This document shows, piece by piece, positions 1-64,000 of a DNA stretch of 64,000 bases. Where the stretch lies: NCBI GenBank assembly GCA_019232905.1, contig JAFANA010000016.1, positions 1-64,000 on the forward strand, written 5' to 3'. Below the pieces are notes generated by a model, which worked only from the letters and a program-made list of their open reading frames with translations, made no database searches and was not told where the DNA came from. The translations under genes and the position numbers were made by a program. The DNA comes from Vulcanimicrobiota bacterium. Its GTDB lineage: Bacteria; Vulcanimicrobiota; Vulcanimicrobiia; Vulcanimicrobiales; Vulcanimicrobiaceae. How positions within the stretch are numbered: the first letter of the stretch is position 1; every line of letters starts with the position of its first letter.

Positions 1-15
1 CAGTGCTCGGGTGGC

Positions 16-867
16 CTAAGGTGTCGGAGCGCCGGAACACTGCCCGATGCCCGGGCACGGCGTGGGAAGCGTGCTGTCGTTTGTATCCTTGGCTACGGCC
101 TGGATGTCTGCGCTGATCGCGCCGTTCGTGCCGTCGGCGGAGATCACATTACTCCAGCTGGCCCCGACGGGGAACAGGGTCTGACCGTTGGTCTGCGCGT
201 TTGTGATGTCGGTCAGGAACTTCTGCTCGGTTGAGTCGAGGGAGCCCTGACGAAGGTGTTGAGCGAACGCGATGATCTGATTGAAGTTGAACCAGTCAAA
301 CGTCTTGTCGTTGTTGTTGATCAGTGACGCTTCGTAGTAGACGTACAACGCTGCCGCGGTAGCTGCAACGTCGGTGTTCGAAAGTGTGAGATTGTGCGAC
401 GGCGTGTTACCGAGGAACAACATCGTCCACGCCTGCGTCTTGCTTGGGGCGGCAGCGTAGCCGACGACCAAGAGGTTGTGCCCGCTCGGCACGTAGGTCT
501 TGCCGGAATACAGAACGGAGGGCGCACCGGTTACGGCGTTGATCGTATAGTTACCGCTTCCGTCGGTCTGGATTTTTCCGGCGTCACCGGTACAGCCGCA
601 CGTGAACGCGACCATGGCGTTTGTCAGCGGCGATCCATTGAGCGTTAACGCACCGCTTGCACCAGGTGACGGTGTCGGCGGAGCCGGGCTCGTGGGCGTG
701 CTCGTTGGTGATCCGGTCGGCGGTGTGGTAGGCGTCGAACCGCCTCCACCGCCAGTTACTGGGGGAGTGGACCCACCGCCCCCACCGCCGCCGCCGCAAG
801 CGGCTAAGAGTGCTGTTAGCATGAGCGTCGACGCAGCGGCGAGCGACGCGCGAGTCATCTTCTTCAT
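16..867 (-). CDS. Putative lipoprotein, hypothetical, with Gly-run and Pro/Thr/Ser-rich linker
   Basis: ORF with signal peptide and lipobox (LLAAC) followed by poly-Gly and a PTS-rich low-complexity segment. Confidence 0.7.
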   Translation of the reverse strand: MKKMTRASLAAASTLMLTALLAACGGGGGGGGSTPPVTGGGGGSTPTTPPTGSPTSTPTSPAPPTPSPGASGALTLNGSPLTNAMVAFTCGCTGDAGKIQTDGSGNYTINAVTGAPSVLYSGKTYVPSGHNLLVVGYAAAPSKTQAWTMLFLGNTPSHNLTLSNTDVAATAAALYVYYEASLINNNDKTFDWFNFNQIIAFAQHLRQGSLDSTEQKFLTDITNAQTNGQTLFPVGASWSNVISADGTNGAISADIQAVAKDTNDSTLPTPCPGIGQCSGAPTP

Positions 868-984
868 GACTCTAGGAAACGATGTTTTCGGTCTGGCGAG
901 AACGGCGCTTCGGCCGGGATAGCTAAGGAAGTTTGGGGCAGGTCCGTTGAGTCTAACGGCCTGGCCCCTGCCTACCTGCGAGCT

Positions 985-1650
985 TTACAGTAAACCCAGC
1001 TTGATCGCGTGCACGGCCGCTTGCGTGCGCGCATAAATATTCAGCTTTGAGAAGATCCGGCTGATGTGGTTTTTGATCGTTTTTTCCGAGAGGTTGAGTC
1101 GCGCGCTGATCTCTTTGTTCGAGAGGCCTTCCGCAATAAGCCGGATGACTTCCGTCTCGCGAACCGACAACTCATTCAGATCGGTGCGCCGCGACGTCAT
1201 CGAGCGCCGTCGCAACCAGCCGCCGGCGACCCGCGGGTCGACATAGGTCTCTCCGGACGCAACCAATCGCACCGCACGAATGAGTTCAGACGGTGTCACG
1301 TCTTTGATGATGTAGCCTTCCGCGCCGGCAGACAGGCAGCGATTCATGATTTCGGGTGCAGGTCTCATGCTGAGTGCACAGATTTTTGCGTCGGGAACCG
1401 CTCGCCGACACAACTCCAAGGACTCGACCACGCCGGGCAAACCGCCGTCCAAGTCGAGAATCACGACATCGGGACGGGCCTTCGCAATTGCTTGCTCGTT
1501 TATCGTTTGCGAGTCGCCAACGATTTCGATGTTTCGTTCGGACGCAAAGACTTGACAGAGAGCTTTTGCAAAGAGAACTTGGCCTTCGACGACGTATAGC
1601 CGAATAGAGTCAACCGCAGTGAGCACGTGGATGATCCTTTCGCGTAGCAA
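985..1650 (-). CDS. NarL/FixJ-type response regulator (REC + LuxR HTH)
   Basis: REC-like N-terminus (DVVILDLDGG) and LuxR HTH (LSVRETEVIRLIAEGLSNKEISARLNLSEKTIKNHISRIFSKL). Confidence 0.92.
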   Translation of the reverse strand: MLRERIIHVLTAVDSIRLYVVEGQVLFAKALCQVFASERNIEIVGDSQTINEQAIAKARPDVVILDLDGGLPGVVESLELCRRAVPDAKICALSMRPAPEIMNRCLSAGAEGYIIKDVTPSELIRAVRLVASGETYVDPRVAGGWLRRRSMTSRRTDLNELSVRETEVIRLIAEGLSNKEISARLNLSEKTIKNHISRIFSKLNIYARTQAAVHAIKLGLL

Positions 1651-1814
1651 TACTTCCGACGTTCGCCACTGTACCCCATAATTGGCAAAACAATCCTACC
1701 CCAACTGGGGAAGTTTGTGATTTTTCACCGTATTTTCGGGGAGCATTCCTACTTAAAGACTAACACGGCGGTAGGTAAACGGGTGTAGTCGAGCAACCGG
1801 CCTGGGACTAAATG

Positions 1815-1853
1815 AAAAAGACGCCCACTTCTTACGAGCGGTGGCGCGTCTTT
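1815..1853 (-). terminator. Probable intrinsic terminator downstream of the 1889-8880 minus-strand operon
   Basis: Inverted repeat AAAGACGC(G)CCAC...GTGGGCGTCTTTTTC read on the minus strand, U-rich 3' side. Confidence 0.6.
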
Positions 1854-1888
1854 GGGATCTAGTGCGAATAGGGTGAGGTGCTGCCTGC

Positions 1889-3064
1889 TTATACCGCCTG
1901 TTCGGCTGCGAACACTCGGGGCGAGACAACGGCTTCCAGCGCGTTTAAAACGTCGTCTGCGTCTTCGTCGGTCATCGCCGGGAAGAGGGGCAGCGAAATC
2001 ATCTGCTGCCAGACGCGTTCGGTTTCCGGTAGCGGCGAACGCCGCAACGAACGATAGCCGGAGAAGAGATGTGTCGGAACGTAGTGGACGGACGTTCCGA
2101 TGTTCTGTTCCGTGAGCAATTCTATTGCACGATCGCGGCCGACGGCCGACTTCTTCTCGTCGATCATCACGACGAACATGCACCAACTGTGCACGTCCCC
2201 GTTGCGTTCGGGCACCGCTTGCATTGAAACGCCGTTCATTGCGGAAATCGCCGTTCTGAAGCGTGCGGCGAGCTCGTGTCTGCGGCGTTGCATTCCATCA
2301 AGACGCGCGAGTTGCTCGCGACCGAGCGCCGCAAGCGGATCGGCCAGGTTGTACTTGAATCCGGGCGCGACGACGTCGTATCGCCACGACCCGCCGGCGC
2401 TGTAGCGCTTCCAGGCATCTTTACTCATGCCGTGGAGCCCGAGGATGCGCGCACGATCCGCAAGTTCCGCATTGTTGGTTACGAGCATGCCGCCTTCAGC
2501 GGTCGTCAAGTTCTTCGTCGCGTAGAAGCTGTAGGCCGCCGCATCGCTCCGCGTTCCCGCCCATTCACCCTGGTCGAGCATTCCGGCGGCGTGCGCGGCA
2601 TCTTCGATAAGCGCAATGCCCCGCTCGCGCGCGAATTGCGCGAGCGACGCGATACCGAGCGGACGTCCCGCGTACGGCATGCTGATGATTGCTTTCGTGC
2701 GCTCCGTAATGACTGCTTCGATGGTCTCGCGTGTGACGGATAACGTCTGGGGATCGATGTCGGCGAATACCGGCGTCGCTCCCAGCTCGAGCGTGCATTG
2801 TGCACCCGCTACGAACGTCAGCGACGGCGTAACCACTTCATCACCGGGCCCGACGCCGAGCGCCGCCAATGCAACGTGCAGTGCCGCCGTACAGCTATTG
2901 AGCGCAACGGCATGCGATACGCCGGAGCGCTCGGCAAATTCGCGTTCGAATTCCTTGACGTTCGGACCGCTCGTCAACCACCCGTTGCGAAACGAGGTCG
3001 CGATCGACTCAATTTCAGCTTCGTCGAGCTGCGGTTTGCAGTAGGGGAGAAACGACGCCCTCAC
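1889..3064 (-). CDS. DegT/DnrJ/EryC1/StrS family PLP aminotransferase
   Basis: Family motifs: GPNVKEFEREFAERSGVSHAVALNSCTAALHVAL, FYATKNLTTAEGG. Confidence 0.92.
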   Translation of the reverse strand: MRASFLPYCKPQLDEAEIESIATSFRNGWLTSGPNVKEFEREFAERSGVSHAVALNSCTAALHVALAALGVGPGDEVVTPSLTFVAGAQCTLELGATPVFADIDPQTLSVTRETIEAVITERTKAIISMPYAGRPLGIASLAQFARERGIALIEDAAHAAGMLDQGEWAGTRSDAAAYSFYATKNLTTAEGGMLVTNNAELADRARILGLHGMSKDAWKRYSAGGSWRYDVVAPGFKYNLADPLAALGREQLARLDGMQRRRHELAARFRTAISAMNGVSMQAVPERNGDVHSWCMFVVMIDEKKSAVGRDRAIELLTEQNIGTSVHYVPTHLFSGYRSLRRSPLPETERVWQQMISLPLFPAMTDEDADDVLNALEAVVSPRVFAAEQAV

Positions 3065-4475
3065 GCAGGGAACCTCCTTTGGTGTCGAGCTCAGCGTTGC
3101 GCACGATCATCGCGATCATAAACGTGAGCCATAAGTATTTGTAGTTAAGCGTGCCGAGAAAGAGCCCGGCGACGAATTGGCCGATCAGCGCCGCCTCAAT
3201 GGCGATTCTCAACGGATAGAGTTGCGAGGTCTCACCGATCGATCGCAGCGACCGGTATTGCATCCACCACGCGTACAAGAGGATGCCTAACCCGACGGCA
3301 CCGAGCTCAACGGCAACCCAGATGATATTGCTATGCGGAGCGGTGCTCCATTGCGCGCCCTCTACGATGCGCATCGATGCGAACGCCGGCACGCTGAGAA
3401 ATGCATCGTTGTAGGCGTTGGAAAAGTTTCCGGCGCCGGAACCGAGGAATGGATGGCGCGAAAACGCAACGGCAGCCACACGCCAGATTCCAAAGCGTCC
3501 TGCGCCCCCGGTTTCGCCGATCTGATTCATTCTGCCGAGAATGTGCTGGCCAAATGCCGCAAGCCCGATGCCTCCGCCCCCGATTGTCAAAAAGAGCAGC
3601 GCCATTCGTTTGCGCGACCGGATCGTCATGTAAACGACCATGACGGCGGCAGCAACCAATGCGCCGCGCGATCCGGCGAGGAGCAATCCGACGCCGATCA
3701 GTCCAAGCGCCCCAAGCGAAAACGCTCGCGTGAGAATTCGCCGTGATTCGACGAAGGCGATGAGCGTCAGAGCCAGCGGCAGCAGGAGTGCCGCTGCGAA
3801 ATGATTGGGATCGATCGACTGTTCACCGCTCTGCACCACGAGACGCGCGTCTTGCGTAACGTCCACGCCTCGGTGAAACAAGTAGGCGCCGTAGGACCCC
3901 GCGAGGATCCCGCCGGCGATGACGGCGACGATCACAAATCCCAACGTTTTCCGGTCAACCGGCATAAACGAAAGCAATGAGTAGAGTAAAAAGAGCTCGA
4001 GCAGCGAGAGCACGTTGGTGACGCCGTTCATGGGATCGATCGCCCATGCAAGCGACGCAATCGCAAGCAATACGAGTGGGAGCCATGCGAGCACGGCCTT
4101 GTCGGGAACGACGTAGCGCCGAGTGACAAACAATCGCGCGGCTAATGCCACGGCGCAGCAGATGGCGAGCAGCTTCGTGATCGTTCCGAACGAGTGGATG
4201 GTCATCAAATTATCGAACGGAACCATGATCGCGAAGAGTCCGAACGGAAAGATCAGGGGCGCCGTTAGTGCGACGTAGATCGCGACCGGCCCGACTGCGA
4301 CAAGCAGTGCGAGCGCCATTCCGGTCTTCGTCCCGGCGAGCGCCACGGCGCCGAACGCCGCGAGCACGCACAGCACGACGAGCATCGCCGAGATCAAAAC
4401 TCCGGGTGAACCGAGCGTTGCTCGCACGCGTCCCGCGGTCGCGAACGCACTTGCACGGCGCGCACTAGACAGCAC
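3015..4475 (-). CDS. O-antigen ligase/polymerase-like multi-pass membrane protein
   Basis: Multiple hydrophobic segments; Wzy_C/WaaL-like region (GSGAGNFSNAYND...APHSNIIWVAVELGAVGLGIL). Confidence 0.85.
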   Translation of the reverse strand: MLSSARRASAFATAGRVRATLGSPGVLISAMLVVLCVLAAFGAVALAGTKTGMALALLVAVGPVAIYVALTAPLIFPFGLFAIMVPFDNLMTIHSFGTITKLLAICCAVALAARLFVTRRYVVPDKAVLAWLPLVLLAIASLAWAIDPMNGVTNVLSLLELFLLYSLLSFMPVDRKTLGFVIVAVIAGGILAGSYGAYLFHRGVDVTQDARLVVQSGEQSIDPNHFAAALLLPLALTLIAFVESRRILTRAFSLGALGLIGVGLLLAGSRGALVAAAVMVVYMTIRSRKRMALLFLTIGGGGIGLAAFGQHILGRMNQIGETGGAGRFGIWRVAAVAFSRHPFLGSGAGNFSNAYNDAFLSVPAFASMRIVEGAQWSTAPHSNIIWVAVELGAVGLGILLYAWWMQYRSLRSIGETSQLYPLRIAIEAALIGQFVAGLFLGTLNYKYLWLTFMIAMIVRNAELDTKGGSLREGVVSPLLQTAARRS

Positions 4476-5514
4476 GGTGACGCAGCACCTCGAACACGGT
4501 CTTGATCAAACAAAAGAGATAGAGCGAGATCGAGTAGTGCGCCACGTAGAACAGATCGTATGGGAGCACGTTCTCGAACTCTGCCGGCGCAAAATTGCGA
4601 TCGTACTCAACTTGCGCCCAACCGGTAATTCCCGGCGGAACCGCTTGGCGATCTTCATAGAAGGGCACCGTCCGAACGAACTGATCCGCATACTCACTCA
4701 TCTCCGGGCGGGGCCCGACGAGTGACATTTCACCGCGCAGAACGTTCCACAGCTGCGGCAATTCGTCAAGCGACGTGCGGCGCAGGAAGCGTCCGACGTG
4801 CGTCACGCGGTCGTCACCTTCGTTTGTCGCCCACTCATTTCCGGAATCAGGGCGCATCGTGCGGAATTTAAACATGCGAAACTCGCGGCCGTCGACACCG
4901 ACGCGATCTTGAAGAAAGAGCACCGGTCCGTCATGACCGAGCGCAATCGCAAGCGCGCAGACGATCAGAACGGGCGAGAGTAGGATTGTAGCGCATGCAG
5001 CAAAGACGAAATCCAAGACGGCGATCGCCGCGCGTAAAACCGGGTTGCGCGGCCGGCGACGGTTTGCCGCCGTAAGGAAGTTCGCTGTCGCGACGACCGG
5101 TTTGTCTGCCCGCCGATGCATTGTCAACGCGACGGCAGCCGCGCCGCCGGCAATCGACCACCCCATCAGCACTCCGGCACAAATCCACCACGGGACGACG
5201 AAAAGCGGCACGAGCACGAGCGACGCCACCCCCGCAACAAACGTCACCGTCATCGTGGTGTACCATTCGTCGCGCGCCGCCGGCGCAATCGATTGCCGGT
5301 AGCGGCCGAGGAGCGTAGCGCAAACAAAGATCGTGAGTGCGGCGAGCCACGCGCCGCGCGTCGCGTTGAACGGAACCGAGAGACCGACGAGCGCGAGCAA
5401 AGCAATACCGTCGGCGATCATGAGCCGTACGCCTTCGGCTCCAAGGCGTTCGGGCAGTGCCGCCTGCGCCGCGTGTTCGTTGTAGTGGTGGTGATGAGCG
5501 CGGGTGTAGATCAT
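4465..5514 (-). CDS. Bacterial sugar transferase (undecaprenyl-phosphate sugar phosphotransferase, WcaJ/WbaP type)
   Basis: Motifs KFRTMRPDSGNEWATNEGDDRVTHVGRFLRRTSLDELPQLWNVLRGEMSLVGPRPE. Confidence 0.95.
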   Translation of the reverse strand: MIYTRAHHHHYNEHAAQAALPERLGAEGVRLMIADGIALLALVGLSVPFNATRGAWLAALTIFVCATLLGRYRQSIAPAARDEWYTTMTVTFVAGVASLVLVPLFVVPWWICAGVLMGWSIAGGAAAVALTMHRRADKPVVATANFLTAANRRRPRNPVLRAAIAVLDFVFAACATILLSPVLIVCALAIALGHDGPVLFLQDRVGVDGREFRMFKFRTMRPDSGNEWATNEGDDRVTHVGRFLRRTSLDELPQLWNVLRGEMSLVGPRPEMSEYADQFVRTVPFYEDRQAVPPGITGWAQVEYDRNFAPAEFENVLPYDLFYVAHYSISLYLFCLIKTVFEVLRHRAV

Positions 5515-6470
5515 GATGCGTGCCTCGTTTTTAGAACGTTTCGTAGGGCGAGATACGCGTCGAACACGCGTGTTCGCGCGGTCACGCGGCGATACGGGAC
5601 CGACATTGCGCCGAGATCTGTTTTGAACCGCTCGACGCCGGTCAAACCCTCGCTCGCACCTAGGTTATACCAACGAACGCCGCGTTCACACGCGCGTTCG
5701 ATCAATCGTGCATTAAGCGCGTTGCTCGGGCGGAAACGCGAGAACTCACGGTTCATCGCCGCCGACCAAAAGAACAGCTCGTCACGCCCGAATAAGATCA
5801 CGCCGCCGCCGATCGGTTCGCCGTCCAGCAGTGCAAACCACAATTCAACATCCTCTCCGCCGCGGCGAGCGACCGCATCGAACAGCGAACGCGGAATCGT
5901 GGGCGCTTCGAGTCCCCACCCGATACTCGCTTCATGCAGCATCGCGTAGTACGTATCAAGTCCCGCATCATCCATCGGACGGCGTTCGCATGTAACGCCG
6001 CGGCGAATTGCCTGTCCGACCATACGTCGCGTCACTCCGCGCATGCCTGCAAGGGCCGGCTCGAGGCCACCGGAGCAATCGATTGCCGCCGTTTCGTATT
6101 CGGTCGATTCAAAACCCGAAGGCTGCGGCTGTTCCGCAAGCGGCCACGAGACAAACGAAAATGCGGGCGTCCTCGACGCAACGGATCGAAGCACCGCCGA
6201 TGCTGTAGCAGCGTCGGCAGTTCTTCCAAGGCTATCGAGGACGCAGCTGTACCCGCCGAACGGAAATGCGTCGACGGTACGCGGCTTGCGCCGTGTACGC
6301 ACGGCCGGGACGATGTACCGAGCGCCACGATGTTGAGCCACAATCGGCCCAGGTTCCAAATGCGAAAACGTGTCGGAGAGCGCGCGCGCAAACGCGGGAC
6401 GCGCGAAGAACGTCGGCGCGGGGAAAGTACGGTCGAACGCCTCCCACTCTTCGAGCGTCCAAAACGTCAT
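5511..6470 (-). CDS. FemAB/GNAT-like acyltransferase in the polysaccharide locus
   Basis: C-terminal FemAB/GNAT-like fold (GVILFGRDELFFWSAAMNREFSRFRPSNALNARLIERACERGVRWYNLGAS). Track start 6551 lies inside the upstream gene; ATG at 6470 gives an ATGA overlap. Confidence 0.75.
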   Translation of the reverse strand: MTFWTLEEWEAFDRTFPAPTFFARPAFARALSDTFSHLEPGPIVAQHRGARYIVPAVRTRRKPRTVDAFPFGGYSCVLDSLGRTADAATASAVLRSVASRTPAFSFVSWPLAEQPQPSGFESTEYETAAIDCSGGLEPALAGMRGVTRRMVGQAIRRGVTCERRPMDDAGLDTYYAMLHEASIGWGLEAPTIPRSLFDAVARRGGEDVELWFALLDGEPIGGGVILFGRDELFFWSAAMNREFSRFRPSNALNARLIERACERGVRWYNLGASEGLTGVERFKTDLGAMSVPYRRVTARTRVFDAYLALRNVLKTRHAS

Positions 6471-8350
6471 CCTCGTGCTCCAACCGGGCTGAATGGATGC
6501 ATATCGCCGGAACTCGACGGCTGCCAAAACGTGGCTATACGCTCGACGCACCGGCGCACATCGTATGTATCACGCACGTACTCTGCTGCTTGAAATTGAG
6601 GACGGAGTTCGCCGCGCTCATGCCGCTCGAGCAGATCTTCAACCGCGTGTTCGCAGTCGTCGTAGGTACGCGCGCACGCGCCGAAGGGAAAATTCCGCGA
6701 CCAGATGAGGTGCCGCCCGTACGCAAGTGCTTCCAACGCCATCAACGATAGCCCATCGTGCCTCGTAAATCGCAGTAGCGCGGATGTTCGTTCGTACACG
6801 TCGCAGAGATCCGACTTCCATCCGGCAATCTCGACGTCAGCGCCGGGCGGAACGAAGACCGATCCCCCGCCCACGACGATAAATTTGATCGGTCGCCCGC
6901 TGAAACGCCGGAAGAGGCGCTCGTATTCGCGACGCCCATAGAAATCGGCGCGCGAGCGCGGAACGTACAGCAGCAGCGTAAAACGATCGGGCAGCGGCGG
7001 AATATAATCGGGAATGCGCACTTGCGGAGGCAACGGCGCAACCGATGCGCGAACGCCGTACGCCGCAAGCTCATCGACCATCCAGTCGGCTTCGGCCAAG
7101 TGGCGAACCGTGTCTTTCGCACAAAGTCTGCGGATTGCCGGCTGCGACTTCAACAATTCGATGTCGGAGCCGACCCAATGAATCACGCGACGCTTACCCG
7201 TCAGCTGCGCAACGAGATGGAGCCATCGGTCGGGAATCGGCGAACCGATGCAGTACCACGCATCCGCCCGCATCAGTTGCACCGCAGAAGACAGGCGCGC
7301 GAGTCGAGATCCTCCGCGAAATACGCGGGGCTCCCAGTTCGGTGTCGCCCAGCGCGCGGCGCGCGCAACCATGGCGCCAAACAGCGTAAAGCCCGATATA
7401 ACAACCGTTTGACGAGACGTACTGATCCTCGGCAGTTTCTCGTGCACTGCGCGATCGAGTACCGCTTCGAAATTCGCCGCAATCGTTCCGCGCGAAAAAT
7501 GCTCTTGCACGAACTGATGTCCCGCGCGATTAACGCCGAGGGTCCCACGCCGATGGTCGTCGCGCAACGCTTGCATCATCTGGATTGCGGCCGTCAGCGA
7601 TGTCGCGTGATGGACGCCCGGAAAATCGTACGTCCAGATGACGTGCCGGCCGCGAGCAAGAGCCTCCAGGACGAGCATCGACTTTCCATCGTGTTCGGGA
7701 AGGCGTAGCAGCACGGTCGACGTGTCGAGCACGTGCGCCATGTTGTCGACGTACCCGAGAAACCGAACGTTCGGCGGCGCGGCCGGATTCGCGTGTCCAG
7801 CGCCGACGACGCTAAACGAAACATCCGGGCAAGCGCGCGCTACCGCGTAGACGCTCTTTTCACCATAGAATGCGCGGCGCGGTTCCGGCAAGTACGTAAC
7901 AACGCGAAATTCTCGCGGAAGAGGAGCGATCTTCGCTGCTGCCTCGATCGCCGTAACGGGATCGTAGCTTGCCTCAATACCAAACTCTCGCAGTTCGTCG
8001 ACCAGCCACTCCCCGTCCGCGATGTTGACGTGTCCTTCGTCTTTCACGATCTCGAGCGTGCCCGGATCTTTGCCGGCGGCCGAAACGTCGCTGCCCGCCC
8101 AAATCACGATGACCGGCACATTGTAATGGCGAGCGGCGTCGGCAATCGCCTGGTCGGGTGCCGGTCCGCCGAATGAAATCACCGCGTCGCAACGCTTCAT
8201 TTCGAGCAGGCTGCGAAGCCGCGCCGCATACGACTCGCCGCGATACTCCAGCCGCCATGTTTCCGATCGTTCGTTGATCAGATCGGCGAGATAACGGCCA
8301 TAATAAGGAAAGCCGACAATCACGCCGTACTTCTTTCGACTTCCGGTCAT
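6467..8350 (-). CDS. Double-domain glycosyltransferase (two GT4-like halves in one polypeptide)
   Basis: Two internally homologous halves: HDGKSMLVLEALARGRHVIWTYDFPG and HDGLSLMALEALAYGRHLIWSRNFPFG. Confidence 0.75.
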   Translation of the reverse strand: MTGSRKKYGVIVGFPYYGRYLADLINERSETWRLEYRGESYAARLRSLLEMKRCDAVISFGGPAPDQAIADAARHYNVPVIVIWAGSDVSAAGKDPGTLEIVKDEGHVNIADGEWLVDELREFGIEASYDPVTAIEAAAKIAPLPREFRVVTYLPEPRRAFYGEKSVYAVARACPDVSFSVVGAGHANPAAPPNVRFLGYVDNMAHVLDTSTVLLRLPEHDGKSMLVLEALARGRHVIWTYDFPGVHHATSLTAAIQMMQALRDDHRRGTLGVNRAGHQFVQEHFSRGTIAANFEAVLDRAVHEKLPRISTSRQTVVISGFTLFGAMVARAARWATPNWEPRVFRGGSRLARLSSAVQLMRADAWYCIGSPIPDRWLHLVAQLTGKRRVIHWVGSDIELLKSQPAIRRLCAKDTVRHLAEADWMVDELAAYGVRASVAPLPPQVRIPDYIPPLPDRFTLLLYVPRSRADFYGRREYERLFRRFSGRPIKFIVVGGGSVFVPPGADVEIAGWKSDLCDVYERTSALLRFTRHDGLSLMALEALAYGRHLIWSRNFPFGACARTYDDCEHAVEDLLERHERGELRPQFQAAEYVRDTYDVRRCVERIATFWQPSSSGDMHPFSPVGARG

Positions 8351-8880
8351 ACGTTTTCAACCGCTCGCGTGAGTTGGCTCGCGGTGGTGGGACCGACAAT
8401 CACGCTCTTCACCGTTCCGTCCTGCACGATGAGCGTTTCCGGGATGACTCGCGCGCCCAGCAGCCTCGCCGTGGAACTCGTGGAATCCAGGAGCACAGGA
8501 TAGCCGATACCTTGCGCCTGAACGAATGCCGCAACTCGCTGCGGGGGCTCTCCGCGATCGATGCCGACGAACCGCACGCCACGCTTCTTCAACTCTTTCT
8601 GCGCGAGCAGTAAATCGGGGAGCTCTTGATTGCATGGTTGGCACCACGAGGCGAAGACGTTGTAGACCACGGTACCCTGCTGGGGCAGCGTCGCCGGAGT
8701 CCCGTCCAGGTTCTCTAGCGCAAGCGCAGGCATCGGCGCCCCGGGCTGTGCCGGCGTGACGGCGGAACGGAGACCCAAGGCGTGCGCGAGGTGCGAGACG
8801 AGGGGACGTGCAGGACCGAACACGAGGGCGCCGCCTACGAGCAGCACAGCGAACAGTGACACGAGCACTCTGCGTGACAT
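8347..8880 (-). CDS. TlpA/ResA-like thioredoxin-family protein, membrane-anchored
   Basis: N-terminal hydrophobic anchor; redoxin motif VYNVFASWCQPCNQELPDLL. Confidence 0.9.
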   Translation of the reverse strand: MSRRVLVSLFAVLLVGGALVFGPARPLVSHLAHALGLRSAVTPAQPGAPMPALALENLDGTPATLPQQGTVVYNVFASWCQPCNQELPDLLLAQKELKKRGVRFVGIDRGEPPQRVAAFVQAQGIGYPVLLDSTSSTARLLGARVIPETLIVQDGTVKSVIVGPTTASQLTRAVENV

Positions 8881-9016
8881 GGCTCATTCGTAACATGCAG
8901 GTCTGGCACGCTTGCCTGCCCCCATTTTCCCGTCAATCGTGGGCTTTTCGCCATTGCCGCTTACTGGCTTTCCGCCGCTACAGTTGAAACGTTCTATGAA
9001 GGCTGTTCGAAAGTAG

Positions 9017-10318
9017 ATGTCACTACGCAATAAGCTCTTCGCGGACGGCCTCTACTGGTTCGTCTTCCGAATGGCGAACATGGGCATCGCCGCATTGCTC
9101 GGCATTCTCACGGCTCGCTTTCTCGGTCCGCACGGCCGCGGCATCTACTCGCTGCCGGTCGTTGCGTTCGCCGTCGCCACGGCTGCATTTCCTGGTCTGA
9201 ACAGCGCCGTGGCGTACTTTTTGCTGCGCCGTAAAGCGGGACGGGGAACGGTGAGCGCCGCCCTCAAATGCGCGGCCATATTCGTTGCCGGCGCAGTGCC
9301 GGTGGTCGTCGCCATCGCGTACGGAATGCACGCGCCTTGGGCTGCGATTCCGGCGATCCTTGCGCTACCCTCACCGGCGATTATCGGCATCGTCAATGGC
9401 TTCCAAATCGGCCTCGACCGCGTACGTATGGTGACGCAGGTCGCGGTCTTCAATACCCTCTTCCTCTTGATGTTGATGCTTGCGGCGTTTGCACTGCTCG
9501 GTCACGTGCCGGTCGCCGCGATCGCGTCCTGGGTCGTGGGGCAAAATCTTTTCGCACTCGGCGCCCTGATCTGGATGTTGAGGAAATCGCGCTCGTTGCC
9601 TGAAGGCTCGGTGTCAACGCGAGAGTTCCTCACCTACTCCCTGCGCGTAGGCGCCGTTTCGCTGATCTCACTCTTAAATTACCGTGCGGACGTCTTTATT
9701 GTAGCGGCACTCGGCGGACCGACGCTTCTGGGTATGTATACGCTTGCGGTTACCGCGGCCGAGATGTTACTGGCGACGACGCAAGTGACCGCAAACGTCA
9801 GTTCGCCACAAATCGGCGGAATGGAGTCGTCAAGTGCGGCGGCTCAATTGACGGCGCGTCTCGTGCGCAATAACGTGATCATTGCATCGGTCACCTGCGC
9901 GCTGTTGTGGGTCTTTGCACCCATTGCCGTCGGGTTGCTGTACGGTCACGCGTTCCTTCCCATGATTCCGGCATTTCGCGTCCTCTTGATCGGGGTTTTC
10001 GCAATGTCCCTCGGCAGTCCGATGTCAACGTATTTCACGATCCGGCTCGGAAGACCGCAAGTTCCTATGATCCTTGCCGGCCTCTCAGCCACAATTTGCG
10101 TCGTCGTCAGTTTTCTTCTCGTCGGACGGCTTGGTCTCGTCGGCGCGGCGATCGGATCGACGCTCGGATACGTCATCGGACAATCGATTGCGATCGCCTA
10201 CTTCACACGAGTGGCGAACCTCCGCGTTTCACTTCTTCTGCTGCCGCGATGGAGCGATCTCACCGCATATGCACTCGCGAGCGGCTCGATCATTCGACGG
10301 CTCAAACGCGCCGCATGA
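9017..10318 (+). CDS. Oligosaccharide flippase (Wzx/MATE-like)
   Basis: ~430 aa polytopic membrane protein with polysaccharide flippase N-terminus; first gene of a plus-strand EPS operon. Confidence 0.88.
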   Translation: MSLRNKLFADGLYWFVFRMANMGIAALLGILTARFLGPHGRGIYSLPVVAFAVATAAFPGLNSAVAYFLLRRKAGRGTVSAALKCAAIFVAGAVPVVVAIAYGMHAPWAAIPAILALPSPAIIGIVNGFQIGLDRVRMVTQVAVFNTLFLLMLMLAAFALLGHVPVAAIASWVVGQNLFALGALIWMLRKSRSLPEGSVSTREFLTYSLRVGAVSLISLLNYRADVFIVAALGGPTLLGMYTLAVTAAEMLLATTQVTANVSSPQIGGMESSSAAAQLTARLVRNNVIIASVTCALLWVFAPIAVGLLYGHAFLPMIPAFRVLLIGVFAMSLGSPMSTYFTIRLGRPQVPMILAGLSATICVVVSFLLVGRLGLVGAAIGSTLGYVIGQSIAIAYFTRVANLRVSLLLLPRWSDLTAYALASGSIIRRLKRAA

Positions 10319-11622
10319 AACTGCTGCTCGTTACAGCTCGCTTCCCGTTCGGGGGCAAGGAATCGTTTTTAACCGAAGAGGTCGCGCAGCTTGCACGGGA
10401 CTTCGACGTTATCGTGCTTCCGGCCACGCCGACTGACGAACCGCTTGCAGTTCCCGCGCTGGAAGGGCGCGCAGTACGCATGCCGCTGCTGTCTTCAAAG
10501 GTCGTGCGCATGGCGCTCGCCGAGACGATTCGCCGCCCCTTCTTGGTCGCACGAACGTTCGCTACCGTCGTAGCTATGCGGCGAACGTTCCGGGCAAAAG
10601 TGAGAAACATCGCGATTTTCCCGACCGCACTTGCAGCAGCGCGCCTTGTGCGCGAACGAGGAATCGAACACGTCCACGGATATTGGCTCACTACGCCTTC
10701 AACGATCGCATACGTCGTGTCGCGTCTCTGCGCGATTCCATGGAGCGCCAGCGGACATCGTCACGACCTCGTGCCTTTCAGCGTTCGCAACGGGACTGTG
10801 CCGCGCCCCGGATTCTTCAGCAGCGCGCAATTCATCCGCACGATTTCGCGGCAGGGAAAAGATCTTCTGCGGCCGGCTTTTTCGAACGGCGCGCCGCCGC
10901 TTCGCGTCATTCCCCTCGGTGTTTTGGTGCCGCCGCCGTGCTCGCCACCAAATCGTAACGACGGCGTCCTGCGTCTGCTGTGCGCCGCGAACCTCGAGCC
11001 CGTGAAGGGGCATGACGTGTTGCTGGAAGCGTTGCAAAGAGCCGGCAAACGCGTCAACGTGCATTGCACGATTGCAGGCGACGGTACGTTGCGCTCGGAC
11101 CTCGAGACGAAGGCGCGTGAACTCGGGCTCGAAGGCCTCGTAACGTTCGAAGGCGTCGTGCCTCACGCGCAGCTACTGGGCCGAATGTCGGCCGGCGAGT
11201 TCGACGCCGCGATCCTGGCAAGCCTCGACGAAGGGCCGCAGCGCTGCGAAGGCATCCCCGTTTTCCTGATGGAGTCGATGGCACGCGGGTTACCGGTGAT
11301 CGCAACGGGATCGGGCGCAGTCGGCGAACTGGTGAATCACTCAAACGGCATTCTTTGCGCCCCCGGTGACGTGAACGCGCTCGGCGACGCGATCGTCCGG
11401 CTCGCGGAAGACACTGCATTTCAAAATATCCTAGGGCGTGGCGGCCGCAAGACGATCCTCGAGGATTTCGACGCCTGCAAGACGACGAGTCAGCTTGCCG
11501 AGGCACTTTTGGAAAAGCGGGCGCGTTTAGGTCCTAAGACCCTAGCCGGAGGGGCGGTGGATGGGCGAACCGTTGTGTTGCGCGGCTCTACCGAGCGCGA
11601 CGAAGCACAGCTACAATCGTGA
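10315..11622 (+). CDS. Glycosyltransferase family 4
   Basis: GT4 motif EGIPVFLMESMARGLPVIATGSGAVGELV; ATG at 10315 overlaps the flippase stop (track start 9907 rejected). Confidence 0.92.
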   Translation: MKLLLVTARFPFGGKESFLTEEVAQLARDFDVIVLPATPTDEPLAVPALEGRAVRMPLLSSKVVRMALAETIRRPFLVARTFATVVAMRRTFRAKVRNIAIFPTALAAARLVRERGIEHVHGYWLTTPSTIAYVVSRLCAIPWSASGHRHDLVPFSVRNGTVPRPGFFSSAQFIRTISRQGKDLLRPAFSNGAPPLRVIPLGVLVPPPCSPPNRNDGVLRLLCAANLEPVKGHDVLLEALQRAGKRVNVHCTIAGDGTLRSDLETKARELGLEGLVTFEGVVPHAQLLGRMSAGEFDAAILASLDEGPQRCEGIPVFLMESMARGLPVIATGSGAVGELVNHSNGILCAPGDVNALGDAIVRLAEDTAFQNILGRGGRKTILEDFDACKTTSQLAEALLEKRARLGPKTLAGGAVDGRTVVLRGSTERDEAQLQS

Positions 11623-11647
11623 CCATCGGGGACATGGAACCGTTAAC

Positions 11648-12769
11648 ATGAGAGTGCTTCATATTATTACGAGCCTCACGGGAGGCGGCGCGGAGCGCTT
11701 CGTCGCGCACTTAGCTCCGACGCTTGCGACGCAGGTGGCGCATTGCGGCGTGATGACGATTTATCCGACGGCGATTCCGAACGACGTCGCGTCGAGCGAC
11801 GTCGATGTGTTGCAGATTTCCCGCAAGGGCCGATACGAAGCCGCCTTTCTCGCGCGAATGGTCTCGTCCATCCGCGCGTGGCGACCCGACGTTGTGCACA
11901 CACACATGAAGGGCGGCACCTATTGGGGACGTCTTACGGCTTTGCTGGCCGGCGTTCCCGCGATCGTGCGAACGGAGCACCTTCCATGCGACGTCCACGA
12001 TCGCGTGCCCGGTACGGCACTCGCCGACCGCTTCTTGAATGCAAACACAACATCGATCGTGACGTTCTTCCGCGAGCAAGCCGAGTTTCTCGCTCGCTAC
12101 GAAAACTTCAACCCGTCGAAGATCGCCGTTATTCCGAACGGAATAAAACACGGGCCGCCCCCGGATGCGACGGCGATCGCGGACGGGCGCAAGCGCCTCG
12201 GCGTTCCACCCGGCTTCTTCTCGATCGTGGTGCTCGGCAATTTACACCGCCACAAAAATCAGCGGCTCGCGCTGCAAGCGTTCGCGGCGATGAGCGCCGA
12301 CCGCCGGCGGCATTCGCATCTGTACTTTCTCGGTGAAGGTGACGACCGCATCGCGCTCACCGCAATGGCGCAGGATCTCGGTCTTAACGAGAACGTGACC
12401 TTCCTCGGTTTCCGCAACGATGTCCTACGATTGCTGCCGGGCGCCGATCTTGCGCTCGTGCCGTCGACCAGCGAAGGCATGCCGCTCGCGATGATCGAGG
12501 AGATGAGCGCGGGCGTACCGATCGTGTCGACGCCTTGGCTCGGCGCCAAAGAGATGCTCGCCGGCGGTGACCTCGGACTCATTGCGCAAGATTGGACACC
12601 GAGCGCGCTCGCGAAGGGCATCGAGCGCGTGTTCGACGAGCGCAGTGCTTTTCGCGAAAAAGCGCGTGCCGTTCAAGCATACGTCCGTGAAGAGTACGAC
12701 ATCGGCGCCACCGCGCGACGGCACGTCGAACTTTATGAGCGTTTACTCGTCACCCCGAAGGTCGCATGA
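11648..12769 (+). CDS. Glycosyltransferase family 4
   Basis: MRVLHIITSLTGGGAERFV N-terminus; STSEGMPLAMIEEMSAGVPIVSTPWLGAKEML; start at ATG 11648. Confidence 0.93.
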   Translation: MRVLHIITSLTGGGAERFVAHLAPTLATQVAHCGVMTIYPTAIPNDVASSDVDVLQISRKGRYEAAFLARMVSSIRAWRPDVVHTHMKGGTYWGRLTALLAGVPAIVRTEHLPCDVHDRVPGTALADRFLNANTTSIVTFFREQAEFLARYENFNPSKIAVIPNGIKHGPPPDATAIADGRKRLGVPPGFFSIVVLGNLHRHKNQRLALQAFAAMSADRRRHSHLYFLGEGDDRIALTAMAQDLGLNENVTFLGFRNDVLRLLPGADLALVPSTSEGMPLAMIEEMSAGVPIVSTPWLGAKEMLAGGDLGLIAQDWTPSALAKGIERVFDERSAFREKARAVQAYVREEYDIGATARRHVELYERLLVTPKVA

Positions 12770-14109
12770 AAACATTCGCAATTCTTTTTTTGGCGTTCGC
12801 GTTACTTCCCCTCAACGCGGTTGCCGCTCAAGTCCCGTCACACATTCCAACCTGGGCGTTCGACCAGAAGTTTGCCGAAGGCAAAGATGCATCGTCCAGT
12901 GACGTACAGCGGTACTTAACGTACGCCGAAAGCGGGTTCGGCAACGACAAGCCCGTGCGAGACTGCCGCGGAAGCGGCGCGTGTTCATCGGTGTTCTACT
13001 TCGATCCCGGGTTCGTCTATTACAGCGACGTGTGCCCGTTCACGTTTTCTAAGGATGTCATCGCCGCCGCAAGTGAGGATTGGTATGTGCACTTGCCCGG
13101 TTATTCCGACCAGGCGCACCGCATCCAAGGCAGCTACATCAAGACATGTAAGGGAATGCGCATCACGGCCTCCGTGTATGCGCTCAATCAAAGCAATCCC
13201 GCAGTGGGTCAGTTCTTCGCTCAGTACTTACAACGCAACGCGGACAACTGGGACTACTACCTGATGGACGACACGTCCAGCGTCCTCAAAAGTCAAACAT
13301 ACGGGCCCGGCGGCGGGTTCTGTAAAGGCGGCGGCACACTCAACGGGTATTGCACGCGAACGCAAGAATGGACCAACGACACCGACGTCGTCAATGCCCA
13401 CGGGACATTCGTTTCACGGCTGAAACACGTGAACGGCGCGCCGATGCGCGTCTTTTACAACGGCGTATCCTTCGACGCATCAGGCAGCCCACGGGTCGAG
13501 CTGCTCCGCTTGAGTTCGCAATTCGTCGGCGCGATCTGCGAAAATTGCGTCGTGAACAACGGCACCCTACGGGCAAATATGTACGCGAAGGTGCTCGACA
13601 CAATGGCTCTCATCGGGCAAACGCCGAACGCGGCATTCGTCGAACAGAACACCGGCAAGTCGCCGCCCGGCAGTGACGATCAGATCGCGCAGCGGTTAGT
13701 AACTACCGCCATGGCGTGGCTCGGTTTTATCGACAATCGCACGATCGTCTTCCCGAATCTCGAATTCAACACGACGAATCTGGCAGTGTGGCCGGAAAAC
13801 GACATCTATCCGACGCAGCCGGTGCAGACGATGCGTCGCGGGAATGGCGATCTGAGCGTCGGCGCTTCCGTTTGGCGGCGGGAATTCGCGCAATGCTATC
13901 TCCGAGGCAAGCCGATCGGACCGTGCGCGGCCGTAGTCAACGGCAGCAGCGCGAGCGTTACGCCGTCCCAAAACTGGTTCACCGCGCGCTTGTCGCATGC
14001 CGTCGCACTCAAGGGCGGCGATGCGCTAAACGGCGGCACGGTTTCGCTCGATAGTCAGTCTGCATCGACGTCGATCGATCCAGGCCATGCACTATTACTC
14101 GTCCGATGA
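12766..14109 (+). CDS. Secreted Cys-rich protein, five-member paralog family (copy A); glycosidase-like barrel suspected
   Basis: Signal peptide; shares YLTYAxxGxGN(D)K, FYFDP, MDDTS, YGPGGGFC, CE(N/D)CVVN, GP/QCAA and LLVR end with copies B-E; 10 conserved Cys. Confidence 0.85.
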   Translation: MKTFAILFLAFALLPLNAVAAQVPSHIPTWAFDQKFAEGKDASSSDVQRYLTYAESGFGNDKPVRDCRGSGACSSVFYFDPGFVYYSDVCPFTFSKDVIAAASEDWYVHLPGYSDQAHRIQGSYIKTCKGMRITASVYALNQSNPAVGQFFAQYLQRNADNWDYYLMDDTSSVLKSQTYGPGGGFCKGGGTLNGYCTRTQEWTNDTDVVNAHGTFVSRLKHVNGAPMRVFYNGVSFDASGSPRVELLRLSSQFVGAICENCVVNNGTLRANMYAKVLDTMALIGQTPNAAFVEQNTGKSPPGSDDQIAQRLVTTAMAWLGFIDNRTIVFPNLEFNTTNLAVWPENDIYPTQPVQTMRRGNGDLSVGASVWRREFAQCYLRGKPIGPCAAVVNGSSASVTPSQNWFTARLSHAVALKGGDALNGGTVSLDSQSASTSIDPGHALLLVR

Positions 14110-15155
14110 GCGGCACGCGTACCATTTGTGAGGTCATCGACTATTGGGGTGAGACCGGAGGCAGCTTCATCCCGGCAATGACGGCGCTCGCAAGTGCAAT
14201 CCGCAAGCGCGGTGAGCGTTACGTCGTGATATCGACGGACGTACCGGGCGCCTCATGGTATAACGACTTGATCGAAGCCGGGGCAGAGCTGCGGCTCATC
14301 CACGACGCGAGCGAAGTAGCCCCAAATCTAAAGGCCATACGGCCCGATATCATTCATTCTCATTTCACGAAGTATGATGTCGCAGTCGCGCGGTCGGCGT
14401 TTCGTTCGAAGGTTCTGTGGCACGTGCACTCGACGCGCGGAGCCTCTTCGACCGTCGAAGAACTACGCGCGCGGGTAAAGTACATGGTCATCGGCGCCGG
14501 CATCCGGCAGTGGGTCTGTGTATCGAATGGCATCGCGAGTCAAGTGCTCGAGCGCGGCGCGCCGAAATCACGCGTTCGCGTCGTACCAAACGGGATCGAC
14601 ACGACGCGCTTCCGGCCGCCGACTGCTTCCGAACGTGAAGCAGCACGCGCGCAATTCGGCATCGCCGAAACCGATCGTGTCATTCTCTTCTTCGATCGCA
14701 CGGCGATCAAGGGTGGCCGCGTGGTGCGCGAGGCATTGGAACGATTGCCGGGATATCGTTTGCTGGTCAATGGGGGACCTCAAGAAGACTGGCAATCCTT
14801 CGCACGGCGTTACGACGTCGTATTGTCGCCACGATTGGCGGATCCACGACCACTGTATTGGGCCGCGGACGCGTTCGTGCTGGCGAGTTTCGGCGAAGGA
14901 TTTGCCTACGTACTCGCGGAGGCCGCAGCGTCCGGGCTGCCCGTCGCGACGAGCGACATCGCGCCCGCGCGTGAAATGGTGGGCGGCGTCGACGGCGCGT
15001 TCATGTTCCCGCCCGGCGATGCGCAAGCATTGTCTGAATCGATCTCCCGCGCGATCGACCATGGGCCATCGGATGCGCTCGCCGAACGCATCGCAACGTT
15101 CTTTAGTTTAGATCGCTGGACGAGCGATATGCTGAGCGTCTACGACGCGGTCTAA
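14106..15155 (+). CDS. Glycosyltransferase family 4
   Basis: GT4 C-terminal motif FGEGFAYVLAEAAASGLPVATSDIAPAREMVGG. Confidence 0.92.
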   Translation: MSGTRTICEVIDYWGETGGSFIPAMTALASAIRKRGERYVVISTDVPGASWYNDLIEAGAELRLIHDASEVAPNLKAIRPDIIHSHFTKYDVAVARSAFRSKVLWHVHSTRGASSTVEELRARVKYMVIGAGIRQWVCVSNGIASQVLERGAPKSRVRVVPNGIDTTRFRPPTASEREAARAQFGIAETDRVILFFDRTAIKGGRVVREALERLPGYRLLVNGGPQEDWQSFARRYDVVLSPRLADPRPLYWAADAFVLASFGEGFAYVLAEAAASGLPVATSDIAPAREMVGGVDGAFMFPPGDAQALSESISRAIDHGPSDALAERIATFFSLDRWTSDMLSVYDAV

Positions 15156-16391
15156 GAGCCGCGCGAAGCTTCCCGCAATCGTTGACGCGCTGAACGGAAT
15201 CAAGTGTTCCGCGTCAACAATAGGAACCCGATGTGCTCGATGCTCTTCCACTGCGGCGCGAACCGCTTCTTTGAGCGCAGCTGCCGTGCGCACGCGTCCT
15301 CCCGATTGCGTTGTGGTCAGCACGTCGTCGATGGCGCTGCGTTCGGGGCCGCCCACGGCAAGGATCGGCCGGCGCGCGCCGAGATATTCGAAGAGCTTCC
15401 CGGTCACAATACCTTCGGTGTTCGCGCCTTCCCACAGCAAGACCAACAAACGGTTAGCACGCCGTTCCGCCGCCATGACGGCTTCGCGCGATACAAAGCC
15501 CATAACGCGCACGACCGGCTGTAGCCGATTGACTTCGATCGCTTGCGTCAACCAGGCTTCGCTCTTTGCATAGAGATCGACGCGAACTTCATCGGCTAAA
15601 ATCGTGCCGTCATCGATCAACGAACGAATGGCCTCAAAGAGTGGACGTGGATCGCGCCGCCCTTGAAAGAACTGCCCAGCATAAAGGAACGTGCAGGCGT
15701 CACCGAGCTCGAACGGAACGCCGGCCCACTCTTCCGGATCGAAGGCATTGGGAATGACTTCGACCGGTACGTCTTTGCGATGCGATCGAAGCACGCGCGC
15801 GAGCGGTTCGCTGATCGTCGTTACGGCATCGACGGATCGTAGCGTCCACCGTTCGAGTACGGAGTCGACGGCATTCCGTACGCCGCTTCCGTAATAGCCG
15901 CTGTCGGACCAGAGATCACGAAAATCCGCAACCCACGGAATTTTCGGTGTCAACGATGCGAGGATCAGGTTGGTCGTAAACGGCGGCGACGATGAAAGAA
16001 TCGCATCGAATCGACCGCTTCGAAGTAATTCGCCTACGACGCCGCGTCCGCGCGGAAACCAGCCGACTTCAGGGTCAGGATAATTCAACAGCGTGTATCC
16101 AAAGGAAAACGCCCGTTGCTTGAGCGACAGGCGTTGACCCTTTGGTGCGACCGCGACGCCGAGGGTAGCGTGCGCGCTTTTCGATCCGAACCCGACGGCC
16201 TGTTTTACCGCCGCGCTGAGATCGAGGTACGGCGTCTGAATGACATTCTCATCGGCTCCCGGCAGCTCTGCCGTAACGACTTGTACTTCCCAGCCGTGTT
16301 CAGGAAGATACCGGACGAGTTGGCGGGTTCGCGTCGTCGCGACGCCCGCGCGCGGCGGCGTGTAGTAAGACAGGAACAGCAGTCGTCGCAT
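15108..16391 (-). CDS. Glycosyltransferase family 4 (WcaI-like)
   Basis: MRRLLFLSYYTPPRAGVATTRTRQLVRYLPEHGWEV; GIVTGKLFEYLGARRPILAVGG; converges with the upstream GT, 48-bp tail overlap. Confidence 0.9.
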   Translation of the reverse strand: MRRLLFLSYYTPPRAGVATTRTRQLVRYLPEHGWEVQVVTAELPGADENVIQTPYLDLSAAVKQAVGFGSKSAHATLGVAVAPKGQRLSLKQRAFSFGYTLLNYPDPEVGWFPRGRGVVGELLRSGRFDAILSSSPPFTTNLILASLTPKIPWVADFRDLWSDSGYYGSGVRNAVDSVLERWTLRSVDAVTTISEPLARVLRSHRKDVPVEVIPNAFDPEEWAGVPFELGDACTFLYAGQFFQGRRDPRPLFEAIRSLIDDGTILADEVRVDLYAKSEAWLTQAIEVNRLQPVVRVMGFVSREAVMAAERRANRLLVLLWEGANTEGIVTGKLFEYLGARRPILAVGGPERSAIDDVLTTTQSGGRVRTAAALKEAVRAAVEEHRAHRVPIVDAEHLIPFSASTIAGSFARLLDRVVDAQHIARPAI

Positions 16392-16430
16392 TGTTTCTGC
16401 CTTCGCCGCCGCGCTCGGCGTTCATTGCAA

Positions 16431-17981
16431 CTATTTCACGAGGATTGTTGCCGCGCCGGCTCCGAGCGAGCCGACGCCGGGAGTAAAGTACGCCGTGTTC
16501 AGCACCGTCGTACCGCCGCTCAAAATGTCGCCGCCCGACATTTGGAGGATGTGATGGTACGTTTGCTGCAGCCACGCGGCGGCGATCGGAACGGGTGACG
16601 ACGTCGAGTTGACGATCGCGGCGCACGGTCCGATCGGGGACTGGTTGTTGTAGCACGACGCGAATTCACGACGATACACGCCGGGTGCAACTTGAAGATC
16701 CGTCGCGCCTGACGTCATCGATTGCAGCGGCTGCGTGGGATAGAGCAGATCTTCCGGCCACACGGCGAGATTGTTCGTGTTGTCTTCGAGGTTCGGGAAC
16801 ACGATCGTGTGGCCTTCGCTATAACCAAGCCACGCCATTGCAGTCGTCAGATAACGTGCTGCGAGTTGTGCCGTGCTTGCCGTAGGCGAAGAGCCGGTGT
16901 TCAACTCGATGAACGCCGCGCCCGGGATTGCATCGATTTGCGCCATGGCGTTGAGCACCGGAGCGAACATATTCGGACGCGGCGTGCCGGCGTTAACGAT
17001 GCAATTTTCACAAACGGCGCCCATGAAATGTCCGGAACCCATTGAGAGCAACTGGAGATTGAGCGGCGTCTGTCCGGAGAAACTCACACCGTTGAAGAAA
17101 AACTGCATCGGTTGGCCGTTCGTATGGCTGAGCGACGATGCAAAGGTCAAATGCGCTTGCGCGACGGCACTGTCGTTCGGATACTCTTGCGTCGAGCTGC
17201 ACCAGTGGTTCGGTAGCGAGTCTTGGCAGAAGCCGCCGCCCGGACCGTACGTTTGGCTCAGCACGAGCGTGCTCGTGTCGTCCATGAAGTAGTAGTCCCA
17301 CTTGTCGCCGTTGCTCTGCAAATAGTTCTGGTAGTACGCGGCTACGTTCGGCGACGCGTCATTCGCAAGATAGACCGGAATCGTGACTGTCGCGCCTTGG
17401 CACGACTGCGCGTACGAGCCCTGAACGCGGTGCGCGAAATCCGTGTATCCGGCCTCGTGAACGAACCATGACTCATCGGAACCGGCGGCCGCGATAAACG
17501 CGGCGCTTTCGGCCATCGGACAGGTCGGGCTCGCGTACTTGAAGTTCGGATCGACGTAGAACACCGACGAACAGGTCTTCGGCGAACCGGAGCAGTCGCT
17601 TTGGGCCTTGCCGTTGCCGGCGCCGCCTTCGGCGTATGTCAAGTATTGTGCGACGGCTGAGCTTGGTGCGTTCGCGCCCTCCGCCCAATACTCGTCAAAC
17701 GCCCATGTCTGAATATGGGCGGGCACGGAAGTGTTCGGTGTCGGTGACGCGCTCGGCGAGGCAGATGGTCCCGCAGATGCGGCGCCGGTTAATGGGGCGG
17801 CAGCTCCCGGCTGGCCCGGGGCCGCTGCGGCGCCTTGCGCGGCGCTTCCATTCGGGGTGATCGAGCCTCCGCCACCGCCGCCGCATGCCGCGAGCGCGGC
17901 AGTCAGGACGATCGCGCAAAGGCCCACGACGGGACGGCGGAACGCGCCAAATTTCGAGTCTTTATAGGACGCGTGATTCAC
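16431..17981 (-). CDS. Cys-rich lipoprotein, five-member paralog family (copy B)
   Basis: Probable GTG start 17981 after AAGGAG; lipobox LAAC; family motifs as copy A. Confidence 0.85.
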   Translation of the reverse strand: MNHASYKDSKFGAFRRPVVGLCAIVLTAALAACGGGGGGSITPNGSAAQGAAAAPGQPGAAAPLTGAASAGPSASPSASPTPNTSVPAHIQTWAFDEYWAEGANAPSSAVAQYLTYAEGGAGNGKAQSDCSGSPKTCSSVFYVDPNFKYASPTCPMAESAAFIAAAGSDESWFVHEAGYTDFAHRVQGSYAQSCQGATVTIPVYLANDASPNVAAYYQNYLQSNGDKWDYYFMDDTSTLVLSQTYGPGGGFCQDSLPNHWCSSTQEYPNDSAVAQAHLTFASSLSHTNGQPMQFFFNGVSFSGQTPLNLQLLSMGSGHFMGAVCENCIVNAGTPRPNMFAPVLNAMAQIDAIPGAAFIELNTGSSPTASTAQLAARYLTTAMAWLGYSEGHTIVFPNLEDNTNNLAVWPEDLLYPTQPLQSMTSGATDLQVAPGVYRREFASCYNNQSPIGPCAAIVNSTSSPVPIAAAWLQQTYHHILQMSGGDILSGGTTVLNTAYFTPGVGSLGAGAATILVK

Positions 17982-18385
17982 GGAGGTTACTCCTTCGCAG
18001 CAGGTTTGGAGAGAGAAGGTCTGCTGCGTAAAGTAATCGTGCGAACAAGCGTCCATAATAGCGCTCTTACGCAGACTTTACATTCTGTTATTTGACTGCT
18101 GTGAAATTGGCTTCCGCTAGATCACTCATTCTCAGGGCGAGCGAGCCCATAGCTAGCATCGCGGCAAGCGACTACCACGCTCTGTAAAAACTCAGCTAAG
18201 CGAGCCCCTCCAACGGCTCGATTTTGTGCTCAGTACCTGCCTGCTAAGCAGACTAACGAGCGTCCGGAAGAGCGTTGACGCTGTGTTTCACCGCCACTAC
18301 TCTGCCCCGAAGAGCACCCCCACTGGCGCTTTCTTTCCCACTAGGTGCTCAGTTAATGCTACGCCTAACTAATCAGGAGGCTTAC

Positions 18386-19912
18386 TTGAGCCGATCCTCT
18401 CTGCTTTCGTTATGTGCGCTCGCCGGTTTGCTTGCTGCTTGTAGCGGCCAGCAATCTGCTTATACGCCGACGAGCCCCATGAGCGACGCAACCACGGGCG
18501 CCGCCGCAGCACAAGCACCGGCCCAAAGCGCCACAAACACTTCCACCGCTGCTGCCCCCGGGCAGTCTCAAGCGGTAACCTCTGCAGCGAATGCCTCTTC
18601 TGTCGTCCCAATGGCGACGACCAGCGTCCCGCAGCATATCGCCACCTGGGCGAAAGACTTTTATTGGGGTGCCGGCGCCAACGGCAGCTCCGCGCAAGTC
18701 CGCCAGTATCTGACATACGCACAGGGCGGCCTCGGCGACGCCAAAGCGTCCAACGACTGCACCGGCTCGAACGGCTGCAGCTCGATCTTTTATTTCGATC
18801 CGAACTTTTTCTACGACGAAAGCGCGTGCGGCAGCGCGGAATCGACCCAGATTCTGAAAAACGCGAACGAGTCGTGGTACGTCCATCTCACGGGCTATTC
18901 CGATTCAGCGCACCGCGCGCAAGGTTCGTACACGATGACGTGCGGCGGTAAGACCGTAACGATCCCGGTCTACGCGATGAACAGCCTCAGCACGAGCATG
19001 CAGAGCTACTACACGTCATACTTCCACACGAATGCGGCGGCATTCAACTACTTCATGATGGACGACACGAGCGCAAAAGTCCTCAGTCAGTTCTACGGCC
19101 CGGGCGGCGGCTTCTGTTGGAACGTCTCGCCGAACCATTGGTGCAGCGCGACGCAAGAGATGCCGACGGATGCATCCGTTGTTGCGGAGCACGTCGCGCT
19201 CGGTAAGGCCCTCACGCACCCGAACGGTACGCCGATGCAAGGCTTTTTCAACGGCATCAACTTCTCGGGTACCACGGTCAACGGTCTGAGCATTCTGTCG
19301 TCAGCCGGCTCGCCGTACGTCGGTGCCTGGTGTGAAGACTGCGTCGTCAACTCCGGCACGTTCCGTCCGACGATGTACGCGAACGTCCTCAACGCAATGG
19401 CGCAAATCGACAAAATCCCGAATTCGCGCTTCGTCGAACTGAACCACGGTGAATCTGCGATCGGAAGCGCGGCGCAGATCGCGCAACGTGAAATCACGAC
19501 TGCAATCGCGTGGCTCGGATACAGCGAAGGCCATACGGTCGTTTACCCGGACCTCGAGGCGAACACCAATAACCTCGCGGTGTTCCCTGAAAACTCGATC
19601 TATCCGACGGGTCCGCTCCAGACGATGAATGCCGGCGCGACCGACATCCAAGTCGCACCCGGCGTGTATCGCCGTGAATTCAGCGCGTGTTACAACGCAG
19701 GCGTTGCGATCGGCCCCTGCGCCTCAATCGTGAACGCGAACAGCTCGACGGTCGTCGTGAAGTCGGCGTGGTTGAGCCAAACGTACGGACACTTGGTTGT
19801 AATGTCGGGCGGCGACATTCCAGCCGGCGGCAAAGTGAACCTAACGAGCACTCCCTTTGTTGCGAATTCGACAACACTCGGCGGAGCGCAAGGCATGCTC
19901 ATCGTTCGTTAA
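18386..19912 (+). CDS. Cys-rich lipoprotein, five-member paralog family (copy C)
   Basis: TTG start preceded by AGGAGG; lipobox LLAAC; family motifs. Confidence 0.85.
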   Translation: MSRSSLLSLCALAGLLAACSGQQSAYTPTSPMSDATTGAAAAQAPAQSATNTSTAAAPGQSQAVTSAANASSVVPMATTSVPQHIATWAKDFYWGAGANGSSAQVRQYLTYAQGGLGDAKASNDCTGSNGCSSIFYFDPNFFYDESACGSAESTQILKNANESWYVHLTGYSDSAHRAQGSYTMTCGGKTVTIPVYAMNSLSTSMQSYYTSYFHTNAAAFNYFMMDDTSAKVLSQFYGPGGGFCWNVSPNHWCSATQEMPTDASVVAEHVALGKALTHPNGTPMQGFFNGINFSGTTVNGLSILSSAGSPYVGAWCEDCVVNSGTFRPTMYANVLNAMAQIDKIPNSRFVELNHGESAIGSAAQIAQREITTAIAWLGYSEGHTVVYPDLEANTNNLAVFPENSIYPTGPLQTMNAGATDIQVAPGVYRREFSACYNAGVAIGPCASIVNANSSTVVVKSAWLSQTYGHLVVMSGGDIPAGGKVNLTSTPFVANSTTLGGAQGMLIVR

Positions 19913-20062
19913 AGCGAAACCCCGCCAATGTTAACGGCGGGCAAAGAGTACGTATGTGGATAGGCCAAAACCCGGCTATTTCACGCGTGATCGATGCCCG
20001 CCGGGCGGGCGTGCAGGCATCCTACTGTTCGTTGACGCTTCGGAATTGAATCCGTAACCTGC

Positions 20063-20105
20063 GCAGAGACACCGGTTCGCGCTGCAACGCGTCTCGGTGT
20101 CCTGC
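20063..20105 (+). promoter_or_regulatory. Strong RNA hairpin in the leader of paralog D
   Basis: GCAG-a-GACACCG-gtt-CGCG-ctgcaa-CGCG-tct-CGGTGTC-CTGC, ~17 nt upstream of the AGGAGG Shine-Dalgarno. Confidence 0.5.
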
Positions 20106-20134
20106 CATGGACGTCAATGACGAGGAGGCCCCCC

Positions 20135-21670
20135 TTGAGCCGCACCCGCCAGTTTATTTATTCCCTGCCGCTTGTTGCGCTACTCAGCGCATGTAGCGGC
20201 GGAGGATTACAATCTACTCCCCCAACCGATCCGACAACGCTCAATCAACCACCTGATACAAGCGTTCAACAAGCCGTCAACCCGGCTGCACAACAACAAA
20301 CTGTTACTCCCGGCGAACAAACCGAACAACCCGCTCAAATACAGAGCGGTGCTTCCGAGTCGGTCGCCACACCATCAATAAACGCACAAAGGGCAGCAGC
20401 AAGCAACGTACCTTCGCACATTGCTACATGGGCTAAAGACCTATACGGTAGTGCCGGAGGACTAGGAACGGCCGCGCAAGCGAAAGAGTATCTCACGTAC
20501 GCGCAAGGCGGAAGCGGCAACGACAAAGCGTTGATCGACTGCCGTGGCGGCGGATGCCAGTCCGTCTTCTACTTCGATCCGCACTTTCTGTACGACAAGC
20601 GTGCCTGCAACGGCGGCTCGTCGGATCTGCGAACGATCATGAGCCGCGCCAGCGAGTCGTGGTTCGTGCACGAAACCGGATATCACAACGCCGGTGAGCG
20701 CATCCGCGGGACCTATCAAATGGACTGCTACGGCCGCAGTATTACGATCCCGGTCTACGCGATCAACAACCTCTCTAGCGGCGTGCAGGCGTATTACCGC
20801 TCGTACTTTGCCTCGACGGTTGCCGGCTGGAGCCATTTCTTCATGGACGACACGAGCGCGACCGTGCTGTCGCAGTTCTACGGCCCGGGCGGCGGTTTCT
20901 GTTTGAACGAACGGGACCATTATTGCACGAGCACCGAGGAAATGCGTAACAACGCGGCCGTCGTCTCGGAGCACAGGGCGCTGGCGGATGCACTTCCAAT
21001 CAGCGGCTTTTACAACGGCCTGGATTTTACGGGTGGCGAACCGAACGACTTGAACGTTCTGGATTCCAGCGACCACTTTATCGGTGTGATCTGTGAAGAC
21101 TGCGTCGTGAATTCCGGTGCGTACCGCCCGAACATGTACCCCGCAGTACTCAATGCAATGGCGCAAATCGACCGCACGAAGGGCGCATTTGTCGAATTGA
21201 ATCACGGCGAATCACCGGTGAACGGCACGGCGCAAATCGCGCAGCGCAACATCACGACCGCAATGGCATGGCTTGGGTATAGCGAAGGACACACCATCGT
21301 CTATCCGGATCTCGAAGCGAACACGGATCGCTTGGCCATCTATCCGGAAAATTCAATCTATCCGTCGGATCCGATCGAAACGATGACATCCGGCGCAGCA
21401 AATATAGAAGTCGAGTCGGGCGTCTATCGCCGCGAATTCCGCGCGTGCTATAACAACCGCGTCGCAATCGGTCCGTGCGCTGCCATCGTCAACGGAACCG
21501 GCCGGGACATCGTCGTCTCGTCGAGATGGCTGCATCAGGGCTACGGACATGTCGTTGACCTGATCGGCGGTGACATTCCGGGTGGCGGACGCGTCTCGCT
21601 CACGAGCGCTCGCTTCAGCGCGAACCGCACGTACATCGCGCCGTATCAAGGTATGATGATCGTCCGGTAA
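20135..21670 (+). CDS. Cys-rich lipoprotein, five-member paralog family (copy D)
   Basis: TTG start after AGGAGG; SRTRQFIYSLPLVALLSAC lipobox; family motifs. Confidence 0.85.
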   Translation: MSRTRQFIYSLPLVALLSACSGGGLQSTPPTDPTTLNQPPDTSVQQAVNPAAQQQTVTPGEQTEQPAQIQSGASESVATPSINAQRAAASNVPSHIATWAKDLYGSAGGLGTAAQAKEYLTYAQGGSGNDKALIDCRGGGCQSVFYFDPHFLYDKRACNGGSSDLRTIMSRASESWFVHETGYHNAGERIRGTYQMDCYGRSITIPVYAINNLSSGVQAYYRSYFASTVAGWSHFFMDDTSATVLSQFYGPGGGFCLNERDHYCTSTEEMRNNAAVVSEHRALADALPISGFYNGLDFTGGEPNDLNVLDSSDHFIGVICEDCVVNSGAYRPNMYPAVLNAMAQIDRTKGAFVELNHGESPVNGTAQIAQRNITTAMAWLGYSEGHTIVYPDLEANTDRLAIYPENSIYPSDPIETMTSGAANIEVESGVYRREFRACYNNRVAIGPCAAIVNGTGRDIVVSSRWLHQGYGHVVDLIGGDIPGGGRVSLTSARFSANRTYIAPYQGMMIVR

Positions 21671-21685
21671 CGACGCTCGGATCAG

Positions 21686-21714
21686 AAAATGGCGCCGGTT
21701 CCCGGCGCCATTTT
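21686..21714. terminator. Bidirectional terminator between convergent paralogs D and E
   Basis: Perfect inverted repeat AAAATGGCGCCGG-TTC-CCGGCGCCATTTT. Confidence 0.85.
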
Positions 21715-21735
21715 CATTGCGGAGGCCGATTCACA

Positions 21736-23331
21736 CTACCGGACGAGCAGTATGCCTTGACCGGGCTGGAGCGTCGTCGCGGCCGGAACGAACGGGACGG
21801 TATTCAAGAACACCTGTCCTCCCGAGGCGATGTCGCCGCCGGAGATCCGAACGACGTGTCCGTATGTCAACTGGAGCCATGAGGCGGAGAGCGTGATCGG
21901 GTTCGTCGTGTTGCCGTTGACGATCGCCGCGCATTGCCCGATCGGCACGCCGAAGTTGTAGCACGAGCGGAACTCTCGACGATAAACACGCGATGCCACT
22001 TGAATGTCGGCATATGACGACGACATGCTTTCAACCGGATCGCTCGGGACGATATCGTATTCCGGCCAAACGGCAAGATCGTGGCTGCTGAACTCTAGAT
22101 CCGGGAACGCGATCGTGTGGCCGGGACTATATCCGAGCCAAGCCATCGCAGCCGTGATCGTGCGCTCTTCGATCTGTTTCGGACTACCTGCGGGGTCGTT
22201 TCCGATGTTGAGCTCAACGAACGACCCGTTCGGAATCGCATTGATCTGCGCCATTGCGTTAAGGACAGGAACATAGTCATCGGGACGCAGCGTGCCGTGG
22301 CTATCAACGCAATCTTCGCAGAGGCCGCCCACGACGTTGCTGCTTGCGGCAAAGAGCGTGAGGTCCGTCGCCTCACCGTTTGCCATCGTAATGCCGTTGA
22401 AGACCAGCTTCATCGGCGTGCCGTTATGGTGCGTTAAGCTGGAAAAGAGTTCGCCGTGCGCTTGAACCAGAGAAGCGTCGTCTGGATATTCTTGCGTAGT
22501 GGAGCAGAGATGAGGCGGCGGATTGTTCTGGCACATGCCACCGCCCGTGCCGTAAAATTGGTTCAGAAGGTGTCCGCTCGTCTCGTCCATTTCGTAGAGG
22601 TCGTACTGATCGGCATAACTTGTCAAGTACGACTCGATGTAGGCGCGGACATCCGGATTGTACTGATCGAGTGCATACACAGGTTCACCAACAATAGCGT
22701 TTTTGCACCGGAACGCATGATGTCCGACGAGCCTGTGAGCGCTATCACTATATCCGCTCTGGTGCAGGAACCAAGATTCGGTCGCTACGGCGAAAAGACC
22801 ACTTGCATAAACCGACGAACAGTCACCGATCAGATACGCGAAATTTGGTTCAAAATAAAATACCGAGTAACACGAATTCGAGCCGGCACAATCGTCGAGA
22901 GCCTTTGTGTTATTGAATCCGCTTTCTGCGTACGTTAAATACGTTTGCGCGAGCGCCGGAGAGCCGGCCGCTCCTTGGCCCGTGTACTCGTCGTATGCCC
23001 AGGTCGGAAAATGCTTCGGGATGCCCGACACGGGGCTGCCCGTAGGAGTTGGAGGCGGCGGGTAACTCGGTTGAGTTGTCGGTGGAAGGGTCGGTTGCCC
23101 GGTCGGCGGAGTCGTGGGAATGCGCGTCGGGGCGGTCGTTGGAACGCCCGAGGGAACGCCCGAAGGAGACATGCTTGGCGTTGAAACAGGCGGGCGAACG
23201 GGTGACGACGTTGCAAGCGGTAATGTCGGCGATGTCGATTGACTGCTGCCGGATCCGCCGCCGCAACCAGCAATCGCGAATGTTGCTGCGGCGAATAATA
23301 TGAGCAACGCAAAATGCGCGCGCAACTTCAT
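21736..23331 (-). CDS. Cys-rich lipoprotein, five-member paralog family (copy E)
   Basis: Lipobox IAGC; Pro/Thr/Ser-rich linker; family motifs. Confidence 0.85.
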   Translation of the reverse strand: MKLRAHFALLILFAAATFAIAGCGGGSGSSQSTSPTLPLATSSPVRPPVSTPSMSPSGVPSGVPTTAPTRIPTTPPTGQPTLPPTTQPSYPPPPTPTGSPVSGIPKHFPTWAYDEYTGQGAAGSPALAQTYLTYAESGFNNTKALDDCAGSNSCYSVFYFEPNFAYLIGDCSSVYASGLFAVATESWFLHQSGYSDSAHRLVGHHAFRCKNAIVGEPVYALDQYNPDVRAYIESYLTSYADQYDLYEMDETSGHLLNQFYGTGGGMCQNNPPPHLCSTTQEYPDDASLVQAHGELFSSLTHHNGTPMKLVFNGITMANGEATDLTLFAASSNVVGGLCEDCVDSHGTLRPDDYVPVLNAMAQINAIPNGSFVELNIGNDPAGSPKQIEERTITAAMAWLGYSPGHTIAFPDLEFSSHDLAVWPEYDIVPSDPVESMSSSYADIQVASRVYRREFRSCYNFGVPIGQCAAIVNGNTTNPITLSASWLQLTYGHVVRISGGDIASGGQVFLNTVPFVPAATTLQPGQGILLVR

Positions 23332-23403
23332 TACTTCAAAATAGCAAGTGAAGATTGCCCGTGTCTATTCGGAAGCGCAGACAAGCGTGCGAATAAAAGT
23401 TCT

Positions 23404-24648
23404 CTAGCGCATGGTTGCTGTGTGCGCGCGCGCGCGATGCGGGGAGGCTTCCATCGATCGCAACCACTCTTCGACAATGGAGCCCCACGCAAAACGTTCG
23501 ACCGCAAGCCGTCGAGCTCGACGCGACATCACTTCGCGCCGCGCCGGATCGTTCGCGATTGTACGCATCGCATCGGCAATTGCACGTGCGTTTTCCGGTT
23601 CTGCAACAAGGCCTGCGCCTGCTTCGCTGATCAGTGTTGCGCTTTCACCTTCGCCGCAGTACAGGATTGGAACGCCGCACGCCAGCGACGGAAACATCTT
23701 AGATGGACGCGCGCCGCGCATCAGCGGATTATTGACCAGCGGAACGATCGACGCCGTCGCAAGCGAGAAGTACTCCGGCATCGCCGAAAGCGGCACGGGA
23801 TCAACGAAACGGACGTTACGAATACCCTCGTTGCCGGCACGCTCGACGAGCGCGGATTTCACGGGTCCCGAACCGACGAAGACGACGTCCGCTTCATCTT
23901 CGACTAGTTTCGCGGCGGTAAGCACCGAATCGAGGGCTTGCGCAATACCGTGGGTTCCGGCATAGATGAATACCGGGCGACTGGTGAGTTGAAGTTCGCG
24001 CGCAAGCCTCACACTTCCATCGCGCGGAACGAAGGTGTCGATGTCGATGCCGTTTGGAAGAAAACGAACCTTCTCCGACGGAACCTGTTTGTGATCGCGC
24101 AAGGTGGTAGCAATGCCTTCCGTTACCGCGTTGACGACACTGGCGCGCCGGTACGACCACGCTTCGAGCATCTCGGCAAGACGCATCACAAAACCGTCGC
24201 TCATGACGCCCAACTCGCGCACGGAGTCCGGCCAAAGATCGGAAACGTTGAACACCATTCCCGCGCGGCGCGCGCGCGCCGCCATCCAGCCGGGCACGCT
24301 CAAAAACAACGGCGGCGACTCCACGAACACGATGTCCGCCGGACCTGCTTTCGCAAGTCCGATCAAACAGCTGCATGCGAACGAAAGATAATTAAGGACC
24401 CGTTTGACGCCCGTTCCGGTCGCCGCGTATACCCACGTGCGGTGAACTTTGACGCCGTCGATCTCCTCGGACATATACACGTGCCCACGATACTCGTCGT
24501 GCACGCGACCGGTCAGGTGATTCGGCATCGCGGTCACGACCTCGACGTCGTGTCCGCGGACGCGAAGTTCGCGCGCAAACGCAGCAAGCCGCGTTTGCGG
24601 TGCGCCGATCTCCGGCAGATAGTACTGAGTGAGAACTAGGACACGCAC
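23404..24648 (-). CDS. Glycosyltransferase family 4 (WbuB/WcaI-like)
   Basis: MRVLVLTQYYLPEIGAPQTRLAAFARELRVRGHDVEVVTAMPNHLTGRV. Confidence 0.93.
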   Translation of the reverse strand: MRVLVLTQYYLPEIGAPQTRLAAFARELRVRGHDVEVVTAMPNHLTGRVHDEYRGHVYMSEEIDGVKVHRTWVYAATGTGVKRVLNYLSFACSCLIGLAKAGPADIVFVESPPLFLSVPGWMAARARRAGMVFNVSDLWPDSVRELGVMSDGFVMRLAEMLEAWSYRRASVVNAVTEGIATTLRDHKQVPSEKVRFLPNGIDIDTFVPRDGSVRLARELQLTSRPVFIYAGTHGIAQALDSVLTAAKLVEDEADVVFVGSGPVKSALVERAGNEGIRNVRFVDPVPLSAMPEYFSLATASIVPLVNNPLMRGARPSKMFPSLACGVPILYCGEGESATLISEAGAGLVAEPENARAIADAMRTIANDPARREVMSRRARRLAVERFAWGSIVEEWLRSMEASPHRARAHTATMR

Positions 24649-25727
24649 GGCTCCGCCCGATCTGCGACGGGAATGTGCGTCTGCATCGCTTCAACAATTC
24701 GCCGAGCGCTGTCGCCAGCACCGAACGGGAAGATCCGCTCGGACGGTGTCGCACGTTTAGCCACGTGCGCAATCGTAGACGGATCGCTCCCGGCTATCAC
24801 GTTCCAATCGTCCGTGAGGGTCTCGACCCATTCGGTTCGATCGCGCAACGTCACACATGGCGTTCCAAGCGTAATACACTCCTTCTGCATTCCGCCGGAA
24901 TCCGTCAAAACCACACGCGCGTGCTGTTGTAGCGCAAGCATGTCCAAGTATGAAAGCGGCTCGCACGTCGTGATGCTGTCATTTGCCCCGACTTTGAAGG
25001 CCTCGACGAGCGGACGCGTACGAGGATGAACCGGAAAAATGATCGGCATGCCGGCTTTACGCAACCCGGCTATCAGTCGCGCGAACACAGCCGTATTATC
25101 GGTGTTCGCCGCGCGATGGATCGTTGCGACGGCGAAGCTTTTCGTCTGCAATCCGAAGCGGTCGAGAATCGCGGGGCGCGCCGGCAGCCGATCTGCTGCA
25201 AGCAGCGCGAGATCCACCATCAAATCGCCCACGATTTCGATCGGCGCGGTGATGCCCTCATTCTCGAGTTGACGCGCGGAAGAAGCGCTTGGCGCCAGTA
25301 AGAGATCGCCGAGGCGATCGGCCACAAGACGGTTCACTTCTTCCGGCATCGTTTTGTCGAATGACCGCAATCCGGCCTCGACGTGTACGAGCGGCACTCC
25401 GAGTTTCGCCGCAACGAGCGCTCCGGCGAGCGTGCTATTCGTGTCACCATAGACGAGCACGCAATCGGGATCGTTCTCGAGGACGATCGGCTCGAGCCGC
25501 ATCATCATGTGCGCGGTTTGATCCGCGTGCGAACCGGAGCCTACGCCTAAGTGCCGATGCGGCGCCGGCAGCTCCAACTCGCTGAAAAAGACATCGCTCA
25601 TGCGCTCGTCGTAATGTTGCCCGGTGTGCACGAGACGTTCGTCGAACCCGCGCGCATTGAACTCGCGCGAGAGTAGCGCGGCCTTCACGAATTGCGGCCG
25701 CGCGCCGACGACGCTGAGAACTCGCAT
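24636..25727 (-). CDS. wbpI: Non-hydrolysing UDP-GlcNAc 2-epimerase family (WecB/WbpI type)
   Basis: GARPQFVKAALLSREF, HTGQHYDERMSDVFF, VHVEAGLRSFDKTMPEEVNR, DSGGMQKE. Confidence 0.9.
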   Translation of the reverse strand: MRVLSVVGARPQFVKAALLSREFNARGFDERLVHTGQHYDERMSDVFFSELELPAPHRHLGVGSGSHADQTAHMMMRLEPIVLENDPDCVLVYGDTNSTLAGALVAAKLGVPLVHVEAGLRSFDKTMPEEVNRLVADRLGDLLLAPSASSARQLENEGITAPIEIVGDLMVDLALLAADRLPARPAILDRFGLQTKSFAVATIHRAANTDNTAVFARLIAGLRKAGMPIIFPVHPRTRPLVEAFKVGANDSITTCEPLSYLDMLALQQHARVVLTDSGGMQKECITLGTPCVTLRDRTEWVETLTDDWNVIAGSDPSTIAHVAKRATPSERIFPFGAGDSARRIVEAMQTHIPVADRAEPCVS

Positions 25728-25730
25728 AAC

Positions 25731-26840
25731 TTAGGCGACCGCCTGGGCGGCTAGCGCTTCGCGCAGCGCATTGCGCACCGCTTCGCGCTGCTGCGCGCTC
25801 AGTTCGGGAAACATCGGAAGCGAAAGGACTTCACGCGCCGCCTGTTCGGAATGCGGAAACGCGCCTTCACCCAATCCGAGCGAAGCATGCACTTCCTGCA
25901 GATGCAGCGGCACGGGATAGTACACCATCGTTTGGACGCCGGCGTCCTTGAGCTGCTCCTGGACCCGGTCGCGATCGCGCACCCGAATCGTGTACTGGTG
26001 ATAGACGTGCAGCGTGCCTTCGGTTTCGCCGGGCACGGTTGCAAAAGCGCGCAGGTGGTCGCTATACCACTGCGCGTTCGCGCGGCGGCGTTCGATCCAC
26101 CGATCGAGATGGGGCAGCTTGACGCGCAAAATCGCGGCCTGTACTTCGTCGAGGCGACTGTTTACACCGAGTTCCTCGTGATGGTACTTGACGCGTCCGC
26201 CGTGCGCACGAAGGCCGCGCATGCGATCGGCGAGGTCCTTCCGGTTGGTCGTGACCATGCCGCCATCGCCGTAGGCGCCCAAATTCTTCGAGGGGAAGAA
26301 ACTGAAACACCCGACGTCACCAATCGAACCCGTCTTCTTGCCGTCTATGGTCGAACCGATCGACTGCGCGCAGTCCTCGACGACCGCAATATTGTGTTTC
26401 TTCGCAATCGCCATGATCTCGCGCATCGGCGCTGGGTGTCCGTAGAGGTGCACCGGCAGAATCACCTTCGTACGCTCAGTGATCGCCGCTTCGATCAGCG
26501 ACGGATCGATATTGAACGTTGAAGGGTCGATGTCGACGAACACGGGCGTTGCGCCCACGATTCCAATCGCTTCCGTCGTTGCGACAAACGTAAAGGGCGT
26601 CGTGATCACTTCATCGCCCGGCCCGACGTCGAGGGCACGCAGCGCCAGATGCAAAGCGTCCGTGCCTGAATTCAAGCCGACAGCATACTCGGTGCCGATG
26701 TACTGCGCTATCTCTTTCTCGAGCGCGTGCACGTTCGGGCCGTTGATGAAATGGCCGCCCTCGAAAACCTCTTCGACTGCGCGCGTGATCTCGCTTTTGA
26801 GTTCGTGATACTGCTCGCGCAGATCAAGGATCGGAATCAT
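25731..26840 (-). CDS. wbpE: DegT/DnrJ/EryC1/StrS aminotransferase (WbpE-like)
   Basis: [51 protein letters not shown]; operon context. Confidence 0.9.
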
Positions 26841-27433
26841 TTGCTTCTCCGTACGGTTTCGCCGGACTTCTCGTATTCACGTCCGCATTCGCTACAAACG
26901 GCACGATCGTCGGCAAAGGTGAGTTTGACCCCGCACTCGCAGGCATAGCCCCGAATGCGCGCGGGGTTCCCGTAGACCATGGCATATGCCGGCACGTCTT
27001 TGGTAACGACGGATCCCGCACCGACGAATGCGAACTCGCCGAGCGTGTGTCCGCACACGATCGTCGCATTTGCGCCGATCGAGGCGCCGCGCTTGACGAG
27101 AGTCTCCGCATAATCCGCGGATGTATTGCGCGGCGTGCCCGAACGCGGCGTCGTCACGTTCGTGAAGACCATGCTCGGGCCGCAGAACACGTCATCTTCC
27201 AGGACGACGCCTTCGTACACCGAGACGTTGTTCTGGATCTTCACGTTGTTGCCGATCGTGACGTTTGACGAGATCACGACGTTCTGGCCGATCGAGCATT
27301 TTTGGCCGATGCGCGAATTCGCCATAACGTGGCTAAAATGCCAGATTTTCGTGCCTTCGCCGATCTCCGACGGCTCGTCGACGTACGACGACTCGTGAAC
27401 AAAATACGGTTTGGTGCGGTCTATGACGGTCAA
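26837..27433 (-). CDS. wbpD: Left-handed beta-helix N-acetyltransferase (WbpD-like)
   Basis: Hexapeptide repeats; [43 protein letters not shown]. Confidence 0.9.
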
Positions 27434-28413
27434 CTAACGGCCTCCAGGGATGGGTGAGCAAATTCGTTGTTTGTAGCGAGCATCGAAAGCACTTGAACGA
27501 CGCGCAAACCTTCCTCGCCGTCGGTCATTGGACGCGTTCCCGCGGTGACAGCATCAATAAACGCCTGCATTTCAGCGGCAAGCGGCTCCGACGCGCCGAA
27601 CGGCACCTCGCGCGAGTCTTCGCGCCACAGTTCGATGTGATCGCGTTCTCCGCGACGGTCGCCGCATGGCGTAAGCGTGAGCTGCGCTCCGGCCCGCGAA
27701 TCCGTTAGACGCAAGACGCCGGTCGAACCGAATACGTCCAGCCGCGAGGTTTTGTCCGGGTCGAGCCAGCTCACTTCGATGTGCGCAGAACGGCCGCCGG
27801 TGAAAATCATGTCCGCATAGGCAAAGTCGGCAATTTGCGGCCGCACGAAGGCGGACATCGTGCCCTTGACGCTTTCGGGAACGCCGCCGAAAATCTCGAG
27901 CATCAACGCAATATCGTGCGGAGCGAAACTCCACCACACGTTTTCTTGCGCGCGCAGACGTCCCCACGACAACCGCCGCGAGCGCACGTGACGAACGCTG
28001 CCGATGCCGCCTTCAGCGATCAGCGCGAGCATGCGGCGAACGGCGGGATGGTAGAGCACCAGATGTCCTACGAAAAGCGTACGCCCTCCGGCACGCGCTG
28101 CGCGGACGACCGTCGCCGCATCCTCGGCGCTCATGGCCAGCGGCTTTTCGACGAAGACGTGCTTGCCGGCGGCGATTGCCTCGAGGGCCAATTCCGCATG
28201 CAGCGGGGCCGGCGCAGCAATCACGACAGCGTCGATGTCGCGCTCGAGCAGCGAGGGGAGGTCGAATTCCAATCCGACGTCCGGATACTGCTCGGCGACT
28301 TTCGCAATCGCCGCTTCATTCGCGTCGCAGACGCTTTCCAGTACGCCGAGTTCCGCGCAAACGCGCACGAGGTTTGCGCCCCAATACCCGGCGCCGATGA
28401 CACCTATTTTCAC
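27430..28413 (-). CDS. wbpB: Gfo/Idh/MocA family oxidoreductase (WbpB-like)
   Basis: [32 protein letters not shown]. Confidence 0.9.
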
Positions 28414-29747
28414 AGCATCACCACGTTGGTGCGCCCTTCACGCACGTCTTTGGTGGCATTACGCGTGTCGATGACCAGCCTGGCGCTTTCCACGACGCGC
28501 GCGTAGTCGAGAGAGGAATGATCGGTCAGAACGATCACGGCGTCGGCGCGCTCGAGCACTTCCTTCGAAAGCGGAATCGAGTGCCACATTTCGCCATGTT
28601 CGTCAGTGAAACTGGGAACGTGCGGATCGTAATAGTCGATGCGCGCACCGTCCTTCCGCAGAATATCCATCACTTTGAGAGCCGGAGACTCGCGCCAGTC
28701 CTCGATATCTTTCTTGTACGCGACGCCGAGCACGAAAATCTCCGCATTTTTCATCGCCTTGCCTTGCGCGTTGAGCGCGCGAATGACTTTTTCGCGTACA
28801 AAGTACGGCATCGTCCAATTGATTTCGCCGGCAAGTTCGATGAAGCGAACGTTCATATCGTATTCGCGCGCTTTCCAGGCGAGATAGAACGGGTCGAGCG
28901 GAATGCAGTGGCCTCCAACGCCGGGACCTGGATCGAAACGCATGATTCCGAACGGTTTGGTGGCAGCCGCATCGAGCACGTCCCAGACGCTGATGCCCAG
29001 GCGATCGCACAGCAACGCCATCTCGTTGACGAGCGCGATGTTGACCGCGCGGAACGTGTTCTCGAATACCTTCGTCATCTCGGCGACTTTCGGAGATGCC
29101 ACCGGGACGACGTTGAGTATCGTCTGTTGATAAAAACACGTCGCAACGTCGAGACAGGCGGAAGTTACACCGCCGACGACCTTGTTGGTGTTCTTCGTCG
29201 TGTAGCGCGCGTTGCCGGGGTCGACGCGTTCGGGCGAAAACGAGAGGAAGAAATCTTCACCGACTTTGAGGCCCGACTGCGAAAGAATCTTCAGCAGCAC
29301 CTCTTCGGTCGTCCCCGGATAGGTCGTGCTTTCAAGGCTGATCAGCTGCCCGGGGCGCAGATATTTCACGATTTCGTTTGCGACGTTCTTAATGTACGAG
29401 ATGTCCGGCTCTTTGTTCGCGGTCAGCGGCGTCGGCACGCAAATAACGATGCAGTCGCAACGTCCAAGCGAACTGAAGTCCGTCGAACCGCTCAGTTTGC
29501 CGCTCTCGACCATTTCGGCGAGCTCGCGATCGTCGACGTCGCGAATGTAGTTCAAACCTTGTTTGATCTGATCGACGCGAATAGGATTACGGTCGTAGCC
29601 GTGCACGTCGAAGCCGACCTTGGCTTTCTCGACGGCGAGTGGAAGACCGACGTAGCCGATTCCGACGACGCCGACGACCGCGGTACGGTCGACGATCTTC
29701 TTCTTCAGTGCGGACGCGCGAATCGGTGACGCTTCGAGGAGTTTCAC
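28410..29747 (-). CDS. wbpA: UDP-sugar 6-dehydrogenase (WbpA/WecC-like)
   Basis: VGIGYVGLPLAVEKAKVGFDVHGYDRNPIRV, FSPERVDPGN, GPGVGGHCIPLDPFYL. Confidence 0.93.
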   Translation of the reverse strand: MKLLEASPIRASALKKKIVDRTAVVGVVGIGYVGLPLAVEKAKVGFDVHGYDRNPIRVDQIKQGLNYIRDVDDRELAEMVESGKLSGSTDFSSLGRCDCIVICVPTPLTANKEPDISYIKNVANEIVKYLRPGQLISLESTTYPGTTEEVLLKILSQSGLKVGEDFFLSFSPERVDPGNARYTTKNTNKVVGGVTSACLDVATCFYQQTILNVVPVASPKVAEMTKVFENTFRAVNIALVNEMALLCDRLGISVWDVLDAAATKPFGIMRFDPGPGVGGHCIPLDPFYLAWKAREYDMNVRFIELAGEINWTMPYFVREKVIRALNAQGKAMKNAEIFVLGVAYKKDIEDWRESPALKVMDILRKDGARIDYYDPHVPSFTDEHGEMWHSIPLSKEVLERADAVIVLTDHSSLDYARVVESARLVIDTRNATKDVREGRTNVVML

Positions 29748-31738
29748 GATCTAGTAGCCTCTGCAGGTGTCAGGATGAAGTCAGTAATGGTAGAGCGCTC
29801 AACGCGAACTGTTTCTTGTGTCTGCGTCTCGGGCTGCACCGGAGCACCGTTCAGGTGCGTGCCGGGAGTAAACTCAGGAACGAACTCTTTGAGGATCCCC
29901 ACCGCGCCTTTTGCATCACTGCGCCGGACGACGGCGCGCAGACGGTCGATCCCGTCGTTCAGCCGCGCGTAGTCCAACCGTTGTTGCTTCGCGATGAAGA
30001 GGCGCTCGTGGCTCGTGCGGGTGAACCCTTCGCCGTCGGTAAGGATCTCTTCGAAGAGCTTCTCGCCGGGGCGAATGCCTTTTTCGAGGATCTCGATGTC
30101 TCTGTACGGCTCGAGTCCGGAGAGGCGAATGACTTGCTCGGCGAGCTCGAGGATTTTCACCGGAGCCCCCATGTCTAGCACGAACACCTCGCCGTCGATG
30201 CCCATCGACATCGCTTGCAACACGAGCGATACCGCTTCCGGAATCGTCATGAAGTAGCGCACCATGTCGCGATGCGTGATCGTGACCGGGCCGCCTTTTT
30301 GCACTTGTTGTTTGAAGATCGGAACGACGCTTCCGCGGCTGCCGAGCACGTTGCCGAATCGCACGGAGACGAACTCGGTCGCCGAACCGCCGGCGAATGA
30401 TTGACACACGAGCTCGGCCATGCGTTTCGTTGCGCCCATCACGCTCGTCGGGTTCACCGCTTTATCGGTCGAGAGCAAGACGAATTTCGCGCATCCCGCA
30501 GCGGCTGCGGCAAGCGCGACGACCTTGGTTCCGATCACGTTGTTACGAACCGCTTCGCAAATGTTGTTCTCGACGATCGGGACGTGTTTGTGCGCGGCCG
30601 CGTGCAGTACGACGCGCGGCCGGAACGTCGTGAAGACGTTTCGAATTGCGCTCGGATCCGCAACGTCGGCGAGAATCATCTTCGTGCGGTCGAAGTTGTA
30701 TCGGTCGCGCAACTCGCGCTCGATCAAGAAAAGACTGTTCTCACCGTGCCCGAGCAGCAACACTTGCTGCGGATCGAAACCCGCGATTTGACGGCAGATT
30801 TCGCTGCCGATCGAGCCGCCGGCGCCGGTGACGAGGACGACTTGACCTTCCAGATGCGGGCGGATGCCGGCGGTATCGATAACGACCGGGTCGCGTTTGA
30901 GCACGTCTTCCAAGCGGATATCGCGCATTCGCGAGACGGTGACGCGCTCGGTCAACAGCTCTGCCGCATCCGGAACGACCGTGACCCCCGGGCGGCTGTC
31001 CTCCGGAACCTGCGCGGCAAGTTCGCGAACGTGATTGATGATGTTGAGCGGCGAACCGGTGATCGCGACAAGCACCGTATCGATGGAGTACTTGTGCACG
31101 ACCCGCGGGAGATCCGGAATCTTTCCGATGATGCGGACGCCGTCGATGCGCTTATCGGAAACACCGTCCTCGAGACAGCCGACCACGACCATCGGCATGT
31201 TGCGATCTTCCAGAATCGCTTTCGCCGTTTGATGACCGGCGATGCCGTGGCCCACGATAAGGACGCGTTTTGCTTCCGGCCGGCGCGAATACCACCAGAT
31301 ACGCGCCATGACGAGCGCGATGCGCACGAACATGCGTAAAATGAACGCGAGCACAGCGGCGATGACGACCAGTCGTCCCGATGCGCCCGAGAGCGGGGTC
31401 GGCAACTGCTCAAAGGCAAGCGCGAGCAACGCACCTGCGATCGCTCCTACAAGCAACCGGACGACGTCATGAAAGTCGAACGTGCGAGCGCTTTCATACC
31501 GGAATTGCACGTAGGCTCCGAAGAGGAGCAACATCAGGCCGACTATTGCCAGCTGCTCGCGGGACGCCGAATAGACGTCGCCGACGATTGGAGCCAGGGA
31601 GACGGCGACGCCGACGGTGATGCAATCTGCTAAGAAGAGGCCGGCTCGCAAAAGTGGACGGATTCCGCGATGCCCATTGACGATGCGCACGGTTTCTCGT
31701 CTCTCAGCGCGTACAGTTCGGACACGGCCGGGAAGCAA
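29744..31738 (-). CDS. WbpM/CapD/FlaA1-like nucleoside-diphosphate-sugar epimerase/dehydratase
   Basis: N-terminal TM domain; VLVTGAGGSIGSEICRQI, FRPRVVLHAAAHKHVPIVENN, STDKAVNPTSVMGATKRMAE. Confidence 0.95.
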   Translation of the reverse strand: MLPGRVRTVRAERRETVRIVNGHRGIRPLLRAGLFLADCITVGVAVSLAPIVGDVYSASREQLAIVGLMLLLFGAYVQFRYESARTFDFHDVVRLLVGAIAGALLALAFEQLPTPLSGASGRLVVIAAVLAFILRMFVRIALVMARIWWYSRRPEAKRVLIVGHGIAGHQTAKAILEDRNMPMVVVGCLEDGVSDKRIDGVRIIGKIPDLPRVVHKYSIDTVLVAITGSPLNIINHVRELAAQVPEDSRPGVTVVPDAAELLTERVTVSRMRDIRLEDVLKRDPVVIDTAGIRPHLEGQVVLVTGAGGSIGSEICRQIAGFDPQQVLLLGHGENSLFLIERELRDRYNFDRTKMILADVADPSAIRNVFTTFRPRVVLHAAAHKHVPIVENNICEAVRNNVIGTKVVALAAAAAGCAKFVLLSTDKAVNPTSVMGATKRMAELVCQSFAGGSATEFVSVRFGNVLGSRGSVVPIFKQQVQKGGPVTITHRDMVRYFMTIPEAVSLVLQAMSMGIDGEVFVLDMGAPVKILELAEQVIRLSGLEPYRDIEILEKGIRPGEKLFEEILTDGEGFTRTSHERLFIAKQQRLDYARLNDGIDRLRAVVRRSDAKGAVGILKEFVPEFTPGTHLNGAPVQPETQTQETVRVERSTITDFILTPAEATRS

Positions 31739-32012
31739 GTGGAAACGACGGGCAATGCACCTTCATGGAGGCATCGTATCGTCGGAGCTTGCTAATCTAA
31801 AGATTCAGGTCCCCCAATGGGCCATGGGACGCTCGGCCCTTGCTGGTGGGCCAACCTGATGTAGCATCATCACGTCAACGGCGTGATGATCTTAAGTGTG
31901 AAGGGTCCACGTGAGCTTGCCCGTCCCTGCGGGCAGCCTGCGATGTGTTGCGCAAATGGACCGGGCGTTACCCGTCTACGCCGCTCCCGTAACGATCGTG
32001 CCTGGGATGCAT

Positions 32013-32345
32013 CTACGGAAGGTCGTCAAGCGACGTCAGCACGGTGAAGTGCTGATCGAGGCTTGTAATCTCGAAAATCTTGCGAAGCGGCGGACGCGTG
32101 ATAATGAGATACACGTCTCGGCCGCTTTCGAGCATGCGGCGTCCATATTGAGCGATCGCATTGAGTCCGGTTGAATCGATAAAGGCTAATTCCGTCATAT
32201 CGATTGCGACCGCGTCCTGGGCGGTCACCCCTTCGAGCGCGTCGCGCAGCAACTTCGCATTCGAGAGATCGATGTCGCCGGAAATCGAAACCACCGGCGT
32301 TCCTTGGTGCTCTCGAACGTCGATCTGCGCAAGTTGCTCGGACAT
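32013..32345 (-). CDS. STAS-domain anti-sigma-factor antagonist-like protein
   Basis: ISGDIDLSNAKLLRDAL...AIDMTELAFIDSTGLNAI. Confidence 0.88.
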   Translation of the reverse strand: MSEQLAQIDVREHQGTPVVSISGDIDLSNAKLLRDALEGVTAQDAVAIDMTELAFIDSTGLNAIAQYGRRMLESGRDVYLIITRPPLRKIFEITSLDQHFTVLTSLDDLP

Positions 32346-32360
32346 TGTGTCGTCGTTTAC

Positions 32361-32936
32361 CTATTTCGCGGCTCGAGCCGAAAGAATACCTTCGAGAATT
32401 TCAATGAGGACGTCTCGCTTATCGGTCGACGTCGTCGTCGAATACCGTTCGTAGTCGTCTGCCAGCGTTGTGCGCAAACCGTCGATCACGAGCGCTTGGG
32501 ACTCTTGCGACGCGGGCGACCCCCCGCCCTTCGGCCGCAGTTCGGCATCGATTCGATCCCGTTCCAGCAGGCGCAAGATCGTGGCCTCGCACGGCGGACG
32601 GCGATAGACGTTGCGCTTAGCGCGAACGCCGGGAAATGATTGCCGTTCCCGCGAGACAAACGCCAGATCCTCGAGCACCGCAAGGGCCTCAAAGACCATC
32701 GACGGAGAGTAGAGGCCGAGATCCTCACGTATCTGCTCGATCGTGGGGCTGCACTCGCCGTCGTCGCTAAGCATCGCCAGATAGAGATACATACAGACTT
32801 GGCGCGGATTGAGTACGTGGAACATAAACGCACTCCACCACGCCGGGATTAATGCGGTCGGCTCGCACTCATCGTCCGGCCGACGACCCGGAATAGATTT
32901 CACGTTACCGCTCGTTACGGATGGCATTGTGCCCAT
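32361..32936 (-). CDS. Winged-helix/HTH putative regulator
   Basis: HTH-like segment (SPTIEQIREDLGLYSPSMVFEALAVLEDLAFVSRERQ); start moved to ATG 32936. Confidence 0.6.
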   Translation of the reverse strand: MGTMPSVTSGNVKSIPGRRPDDECEPTALIPAWWSAFMFHVLNPRQVCMYLYLAMLSDDGECSPTIEQIREDLGLYSPSMVFEALAVLEDLAFVSRERQSFPGVRAKRNVYRRPPCEATILRLLERDRIDAELRPKGGGSPASQESQALVIDGLRTTLADDYERYSTTTSTDKRDVLIEILEGILSARAAK

Positions 32937-33078
32937 GCCTTTTACACAAATGGTCCAGAATTTTGGGGGTGTTCTTCCCAAAGCCCGGTAAACGAAACGG
33001 CCCGCGCGAGCTCGCACGGGTCGTTCCTGGCATTTAGCACGTGATCTACGCTGGCATGTCTTGCCGGTCGGCGTTGCG

Positions 33079-34335
<1,257 letters not shown>

Positions 34336-34358
34336 GAGTTACGGGCGTCCTCCTCGGC

Positions 34359-34967
34359 TTAAGCCGGCGTCGACAAGGCCCCACGGTCTTCGATAACGTG
34401 ATCGATAATCCCGTAGTCCTTGGCTTCATCGGAAGTCATGTAGTAGTCCCGATCGATGTCCTTAAGGATCTGCTCGAGCGGCTTTTGCGTCGTCTTTTCG
34501 TAAATGCGGGCGATGGTCTGACGCGTCGCAATCAGGTCGCGTGCCGCGATCTCGACGTCCGTCGCCTGGCCGCCGATCTGCGAGACCCAGGGCTGGTGGA
34601 TCAAAATCTTGGCGTGCGGAAGGGCATAGCGTTTTCCGGCCGCGCCGCCCGTGAGCAGCACCGACCCCATCGAGGCCGCCATTCCCATACAAATGGTGGC
34701 GACATCGGGCTTGATGAAGCGCATTGCGTCGTAGATCGCAAGACCCGCCGTGACACTGCCGCCGGGCGAGTTCACGTACATATCGATGTCTTTATCCGGG
34801 TCTTCTTTCTCGAGAAACAGCAACTGCGCGATCACGAGGTTCGCCAAGTGATCGTCGATCGGACCGCCGACGAAGACGATCCGGTCTTTGAGTAGCCGCG
34901 AGTAGATGTCGTACGCGCGTTCACCGCGTGCGCTCTGCTCAACGACCATCGGCACTAAATGACCCAC
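34359..34967 (-). CDS. clpP: ATP-dependent Clp protease proteolytic subunit ClpP
   Basis: [34 protein letters not shown]. Confidence 0.98.
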
Positions 34968-35043
34968 AAATTTCTCCCTAACCTATTTTCCGTTGCTGCT
35001 CTTTGAACTATGAAATCCGCTACGAAGTTGCTGTGCGGTGCTC

Positions 35044-36339
35044 CTACTTCTTTTTGTCGACGATTTTTGCGTTGTCGATAAGGAAGTCGAGCGTCTTGTT
35101 CCGGACAATGCCGTCCATCAACGATAATACGTTGTTTCCGAGGGCTTTGCGAATACGGTCTACGGGCTGGCCGTACTGCCGCGCAAGTGCAGCGAGTTCT
35201 TCCGCGACGTCTGCCGGCGTGGCATTGATATTCTCCGCTTTTGCGATCGCCTCGATCAACAGGGTGCCCTTGACACGCGTTTGCGCATCCGCTCGGTACT
35301 CCGAGCGGAGCTCATCCTCGCTCTTACCCGCTTCCTTAAGGTAGTCCTCAAAGCTAACGCCCGTGCGTGCCGCATTTCCGGCCGCATCGCTGATCATGTG
35401 GTCGATCTCGCGTTCGACCATCACGTCCGGCAACGGAAAATCGCGCGTTTCTAGGAGCTTCTCCATTACGGCGTTCCCGATGCCGCGTCGAGCGCGCGAA
35501 TCGGCAATGGTTTCCAGGCGTTTGCGGACGTCGGCGCGGAGCGCTTCGAGCGTCTCATTTTCTGAAATCGATTTCGCGAATTCGTCATCGATCGCAGGCA
35601 GCTCGAGCGACTTTACGTCATGAACCGTGACCGTGAAAATCGCGGTTTTCCCAGCGAGATCTTCCTGTGGATAATCCTGTGGAAAAACGGCCTCAACGTC
35701 CTTCGTCTCGCCGGCACTCATGCCCGCGATGCCGCTGGCGAACCCCGGAATGAACCGGTTCTCGTCGAGTTCGGTCATCTGCCCCTGGGCGGTGCCCCCT
35801 TCGAACGGAACGCCGTCGATCTTTCCTTCGTAGTCCATCGTCACGACGTCGCCGAGCTGGGCCGGACGGTCGACCGGCACGAGGGTCGCGCGCTCTTTGG
35901 CTAGAGACTGGATACTACGCTCCACGTCCTCTTCGCTGATGTCAACCGGCTCGCGTTCGACCTCGATCCCTTTGTAGTCGCCGAGGTCGATTTCCGGCCG
36001 AACGTCGACGAGCGCCTTGAGCTTGGGCGGTTGGCCGTCCTCGACCGGGACCAGTTCCATTTTGGGCCGATCGACCGGATCGAGATCGTGTTCCCGCACC
36101 GCTTTTGCGTAGACCTCAGGAACAATATCTTCCATCGCTTGGCTGGTAATGGCGTTGCTGCCGTAGGTCTGCTCGAAAATCTTGCGCGGCACTTTTCCGG
36201 CGCGGAAGCCCGGGAGCTTCACGTTCTTGGAGAGCTTCCGGAACGCACGCTCTTCGGCGGCGGCGAGCTCCTCGGCGGTGATTGGGATCTCGAGCTCCAC
36301 TTGGGTCGGAGCGAGGCGATTGAGGGTTGAGCTACTCAA
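35044..36339 (-). CDS. tig: Trigger factor
   Basis: KLSKNVKLPGFRAGKVPRKIFEQTYG, MDYEGKIDGVPFEGGTAQ; located upstream of clpP-clpX; TTG start at 36339 proposed. Confidence 0.93.
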   Translation of the reverse strand: MSSSTLNRLAPTQVELEIPITAEELAAAEERAFRKLSKNVKLPGFRAGKVPRKIFEQTYGSNAITSQAMEDIVPEVYAKAVREHDLDPVDRPKMELVPVEDGQPPKLKALVDVRPEIDLGDYKGIEVEREPVDISEEDVERSIQSLAKERATLVPVDRPAQLGDVVTMDYEGKIDGVPFEGGTAQGQMTELDENRFIPGFASGIAGMSAGETKDVEAVFPQDYPQEDLAGKTAIFTVTVHDVKSLELPAIDDEFAKSISENETLEALRADVRKRLETIADSRARRGIGNAVMEKLLETRDFPLPDVMVEREIDHMISDAAGNAARTGVSFEDYLKEAGKSEDELRSEYRADAQTRVKGTLLIEAIAKAENINATPADVAEELAALARQYGQPVDRIRKALGNNVLSLMDGIVRNKTLDFLIDNAKIVDKKK

Positions 36340-36418
36340 CGGGCGACTGCTTTCTCTTCGTCTACAAACGGAAAGGAGCGCTTCGGCGCCCCGGCGCCTG
36401 CGCCCCTTAAACATCTCA

Positions 36419-36493
36419 TGGAGCGGAAGACGAGATTCGAACTCGCGACCCTCGCCTTGGCAAGGCGATGCTCTACCACTGAGCTACTTCCGC
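36419..36493 (-). tRNA. tRNA-Gly(GCC)
   Basis: Cloverleaf GCGGAAG...CTTCCGC, loop TTGCCAA, encoded CCA. Confidence 0.92.
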
Positions 36494-36560
36494 GTACCCA
36501 ACAAAAGAATCTTAGCGCGTGCTAAAACTACCTTTGTCTACCGTCGCCTGCCTTGGCTGA

Positions 36561-36645
36561 TGGTGGGCAAGCAGAGACTCGAACTCTGACGGGTTGCCCC
36601 ACTGGAACCTAAATCCAGCGCGTCTGCCAGTTCCGCCACTTGCCC
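36561..36645 (-). tRNA. tRNA-Leu(TAG)
   Basis: GGGCAAG acceptor, long variable arm, loop TTTAGGT, encoded CCA. Confidence 0.92.
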
Positions 36646-36726
36646 CCGTGGGACCAAATCCTGCGAGGCCTTGCCCCCGCGGGCGCGGCGACCACCATAA
36701 ATAGAACGCGGCGATTGGTTTTCCTT

Positions 36727-37659
36727 CTACTTTGACTCGGGCTCGTCGAGTGTTTCTTTGCTTCCACCCGGCAACTCGATGTGCGGCGGTTTCGACGCTT
36801 GTGCGATCGATTCGAAACGAACCGCGGCTCGCGTGTAGATTTCACCTTGGCTCGACACCGGCGCATCGGCGTCTTCTTCGCTGATATAGTGCGCGCCGTC
36901 GACATCCGTAAACTGAATCGTCCACGGAACCGACGTTGCATCACCGGAGACAAAGTTCGTCGAGTCTTTTAATCGCCACGGAGCAAACGTCGTTTCATCG
37001 ATCCACGCTTCACGAATGCGATAGCGTCCCGGATCCTTAACGGGCTTGAGCCCGAGATGATAACATGCGTGTCCGTCGACCGTTTCCGTCCCGAGCATCG
37101 TAATCGTGTATTCGCGGTTCTGCGCGTAGACGGTCGCAATTTCGGGAATCGAAGCCGCAGGCGCCGGCGACGGGGTTTTACGCGGGTTCGGGTCGTGAAA
37201 CTCTTTGCGAATTTCGTTGACGAGCGCCATTGAATTGAACGGCGTCGGCGAGGGCGCGGGAACGAACGGCGCCATTCCAAAGGAATAATTCGGACGCAGT
37301 TTCGGCACGCCGAGAAAATCGTCAGTCGGCAACGGTTTGTTGACGTTGAATCCGAACAGGCCGAAATTTACGCCGCTCGGCTTCACTGGATTCTCGCGTT
37401 CGTAATCGCTCGTCGGATCAACATCGACGACGTTGCTGACCGCGTCGTATGAGGCTTGGTAATGCTCGACGCGTTCTTTTCCGCCCTCTGTGATGGCGAC
37501 AGCGACCTGATATTGCAGTTGCGTAGGATAACGCTGCTGCATCCAGTATTGCCGCGCGTTTGCGAAGATTTGATAGGGATCGGGTTGCGCGTGCGCCGGC
37601 AGCGCCAGCAGGCTCCCGCACACCGCCGCCGATACTACTGCCGAAAACGCCTTCCGCAT
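36727..37659 (-). CDS. Hypothetical secreted protein
   Basis: Signal peptide MRKAFSAVVSAAVCGSLLALPAHAQ. Confidence 0.75.
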   Translation of the reverse strand: MRKAFSAVVSAAVCGSLLALPAHAQPDPYQIFANARQYWMQQRYPTQLQYQVAVAITEGGKERVEHYQASYDAVSNVVDVDPTSDYERENPVKPSGVNFGLFGFNVNKPLPTDDFLGVPKLRPNYSFGMAPFVPAPSPTPFNSMALVNEIRKEFHDPNPRKTPSPAPAASIPEIATVYAQNREYTITMLGTETVDGHACYHLGLKPVKDPGRYRIREAWIDETTFAPWRLKDSTNFVSGDATSVPWTIQFTDVDGAHYISEEDADAPVSSQGEIYTRAAVRFESIAQASKPPHIELPGGSKETLDEPESK

Positions 37660-37772
37660 CCTCACGCACCCCATTACACCTCACGGCGGCATAATGTTTC
37701 CTGAACGCTTCCCCGGCAGGAAAGCGTTTCGAGCGCGCCCGATTATTCGGGTGCCAAGCGGCGGAGGTATCC

Positions 37773-38066
37773 ATGCCCAGATACATGGTTGAACGCACGT
37801 TCCCTCAAGGTCTCCACATCCCGAGCAACGCCGGCGGGGCTGCAGCGTGTCTGAACGTTGTTGGCAACAACGCCAAGAACGGCGTCACGTGGGTGCAATC
37901 GTACGTCTCGGCCGATAAGACCAAGACCTATTGCATTTACGACGGGCCGAACGAGGCTGCGATTCGCGAGGCTGCATCGCTCAACGGCTTGCCCGTCGAC
38001 AGCGTGGCGCAGGTCAGCGTGCTCGACCCGTATTTCTACTTCGAGGAACAGCTCGTTACGACGTAA
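37773..38066 (+). CDS. DUF4242-like small protein
   Basis: MPRYMVERTFPQGL... SYVSADKTKTYCIYDGPNEAAIREAA pattern. Confidence 0.8.
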   Translation: MPRYMVERTFPQGLHIPSNAGGAAACLNVVGNNAKNGVTWVQSYVSADKTKTYCIYDGPNEAAIREAASLNGLPVDSVAQVSVLDPYFYFEEQLVTT

Positions 38067-38478
38067 CTTTTGCGGGTTCTTCGATCACGAGATCGACGGG
38101 CACGCCGGCGCGTAACGTCTTCTGCACTTCGGCCACCGTATCAGTGTCGCGCAATAACTCGCGCACTTTCGCCCACGGTGCGCTTGATTTTACACGCGGC
38201 TTATACCGGATGCCATACGCAATCTCGCCTTCGGCCCCGAACGATCCGCTGACCTCGACTTCGATTTCGCGGATCTCGATGTTGCGTTTCTTCGCCTCAC
38301 GGTAGACGTCGTTGCAATAACACGTCGCAAGCGCGAGAAAAAGCAATTCACCACCGGAGACCGCCGAGCCGAACCCGTCGGGCCTCGGCGAGATCGGCAC
38401 GTGCTTCGCCTCGCCGCTACTCGTCACGACGGCGGAGTGAACGCCTTTACTGTTGCGAACGCGCGCTGAAATTACCAT
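38056..38478 (-). CDS. OsmC family protein
   Basis: SGGELLFLALATCYCNDVYREAKKRNIEIREIEVEVSG. Confidence 0.85.
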   Translation of the reverse strand: MVISARVRNSKGVHSAVVTSSGEAKHVPISPRPDGFGSAVSGGELLFLALATCYCNDVYREAKKRNIEIREIEVEVSGSFGAEGEIAYGIRYKPRVKSSAPWAKVRELLRDTDTVAEVQKTLRAGVPVDLVIEEPAKVTS

Positions 38479-38553
38479 TCGATGTTCTGGTATTGTAGCG
38501 CGTGCCGCATCGTATTTCGACGGCGAGCATTCGCTCGGTACGTATCGACGCTG

Positions 38554-40101
38554 TTACACCTGCCCGTGCAACGCGTGGAGCGCATTCCAGAGGCCGCTGC
38601 CCTGCGGCAAGACTTCCTCGACGTAGTTCCACCAGAACGAACCGCCGCCGGCATACGGATACGAATACAGTGCAGCCTGATAGTAGTTCGCGACGTCGAT
38701 GCGCCCGGCGTGATACGGGTCGCTTTGCGAACCCCACCACCAAATATGATCGCCGTCGTCGGTCCAATAGTCGAGCTCCGTCACCATGACGCGCTGCGCC
38801 GGATACTGGTTGTGCAGCGTCGTGACAACGCGCTCGAACGCCGAGCCCATCGGCTCTTCTTCCGGATAGAGCGAAATCCCGAGATCGTCGACGTGTGACA
38901 TGATGCTGCTATTGAGGTTTGCACCGGCCCAAGTAAACATCGAGTGCTGGGCATCGTCGTCACCGAGATACCAATAGAGTGTCAGCAATACCCGCGCATG
39001 GGTGTGCGCCTTCACGTATGCCGCGGCGTAGTTGATCTTCTGCGCCACGCCCGTGCCGAGCCAATTGCCGTTTGCTTCATTTCCGACTTCCCATTCATCG
39101 ATGTTCGGAAATGCTTGAACGTAGCTTTGTACGCGCGCTTCCCACTGCGCGTAGCTCAGATCGGGCCAATCGCTTGAATCGAGGATTTGGCCGACGACAT
39201 GCAGGCCGAGCTTCTTTGCGCTCGCGACCTCACTTGCATAGTAACTCGGCGGCTCTTCTTCAAGGAATTGGAGCCGGAGCCAGCCGTCGGTTCCATAAAG
39301 ATTGGCGATCGTTTGAAGGTTTGACGTACCACCCGTAAGCGTGTCGACCGTTACGGCCCATTCGGGCTGGCCGGTGCCGTCGTAGTGGGCGCGAGCGTAT
39401 TGCAGGCCGGACTGCGAGAGCAGCAGCACTTCCGCATGAACCGCTGCGTTCATCGCTTGCGCACCGTATGCACCTTGGCTCGATTCCGTTGTGGCTGCAT
39501 TTGCGTCGTCGAGCAGCGTGTGCGCAGCGGCATACGCTGTATTGAATTCTGTGGATTTTGTATACCAAGGACGCGCCGCGACCGCGCCGTCGAGGTCGCT
39601 GACGAGCTGACGCGCCGCTAGGAGGTTGTAGACGTACGTGCCCGGCGCATCGGGCAGGTTCACGATGATATTCGAGTAGCCGTCCGTCGTCGGCCACGCA
39701 AAGGCCAAACCGGTAGGCTGCGAAGGCATCGAAAACATCGGGTCGCCCGAGTTATCGGTCGTCGATTCGAGCGGCCACATCGTGATGATTCGCATCGTCG
39801 CCGGATCGAGCAGGACGTCGTTATCGCCTTCGCTGCCGTTGCCGTTCTCCTCGAACGCGCGGAACTGTCCCCAGTTGAGATGATGCCCCGCGGTGTCATA
39901 GACGTGGAGAACGACGATTCCGCCCGTCACGGCATTCGAATGCACGCGCGTGAGTGCGCGGACGTGATGCGTGGTGTGCTTTGTCGAAGCTGCGACGTCG
40001 TTCGACGTGCCGGCGGGTTGACCGATACCCGCGCCCCCGCTGCATGAGCCTAGCGTTAAAGCCAGTGCAGCAAAAGATGAGCACAAGACAAATGGCTTCA
40101 T
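38554..40101 (-). CDS. Lipoprotein with clan GH-A-like glycosidase domain (tandem copy 1)
   Basis: Lipobox LGSC; WEVGNEANGNWLG and VMVTELDYW as candidate acid/base and nucleophile motifs. Confidence 0.7.
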   Translation of the reverse strand: MKPFVLCSSFAALALTLGSCSGGAGIGQPAGTSNDVAASTKHTTHHVRALTRVHSNAVTGGIVVLHVYDTAGHHLNWGQFRAFEENGNGSEGDNDVLLDPATMRIITMWPLESTTDNSGDPMFSMPSQPTGLAFAWPTTDGYSNIIVNLPDAPGTYVYNLLAARQLVSDLDGAVAARPWYTKSTEFNTAYAAAHTLLDDANAATTESSQGAYGAQAMNAAVHAEVLLLSQSGLQYARAHYDGTGQPEWAVTVDTLTGGTSNLQTIANLYGTDGWLRLQFLEEEPPSYYASEVASAKKLGLHVVGQILDSSDWPDLSYAQWEARVQSYVQAFPNIDEWEVGNEANGNWLGTGVAQKINYAAAYVKAHTHARVLLTLYWYLGDDDAQHSMFTWAGANLNSSIMSHVDDLGISLYPEEEPMGSAFERVVTTLHNQYPAQRVMVTELDYWTDDGDHIWWWGSQSDPYHAGRIDVANYYQAALYSYPYAGGGSFWWNYVEEVLPQGSGLWNALHALHGQV

Positions 40102-40181
40102 GCGGCGCTCCTAAGTTGGACAGGTTTATGATACGCCGCGAACCGGCGGCAACGTAACCTGATTTCGGTGTGGGCCGGAAG

Positions 40182-41714
40182 TCACAGGTGTGCGTGCAAT
40201 TCGTGCAATGCGTTCCATAGTGTGCTGCCGCGCGGCAGTACTTCCTCAATGTAGTACCACCAGAACGACCCGCCGCCCGAGTACGGATATGAATACACCG
40301 CCGCCTGATAGTAGTTTGCGACGGCAAGACGGCCCGCGCGGTACGGGTCACGTGCCGAACCCCACCACCAAATATGGTCGCCGTCGTACCCCCAATAATC
40401 GAGTTCCGTTATCATGAGCCGCTGCGCGGGGAGCGCCTTGTGCAGCGTTGTCATCACGCGATCGAATGCGGACCCCATCGGCTCTTCTTCCGGGTAGATC
40501 GACATGCCGACGTCATCGATGTCCGAAGTAATCGCAGCGTTCAAGTTTTCGTGCACCCATGTAAACATTTCATGCGGCTGGTCGTCGTCGCCGAGTTGCC
40601 AGTACAACGTCAAGAGGGTCCTCGCGCGCGTGTGACTCTTTACGTACTCGGCGGCGTACGCGATTTTTTGCCGCACGTCGGGCCCCAGCCAATCGCCGTT
40701 CGCCTCGTTTCCAACTTCCCATTCGTCGACGGTGCGCAGCGTCGAGACATACTCCCTGACGCGCACCTGCCATTGCGCGTACGATTGCGAGGCCCAGTCC
40801 GATGAATCGAGCAACTCGCCGACAACATGCAGGCCGAGTCGTTGCGCGTTACGCACTTCGTTCTCGTAGTATTGCGGTGGCTGCCCGAGATCGAACACGA
40901 TGCGAATCCATCCGTCGCGGCTATAGAGCGCGGCAATCGTATTCAAAACCGGAATTCCGCCGTCTATCGTGTCGAGCGTCACGGCCCATTGAGGCTTGAC
41001 TTCCGCGGAGCGATGGAAGGCGGCGTACCGCAGGCCCGACTGCGCGAGGAGAATGACCTCGGAACTTACGGCCGCGTCCATTGCACGCGCGGCATACGCA
41101 CCTTGCTGGGATTCTGTTCGGGCTTCATTTGCCCGCGCCAAAAATTCGTGCGCAGTTCGATCGGCGGAGCGCAACACCGTCGACGGAGCGTACCAACGGC
41201 GTACGGCGATGCCTTCGTCGACCTCGTGAATGAGTTGGCGTGCGGCAAGAACGTTGTACACGTACGTGCCCGGAGACGCGGGAAGATCGACGATAATATT
41301 CGAGTATCCGTCGGTAGTCGGCCATGCAAAAGCCAATGCGGTTGCACGCGCAGGCTTTATGAAAGACGGATCTCCCGTCGTCGAACCATTGTCGGGTTCA
41401 AGAGGAGACATCCCAATAACTTGCAGCGACGCCGGATCGAGCAGCACGTCGTTGTCGCCTTCAGACCCGTTTCCATTCTCTTGCATCCTGCGGAAGCGGC
41501 CCCACGTGATGCGCCGGCCCTCTTCATCGTAAACGTGAAGGACGATTCTTCCGCCGGAAATACGCTTGCGAACGCGATTGGCTGAATGGACGAGGCGCGC
41601 GCGATGAGCGCCGACGGCAACCACGCCGGTGTCGACGATGCGCATGCGTCCACTGCACGAGCCGGCAATCACACCCAACGTGACGGCAAGCATGCACGAA
41701 AGGATTGGTTTCAT
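40182..41714 (-). CDS. Lipoprotein with clan GH-A-like glycosidase domain (tandem copy 2)
   Basis: Paralog of the preceding gene along its length (WEVGNEANGDWLG, LMITELDYW). Confidence 0.7.
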   Translation of the reverse strand: MKPILSCMLAVTLGVIAGSCSGRMRIVDTGVVAVGAHRARLVHSANRVRKRISGGRIVLHVYDEEGRRITWGRFRRMQENGNGSEGDNDVLLDPASLQVIGMSPLEPDNGSTTGDPSFIKPARATALAFAWPTTDGYSNIIVDLPASPGTYVYNVLAARQLIHEVDEGIAVRRWYAPSTVLRSADRTAHEFLARANEARTESQQGAYAARAMDAAVSSEVILLAQSGLRYAAFHRSAEVKPQWAVTLDTIDGGIPVLNTIAALYSRDGWIRIVFDLGQPPQYYENEVRNAQRLGLHVVGELLDSSDWASQSYAQWQVRVREYVSTLRTVDEWEVGNEANGDWLGPDVRQKIAYAAEYVKSHTRARTLLTLYWQLGDDDQPHEMFTWVHENLNAAITSDIDDVGMSIYPEEEPMGSAFDRVMTTLHKALPAQRLMITELDYWGYDGDHIWWWGSARDPYRAGRLAVANYYQAAVYSYPYSGGGSFWWYYIEEVLPRGSTLWNALHELHAHL

Positions 41715-41848
41715 GCGGCCTACCTCCGCCGCAATCGATCATACCGGCCGCCAGTTGAATGTGAATACCCGAATTCAGGGTCATTTGCGGCTTTGCACAA
41801 GTCGAAGGGACGCTTGCTCGTCGCTAGGCACGCCGAAGCGGCGGCGTT

Positions 41849-42745
41849 ATGTTCCAATCAGTCATGATTTCCGAGCGTGAAGAGCTACGGCACCAATCGG
41901 AAGAGCATCCCCTGGTGCCCACGACGGACTTTTCTTCGATAGAGGCCTACGTACTCTATCTCGTGCACAGGGCAGCGTACGAGGAAGCTGCACGACGCGC
42001 GCGCGACGCCGTAGTGTTGGATATCGGCTGCAATAACGGATACGGCACGGTGATAGTTGCGAATCAAAGCCGCTCTACCATCGGTGTCGACGTCTCGCCG
42101 CGGGCCGTCGAAAGTGCGCAACGCTACAATCCTCGAGAGAACGTACGCTACCAGCTTATCGATGGACTCAGCCTGCCGTTTGACGACGGTTCGTTCGATC
42201 TTGTTACCAGCTTTCAGGTGATCGAACATATCTCGAACGTCGAGCGGTATCTCGCGGAAATCCGGCGAGTCCTCCGGCCCGGAGGAACGGGGTTGCTCAC
42301 AACGCCGAATCGATGCATTCGCCTCGATCCCTGCATGAAGCCGTGGAACGAGTTCCACGTTCGCGAATACGAAGCTTCCGAATTGCGAGCGCTTCTTCTG
42401 CCATTCTTCGACGACGTCCAGGTTCAAGGGCTATTTGCGGTGCCTGCCGTGTACGAGATTGAATACGAACGCGCGCAACGCGGGCTTGCAAGCAGCCGCA
42501 GACAGAACAAACCCGCTTATAAAGCAAAACGGCTTCTCAGAGCCGCACTGAGAAAATTCGCACCTTCCCTGTTGCAAAGACTGCAGAGCGCGCGCGGCAC
42601 TCCGGAGTCATCGGACGCTCATGCTCAAGCACTTGCGCCCGAGATACTGGCTCGTCACTCGACTGCGGAATTCTGGTATAGCGAGGCCGACGTCGACCGC
42701 GCGCTCGATCTACTCGCGATCTGCGAAATCGCGGCTAAAGCGTAA
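41849..42745 (+). CDS. Class I SAM-dependent methyltransferase
   Basis: [45 protein letters not shown]. Confidence 0.9.
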
Positions 42746-43481
42746 AGACCTGGTTGTGAAACCCGTTACATAAGACGCCCTGATAGTTCAATAAAGCAAT
42801 GAGGCTCGCGGACTTGAAGGCTCCGTCCGGAGTCTGCGCGGGTTTGAAAGGATATGTCGTTTCGTTGTCGCGGCGAGTAAAGCAATACGCCGAATCGACG
42901 CGAACTGCGTCGTACTTGCCGTAAGCAACCGCAAAATACAATACGGCCTTCATGTCCGCACCGGGAGCCTCAACGAAGTGGCTCGTTCCCCCGATTTGCG
43001 AATAGCGAAACAATTCCGACATAAGGAGCACGGGTGTACTAGGGGCCAACGCACGCGATATCTTCGTCGCGAACCCCGAGTGCGACATCACCTTCTGGTC
43101 TTGATTCGAAAAGCGTATGCCGTACGCATTGACGATGACTCCCAAGTATTGGACTTCGACATTTCCAATATTTTTGAACGGCAAGTCGACATAGACGAAT
43201 TCCTTGCCGCCGCGCATAGCATCGTGTCGTAACGTCGGCACCACGTCGACCGCCGGCGCCTCATGAGCGGGCTTGATGCTTTCTTGATAGACGAAAACGT
43301 AAAAGCCCCAAAGCGCCGCGATCGTCAGCGCGACGATTTCAATGAGATGGCGCCAGTGCTCGACGGGCGAGGGATGCGAATAGACGTCGTGCTGTGAAGC
43401 AGCGCGCTCTCGGTCTTCCAAATGCTTATATGTCGGTCGTTGAACGAAACGAAAGAGCCTTGGCTTAACGCCAAGACTCAC
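42735..43481 (-). CDS. Hypothetical single-TM protein, duplicate copy 2
   Basis: Shares [40 protein letters not shown] with the adjacent copy. Confidence 0.75.
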
Positions 43482-43486
43482 AAATT

Positions 43487-43530
43487 TGGTGCACCGCGAA
43501 GGACTCGAACCCCGAACTAATTGATGAGGC
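43487..43530 (-). pseudogene. tRNA-Lys 3' remnant
   Basis: TGGTGCACCGCGAAGGACTCGAACC identical to the 3' end of tRNA-Lys(CTT) at 44298; degenerates before the anticodon. Confidence 0.85.
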
Positions 43531-43544
43531 GTCTGGAATCGGAC

Positions 43545-44231
43545 CTAAAGCGTAAAGTAATAACCGGACGCGCCGTGACACGTGACGCCCGGACGGTGCG
43601 CTAGAGCCGTAGCAAAGCTAAGCGTGTCGAAAGCTCCGTCGCTAGTGAACGAGGGTTTGAACGGGTAGAGCGTCTTGTTGTCGACGCGAGTGAAGCAATA
43701 CATAAAATCAATGCGGACGGCATCGTATTTCCCGGCAGCAAGCGCAAAGTATAATGGATCACCCCTCACTTCGCCGGGATCTTCGATGAAGCGATGCTGG
43801 CCGCCCAACTGCGCATAGCGATTTAATCGCGTCGCGAGAAGCACGGGTTTGCCAGCCGGTAACGTGTGCGATATCGTCGTCCCGGCATCCGAGCGGCGCA
43901 CGACTGTTCGGTCTCGATCCGAATAGCGTACACCGTACGCATTAATGATGACTCCCAAGAACTGGAGGTCGACGCTTCCGATATTTTTGAACGGCATGTC
44001 GACCCACACGAATTCCTTGCCGCCGCGCATAGCCTCATGTCTGACGTTTTGTGCCACGTCCACAGCGGGCGGCTCATATGCGGGTTTGATGCGCTCTTGG
44101 TAGACGAAGACGTAGAAACCCCAAAGCGCCGCAATAGTGAGCGCCGCAATTTCCACCACGTGGCGCCAATGTTCGACGGGCGAGGGATGTGAATAGACGT
44201 CGTGCTGTGAAGCTCGCTCCTGGTCTTCCAT
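43545..44231 (-). CDS. Hypothetical single-TM protein, duplicate copy 1
   Basis: Paralog of 42735-43481; ATG 44231 proposed, since the track start lies inside tRNA-Lys. Confidence 0.7.
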   Translation of the reverse strand: MEDQERASQHDVYSHPSPVEHWRHVVEIAALTIAALWGFYVFVYQERIKPAYEPPAVDVAQNVRHEAMRGGKEFVWVDMPFKNIGSVDLQFLGVIINAYGVRYSDRDRTVVRRSDAGTTISHTLPAGKPVLLATRLNRYAQLGGQHRFIEDPGEVRGDPLYFALAAGKYDAVRIDFMYCFTRVDNKTLYPFKPSFTSDGAFDTLSFATALAHRPGVTCHGASGYYFTL

Positions 44232-44297
44232 ATGCTCCCGGTGCGGTGGTTGGAGAAATGAAATGAGCCCTGATCGTAAGTCAAGGCTCAGAAATGT

Positions 44298-44372
<75 letters not shown>

Positions 44373-44385
44373 GTTAGGTTGTTAT

Positions 44386-44458
44386 GCGCCCTCCGGGACT
44401 CGAACCCGGGACCAACGGATTAAAAGTCCGCTGCTCTACCGACTGAGCTAAAGGCGCA
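44386..44458 (-). tRNA. tRNA-Lys(TTT)
   Basis: GCGCCTT...GGGCGC, loop CTTTTAA; boundaries approximate. Confidence 0.88.
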
Positions 44459-44561
44459 TGTGTTCAGCACGACGGCCCGACGTATTGTAGCTTCGCGTGC
44501 TCCCTTTGGCAAGCCGGATTTCAGGCACCGCTTGATACGAGATTGTGCCGGGCGCTCCTTC

Positions 44562-47354
44562 TCACGCAGTCGCGATGCGTGTGGCGCGTCCGAGGACCTC
44601 CGGATACGCGCCGACCATTTCGGCTGCGGAGAGCGGTCGCGAATAGAGGTAACCCTGCGCGTGACGGCATCCCGCGTTGCGCAACGCTTCACGTTGGCGC
44701 GCGGTTTGGACGCCTTCGGCGACGACTCGGACGTCAAAAGCTTCGGCGAGTGTCATGAGCGTGCGCACAATCGGCTCGCTTGCGAGTTCGGCGTCCGCAC
44801 CGGCGACGAACGAACGGTCGATCTTTATCGCATCGACCTTGAACTGCTGCAGGTAGCGCATCGAGGAGTAGCCGGTGCCGAAGTCGTCGATGCAGATCTT
44901 GAATCCGCGATCGCGAACGCGCTCCAGCGTGACATTCGCTCGCGTGCCGGCGTCGAGCACTAAACTCTCGGTAATCTCGAGCGTGAAGTCCGACGGCCGA
45001 AGGCCCTGGTGCTCGATGAGCTGCACGAGCACCCGTTCGAAGTCCGGATCGCTGAGCTCGCTTGCCGAGATGTTCACATTCATCGTGAAGTCCATCGTAC
45101 CGCCACGATTGCGCCGCCATACGCCGAGTTGCGCGGCCGCGGTTTCCAGGACGAACCGCCCGATCGCCGATGCGAGCCCGGTCTGCTCGGCGAGCGGAAT
45201 GAATTCGCTCGGCATGACGACGCCTTCGGTCGGGTGGTCCCAGCGGATCAAGGCCTCGCACCCCACGACGGTACCGTCGGCAATATTCACGATCGGCTGA
45301 TAGAGCAGGCGGAATTCGTTGCGCTCGAGCGCGAGGCGCATGTCGCTGATCAATTGGAGGCGCTTCTGCGCGCGCAGGTGCATCTTCGAATCGAACACCG
45401 CATAGCGCGGAGCAGCCATGCTCTTTGCGTGCTGCATTGCGATTTCCGCGTCGCGCATGACGTCTTCTGCACACTCGTAGCTCGCCGAGCCGATTGCAAT
45501 GCCCACACTTGCGCCGAGGTACACGCCCTTGGAGCCGATCGGAATCGCTTTCGAAAGATTGTTCAAAATACGTCGCGCGACGGATTCGACGTGGAGAATG
45601 TCGCCAAGAGACTGAATGAGGACAGCGAATTCGTCGCCGCCGAGTCGAGCAACAACGTCGCGCGCATCGACCGACGAGCGAAGCCGTCCCGCGATTTGGG
45701 TCAGGACGAGGTCGCCGGCGGCATGTCCCATCGATTCGTTGACGTCTTTGAAGTGTTCGAGATCGACGAAGAGCACCGCGAAGAATGAATCGAGTAACGC
45801 ACTCGCCTCGTCGAAGCGGTTGCGCAGCGCTTGTTCGAAGAGCTGGCGGTTCGGGAGACCCGTCAAGCTGTCGTGCATCTTGTCGTGTTGCATACGCCGC
45901 TCGCTGTGCTTGAGCGCCGTCTTGTCGCGGAACATGCAGATGGCAAAGAGCGGCTCGTCGTGGTCGTCGTTCACGATCGAGACCGTGACGTCGGTCCAGA
46001 TTTCCTGACCGCTGGGCGAACGCGACGTCTGCTCGAATTCGAATGTCTCGCTCTCGCCGGCGAGCAACTGCGCGAGTTCCACCTCATGGCCCTCAAGCGC
46101 GTGCGTGATCGAATCGCCGAACATCGTCCGGAACACGCTGTTGGCATCAACGAGCGCGCCCGTTCGATTGACGACCGCGATGCCGACCGCGGCCCCGTCG
46201 AAGACCGCGCGGAATTGCGCTTCCGATAGTCGCAGCGCCTCTTCTACTTGCGATCGCGCGAGCTCCGCTTGGAACCGGGCCGATTCTTGCTGCGCTTGTC
46301 GCAGCGCGAGCCGATCGCGGCGAGCGACGAACTGCGCAATGGTCATCATGATGCCGACGATCATCATCGCGCCGATGAGGAACGAAAGGTAGAAGTAGCG
46401 GTTGCGCTGCTCCTGGATCTCACCGCGCCGTTGCAGGTTGGCCTTGAGGGCCGAGCCTTCGGCCTCATGCATGGCAAGGGCTGCGCGTTGCATGTTGCGC
46501 ATGTGCGCAAGAATTTCGTCGTTCGCAACGTTGGGCACGTCGACCAGCATCGCGTATCTCGAGGCCCAATCCGCGAATGCCGTACCTGTATCGGAAAGCC
46601 GGCCTTCGAGAACGGGAAGCTGTTTCCACTCGGCAGCGCCTTCCGGGATCATGTTCGTGAGCCGCTCGGTAATTTGCGGCAAGTTATCGCCGCTGAGGTC
46701 GCTCCCGGTCCGCACCGAATTGATCGTGTTTGCGAGGAACATCCGCTCTTCGAGGTTCAGACCGCGCTGCTTCACGCCGAGCCCCATGAGTGCCGCGAGC
46801 CGTTCCGCCGACGAATACGCGTACGGCGTTTCGTAAACGAATCCGAGGCCAAGGTTCTGCGCGCTCTGGCTCGTGTCGTACGTGATATTCGACGCGTCCT
46901 GAACGCTGCTGAACATCTCGTTGACCGGATGCGCGAACTTCGTGATCTCGTTCAACGCTGAAGACCCGGGGGCGATCGTTCGAATCTGAGCCCACCGCTG
47001 TTGGAGCGTTTCCCAATGATTCGTGACGCCGAGTTCGGCGGCCGCGCCCCGATGAAAGTCCGGATCGAGCTCCGCCATCTTCTCGTCCACGCTGCGACGT
47101 AACGCCCCGACGTCGGGACGATCGAGAATAACCGCGTCGCGAAAATCGTCGAGGCGCTTCAAAAGCTCGAGCAAGCGGTCGGTTTCGGCAATACCAATCC
47201 GCTCGCGCGCCAGTGTCGCTCGATCTAAACCTGCCTCCGCACCGAGTCGGCTCGTTTGCCACAGGACAACGGCTAACAGAAGAGCGGTGAGAACCGTCAC
47301 CACAATTCCAATCGACTCGCGCCAATATGCCGCCCCGGCGGCTTCGCGCTTCAT
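44562..47354 (-). CDS. Membrane GGDEF-EAL protein with PAS domain
   Basis: ARLGGDEFAVL and CEALIRWDHP motifs; N-terminal TM helices flanking a helical sensor region; start set to ATG 47354. Confidence 0.9.
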   Translation of the reverse strand: MKREAAGAAYWRESIGIVVTVLTALLLAVVLWQTSRLGAEAGLDRATLARERIGIAETDRLLELLKRLDDFRDAVILDRPDVGALRRSVDEKMAELDPDFHRGAAAELGVTNHWETLQQRWAQIRTIAPGSSALNEITKFAHPVNEMFSSVQDASNITYDTSQSAQNLGLGFVYETPYAYSSAERLAALMGLGVKQRGLNLEERMFLANTINSVRTGSDLSGDNLPQITERLTNMIPEGAAEWKQLPVLEGRLSDTGTAFADWASRYAMLVDVPNVANDEILAHMRNMQRAALAMHEAEGSALKANLQRRGEIQEQRNRYFYLSFLIGAMMIVGIMMTIAQFVARRDRLALRQAQQESARFQAELARSQVEEALRLSEAQFRAVFDGAAVGIAVVNRTGALVDANSVFRTMFGDSITHALEGHEVELAQLLAGESETFEFEQTSRSPSGQEIWTDVTVSIVNDDHDEPLFAICMFRDKTALKHSERRMQHDKMHDSLTGLPNRQLFEQALRNRFDEASALLDSFFAVLFVDLEHFKDVNESMGHAAGDLVLTQIAGRLRSSVDARDVVARLGGDEFAVLIQSLGDILHVESVARRILNNLSKAIPIGSKGVYLGASVGIAIGSASYECAEDVMRDAEIAMQHAKSMAAPRYAVFDSKMHLRAQKRLQLISDMRLALERNEFRLLYQPIVNIADGTVVGCEALIRWDHPTEGVVMPSEFIPLAEQTGLASAIGRFVLETAAAQLGVWRRNRGGTMDFTMNVNISASELSDPDFERVLVQLIEHQGLRPSDFTLEITESLVLDAGTRANVTLERVRDRGFKICIDDFGTGYSSMRYLQQFKVDAIKIDRSFVAGADAELASEPIVRTLMTLAEAFDVRVVAEGVQTARQREALRNAGCRHAQGYLYSRPLSAAEMVGAYPEVLGRATRIATA

Positions 47355-47455
47355 GGACGGGGACGGGACTTCTCGTCTATCCCGTCTTCTACTCCCAAGC
47401 AGGCAGGCAAAAAAGAAACCGGAGCCTACACTTCTTAGCAGACTCCGGCAATTTT

Positions 47456-47533
47456 TGGGGTGGCTGACCGGTCTCGAACCGGCGACCTTCGGATCCACAG
47501 ACCGACGCTCTAACCAACTGAGCTACAACCACC
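47456..47533 (-). tRNA. tRNA-His(GTG)
   Basis: Loop CTGTGGA, discriminator C, encoded CCA and G-1. Confidence 0.92.
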
Positions 47534-47555
47534 ACGTGGTGACGGGCGGTCTTTT

Positions 47556-47629
<74 letters not shown>

Positions 47630-47676
47630 TCGAAGAGGGCGAGGCACCACGATAGGATACCACGCCCTCGCAAGTG

Positions 47677-47749
47677 TCGGAGTGACTGGGCTCGAACCAG
47701 CGGCCTCAACGTCCCAAACGTCGCGCTCTACCAACTGAGCTACACCCCG
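47677..47749 (-). tRNA. tRNA-Pro(TGG)
   Basis: CGGGGTG/CACTCCG acceptor, loop TTTGGGA. Confidence 0.9.
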
Positions 47750-48180
47750 ACGGTTTCCCTGAACCACGCAAACTGCTGATTTGTTCGACGGCGATGGCAG
47801 TTCGCGCAGCGCACCTCACATTTCGCGAGTTCGGCCTCTATCCTTTGCCACGCGATACTTGCTCCGATCATTTCACTGATGTTCCCTAGTTTCGTACCGC
47901 GAACGTGGTCGAACTCTAGGACGCGAATGTCCGGTTCGCCACAGTCTACGCATCGATGGTCCATCAAGTATTCCGCGACGCGAAGGCGATTCTCGTAGCG
48001 GGTCTTCCGTTGCTGACGATACCTGCGCTCGTTGTATGCAGCACGATTGCGACGGTAGTATTCACGGCAATAGTTGCGCTGACAGTCATAGCAGTAGCCG
48101 CGCCGCTTACCCGCCTTTTTTTACTTGATTGCAAAGTCCCAAACCGGAAGCGAACGTTTGCAAACAGTGCACTGTTTCAT
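47740..48180 (-). pseudogene. HNH-type endonuclease with in-frame TAA
   Basis: One frame reads MKQCTVCKRSLPVWDFAIK*KKAGKRRGYCYDCQRNYCREYY...HRCVDCGEPDIRVLEFDHVRG...CEVRCANCHRRRT; TAA at 48121-48123. Confidence 0.7.
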
Positions 48181-48221
48181 CCATCAATGATGAAACATCG
48201 ATGTGCCACCAGTATGGCGCT

Positions 48222-49082
48222 TTAAAACGCCAGCGCGTGAAACCCAACGTATCGCGAGAGATCGATTTGTGGTTGATCCGTCGCGAAAATCCGTACCTGA
48301 TCGAGCGTTAACCCGATTCGTACTGCAGCCCGCATAATGCGCACGTTGCTGCCCGGTACGAGCGCCATGCACCACGACGCACCGTACGTTCGTTGCAGCG
48401 ACATCAACCCGAACCCGAAGAACTGCATCAGATACGCACCGGAAGCCGCCACGAGCGGGCCAATCCGTCCGTCGGGCCAGACGTACGTATAGCCGACGAT
48501 TTCATCGTTGAGCACGAACGCGGTGCCCGTCGCTAACTGCGCGAATGCGATGTGATCTTGCGGCCGCGCCGTGCCACGCACCTCGCGATCGAGTGCGTTG
48601 ATTGAGGGCGCGTGTTTGTGCGGATCGATCGGTACCGTCGAGAAACGATAGTCGCCGGCGGCCATTTGCACGAGGTCTTCTTCTCGCGGAATCTCGCCGG
48701 TGATCCGCAGCACGGGCACATGCAATCCCATCCCGCGCCGCAAAAAGAACGCAAGCGAACCGACGTCGTCGGCTTCGATCATTCCCGCGAGCGACGCGTC
48801 GCCGGAATCCGCCGTTGCTTGGCGCATGAGCTTCCACCCGAGTCCGGCATTGCGAAACGACGGCTCGACGTAGAGATCGGCGACGAACCATTCCGTTTCG
48901 AGCGCGTGCGCAAATGCAATTCCCACGGGCTCGTCGACATCGCGCGCGATCCAGCAGCCAGCAGGTGCCGATTCCGCAAGATTGACATACAGTTGCCGGC
49001 TCTGTTCATCGGACCAACGCCGAGCCGCGAGCTTTCGAACCTCGGCGTCCTTTGCTGCAACGATGGGCGTCGAATCGATCAT
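48222..49082 (-). CDS. GNAT family acetyltransferase
   Basis: VADLYVEPSFRNAGLGWKLMRQA acetyl-CoA binding pattern. Confidence 0.75.
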   Translation of the reverse strand: MIDSTPIVAAKDAEVRKLAARRWSDEQSRQLYVNLAESAPAGCWIARDVDEPVGIAFAHALETEWFVADLYVEPSFRNAGLGWKLMRQATADSGDASLAGMIEADDVGSLAFFLRRGMGLHVPVLRITGEIPREEDLVQMAAGDYRFSTVPIDPHKHAPSINALDREVRGTARPQDHIAFAQLATGTAFVLNDEIVGYTYVWPDGRIGPLVAASGAYLMQFFGFGLMSLQRTYGASWCMALVPGSNVRIMRAAVRIGLTLDQVRIFATDQPQIDLSRYVGFHALAF

Positions 49083-49669
49083 GCAGCGAGCGCCTCCAGC
49101 AACGCGCGCGCCGCTCTCCCGCGGTGGCTCAATTCGTTCTTCTCCGCTTCAGGGATTTCGCCGAACGTCTTCCCGATCGGCGGATAGTAAAAGATCGGAT
49201 CGTATCCGAAGCCGTTGGTGCCGCGCAATTCCGTGGTGATCTGCCCGCGCACGTCGCCTTCGACGACGATTTCGCGCCCGTCGGGCGTGATCAACGCCAT
49301 CACGCAGATAAAGCGTGCGCCGCGACGATCTTCGGGTACGTGACGAACCTCGCTCATCATCGTCTCTAACCGTTGCGGCCACGGCGTGGTTTCTCCCGCG
49401 TACCGGGCCGAAAGGACTCCCGGGCCGCCGTCGAGCGCATCGAGTTCGATACCGCTGTCGTCCGCCAATACCGCGTCATGAATCCCGGCGAGCTGCAGTT
49501 GCTCGCGAAGTGCGCGCGCCTTTAACAGCGCGTTGGCGACATAACTGTCGTCGCCTTCGACCGGATCGATGTAGCCGTCATAGGTGTGGAGGTCGATGGG
49601 TGAACCGGCAAGCATGTTGCGGATCTCCCCAAGCTTGCCGGCGTTCTTCGTCGCGAGGTACGTTTTCAC
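49079..49669 (-). CDS. rdgB: XTP/dITP diphosphatase (RdgB/HAM1 family)
   Basis: ATKNAGKLGEIRNML, VLADDSGIELDALDGGPGVLSARYAG, GTNGFGYDPIFYYPP. Confidence 0.95.
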   Translation of the reverse strand: MKTYLATKNAGKLGEIRNMLAGSPIDLHTYDGYIDPVEGDDSYVANALLKARALREQLQLAGIHDAVLADDSGIELDALDGGPGVLSARYAGETTPWPQRLETMMSEVRHVPEDRRGARFICVMALITPDGREIVVEGDVRGQITTELRGTNGFGYDPIFYYPPIGKTFGEIPEAEKNELSHRGRAARALLEALAA

Positions 49670-49687
49670 GCGCCTCTTCTTTTACAA

Positions 49688-50356
49688 TCAGGCTTCGAGA
49701 ATCTTCTGCAGCAGGACGTCTGCCGGAACGGCCCCTTCGAGCGCGTCGTCATTGTTGTCGTTGATCACGGTGCGCGGCACACCCATCACCGTATAGCGGC
49801 TCGCAATGTCGGTAAATTCTTGGGCTTCGATAATTTCCGCGGTGATACGCGGCGAGATCATCGAAAAGGTGACGGCCAAACTGGCCATCGGCGGGCAATA
49901 CGGTCAACTCGGGGTGACGAACACCTTGATGTCGACCGGTTTCGAAAGTTCACCGAGTTTCGCGCGAAGTACGTCCGGCACGTCTTCACCTGCGCTGCCG
50001 GCTTCCAGCACAGCCGACATGAACGTTGCAAACTCGTAGCCGCCCGGAAATCCCATGAAACGCGCGCGACGTTGTGCACGACCGCCGAGAACGATGGTCG
50101 GCACCCGGTTGACGTCATCTTCTTCGGCCTGCTCGAGGTTCTCGACGAGGTCGGCGATCGTGACGTGAAGCTTTGGTATAATCTCGCCGAGCTCTTGTAA
50201 GAGGTCCTCAGCAGCTTCGCACGTTTCGCATGGAATGACGCCGGGAACGGCCAGAGCGCTCGCGCGCTGCGTGTAGAGCGTAACATCGACGTCCTGCGTC
50301 AACTTCTCACCTAATTGAGCAAGCGTCGCACGATCTTTTTCTTTGATCATTGCCAT
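49688..50356 (-). CDS. Putative selenoprotein: two-domain glutaredoxin/PDO-like protein, UGA read as Sec in a UPYC motif
   Basis: Two track ORFs are in one frame separated only by TGA at 49904-49906: ...KVFVTPS-U-PYCPPMASLAVTFSMISPRITAEIIEAQEFTDIASRYTVMGVPRTVINDN...; N-terminal half has CETC; SECIS-like hairpin immediately downstream. Confidence 0.85.
49871..49889 (-). promoter_or_regulatory. Candidate bacterial SECIS element
   Basis: GAUGGCC-AGUUU-GGCCGUC: 7-bp stem, GU-containing apical loop beginning 22 nt after the UGA. Confidence 0.75.
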
Positions 50357-50408
50357 ACGACCATCATAGGAACGTTCCGCGCACATGCAAGCCCCTGACA
50401 CAGCAGGG

Positions 50409-52238
<1,830 letters not shown>

Positions 52239-52245
52239 GATAGAA

Positions 52246-52533
52246 TCAGTATAAACCCGCGCACGCGCCGTAGGCTGCGCGGCTCAGTAACGGAACGATC
52301 AGGTAGTTCAACACGAGCAAGACGACGAGGAACGCCAAGTCGAGGCCACCGACGGGCGGAATGATCCGGCGTACGGGCGCGAGCACGGGTTCGACGAGCA
52401 TCGCCAAATAGCGTACCCATGCGCCGCGAATATCGGGGATCCATGAGATGACCGCATAGACGAGCAGCACGAGCGAATACAGGCGAGCAAGCCAAATAAC
52501 GACTTGATCGAGTTGGCAGAGGAGACCGTTCAC
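52246..52533 (-). CDS. YggT family membrane protein
   Basis: Two hydrophobic regions; [26 protein letters not shown]. Confidence 0.88.
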
Positions 52534-52547
52534 GGGGGGTGTCTGTT

Positions 52548-53456
52548 CTACGGCAGCTTGGCGATGACATTCGACGGCACGCCGTCGAGATATGGCGTCG
52601 GATCGACCGCAACGCCGTTCTTCATAATCTGATAATGCAGGTGCGGACCGGTCGAGAAGCCGGTGCTGCCGACCTCGCCGATTAACTGACCTTTGTAGAC
52701 GTGCGCGCCGATTTCAACGTCGACTTTCGACAGATGCGCGTACCACGTGTGGTAGCCGTTGCCGTGATCGATATCGATCTTGATGCCATAACCGCCGTCC
52801 CAGCTGTTCGCGACGACCGTACCGGCCGCTGATGCGTGCACAGCATCGCCGTAATCCGCGCCGAGATCAACGCCCGGATGGAACTCCACGTCGGGCGATG
52901 TGCGATAGCAGAAACACCCGATGACCTGCGCTCCGGCAACCGGATCGATCGACGGAATCGCTGCAATCATTTGTGCGCGCGCAAGATCGTGCAAGTGACG
53001 CAGATTCAGCACGTGCATCGCAAGACGCTGCATCGAATCCGACTCTTGCTGTACCGCCAGGCTCTGCGCGCTCAGCGCAGCGATTCGCGCTTGCGTCGCA
53101 CTGAGGGAGTGGAACTGCACCGACGACGTCTGAGTACCCGAGTGCGCGGGACCCTTCGGAGGCGGAGCGCCGATCAGCTGGCGAATCTCCTGATTCTGCT
53201 TCTGGACGCGTTGGAGCTGCTTGCGCAACGCATCGGCCTGCGTATCGATCTGCTTGAGCGTCGCTTGTTGCCGCGTGGCCTGCGCCTGCATCGCCGCGAC
53301 TTCTGCGCGTGCGTGGATCAATTCGAAGCCGCCGAAGAGAATGACCAATGCAAGCGCGACGATCACGCCGATGATGTGGCGGCGTCGCACGTGGAACCGA
53401 TGCACGGTCTCGCCCTTGTGCGGGACGATTTTCACGTAATACCGATTATTGATCAT
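52548..53456 (-). CDS. M23 family metallopeptidase, membrane-anchored with coiled coil
   Basis: HPGVDLGADYGDAVHASAAGTVV, HGNGYHTWYAHLSK, GPHLHYQIMKNGVAVDPTPYL. Confidence 0.92.
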   Translation of the reverse strand: MINNRYYVKIVPHKGETVHRFHVRRRHIIGVIVALALVILFGGFELIHARAEVAAMQAQATRQQATLKQIDTQADALRKQLQRVQKQNQEIRQLIGAPPPKGPAHSGTQTSSVQFHSLSATQARIAALSAQSLAVQQESDSMQRLAMHVLNLRHLHDLARAQMIAAIPSIDPVAGAQVIGCFCYRTSPDVEFHPGVDLGADYGDAVHASAAGTVVANSWDGGYGIKIDIDHGNGYHTWYAHLSKVDVEIGAHVYKGQLIGEVGSTGFSTGPHLHYQIMKNGVAVDPTPYLDGVPSNVIAKLP

Positions 53457-53944
53457 TCGTTCTTCGTACGCGCCCGTTCGATCGCACGAAGTTCTTCGTC
53501 TGAAGCGTTCGCTGCAGGCTTGAAGCCTTGGACCGCTTTTCCGAACGTTCGTGTGTCCGCGCGGGAGTAGATGCTCGAGATAACCACGCCGTCGCCATCC
53601 CGATTGAGAAGCGCCAGCGCATAGGACAGTTCAGCCCCGGATTCGTCAAAAGCGTCATACCGCACGAATCCCACGCGTGAGACGTCGGTGCGAGACAGCG
53701 CTTCGAGTTCGCTTACCCGGCCCTCGGCCCTGCCAAGCGCCGAGCCCACTTCCGCCACCCGGGCGTCTAGGCGGTCGAGCCGCTGCGAAGCGCTAGCGCC
53801 TCCGCCGATGAGCTGGTCGTGCGTCTCGACGAGCGCCGCTAGGCGCGCCAAAGCCGGCTTCACGACAGCTGCATGGTAGATCACAAGCGCAATGAGCGCG
53901 GCGACAAAAACTGCGAGCGCAGTAATAATTAAGGATGTCTGCAT
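53453..53944 (-). CDS. DUF4446-like membrane protein, hypothetical
   Basis: N-terminal TM helix; RVGFVRYDAFDESGAELSYALALLNRDGDGVVISSIYSR. Confidence 0.65.
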   Translation of the reverse strand: MQTSLIITALAVFVAALIALVIYHAAVVKPALARLAALVETHDQLIGGGASASQRLDRLDARVAEVGSALGRAEGRVSELEALSRTDVSRVGFVRYDAFDESGAELSYALALLNRDGDGVVISSIYSRADTRTFGKAVQGFKPAANASDEELRAIERARTKNE

Positions 53945-53969
53945 AAGGAATTTCGTTAACCACGACGAG

Positions 53970-54068
<99 letters not shown>

Positions 54069-54134
54069 GTCATGGCCACGCCATGATACCACACGCTTCG
54101 TAGGGTGCCTGCCGTTGATGTCAGGAGGTCGTAC

Positions 54135-54590
54135 ATGCCGCTTTTGTCGCTTCTTCTCGCACTCCAGTTGGTCAGCTCTACCTTCGAACCGAACGCAACC
54201 GTCCCGACGACGATGGTCGCAAAGGACTGTGGAGGCCAGAATATTTCGCCGCAACTGCACTGGTCGGGAGCACCGAAAGGCACGAAGAGCTTCGCGTTGA
54301 TCGTGCACGATCCGGACGCGCCGCATCCCGGCGGCTTCTATCATTGGGTCGTGCAAACCATTCCGGCTGACGTGTCGACGATCGATGCGGGGACCACACG
54401 CTTCTCCGGCTATTACGGTCCCTGTCCGCCGCCCGGAAAAGTACATCACTATCACTTCACGCTCTATGCGCTCGACGAAATGATTGATAGCAGCACGGCG
54501 CTCGACGCGCAAACGCTGCAAGCGCGAATCAAAGGCCACGTCTTAGCGCAAACAACGCTCACGGGACTTTACGAAATCACTTCGCCGTAG
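54135..54590 (+). CDS. YbhB/YbcL family (PEBP) protein, secreted
   Basis: CGGQNISPQLHWSGAPKGTKSFALIVHDPDAPHPGGFYHWVV. Confidence 0.92.
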   Translation: MPLLSLLLALQLVSSTFEPNATVPTTMVAKDCGGQNISPQLHWSGAPKGTKSFALIVHDPDAPHPGGFYHWVVQTIPADVSTIDAGTTRFSGYYGPCPPPGKVHHYHFTLYALDEMIDSSTALDAQTLQARIKGHVLAQTTLTGLYEITSP

Positions 54591-54631
54591 CGTCGAAAAG
54601 AGAGTAGAGTGACGGTTAGGAGGTGGACGTC

Positions 54632-55354
54632 ATGCGATACCGCCTTTTCTTCCTCGTTGAAGCCGTCATCGGCGCCTTGATTGCGCTGCTGCTCACGAGT
54701 GCGGTCGCCGCTCAGCAACAGCCTGCCGCGCAAACGATCGTCTACAGCGCGACAATGAATGGACAGGGCGGCCGCATGGGTTCGGGCGGCCAAACCATCG
54801 CATTCACCCTGAACGTCGCGATCAAATCCGTCGATCCGGACGGGACCCGTCACGCAACGATTGCGATGCAAGCGCAGGGTATGCCTGGCGTGGACAAAGC
54901 GCCGGAAGATGCAACGATGACGCCCGCCGGTGCGATTTTGCCCAAAGACACGGCCGTCGGTAAACCGCATGCGAACATGACGGAAGCTGAGTCGTACGCG
55001 CTAGCCGCGACCGGCATCGGCGCCATGCTGAGCATGCAGTTGCGTCCGTTCAATTCGTTTGCCGAAACGTGCGCAAAACAAAAGGCGTTGGTGGCCGGTA
55101 TGTCGTGGCACGCCGACAGCCAAATCGGTAACGCGCCGGTCGATACGATCTACACGGTCAAGGGTACGGAACAAAAAGCGGGACACAACGCGACGCTCGT
55201 CACTCTTCAAGACGCCTCGTCCGGCGGCGCTGAACTGAAGGGGCAAGGCTATTACGATCCTGTCGCTCATCTTGTCGTCGCCATCCACTACGAGCTTCAT
55301 TCGCCGAACAGCCCGGAGAGCGAAGTCTTCGATATCGGGCTAGTAAATAGTTAG
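54632..55354 (+). CDS. Hypothetical secreted protein
   Basis: Signal-anchor N-terminus, no recognised family. Confidence 0.65.
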   Translation: MRYRLFFLVEAVIGALIALLLTSAVAAQQQPAAQTIVYSATMNGQGGRMGSGGQTIAFTLNVAIKSVDPDGTRHATIAMQAQGMPGVDKAPEDATMTPAGAILPKDTAVGKPHANMTEAESYALAATGIGAMLSMQLRPFNSFAETCAKQKALVAGMSWHADSQIGNAPVDTIYTVKGTEQKAGHNATLVTLQDASSGGAELKGQGYYDPVAHLVVAIHYELHSPNSPESEVFDIGLVNS

Positions 55355-55375
55355 CTCCCGGCGAACGCCCGCACT

Positions 55376-55591
55376 ATGCAGGACGTTTCAATCAAGGTTC
55401 GCGAGAACGGACCGTACCTCGTCAACGGGACGGTCACGCTGATTGACGCCGACGGAAACCCCTATCACGTCGAGCAAAACTTTGTGTTGTGCCGCTGCGG
55501 CGAATCGAAGACGAAACCGTTCTGCGACGGCAGCCACCGGGAAAACGGCTTTACCGCAACCGAGCGAGCAGTGGGTACACTTCAGGAGTAA
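55376..55591 (+). CDS. CDGSH iron-sulfur domain protein
   Basis: VLCRCGESKTKPFCDGSHRENGF. Confidence 0.9.
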   Translation: MQDVSIKVRENGPYLVNGTVTLIDADGNPYHVEQNFVLCRCGESKTKPFCDGSHRENGFTATERAVGTLQE

Positions 55592-55594
55592 CGC

Positions 55595-56767
55595 ATGCCT
55601 TCATACGTCCGCGCCGGATCGCTTCCGCACAAGCGCCACATTCAATTTCGCCGTCCTGACGGCGGTCTTTACGCTGAAGAACTCTTCTCGACCAAAGGAT
55701 TCGAAAGCGTTTACTCACTGCTCTACCATTTGCGGCCGCCGACGGCGACGCTCGACGTGCGCGAGTGGAACCGGCCCCCGGTGCAGCTCATTGCGAACGA
55801 GCCGCTGCGTAACCGGCATTTCAAGACGGCGCAGATCGAGACTTCCGGCGATGCAATCGAATCGCGCCGTCCGGTGCTCGGCAATAGCGATCTGTTGATA
55901 TCGATTGCAAACGCCGACCGCCCGATGGAGTACTGGTATCGCAATACGGGCGGCGACGAGTTACTCTTCATTCATCACGGCGCCGGTGTCATCGAAACGA
56001 ACTTCGGCGAGCTGGCCTATCGCGCGAACGACTATATCATCATTCCGACCGGAACCACATATCGCCTAATTCCTTCCGCGCCGACGCGCATGCTCGTGCA
56101 CGAATCGACCGGCATGGTGAAGATTCCGCGCAAGTACCGCAACGAATACGGGCAACTCGAAGAGCACGCGCCCTACTACGAACGCGACTTCCGCGTGCCG
56201 GTGCTGAAATCACCGGTCGATGCGCCGGGCGAGTATGAAGTCCGCGTGAGCAACGCCGGCCGGTACGCCACGTACATCGTGCAGAATCATCCGTGCGACG
56301 TCGTCGGTTGGGACGGATACTGTTATCCGTATGCCTTCAATCTCGAAGAGTTTGCACCGATCACCGGCAAGCTGCATCAGCCGCCGCCCGCACATGCAAC
56401 GTTCGAAGCGCCCGGTGCCGCGTTCTGTGCGTTCGTGCCGCGTCTGTTCGACTATCATCCCCTTGCCATTCCGGTTCCATACAATCACTCGAGCGTTGAT
56501 TGCGACGAAGTGCTCTACTACGTCAGCGGCAACTTCATGAGCCGTCGCGGCGTCGAAGAAGGTTCGATCACGCTGCATTCGGCCGGCGCACCACATGGAC
56601 CACAGCCCGGCGCAGTTGAGGCAAGCCTCGGCAAAACCTCGACCGATGAAATCGCGGTCATGGTCGATACGTTTGCACCGCTGCAGCTCGCGCAAGCCGC
56701 GCTCGCCGTCGAAGACGCGCAGTACTATCGTTCATGGATCGAGCAGCAGCCCTCGTACTCACCGTAG
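55595..56767 (+). CDS. hmgA: Homogentisate 1,2-dioxygenase
   Basis: Dioxygenase motifs DVVGWDGYCYPYAFNLEEFAPITGKLHQPPPAH and SGNFMSRRGVEEGSITLHSAGAPHGPQPG. Confidence 0.92.
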   Translation: MPSYVRAGSLPHKRHIQFRRPDGGLYAEELFSTKGFESVYSLLYHLRPPTATLDVREWNRPPVQLIANEPLRNRHFKTAQIETSGDAIESRRPVLGNSDLLISIANADRPMEYWYRNTGGDELLFIHHGAGVIETNFGELAYRANDYIIIPTGTTYRLIPSAPTRMLVHESTGMVKIPRKYRNEYGQLEEHAPYYERDFRVPVLKSPVDAPGEYEVRVSNAGRYATYIVQNHPCDVVGWDGYCYPYAFNLEEFAPITGKLHQPPPAHATFEAPGAAFCAFVPRLFDYHPLAIPVPYNHSSVDCDEVLYYVSGNFMSRRGVEEGSITLHSAGAPHGPQPGAVEASLGKTSTDEIAVMVDTFAPLQLAQAALAVEDAQYYRSWIEQQPSYSP

Positions 56768-57468
56768 CCGCCGTAGGCATTCTACACACGATCGTTCCCG
56801 ACCACTGGGGACCGGTCGTGGTTGTTGCGCGGCAGCGAGGCTGGTCGGCGGCGCAAACCGCGCGCGCTGCGCTGACCGCGGGTGCCGGGCATGTTACGAC
56901 GACTTTGCTGCTCGGAGCAATCGTATGGTGTGCGGGCGCGCTTACGGCAGCACAGTACGCGCGCGAAATCACCCTGATCTCGGCGATCGCGCTTATCGCG
57001 TTCGGATTGTGGATTGCCTATGGAGGCTGGCGCGAGGCGGGCGGCCAGGGCCATCACGATCACGAGCATTTCGAACACGGTCACTTGCATCGCCATATCG
57101 ACGGAACCGAACACGTCCATTGGCATCAGCATCACGACCACGATCTGCACGACCGCGGTGACGTGGCGGTGATGCACGACCACGGTCATGCCGTAACCGG
57201 GCGAACCGCTCTTCTCCTCATCTTGGGCTCGTCACCGATGATCGAGGGAATTCCCGCGTTTCTCGCGGCGTCGACGTACCGGCCGCAGTTACTGATTACT
57301 ATGGCCGTTGTTTTTGCAGCCGCGACGATGGCGACGTACGTTACGCTTTCGGTTGCGGGTCTGCGCGGCGTTCAACGGCGCGGAATCGGTACGCTCGAGA
57401 AATATGGCGAAATGCTGAGCGGCATCATCGTCGCACTCGCCGGCGTGTATCAGCTCTCCGGCGGCTGA
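56734..57468 (+). CDS. NicO/UreH-like metal transporter with His-rich loop
   Basis: Polytopic; GHHDHEHFEHGHLHRHIDGTEHVHWHQHHDHDLHDRG loop. Confidence 0.75.
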   Translation: MDRAAALVLTVAAVGILHTIVPDHWGPVVVVARQRGWSAAQTARAALTAGAGHVTTTLLLGAIVWCAGALTAAQYAREITLISAIALIAFGLWIAYGGWREAGGQGHHDHEHFEHGHLHRHIDGTEHVHWHQHHDHDLHDRGDVAVMHDHGHAVTGRTALLLILGSSPMIEGIPAFLAASTYRPQLLITMAVVFAAATMATYVTLSVAGLRGVQRRGIGTLEKYGEMLSGIIVALAGVYQLSGG

Positions 57469-57926
57469 GCTTCGAGCGAACGCACGATATAACGCACGCT
57501 CTTGCCGCGGTCGTCGAGATATGCGCGACCGATCTCGACAAACCCCATCGATTCATGAAACGCGTCGGAGGCGGGATTGGGCGGATCGTAATAGATCTCC
57601 GCGCAAACGACAGGATAGCCGTCGGCGCGCGCCTGGCCTATCAACCGCTCGTAGAGCGCACGCGCGAGACCGCGCCCGCGCGCCGATTCGGCAACGACGA
57701 CCCGATCGACATAGATGAAACGCTCGTACCGTTGCGAGAACCACTTGAAGTTCGGGCTCGCATAGGTCGACTTTTCGTTCAGCGCGATCAGCATCGCGTC
57801 GCGCTCAGGCGTAACCCACGCGCAATACGCCGTGTCGATCAATGCCTGCGTGCTGTCGGGGTCAAGCGGCGAGAGGAGTGCCTCGGACTCCCGATTGAGC
57901 GTGAGAATCGCGTCGACGTCGTTCAT
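57450..57926 (-). CDS. GNAT family acetyltransferase
   Basis: IYVDRVVVAESARGRGLARALYERLIGQA. Confidence 0.88.
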   Translation of the reverse strand: MNDVDAILTLNRESEALLSPLDPDSTQALIDTAYCAWVTPERDAMLIALNEKSTYASPNFKWFSQRYERFIYVDRVVVAESARGRGLARALYERLIGQARADGYPVVCAEIYYDPPNPASDAFHESMGFVEIGRAYLDDRGKSVRYIVRSLEAQPPES

Positions 57927-59195
57927 CTAGCGCGCCGGAACGATCGTGCCGCTTGCCTTGCCGAAACCGATGCGAAAGTCGCCGGATTCGCACCAGGCGC
58001 GCAACGTCACTTCGTCACCGTCTTCGAGAAACGTGCGTGTCTCGTCGCCGGCGCGTATCGGTTTCGTCCCGTTCCACGTCATCTCGATAAAACTGCCGAA
58101 GGCATCAGGCGTGGTACCGCTGATCGTTCCGGACGCATAGAGATCACCGGGACGAATGGCCGTGCCGTTAACCGTGACGTGCGCGAGTTGTTGCGCCATG
58201 TTCCAATACATTTCTTTAAACGTCGTGCGCGATACGGTTTTCGGCGTCGACCCTTGCGCGCGCATGCGCTTCGTAGACAAATCCACGGCAAGTGCAATAT
58301 CGTACGACCACCGGTCGCCGGAGCGCAGGTACGGCAACGGCTGCGGTTCTTGGACGGGGCCGTTCGTACGGAACGGCTCGAGGGCGTCCATGGTCACGAT
58401 CCAGGGAGAAATCGTGGTCGCGAACGATTTGCCCAAGAACGGTCCCAGCGGCTGATACTCCCACGCTTGGATGTCGCGTGCGCTCCAGTCATTGACGAGC
58501 ACGAGGCCGAAGATATGGTCGCGCGCTTTTTCGACCGGAATCGGTTCGCCGAGTTTATTGCCGGGGCCGGTGACGAATCCCACTTCGAGTTCGATATCGA
58601 GCTTCGTGCTCGGACCAAAGACCGGCATATTGCTGCCCGGCGGTTTGCGCTGACCCGACGGACGCACGATCGGCGTGCCGTCGATGACGATCGTACTCGA
58701 ACGCCCGTGATACGCGATTGGGATGTGGCGCCAATTGGGCATCAACGCTTCACCGTCCGGACGAAAAATTTTTCCTAAATTCGTCGCGTGTTCGATCGAT
58801 GAGTAAAAGTCGACGTAATCACCGATGTTCATCGGGACGGCCATCTTCGCATCGGCTTGATCGACGAATACCCGCGACGCGTTCAATTCACGAAGCCGCG
58901 CATCCGCAGCTTGATCGGTACGCAGAAAGGCCGCGATCCGCAACCGCAACGCCTTCCACTTCTCACGGCCTAAGGCGAGAAACGGATTCAGCCGCTCCGC
59001 CTGCAAGATTCGCCGGTCGCAAATGTCGTCGAGCAATCCGGCATCGGCAACCGCATGCAGATCCAGGATTTTCGCGCCGATGGCGATGCCGAGATGCAGG
59101 CGCCCGTCGTTCGCGCGAAACGCTCCGTACGGCAGGTTGTAAATTGTGAAGTCACTGCCGGCTGGAATCTCCAGCCAGGATTCAATGTGAGGCAC
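57927..59195 (-). CDS. fahA: Fumarylacetoacetase
   Basis: DYVDFYSSIEHATNLGKIFRP, GVLVNDWSARDIQAWEYQPLGPFLGKSF-like motifs; GTG 59195 proposed. Confidence 0.93.
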   Translation of the reverse strand: MPHIESWLEIPAGSDFTIYNLPYGAFRANDGRLHLGIAIGAKILDLHAVADAGLLDDICDRRILQAERLNPFLALGREKWKALRLRIAAFLRTDQAADARLRELNASRVFVDQADAKMAVPMNIGDYVDFYSSIEHATNLGKIFRPDGEALMPNWRHIPIAYHGRSSTIVIDGTPIVRPSGQRKPPGSNMPVFGPSTKLDIELEVGFVTGPGNKLGEPIPVEKARDHIFGLVLVNDWSARDIQAWEYQPLGPFLGKSFATTISPWIVTMDALEPFRTNGPVQEPQPLPYLRSGDRWSYDIALAVDLSTKRMRAQGSTPKTVSRTTFKEMYWNMAQQLAHVTVNGTAIRPGDLYASGTISGTTPDAFGSFIEMTWNGTKPIRAGDETRTFLEDGDEVTLRAWCESGDFRIGFGKASGTIVPAR

Positions 59196-59203
59196 GAGAC
59201 CGG

Positions 59204-60109
59204 TTACGCTTTCGGAAGGATCGAGAGGGCGACGAGATCGTCGACGGGTTCGCTGAAACTGCAACTGCCGTAAGCAATAAACGCTTGGCGTGCCTTTGAG
59301 AGCGCGGCGGCGTCGAGCGCGTCGAAATCGCGAGCGTCTTCGCGTAAGAGGGTCGCGACGAGTGTCGCCTCCGAAGCATCGCGCTGCGCAGCCGCGGTGA
59401 GGATATTGAGGAAGCCGTGCATCGTAAACCCCGCCGCATCATTGAAATGCCGCAGCGGATGATGGAGTCCGGCTGTCGCCTTGAACGATACACCGGCGTC
59501 ACCCGAAGCGGCAAGAAACGTCGCAACTTCTTCCACGGATGGAACCGCGGATGCAACGACACCGCCGCAACGCAGTTTTGCACCGACGCCGTAGCGCGCG
59601 AACGACGCCATCGTCGGAACGATCGATTCACCGAAACGGGTGTCGCGCGGCAACTCGACATACGTCGGAAGGTCCCGCAATCCATGCCGCTCGGCCAGCA
59701 TTGCGAATTGACCAATCGTCGCTTCATACGTCTCACGCTGCGAAAGCAACGGGGGCAACGGAACTTCGAGCGCCTCGATGGAGATTCGCGGCTCGGTGTC
59801 TCGATACGCTCGCATTTTCTCGAGTATACGGGCGGCGTTGCCGAACCAGGCGCGTGCGTCGCTTCCCGCATCGACGATCACCGAGAGTGGAATTTGTGAT
59901 ACCTCTGCCTGAGCGAGCAACTCTTCGATCCGCGATGCGGGAACGACGAAACGTCCGAGCATCCACGCATACGGACCGTTGCGGCTGCTCTCGTACTCGG
60001 CAAGTGCCGCGTGCATGTCGAGCTTGGCGGGCGGAAAGAGCCCGGCATAGTCGATAAGGCGCTCGAAGGCGGCGCGGATCTTCGGTTGGAGCGGCGTAGA
60101 CGTGCTCAT
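59204..60109 (-). CDS. Conserved-looking hypothetical protein in the tyrosine-degradation group
   Basis: Intact 301-aa ORF between fumarylacetoacetase and HPPD genes. Confidence 0.7.
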   Translation of the reverse strand: MSTSTPLQPKIRAAFERLIDYAGLFPPAKLDMHAALAEYESSRNGPYAWMLGRFVVPASRIEELLAQAEVSQIPLSVIVDAGSDARAWFGNAARILEKMRAYRDTEPRISIEALEVPLPPLLSQRETYEATIGQFAMLAERHGLRDLPTYVELPRDTRFGESIVPTMASFARYGVGAKLRCGGVVASAVPSVEEVATFLAASGDAGVSFKATAGLHHPLRHFNDAAGFTMHGFLNILTAAAQRDASEATLVATLLREDARDFDALDAAALSKARQAFIAYGSCSFSEPVDDLVALSILPKA

Positions 60110-60159
60110 GAACGGCTCTTTCGACAGGGCCCCTCTCGACGCTTCGCTAAGCGAACGTC

Positions 60160-61275
60160 ATGAGCACGATGACGGAAGCGCGCAGCAATCCGCTGGCGCG
60201 TATCGATTGGGATTACGTTGAATTCTACGTGGGCAACGCAAAGCAGGCAGCCCACTACTACATGTCGGCCTTCGGGTTCGAGCAGGTCGCGTATGCCGGG
60301 CCCGAAACGGGTGTGAAGAACCGCGCCAGTTACGTTCTCGAGCAGAACAAGATACGCTTCGTGCTCACCGCCAGCCTCGTTCCCGACGACGAGATCGCCA
60401 AGCACGTCATGCTGCACGGCGACGGCGTGAAAGATATCGCGATTGTGGTCGACGACGTCCGCGCGGCCTACGACAAAGCCATTGCGGGCGGCGCAAAAGC
60501 GGTCGCAGCGCCGGCGGAGTCGAGCGACGAACACGGCCGCATTGTCAAGGCGACGATCCACACGTACGGCGACACCGTGCACACGTTCGTGCAGCGCGAC
60601 GGCTATAAAGGTATCTTCATGCCGGGCTTTGTCGAGGAGCGCCGTTCGATTCAAGGCAGTAAGAAACCGCAGCTGCAATTCATCGATCACTGCGTCGGCA
60701 ACGTCGGCTGGGGTGAGATGGATGCTTGGGGCGATTTCTACGCAAAGGTGTTCGGCTTCTCGCAGCTCGTTTCGTTCGACGACAAGGACATCTCGACAGA
60801 ATACACGGCGCTAAAGTCGAAGGTGATGACCGATCCGCGCCATCAAGTAAAATTCCCGATCAACGAGCCGGCTGAAGGCAAGAAGAAATCGCAGATCGAG
60901 GAGTACCTTGATTTCTATCGCGGCGCCGGCGTCCAGCACATCGCGATCCGCACCGACGACATCGTCACGACGATCGACGCCCTCAAATACAACGGGGTCG
61001 AATTCCTCGATACGCCCGAGAGTTACTACGATATGCTCGAAGAGCGCGTCGGCAAGATCGATGAGGCGCTCGACGTGCTTCGTCAGCGCCGCATCCTCGT
61101 CGATCGAGACGATCAAGGCTACATGCTGCAGATCTTCACGAAGCCGCTTCAGGACCGCCCGACCGTCTTCTTCGAAATCATCCAGCGCAAAGGCAGCCTC
61201 TCGTTCGGTAAAGGAAACTTCAAAGCGCTCTTCGTTTCCATCGAAAAAGAGCAAGAGCGGCGCGGAACGCTGTAA
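60160..61275 (+). CDS. hpd: 4-hydroxyphenylpyruvate dioxygenase
   Basis: Two VOC-type halves; FIDHCVGNV, GVQHIAIRTDDIVTTI, YMLQIFTKPLQDRPTVFFEIIQRKG. Confidence 0.95.
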   Translation: MSTMTEARSNPLARIDWDYVEFYVGNAKQAAHYYMSAFGFEQVAYAGPETGVKNRASYVLEQNKIRFVLTASLVPDDEIAKHVMLHGDGVKDIAIVVDDVRAAYDKAIAGGAKAVAAPAESSDEHGRIVKATIHTYGDTVHTFVQRDGYKGIFMPGFVEERRSIQGSKKPQLQFIDHCVGNVGWGEMDAWGDFYAKVFGFSQLVSFDDKDISTEYTALKSKVMTDPRHQVKFPINEPAEGKKKSQIEEYLDFYRGAGVQHIAIRTDDIVTTIDALKYNGVEFLDTPESYYDMLEERVGKIDEALDVLRQRRILVDRDDQGYMLQIFTKPLQDRPTVFFEIIQRKGSLSFGKGNFKALFVSIEKEQERRGTL

Positions 61276-61342
61276 CGGACACGCGCGAATCGTCAGAGCG
61301 GCCGGGGATTTTTCCTCGGCCGCTTGAATTGTAGCGGGCGGT

Positions 61343-62236
61343 ATGGGTCTACTCGCACCGTCCGTCTCAGTCGACGCCGTTATGCTCGAGGCGCGCGCTG
61401 CTGCGCTCGGAAAGCGGTCGATCAAAACCTCAGCGAAGCTCGAAGGGATCACCTTGGCGATTCGCTGCACCGATCTCACGACGCTGGAAGGTAAAGATTC
61501 CGAAGGGCGCGTGCGTTCGCTCTGTGCGAAAGCGCTTCGTCCGCGTCCCGGTTGGCCGAATGTGCCGAGCGTCGCTGCCGTATGCGTGTATCCGAACCTG
61601 GTCTCCGTTGCGAAAGACGCATTACGCGGCAGCAGCGTTGCTGTTGCATCGGTTGCAACAGCGTTTCCGAGCGGCCTCTCGAACATCGAAGTGAAACTCG
61701 CCGACACCGCAGCTGCAATTGCATCCGGTGCCGATGAAATCGACATGGTGATCGATCGCGGCGCTTTTCTTGCCGGACGCGAGCAAGCCGTCTTCGACGA
61801 AATTGTCCAAGTCAAACACCTCTGTGGGAACGTTCATCTCAAAGTCATTCTCGAAACGGGCGAACTCGGAACCTACGACAACATCCGCCGCGCAAGCGAC
61901 CTCGCACTGGAAGCGGGCGCGGATTTCATCAAGACCTCGACGGGTAAAGTCGGCACGAATGCAACGCCGCCGACCGCGCTCGTAATGTGCGAGGCGTTAC
62001 GTGATTTTGCGCGCCGGACCGGGGAGCGGCGTGGACTCAAGGTAGCGGGCGGAGTTCGGACGACGAAAGACGCGCTCGCGTACCTCGTGATCGTCAAAGA
62101 AACGCTCGGCGATGGGTGGCTCGATCCGAAGTACTTTCGCATCGGCGCAAGTTCGCTGCTCGACGATTTGCTGATGCAATTGGAAAAGGAACAAACGGGG
62201 CACTACGCGGGAAGCGATTACATCCCAAAGGATTGA
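61343..62236 (+). CDS. deoC: Deoxyribose-phosphate aldolase
   Basis: VASVATAFPSG, EIDMVIDRGAFLAG, LKVILETGEL, DFIKTSTGK, GLKVAGGVRT. Confidence 0.95.
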   Translation: MGLLAPSVSVDAVMLEARAAALGKRSIKTSAKLEGITLAIRCTDLTTLEGKDSEGRVRSLCAKALRPRPGWPNVPSVAAVCVYPNLVSVAKDALRGSSVAVASVATAFPSGLSNIEVKLADTAAAIASGADEIDMVIDRGAFLAGREQAVFDEIVQVKHLCGNVHLKVILETGELGTYDNIRRASDLALEAGADFIKTSTGKVGTNATPPTALVMCEALRDFARRTGERRGLKVAGGVRTTKDALAYLVIVKETLGDGWLDPKYFRIGASSLLDDLLMQLEKEQTGHYAGSDYIPKD

Positions 62237-62260
62237 GCCGAGCTCTAGGATTGAGGAACG

Positions 62261-63697
62261 ATGGCGGTATTTGAGTATGCTCCTGCTCCCGAAAGTCTGC
62301 GCCCCGCGATTCGCGAGCGGTACGGGCTCTTCATCGACGGTAAGTGGGCGTCGCCGGCGGGCGAAGGCCACTTCGATACGATTAATCCGGCCAATGAGGC
62401 TCGACTAGCGGAGATCGCCTACGCGACGCCGACCGACGTCGATCGCGCGGTTCGCGCTGCGCGCAAAGCCTACGAGAAGTATTGGCGGCGTCTCAAACCC
62501 GCCGATCGCGCGAAGTACATCTACCGGATTGCGCGCGCGATCACCGAGCGCGGACGCGAACTCGCGGTGCTCGAAACGATCGACGGCGGCAAGCCGATCA
62601 AGGAATCGCGCGACTTCGATATCCCGATGGCCGCGGCACACTTCTTCTACTATGCCGGCTGGGCCGACAAACTCGAATACGTCTTACGTGCCGGCCGCGA
62701 GCCGTCGCCGCTCGGCGTTTGCGCGCAGATCGTGCCGTGGAACTTTCCGCTGCTCATGGCAGCCTGGAAAATTGCACCGGCTCTCGCATGCGGAAATACC
62801 GTCGTTCTCAAACCCGCGGAGACGACGCCGCTCACGGCGCTTGCGCTCGCGCAGATCATTGAAGAATGCGAACTTCCGCCGGGCGTCGTCAACGTTGTGA
62901 CCGGCGACGGCGCGACGGGCTCGGCGCTCGTCGAGCATGAAGACGTTGACAAGATTGCCTTCACCGGATCGACCGAAGTCGGTAAATCAATTGCCCGGCG
63001 GCTCGCAGGCACCGATAAACGCTTAACGCTGGAACTCGGCGGCAAAGCGGCGCACATTGTGTTCGCCGATGCGCCGATGGATCAAGCGATCGAAGGCGTC
63101 GTCAACGGAATCTACTTCAATCAAGGTCATGTCTGTTGCGCGGGTTCGCGCCTGCTCGTCGAAGAGCGCGTGCACGACGAAATCGTCGTTCGCCTAACCG
63201 AACGGCTGCAAACTCTGCGCCTCGGCGATCCCCTCGATAAGAATACCGACATCGGCGCGATCAACTCGCGCGCGCAACTCGAAAAGATTCAAGAGCTCGT
63301 GAAGAGCGGTGTTGAGCAAGGCGCGACGCTCGTCCAGCAACGCGGCGATCTGCCCGCGCGCGGCTTCTTCTTCCCCGCGTCATTCTTCACCAACGTCCAC
63401 CCCTCGCACCGCATTGCGCGCGAGGAAATCTTCGGTCCCGTCCTCTCGATCCTCACGTTCCGGACCCCCGACGAAGCGGTCGATAAAGCAAATAACACGC
63501 CCTACGGCCTTTCGGCGGGAATTTGGACGGACAAGGGGAGCAAGAACATGTGGATCGCGCAGCAACTGCGTGCCGGTGTCGTTTGGTGCAATACCTTCAA
63601 TCAATTCGATCCCGGCTCGCCGTTCGGCGGATATCGGGAATCAGGGTTTGGTCGCGAAGGCGGTGTCCACGGGCTCTACGAGTACCTTGCGCACTAA
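62261..63697 (+). CDS. Aldehyde dehydrogenase family protein
   Basis: VPWNFPLLMAAWKIAPALACGNTVVLKPAETTPL, FTGSTEVGK, LELGGKAAHIVF, GHVCCAGSR. Confidence 0.95.
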   Translation: MAVFEYAPAPESLRPAIRERYGLFIDGKWASPAGEGHFDTINPANEARLAEIAYATPTDVDRAVRAARKAYEKYWRRLKPADRAKYIYRIARAITERGRELAVLETIDGGKPIKESRDFDIPMAAAHFFYYAGWADKLEYVLRAGREPSPLGVCAQIVPWNFPLLMAAWKIAPALACGNTVVLKPAETTPLTALALAQIIEECELPPGVVNVVTGDGATGSALVEHEDVDKIAFTGSTEVGKSIARRLAGTDKRLTLELGGKAAHIVFADAPMDQAIEGVVNGIYFNQGHVCCAGSRLLVEERVHDEIVVRLTERLQTLRLGDPLDKNTDIGAINSRAQLEKIQELVKSGVEQGATLVQQRGDLPARGFFFPASFFTNVHPSHRIAREEIFGPVLSILTFRTPDEAVDKANNTPYGLSAGIWTDKGSKNMWIAQQLRAGVVWCNTFNQFDPGSPFGGYRESGFGREGGVHGLYEYLAH

Positions 63698-64000
63698 TCG
63701 CGTAGACGAAACCGCGCTACGGGAGAGTGAAGAGCGTTTTCGCTCGCTCTTCGAGCACAATCCGGACGTCATCATGATCTTCTCGGCGGACGGACACATC
63801 ATCGACGTCAATCATGCGGTGACGCGCTTTGGTGCTTCGCGCGAATCCGTCATTGGGATGCATTATAGCGCCTTTCTGCATGCGGACGACGTTCCCAAGC
63901 ACGAAGCGTACCTGCAGCGAGCGCTTTCGGGAGAGACGCTAATCCGTCACGCGCGAGCGTACACGCTCGAGGGAGATCTCCTGGAGGTCACGATCACGAC
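63663..64000 (+). CDS. PAS-domain sensor protein, N-terminal fragment (cut by the window end)
   Basis: ESEERFRSLFEHNPDVIMIFSADGHIIDVNHAV; frame open to 64000; GTG 63663 is the possible start. Confidence 0.75.
   Translation, partial: MSTGSTSTLRTNRVDETALRESEERFRSLFEHNPDVIMIFSADGHIIDVNHAVTRFGASRESVIGMHYSAFLHADDVPKHEAYLQRALSGETLIRHARAYTLEGDLLEVTIT

Follow-up and report, generated by a model that had tools for sequence, protein, structure and literature searches.

Selenoproteins matching the profile TIGR02187 form a catalogued family, listed as "Homolog of AhpF N-terminal domain (Grx-like domain protein)" with a UxxC motif, and the selenocysteine (Sec) type of this family has also been reported in the Asgard archaea (PMC9312934, PMC13188914). 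A 2007 study recovered a "Glutaredoxin-like" TGA cluster that includes Carboxydothermus CHY_0740 (PMC1914089). Characterized archaeal protein disulfide oxidoreductases (PDOs) are supplied with electrons by an NADPH-dependent thioredoxin reductase and hand these on, a peroxiredoxin being one acceptor in Sulfolobus (PMC7278568).

Here, we analyzed a stretch of 64,000 nucleotides (hereafter the window) and consider it highly probable, judging from sequence comparisons, that one of its genes encodes a genuine selenoprotein of the TIGR02187 family, with the predicted Sec at residue 151. A preliminary description of this DNA implied that a Sec-type PDO would be novel, which was overstated: because Sec forms of TIGR02187 are already catalogued (PMC9312934, PMC13188914), the window gene is a further member of a known selenoprotein family. 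The make-up of the phylum, with 149 species and one very large family, tentatively points to Eremiobacterota, and no paper linking that name with selenocysteine came up in the literature searched. New is the isolated occurrence of a PDO in its class, at the junction of lepA and rdgB, which suggests horizontal gain.

A Single Reading Frame Interrupted by TGA

The minus-strand frame 50356..49688 comprises 222 codons with a single internal TGA at 49906-49904 (codon 151; table 1). The two minus-strand entries of the ORF listing, 49904..50401 and 49688..49888, are one frame divided by this TGA; sequence, frame and TGA are all as first described, and the expectation that standard gene callers would divide the gene is borne out by the two halves obtained from ORF calling. 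The translation around the TGA reads DIKVFVTPS-U-PYCPPMASLAV, with V as the preceding residue and PYCPPMASLAVTFSM following the U. The GTG at 50401, given as the start in the ORF listing, is probably not the true start; we consider ATG 50356 the likely start codon, because the resulting MAMIKEKDRATL aligns with MTLIPDKDKQAL of the relative L036. Coding quality is kept beyond the TGA, as had been proposed, with homology on both sides and a GC3 of 0.64 before and 0.72 after it. A Pfam scan of ten other TGA-interrupted frames in the window found no domain spanning the TGA, which counts against a general reassignment of this codon.

Table 1. Features of the Sec-PDO Locus (positions in the window)
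Feature	Coordinates	Strand	Remarks
Sec-PDO CDS	49688..50356	minus	ATG 50356 to final TGA 49690-49688, 222 aa; start by alignment with L036
In-frame UGA, predicted Sec151, first position of C-terminal UPYC	49904..49906	minus	Homologue column TGA/TGC/TGT
C-terminal active-site motif UPYC, residues 151-154	49895..49906	minus	
N-terminal active-site motif CETC, residues 43-46	50219..50230	minus	
SECIS-type hairpin GAUGGCCA-GUU-UGGCCGUC	49871..49889	minus	8 bp, loop start 22 nt past UGA
lepA (elongation factor 4), upstream neighbour	50409..52238	minus	ORF and synteny; conserved block in relatives
rdgB-type NTP pyrophosphatase, downstream neighbour	49079..49669	minus	ORF and synteny

Protein Family and Predicted Fold

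The NCBIfam profile TIGR02187 (PDO_seleno_TRX; curated cut-off 185 bits) gave a full-length match to residues 21-237 of the translated stretch with 197.8 bits, and 190.2 bits when the genome was searched with read-through of the stop. The Pfam Thioredoxin_3 match (residues 157-235 of the translated stretch) crosses the TGA, and the AhpF models score well under their cut-offs (in one case 59 bits vs. 503). The AlphaFold model (pLDDT 92.6, pTM 0.89) has Aquifex 2ayt and 2ywm as its top PDB matches in Foldseek (TM 0.87-0.89; 2ayt 0.89), followed by 1a8l and 1j08, and is predicted to contain two thioredoxin-fold domains, one with CETC (43-46) and one with UPYC (151-154). Profile, predicted fold and alignment thus confirm the two-domain PDO/glutaredoxin-like architecture with an N-terminal CETC.

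Among 50 aligned proteins, 42 retain both cysteines of CETC. At position 151, all 50 have Cys or Sec; at position 154, 47 have Cys and three have Ser. The Ser at this resolving position (CPYS or CPHS) occurs in the Cys-type proteins L138, L116 and L142, which represents a monothiol C-terminal site.

Sec and Cys at the Same Alignment Column

Homologues were collected from the 393 genomes of the class containing the Dehalococcoidia metagenome-assembled genome (MAG) behind L036; 55 of these encode PDOs above the cut-off, many with exactly one TGA. Of the 52 rows examined (L036 and L098 are the same MAG sequence), 26 have TGA at the codon of residue 151, 21 have TGC and five have TGT, and no further codon occurs; one row carries an additional TGA, which lies only near its start or upstream of it. 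The exchange of predicted Sec and Cys in this column is the pattern that defines selenoprotein families. The Cys homologues that the preliminary description had asked for at the U are therefore half of the rows (26/52), and with Cys or TGA throughout, the column agrees with its placing of the TGA exactly at the first Cys of a C-terminal CPYC and supports Sec as the first residue of UPYC.

A SECIS-Type Hairpin and Its Distribution

Published rules for bacterial SECIS (bSECIS) elements call for a loop of 3-9 nt, a stem of 4-16 bp, a distance of 16-37 nt from the UGA and a minimum free energy of -7.5 or lower, with a G among the first two loop nucleotides, after which a G or U is common (PMC13188914). 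The window gene, for which a search for such an element had been proposed, contains a hairpin within all of these limits (loop GUU, 8 bp, spacing 22, -11.4); its stem starts fourteen nt past the UGA, and its energy is about -12.9 kcal/mol including flanks and -11.4 bare. Among synonymous recodings, 2.6% give at least 8 bp at the same place and 8.6% anywhere allowed, and the free fold of the 54 nt from the window has a z of -1.37, which is weak taken alone. By itself, the window hairpin is moderate evidence for Sec.

Most Sec rows contain a hairpin of the GGCCA-GGC-UGGCC type at the same spacing. Of the Sec rows, 21/25 have a 4-bp stem capped by a G[G/U] loop at that spacing, vs. 1/25 of the Cys rows, and across five phylogenetically independent Sec/Cys pairs the stem-loop goes with Sec in four or five and never the reverse, it being noted that a sign test on five pairs cannot give p < 0.05. 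The strict perfect-stem bSECIS rules are passed by 7/26 Sec rows and 2/26 Cys rows, few of the former because several stems contain mismatches. The Arg codon in the loop is AGG in 14 of the 20 Arg of Sec genes, whereas CGC accounts for 17 of the 22 in Cys genes. A Fisher test of AGG against other Arg codons gives p = 1e-5 with relatedness ignored, the contrast is confounded with clade, and on the independent pairs AGG alone is uninformative; we therefore do not count it as proof. Strong selA matches were found in 21/25 Sec-PDO genomes vs. 20/32 Cys-PDO genomes, a difference in the expected direction that is not decisive in draft genomes.

The Host Genome Encodes the Selenocysteine Machinery

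The host genome is a draft of 3.29 Mb in 144 contigs, 83% complete. A single contig, C71, encodes selA (E 1e-132), selB (312.8 bits; cut-off 242) and the tRNA-Sec selC (71 bits; gathering score 47) with the anticodon UCA, and selD is found on contig C18 (L011, 5390-6313, plus strand, 385 bits). The absence of selA, selB and selC, named earlier as an observation that would speak against Sec, is thus not what we found, as these genes, and selD with them, are present in this genome with strong matches. The selD gene itself encodes the Sec form of selenophosphate synthetase, its frame containing a TGA at SCAG-U-ASKLG. A formate dehydrogenase alpha (Fdh-alpha)-like gene (L143; contig C143, 47573-48340, minus strand), which scores under its family cut-off, has a TGA at NQARI-U-HSSTVPSLG (with HSSTVPSLGTSFGRG after the U), the place of Sec in Escherichia coli Fdh, and is probably another selenoprotein of this genome by its sequence. 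As selA was found in 99 of the 117 genomes of the host class, the Sec trait is near-universal there.

On contig C71 (L001, 1447-3114), selA is flanked by a thioredoxin gene immediately upstream and by selB downstream, and weak thioredoxin matches beside selA were also seen in G012, G013, G004, G005, G001, G014 and others; this suggests a trx-selA-selB block conserved in the host class.

Genomic Context and Distribution

The neighbours of the PDO gene are what we take to be lepA and rdgB, both names being recognized from sequence similarity. Only the host genome (G000) encodes a PDO above the cut-off among the 117 genomes of its class, and within the phylum such proteins were found in 2/149 genomes, the second being a Cys form in G127. 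In most members of the host family with both genes in the locus examined, the end of lepA and rdgB are no more than a few dozen bases apart, and an acetyltransferase-like gene follows rdgB in many; this junction lacks a PDO in the relatives, and in the host the PDO gene lies between the two. In G074, a genome of the same genus (L046, 209-1501), an unrelated ORF of 430 aa occupies the lepA-rdgB gap, so that the junction may take up foreign genes. The lepA of G074 is 98% identical to that of the host over the 64 residues compared, which indicates that the contig belongs to the host lineage and is not foreign.

Phylogenetic analysis placed the window protein among mostly Sec-type rows, forking with L129, L130 and L132 (support 87/88) on a long branch (1.11); the Cys-type PDO of G127 groups with other rows, apart from it. 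Clustering of the homologue neighbourhoods for functional hints revealed no redox partners among the recurring neighbours, which look like a glycosyltransferase and a CDP-alcohol phosphatidyltransferase.

Alternative Explanations

A decaying Cys-type pseudogene with an ordinary nonsense mutation, or a sequencing or assembly error changing TGC or TGT to TGA, could in principle produce the same frame, given a draft assembly, two codons that each differ from TGA by one base, and a PDO gene that is alone in its class. However, this would need a chance strike on one codon in 222 (a probability of ~1/222 for a random nonsense change at exactly codon 151), the same at which 26 other members have TGA, in a genome holding the complete Sec machinery and next to a SECIS-type hairpin of the kind found in Sec members and absent from Cys members, with the remaining frame intact and GC3 maintained; we regard it as very improbable. 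Hardly credible is a pair of genes, encoding an N-terminal protein of 150 aa and one of 66 aa from ATG 49888, or read-through with another amino acid: the ORF listing does give the halves as separate ORFs, but the second would be left without the UPYC active site, PYC preceding ATG 49888, the TGA lies within both the TIGR02187 match and the C-terminal thioredoxin domain, and each homologue is one protein carrying Cys or TGA at that position. The pseudogene, assembly error and two-gene readings were accordingly rejected on the codon column, the Sec machinery, the hairpin and the TGA-spanning homology, in favour of a Sec codon.

With respect to origin, the Sec-PDO gene was probably gained horizontally at the lepA-rdgB junction, already as a Sec type, which is the simplest account and is suggested by its being the sole clear PDO among the 117 class genomes and by the adjacency of lepA and rdgB in most relatives. 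Vertical inheritance with loss in all other sampled class members could draw on the second, Cys-type PDO of the phylum and on the long branch of the window protein, which points to no recent donor. Yet a PDO is found in so few genomes of the phylum, and that of G127 groups apart from the window protein; since most family members examined have lepA and rdgB side by side, vertical descent would call for many precise losses, and we consider this history unlikely. Under horizontal gain, we lean towards a ready-made unit, the UGA with its built-in SECIS element, having moved between distant bacterial lineages to give the class its only clear PDO. Such a gene could have functioned immediately, since the recipient's own SelB and tRNA-Sec were already in place.

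Proposed Mechanism and Significance

Based on the anatomy of the gene and the machinery of its host, SelB with Sec-tRNA(UCA) would bind the hairpin just past the UGA, and selenocysteine would be inserted as the first residue of the C-terminal UPYC. By analogy with characterized PDOs, the protein is predicted to have disulfide oxidoreductase activity, in which the selenol of Sec151 would act as the nucleophile attacking disulfides of substrate proteins, Cys154 would resolve the selenenyl-sulfide, and Cys43 and Cys46 of CETC may relay electrons from an enzyme of the thioredoxin reductase type.

As ORF calling cuts the gene in two, both the enzyme and its selenium dependence would go unnoticed. 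The locus adds a well-supported Sec-PDO to a lineage with near-universal selA, and the comparison of 26 TGA with 26 Cys rows shows the Sec site going together with an intact short stem and a G[G/U] loop 22 nt past the UGA. The case offers a convenient test system for the exchange of Sec and Cys and for the transfer of selenoprotein genes.

Comparison with Known Systems

The window protein shares its fold over the whole length with the solved PDOs of Aquifex aeolicus (2ayt/2ywm) and Pyrococcus (1a8l) and with 1j08 (TM about 0.86-0.89), as well as the two CxxC-type sites; it differs from them in that they have Cys at the Sec position in three alignments, and the identity is ~30%. It has the tandem thioredoxin fold in common with the N-terminal domain of AhpF (1zyn, 4o5q, 6il7), but is free-standing, whereas in AhpF the domain is joined to a flavin reductase part. 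The PDOs of the class of the Dehalococcoidia MAG are 28-42% identical to the window protein, with Sec and Cys mixed at the same column, and most of their Sec members have, like the window gene, a SECIS-type hairpin at the same spacing; their gene neighbours differ from the lepA and rdgB found here. With the catalogued TIGR02187 selenoproteins, the window protein has in common the profile, the Sec as the first residue of UxxC and the two thioredoxin-fold domains, whereas its gene is set apart by occurring in another lineage, isolated, and between lepA and rdgB.
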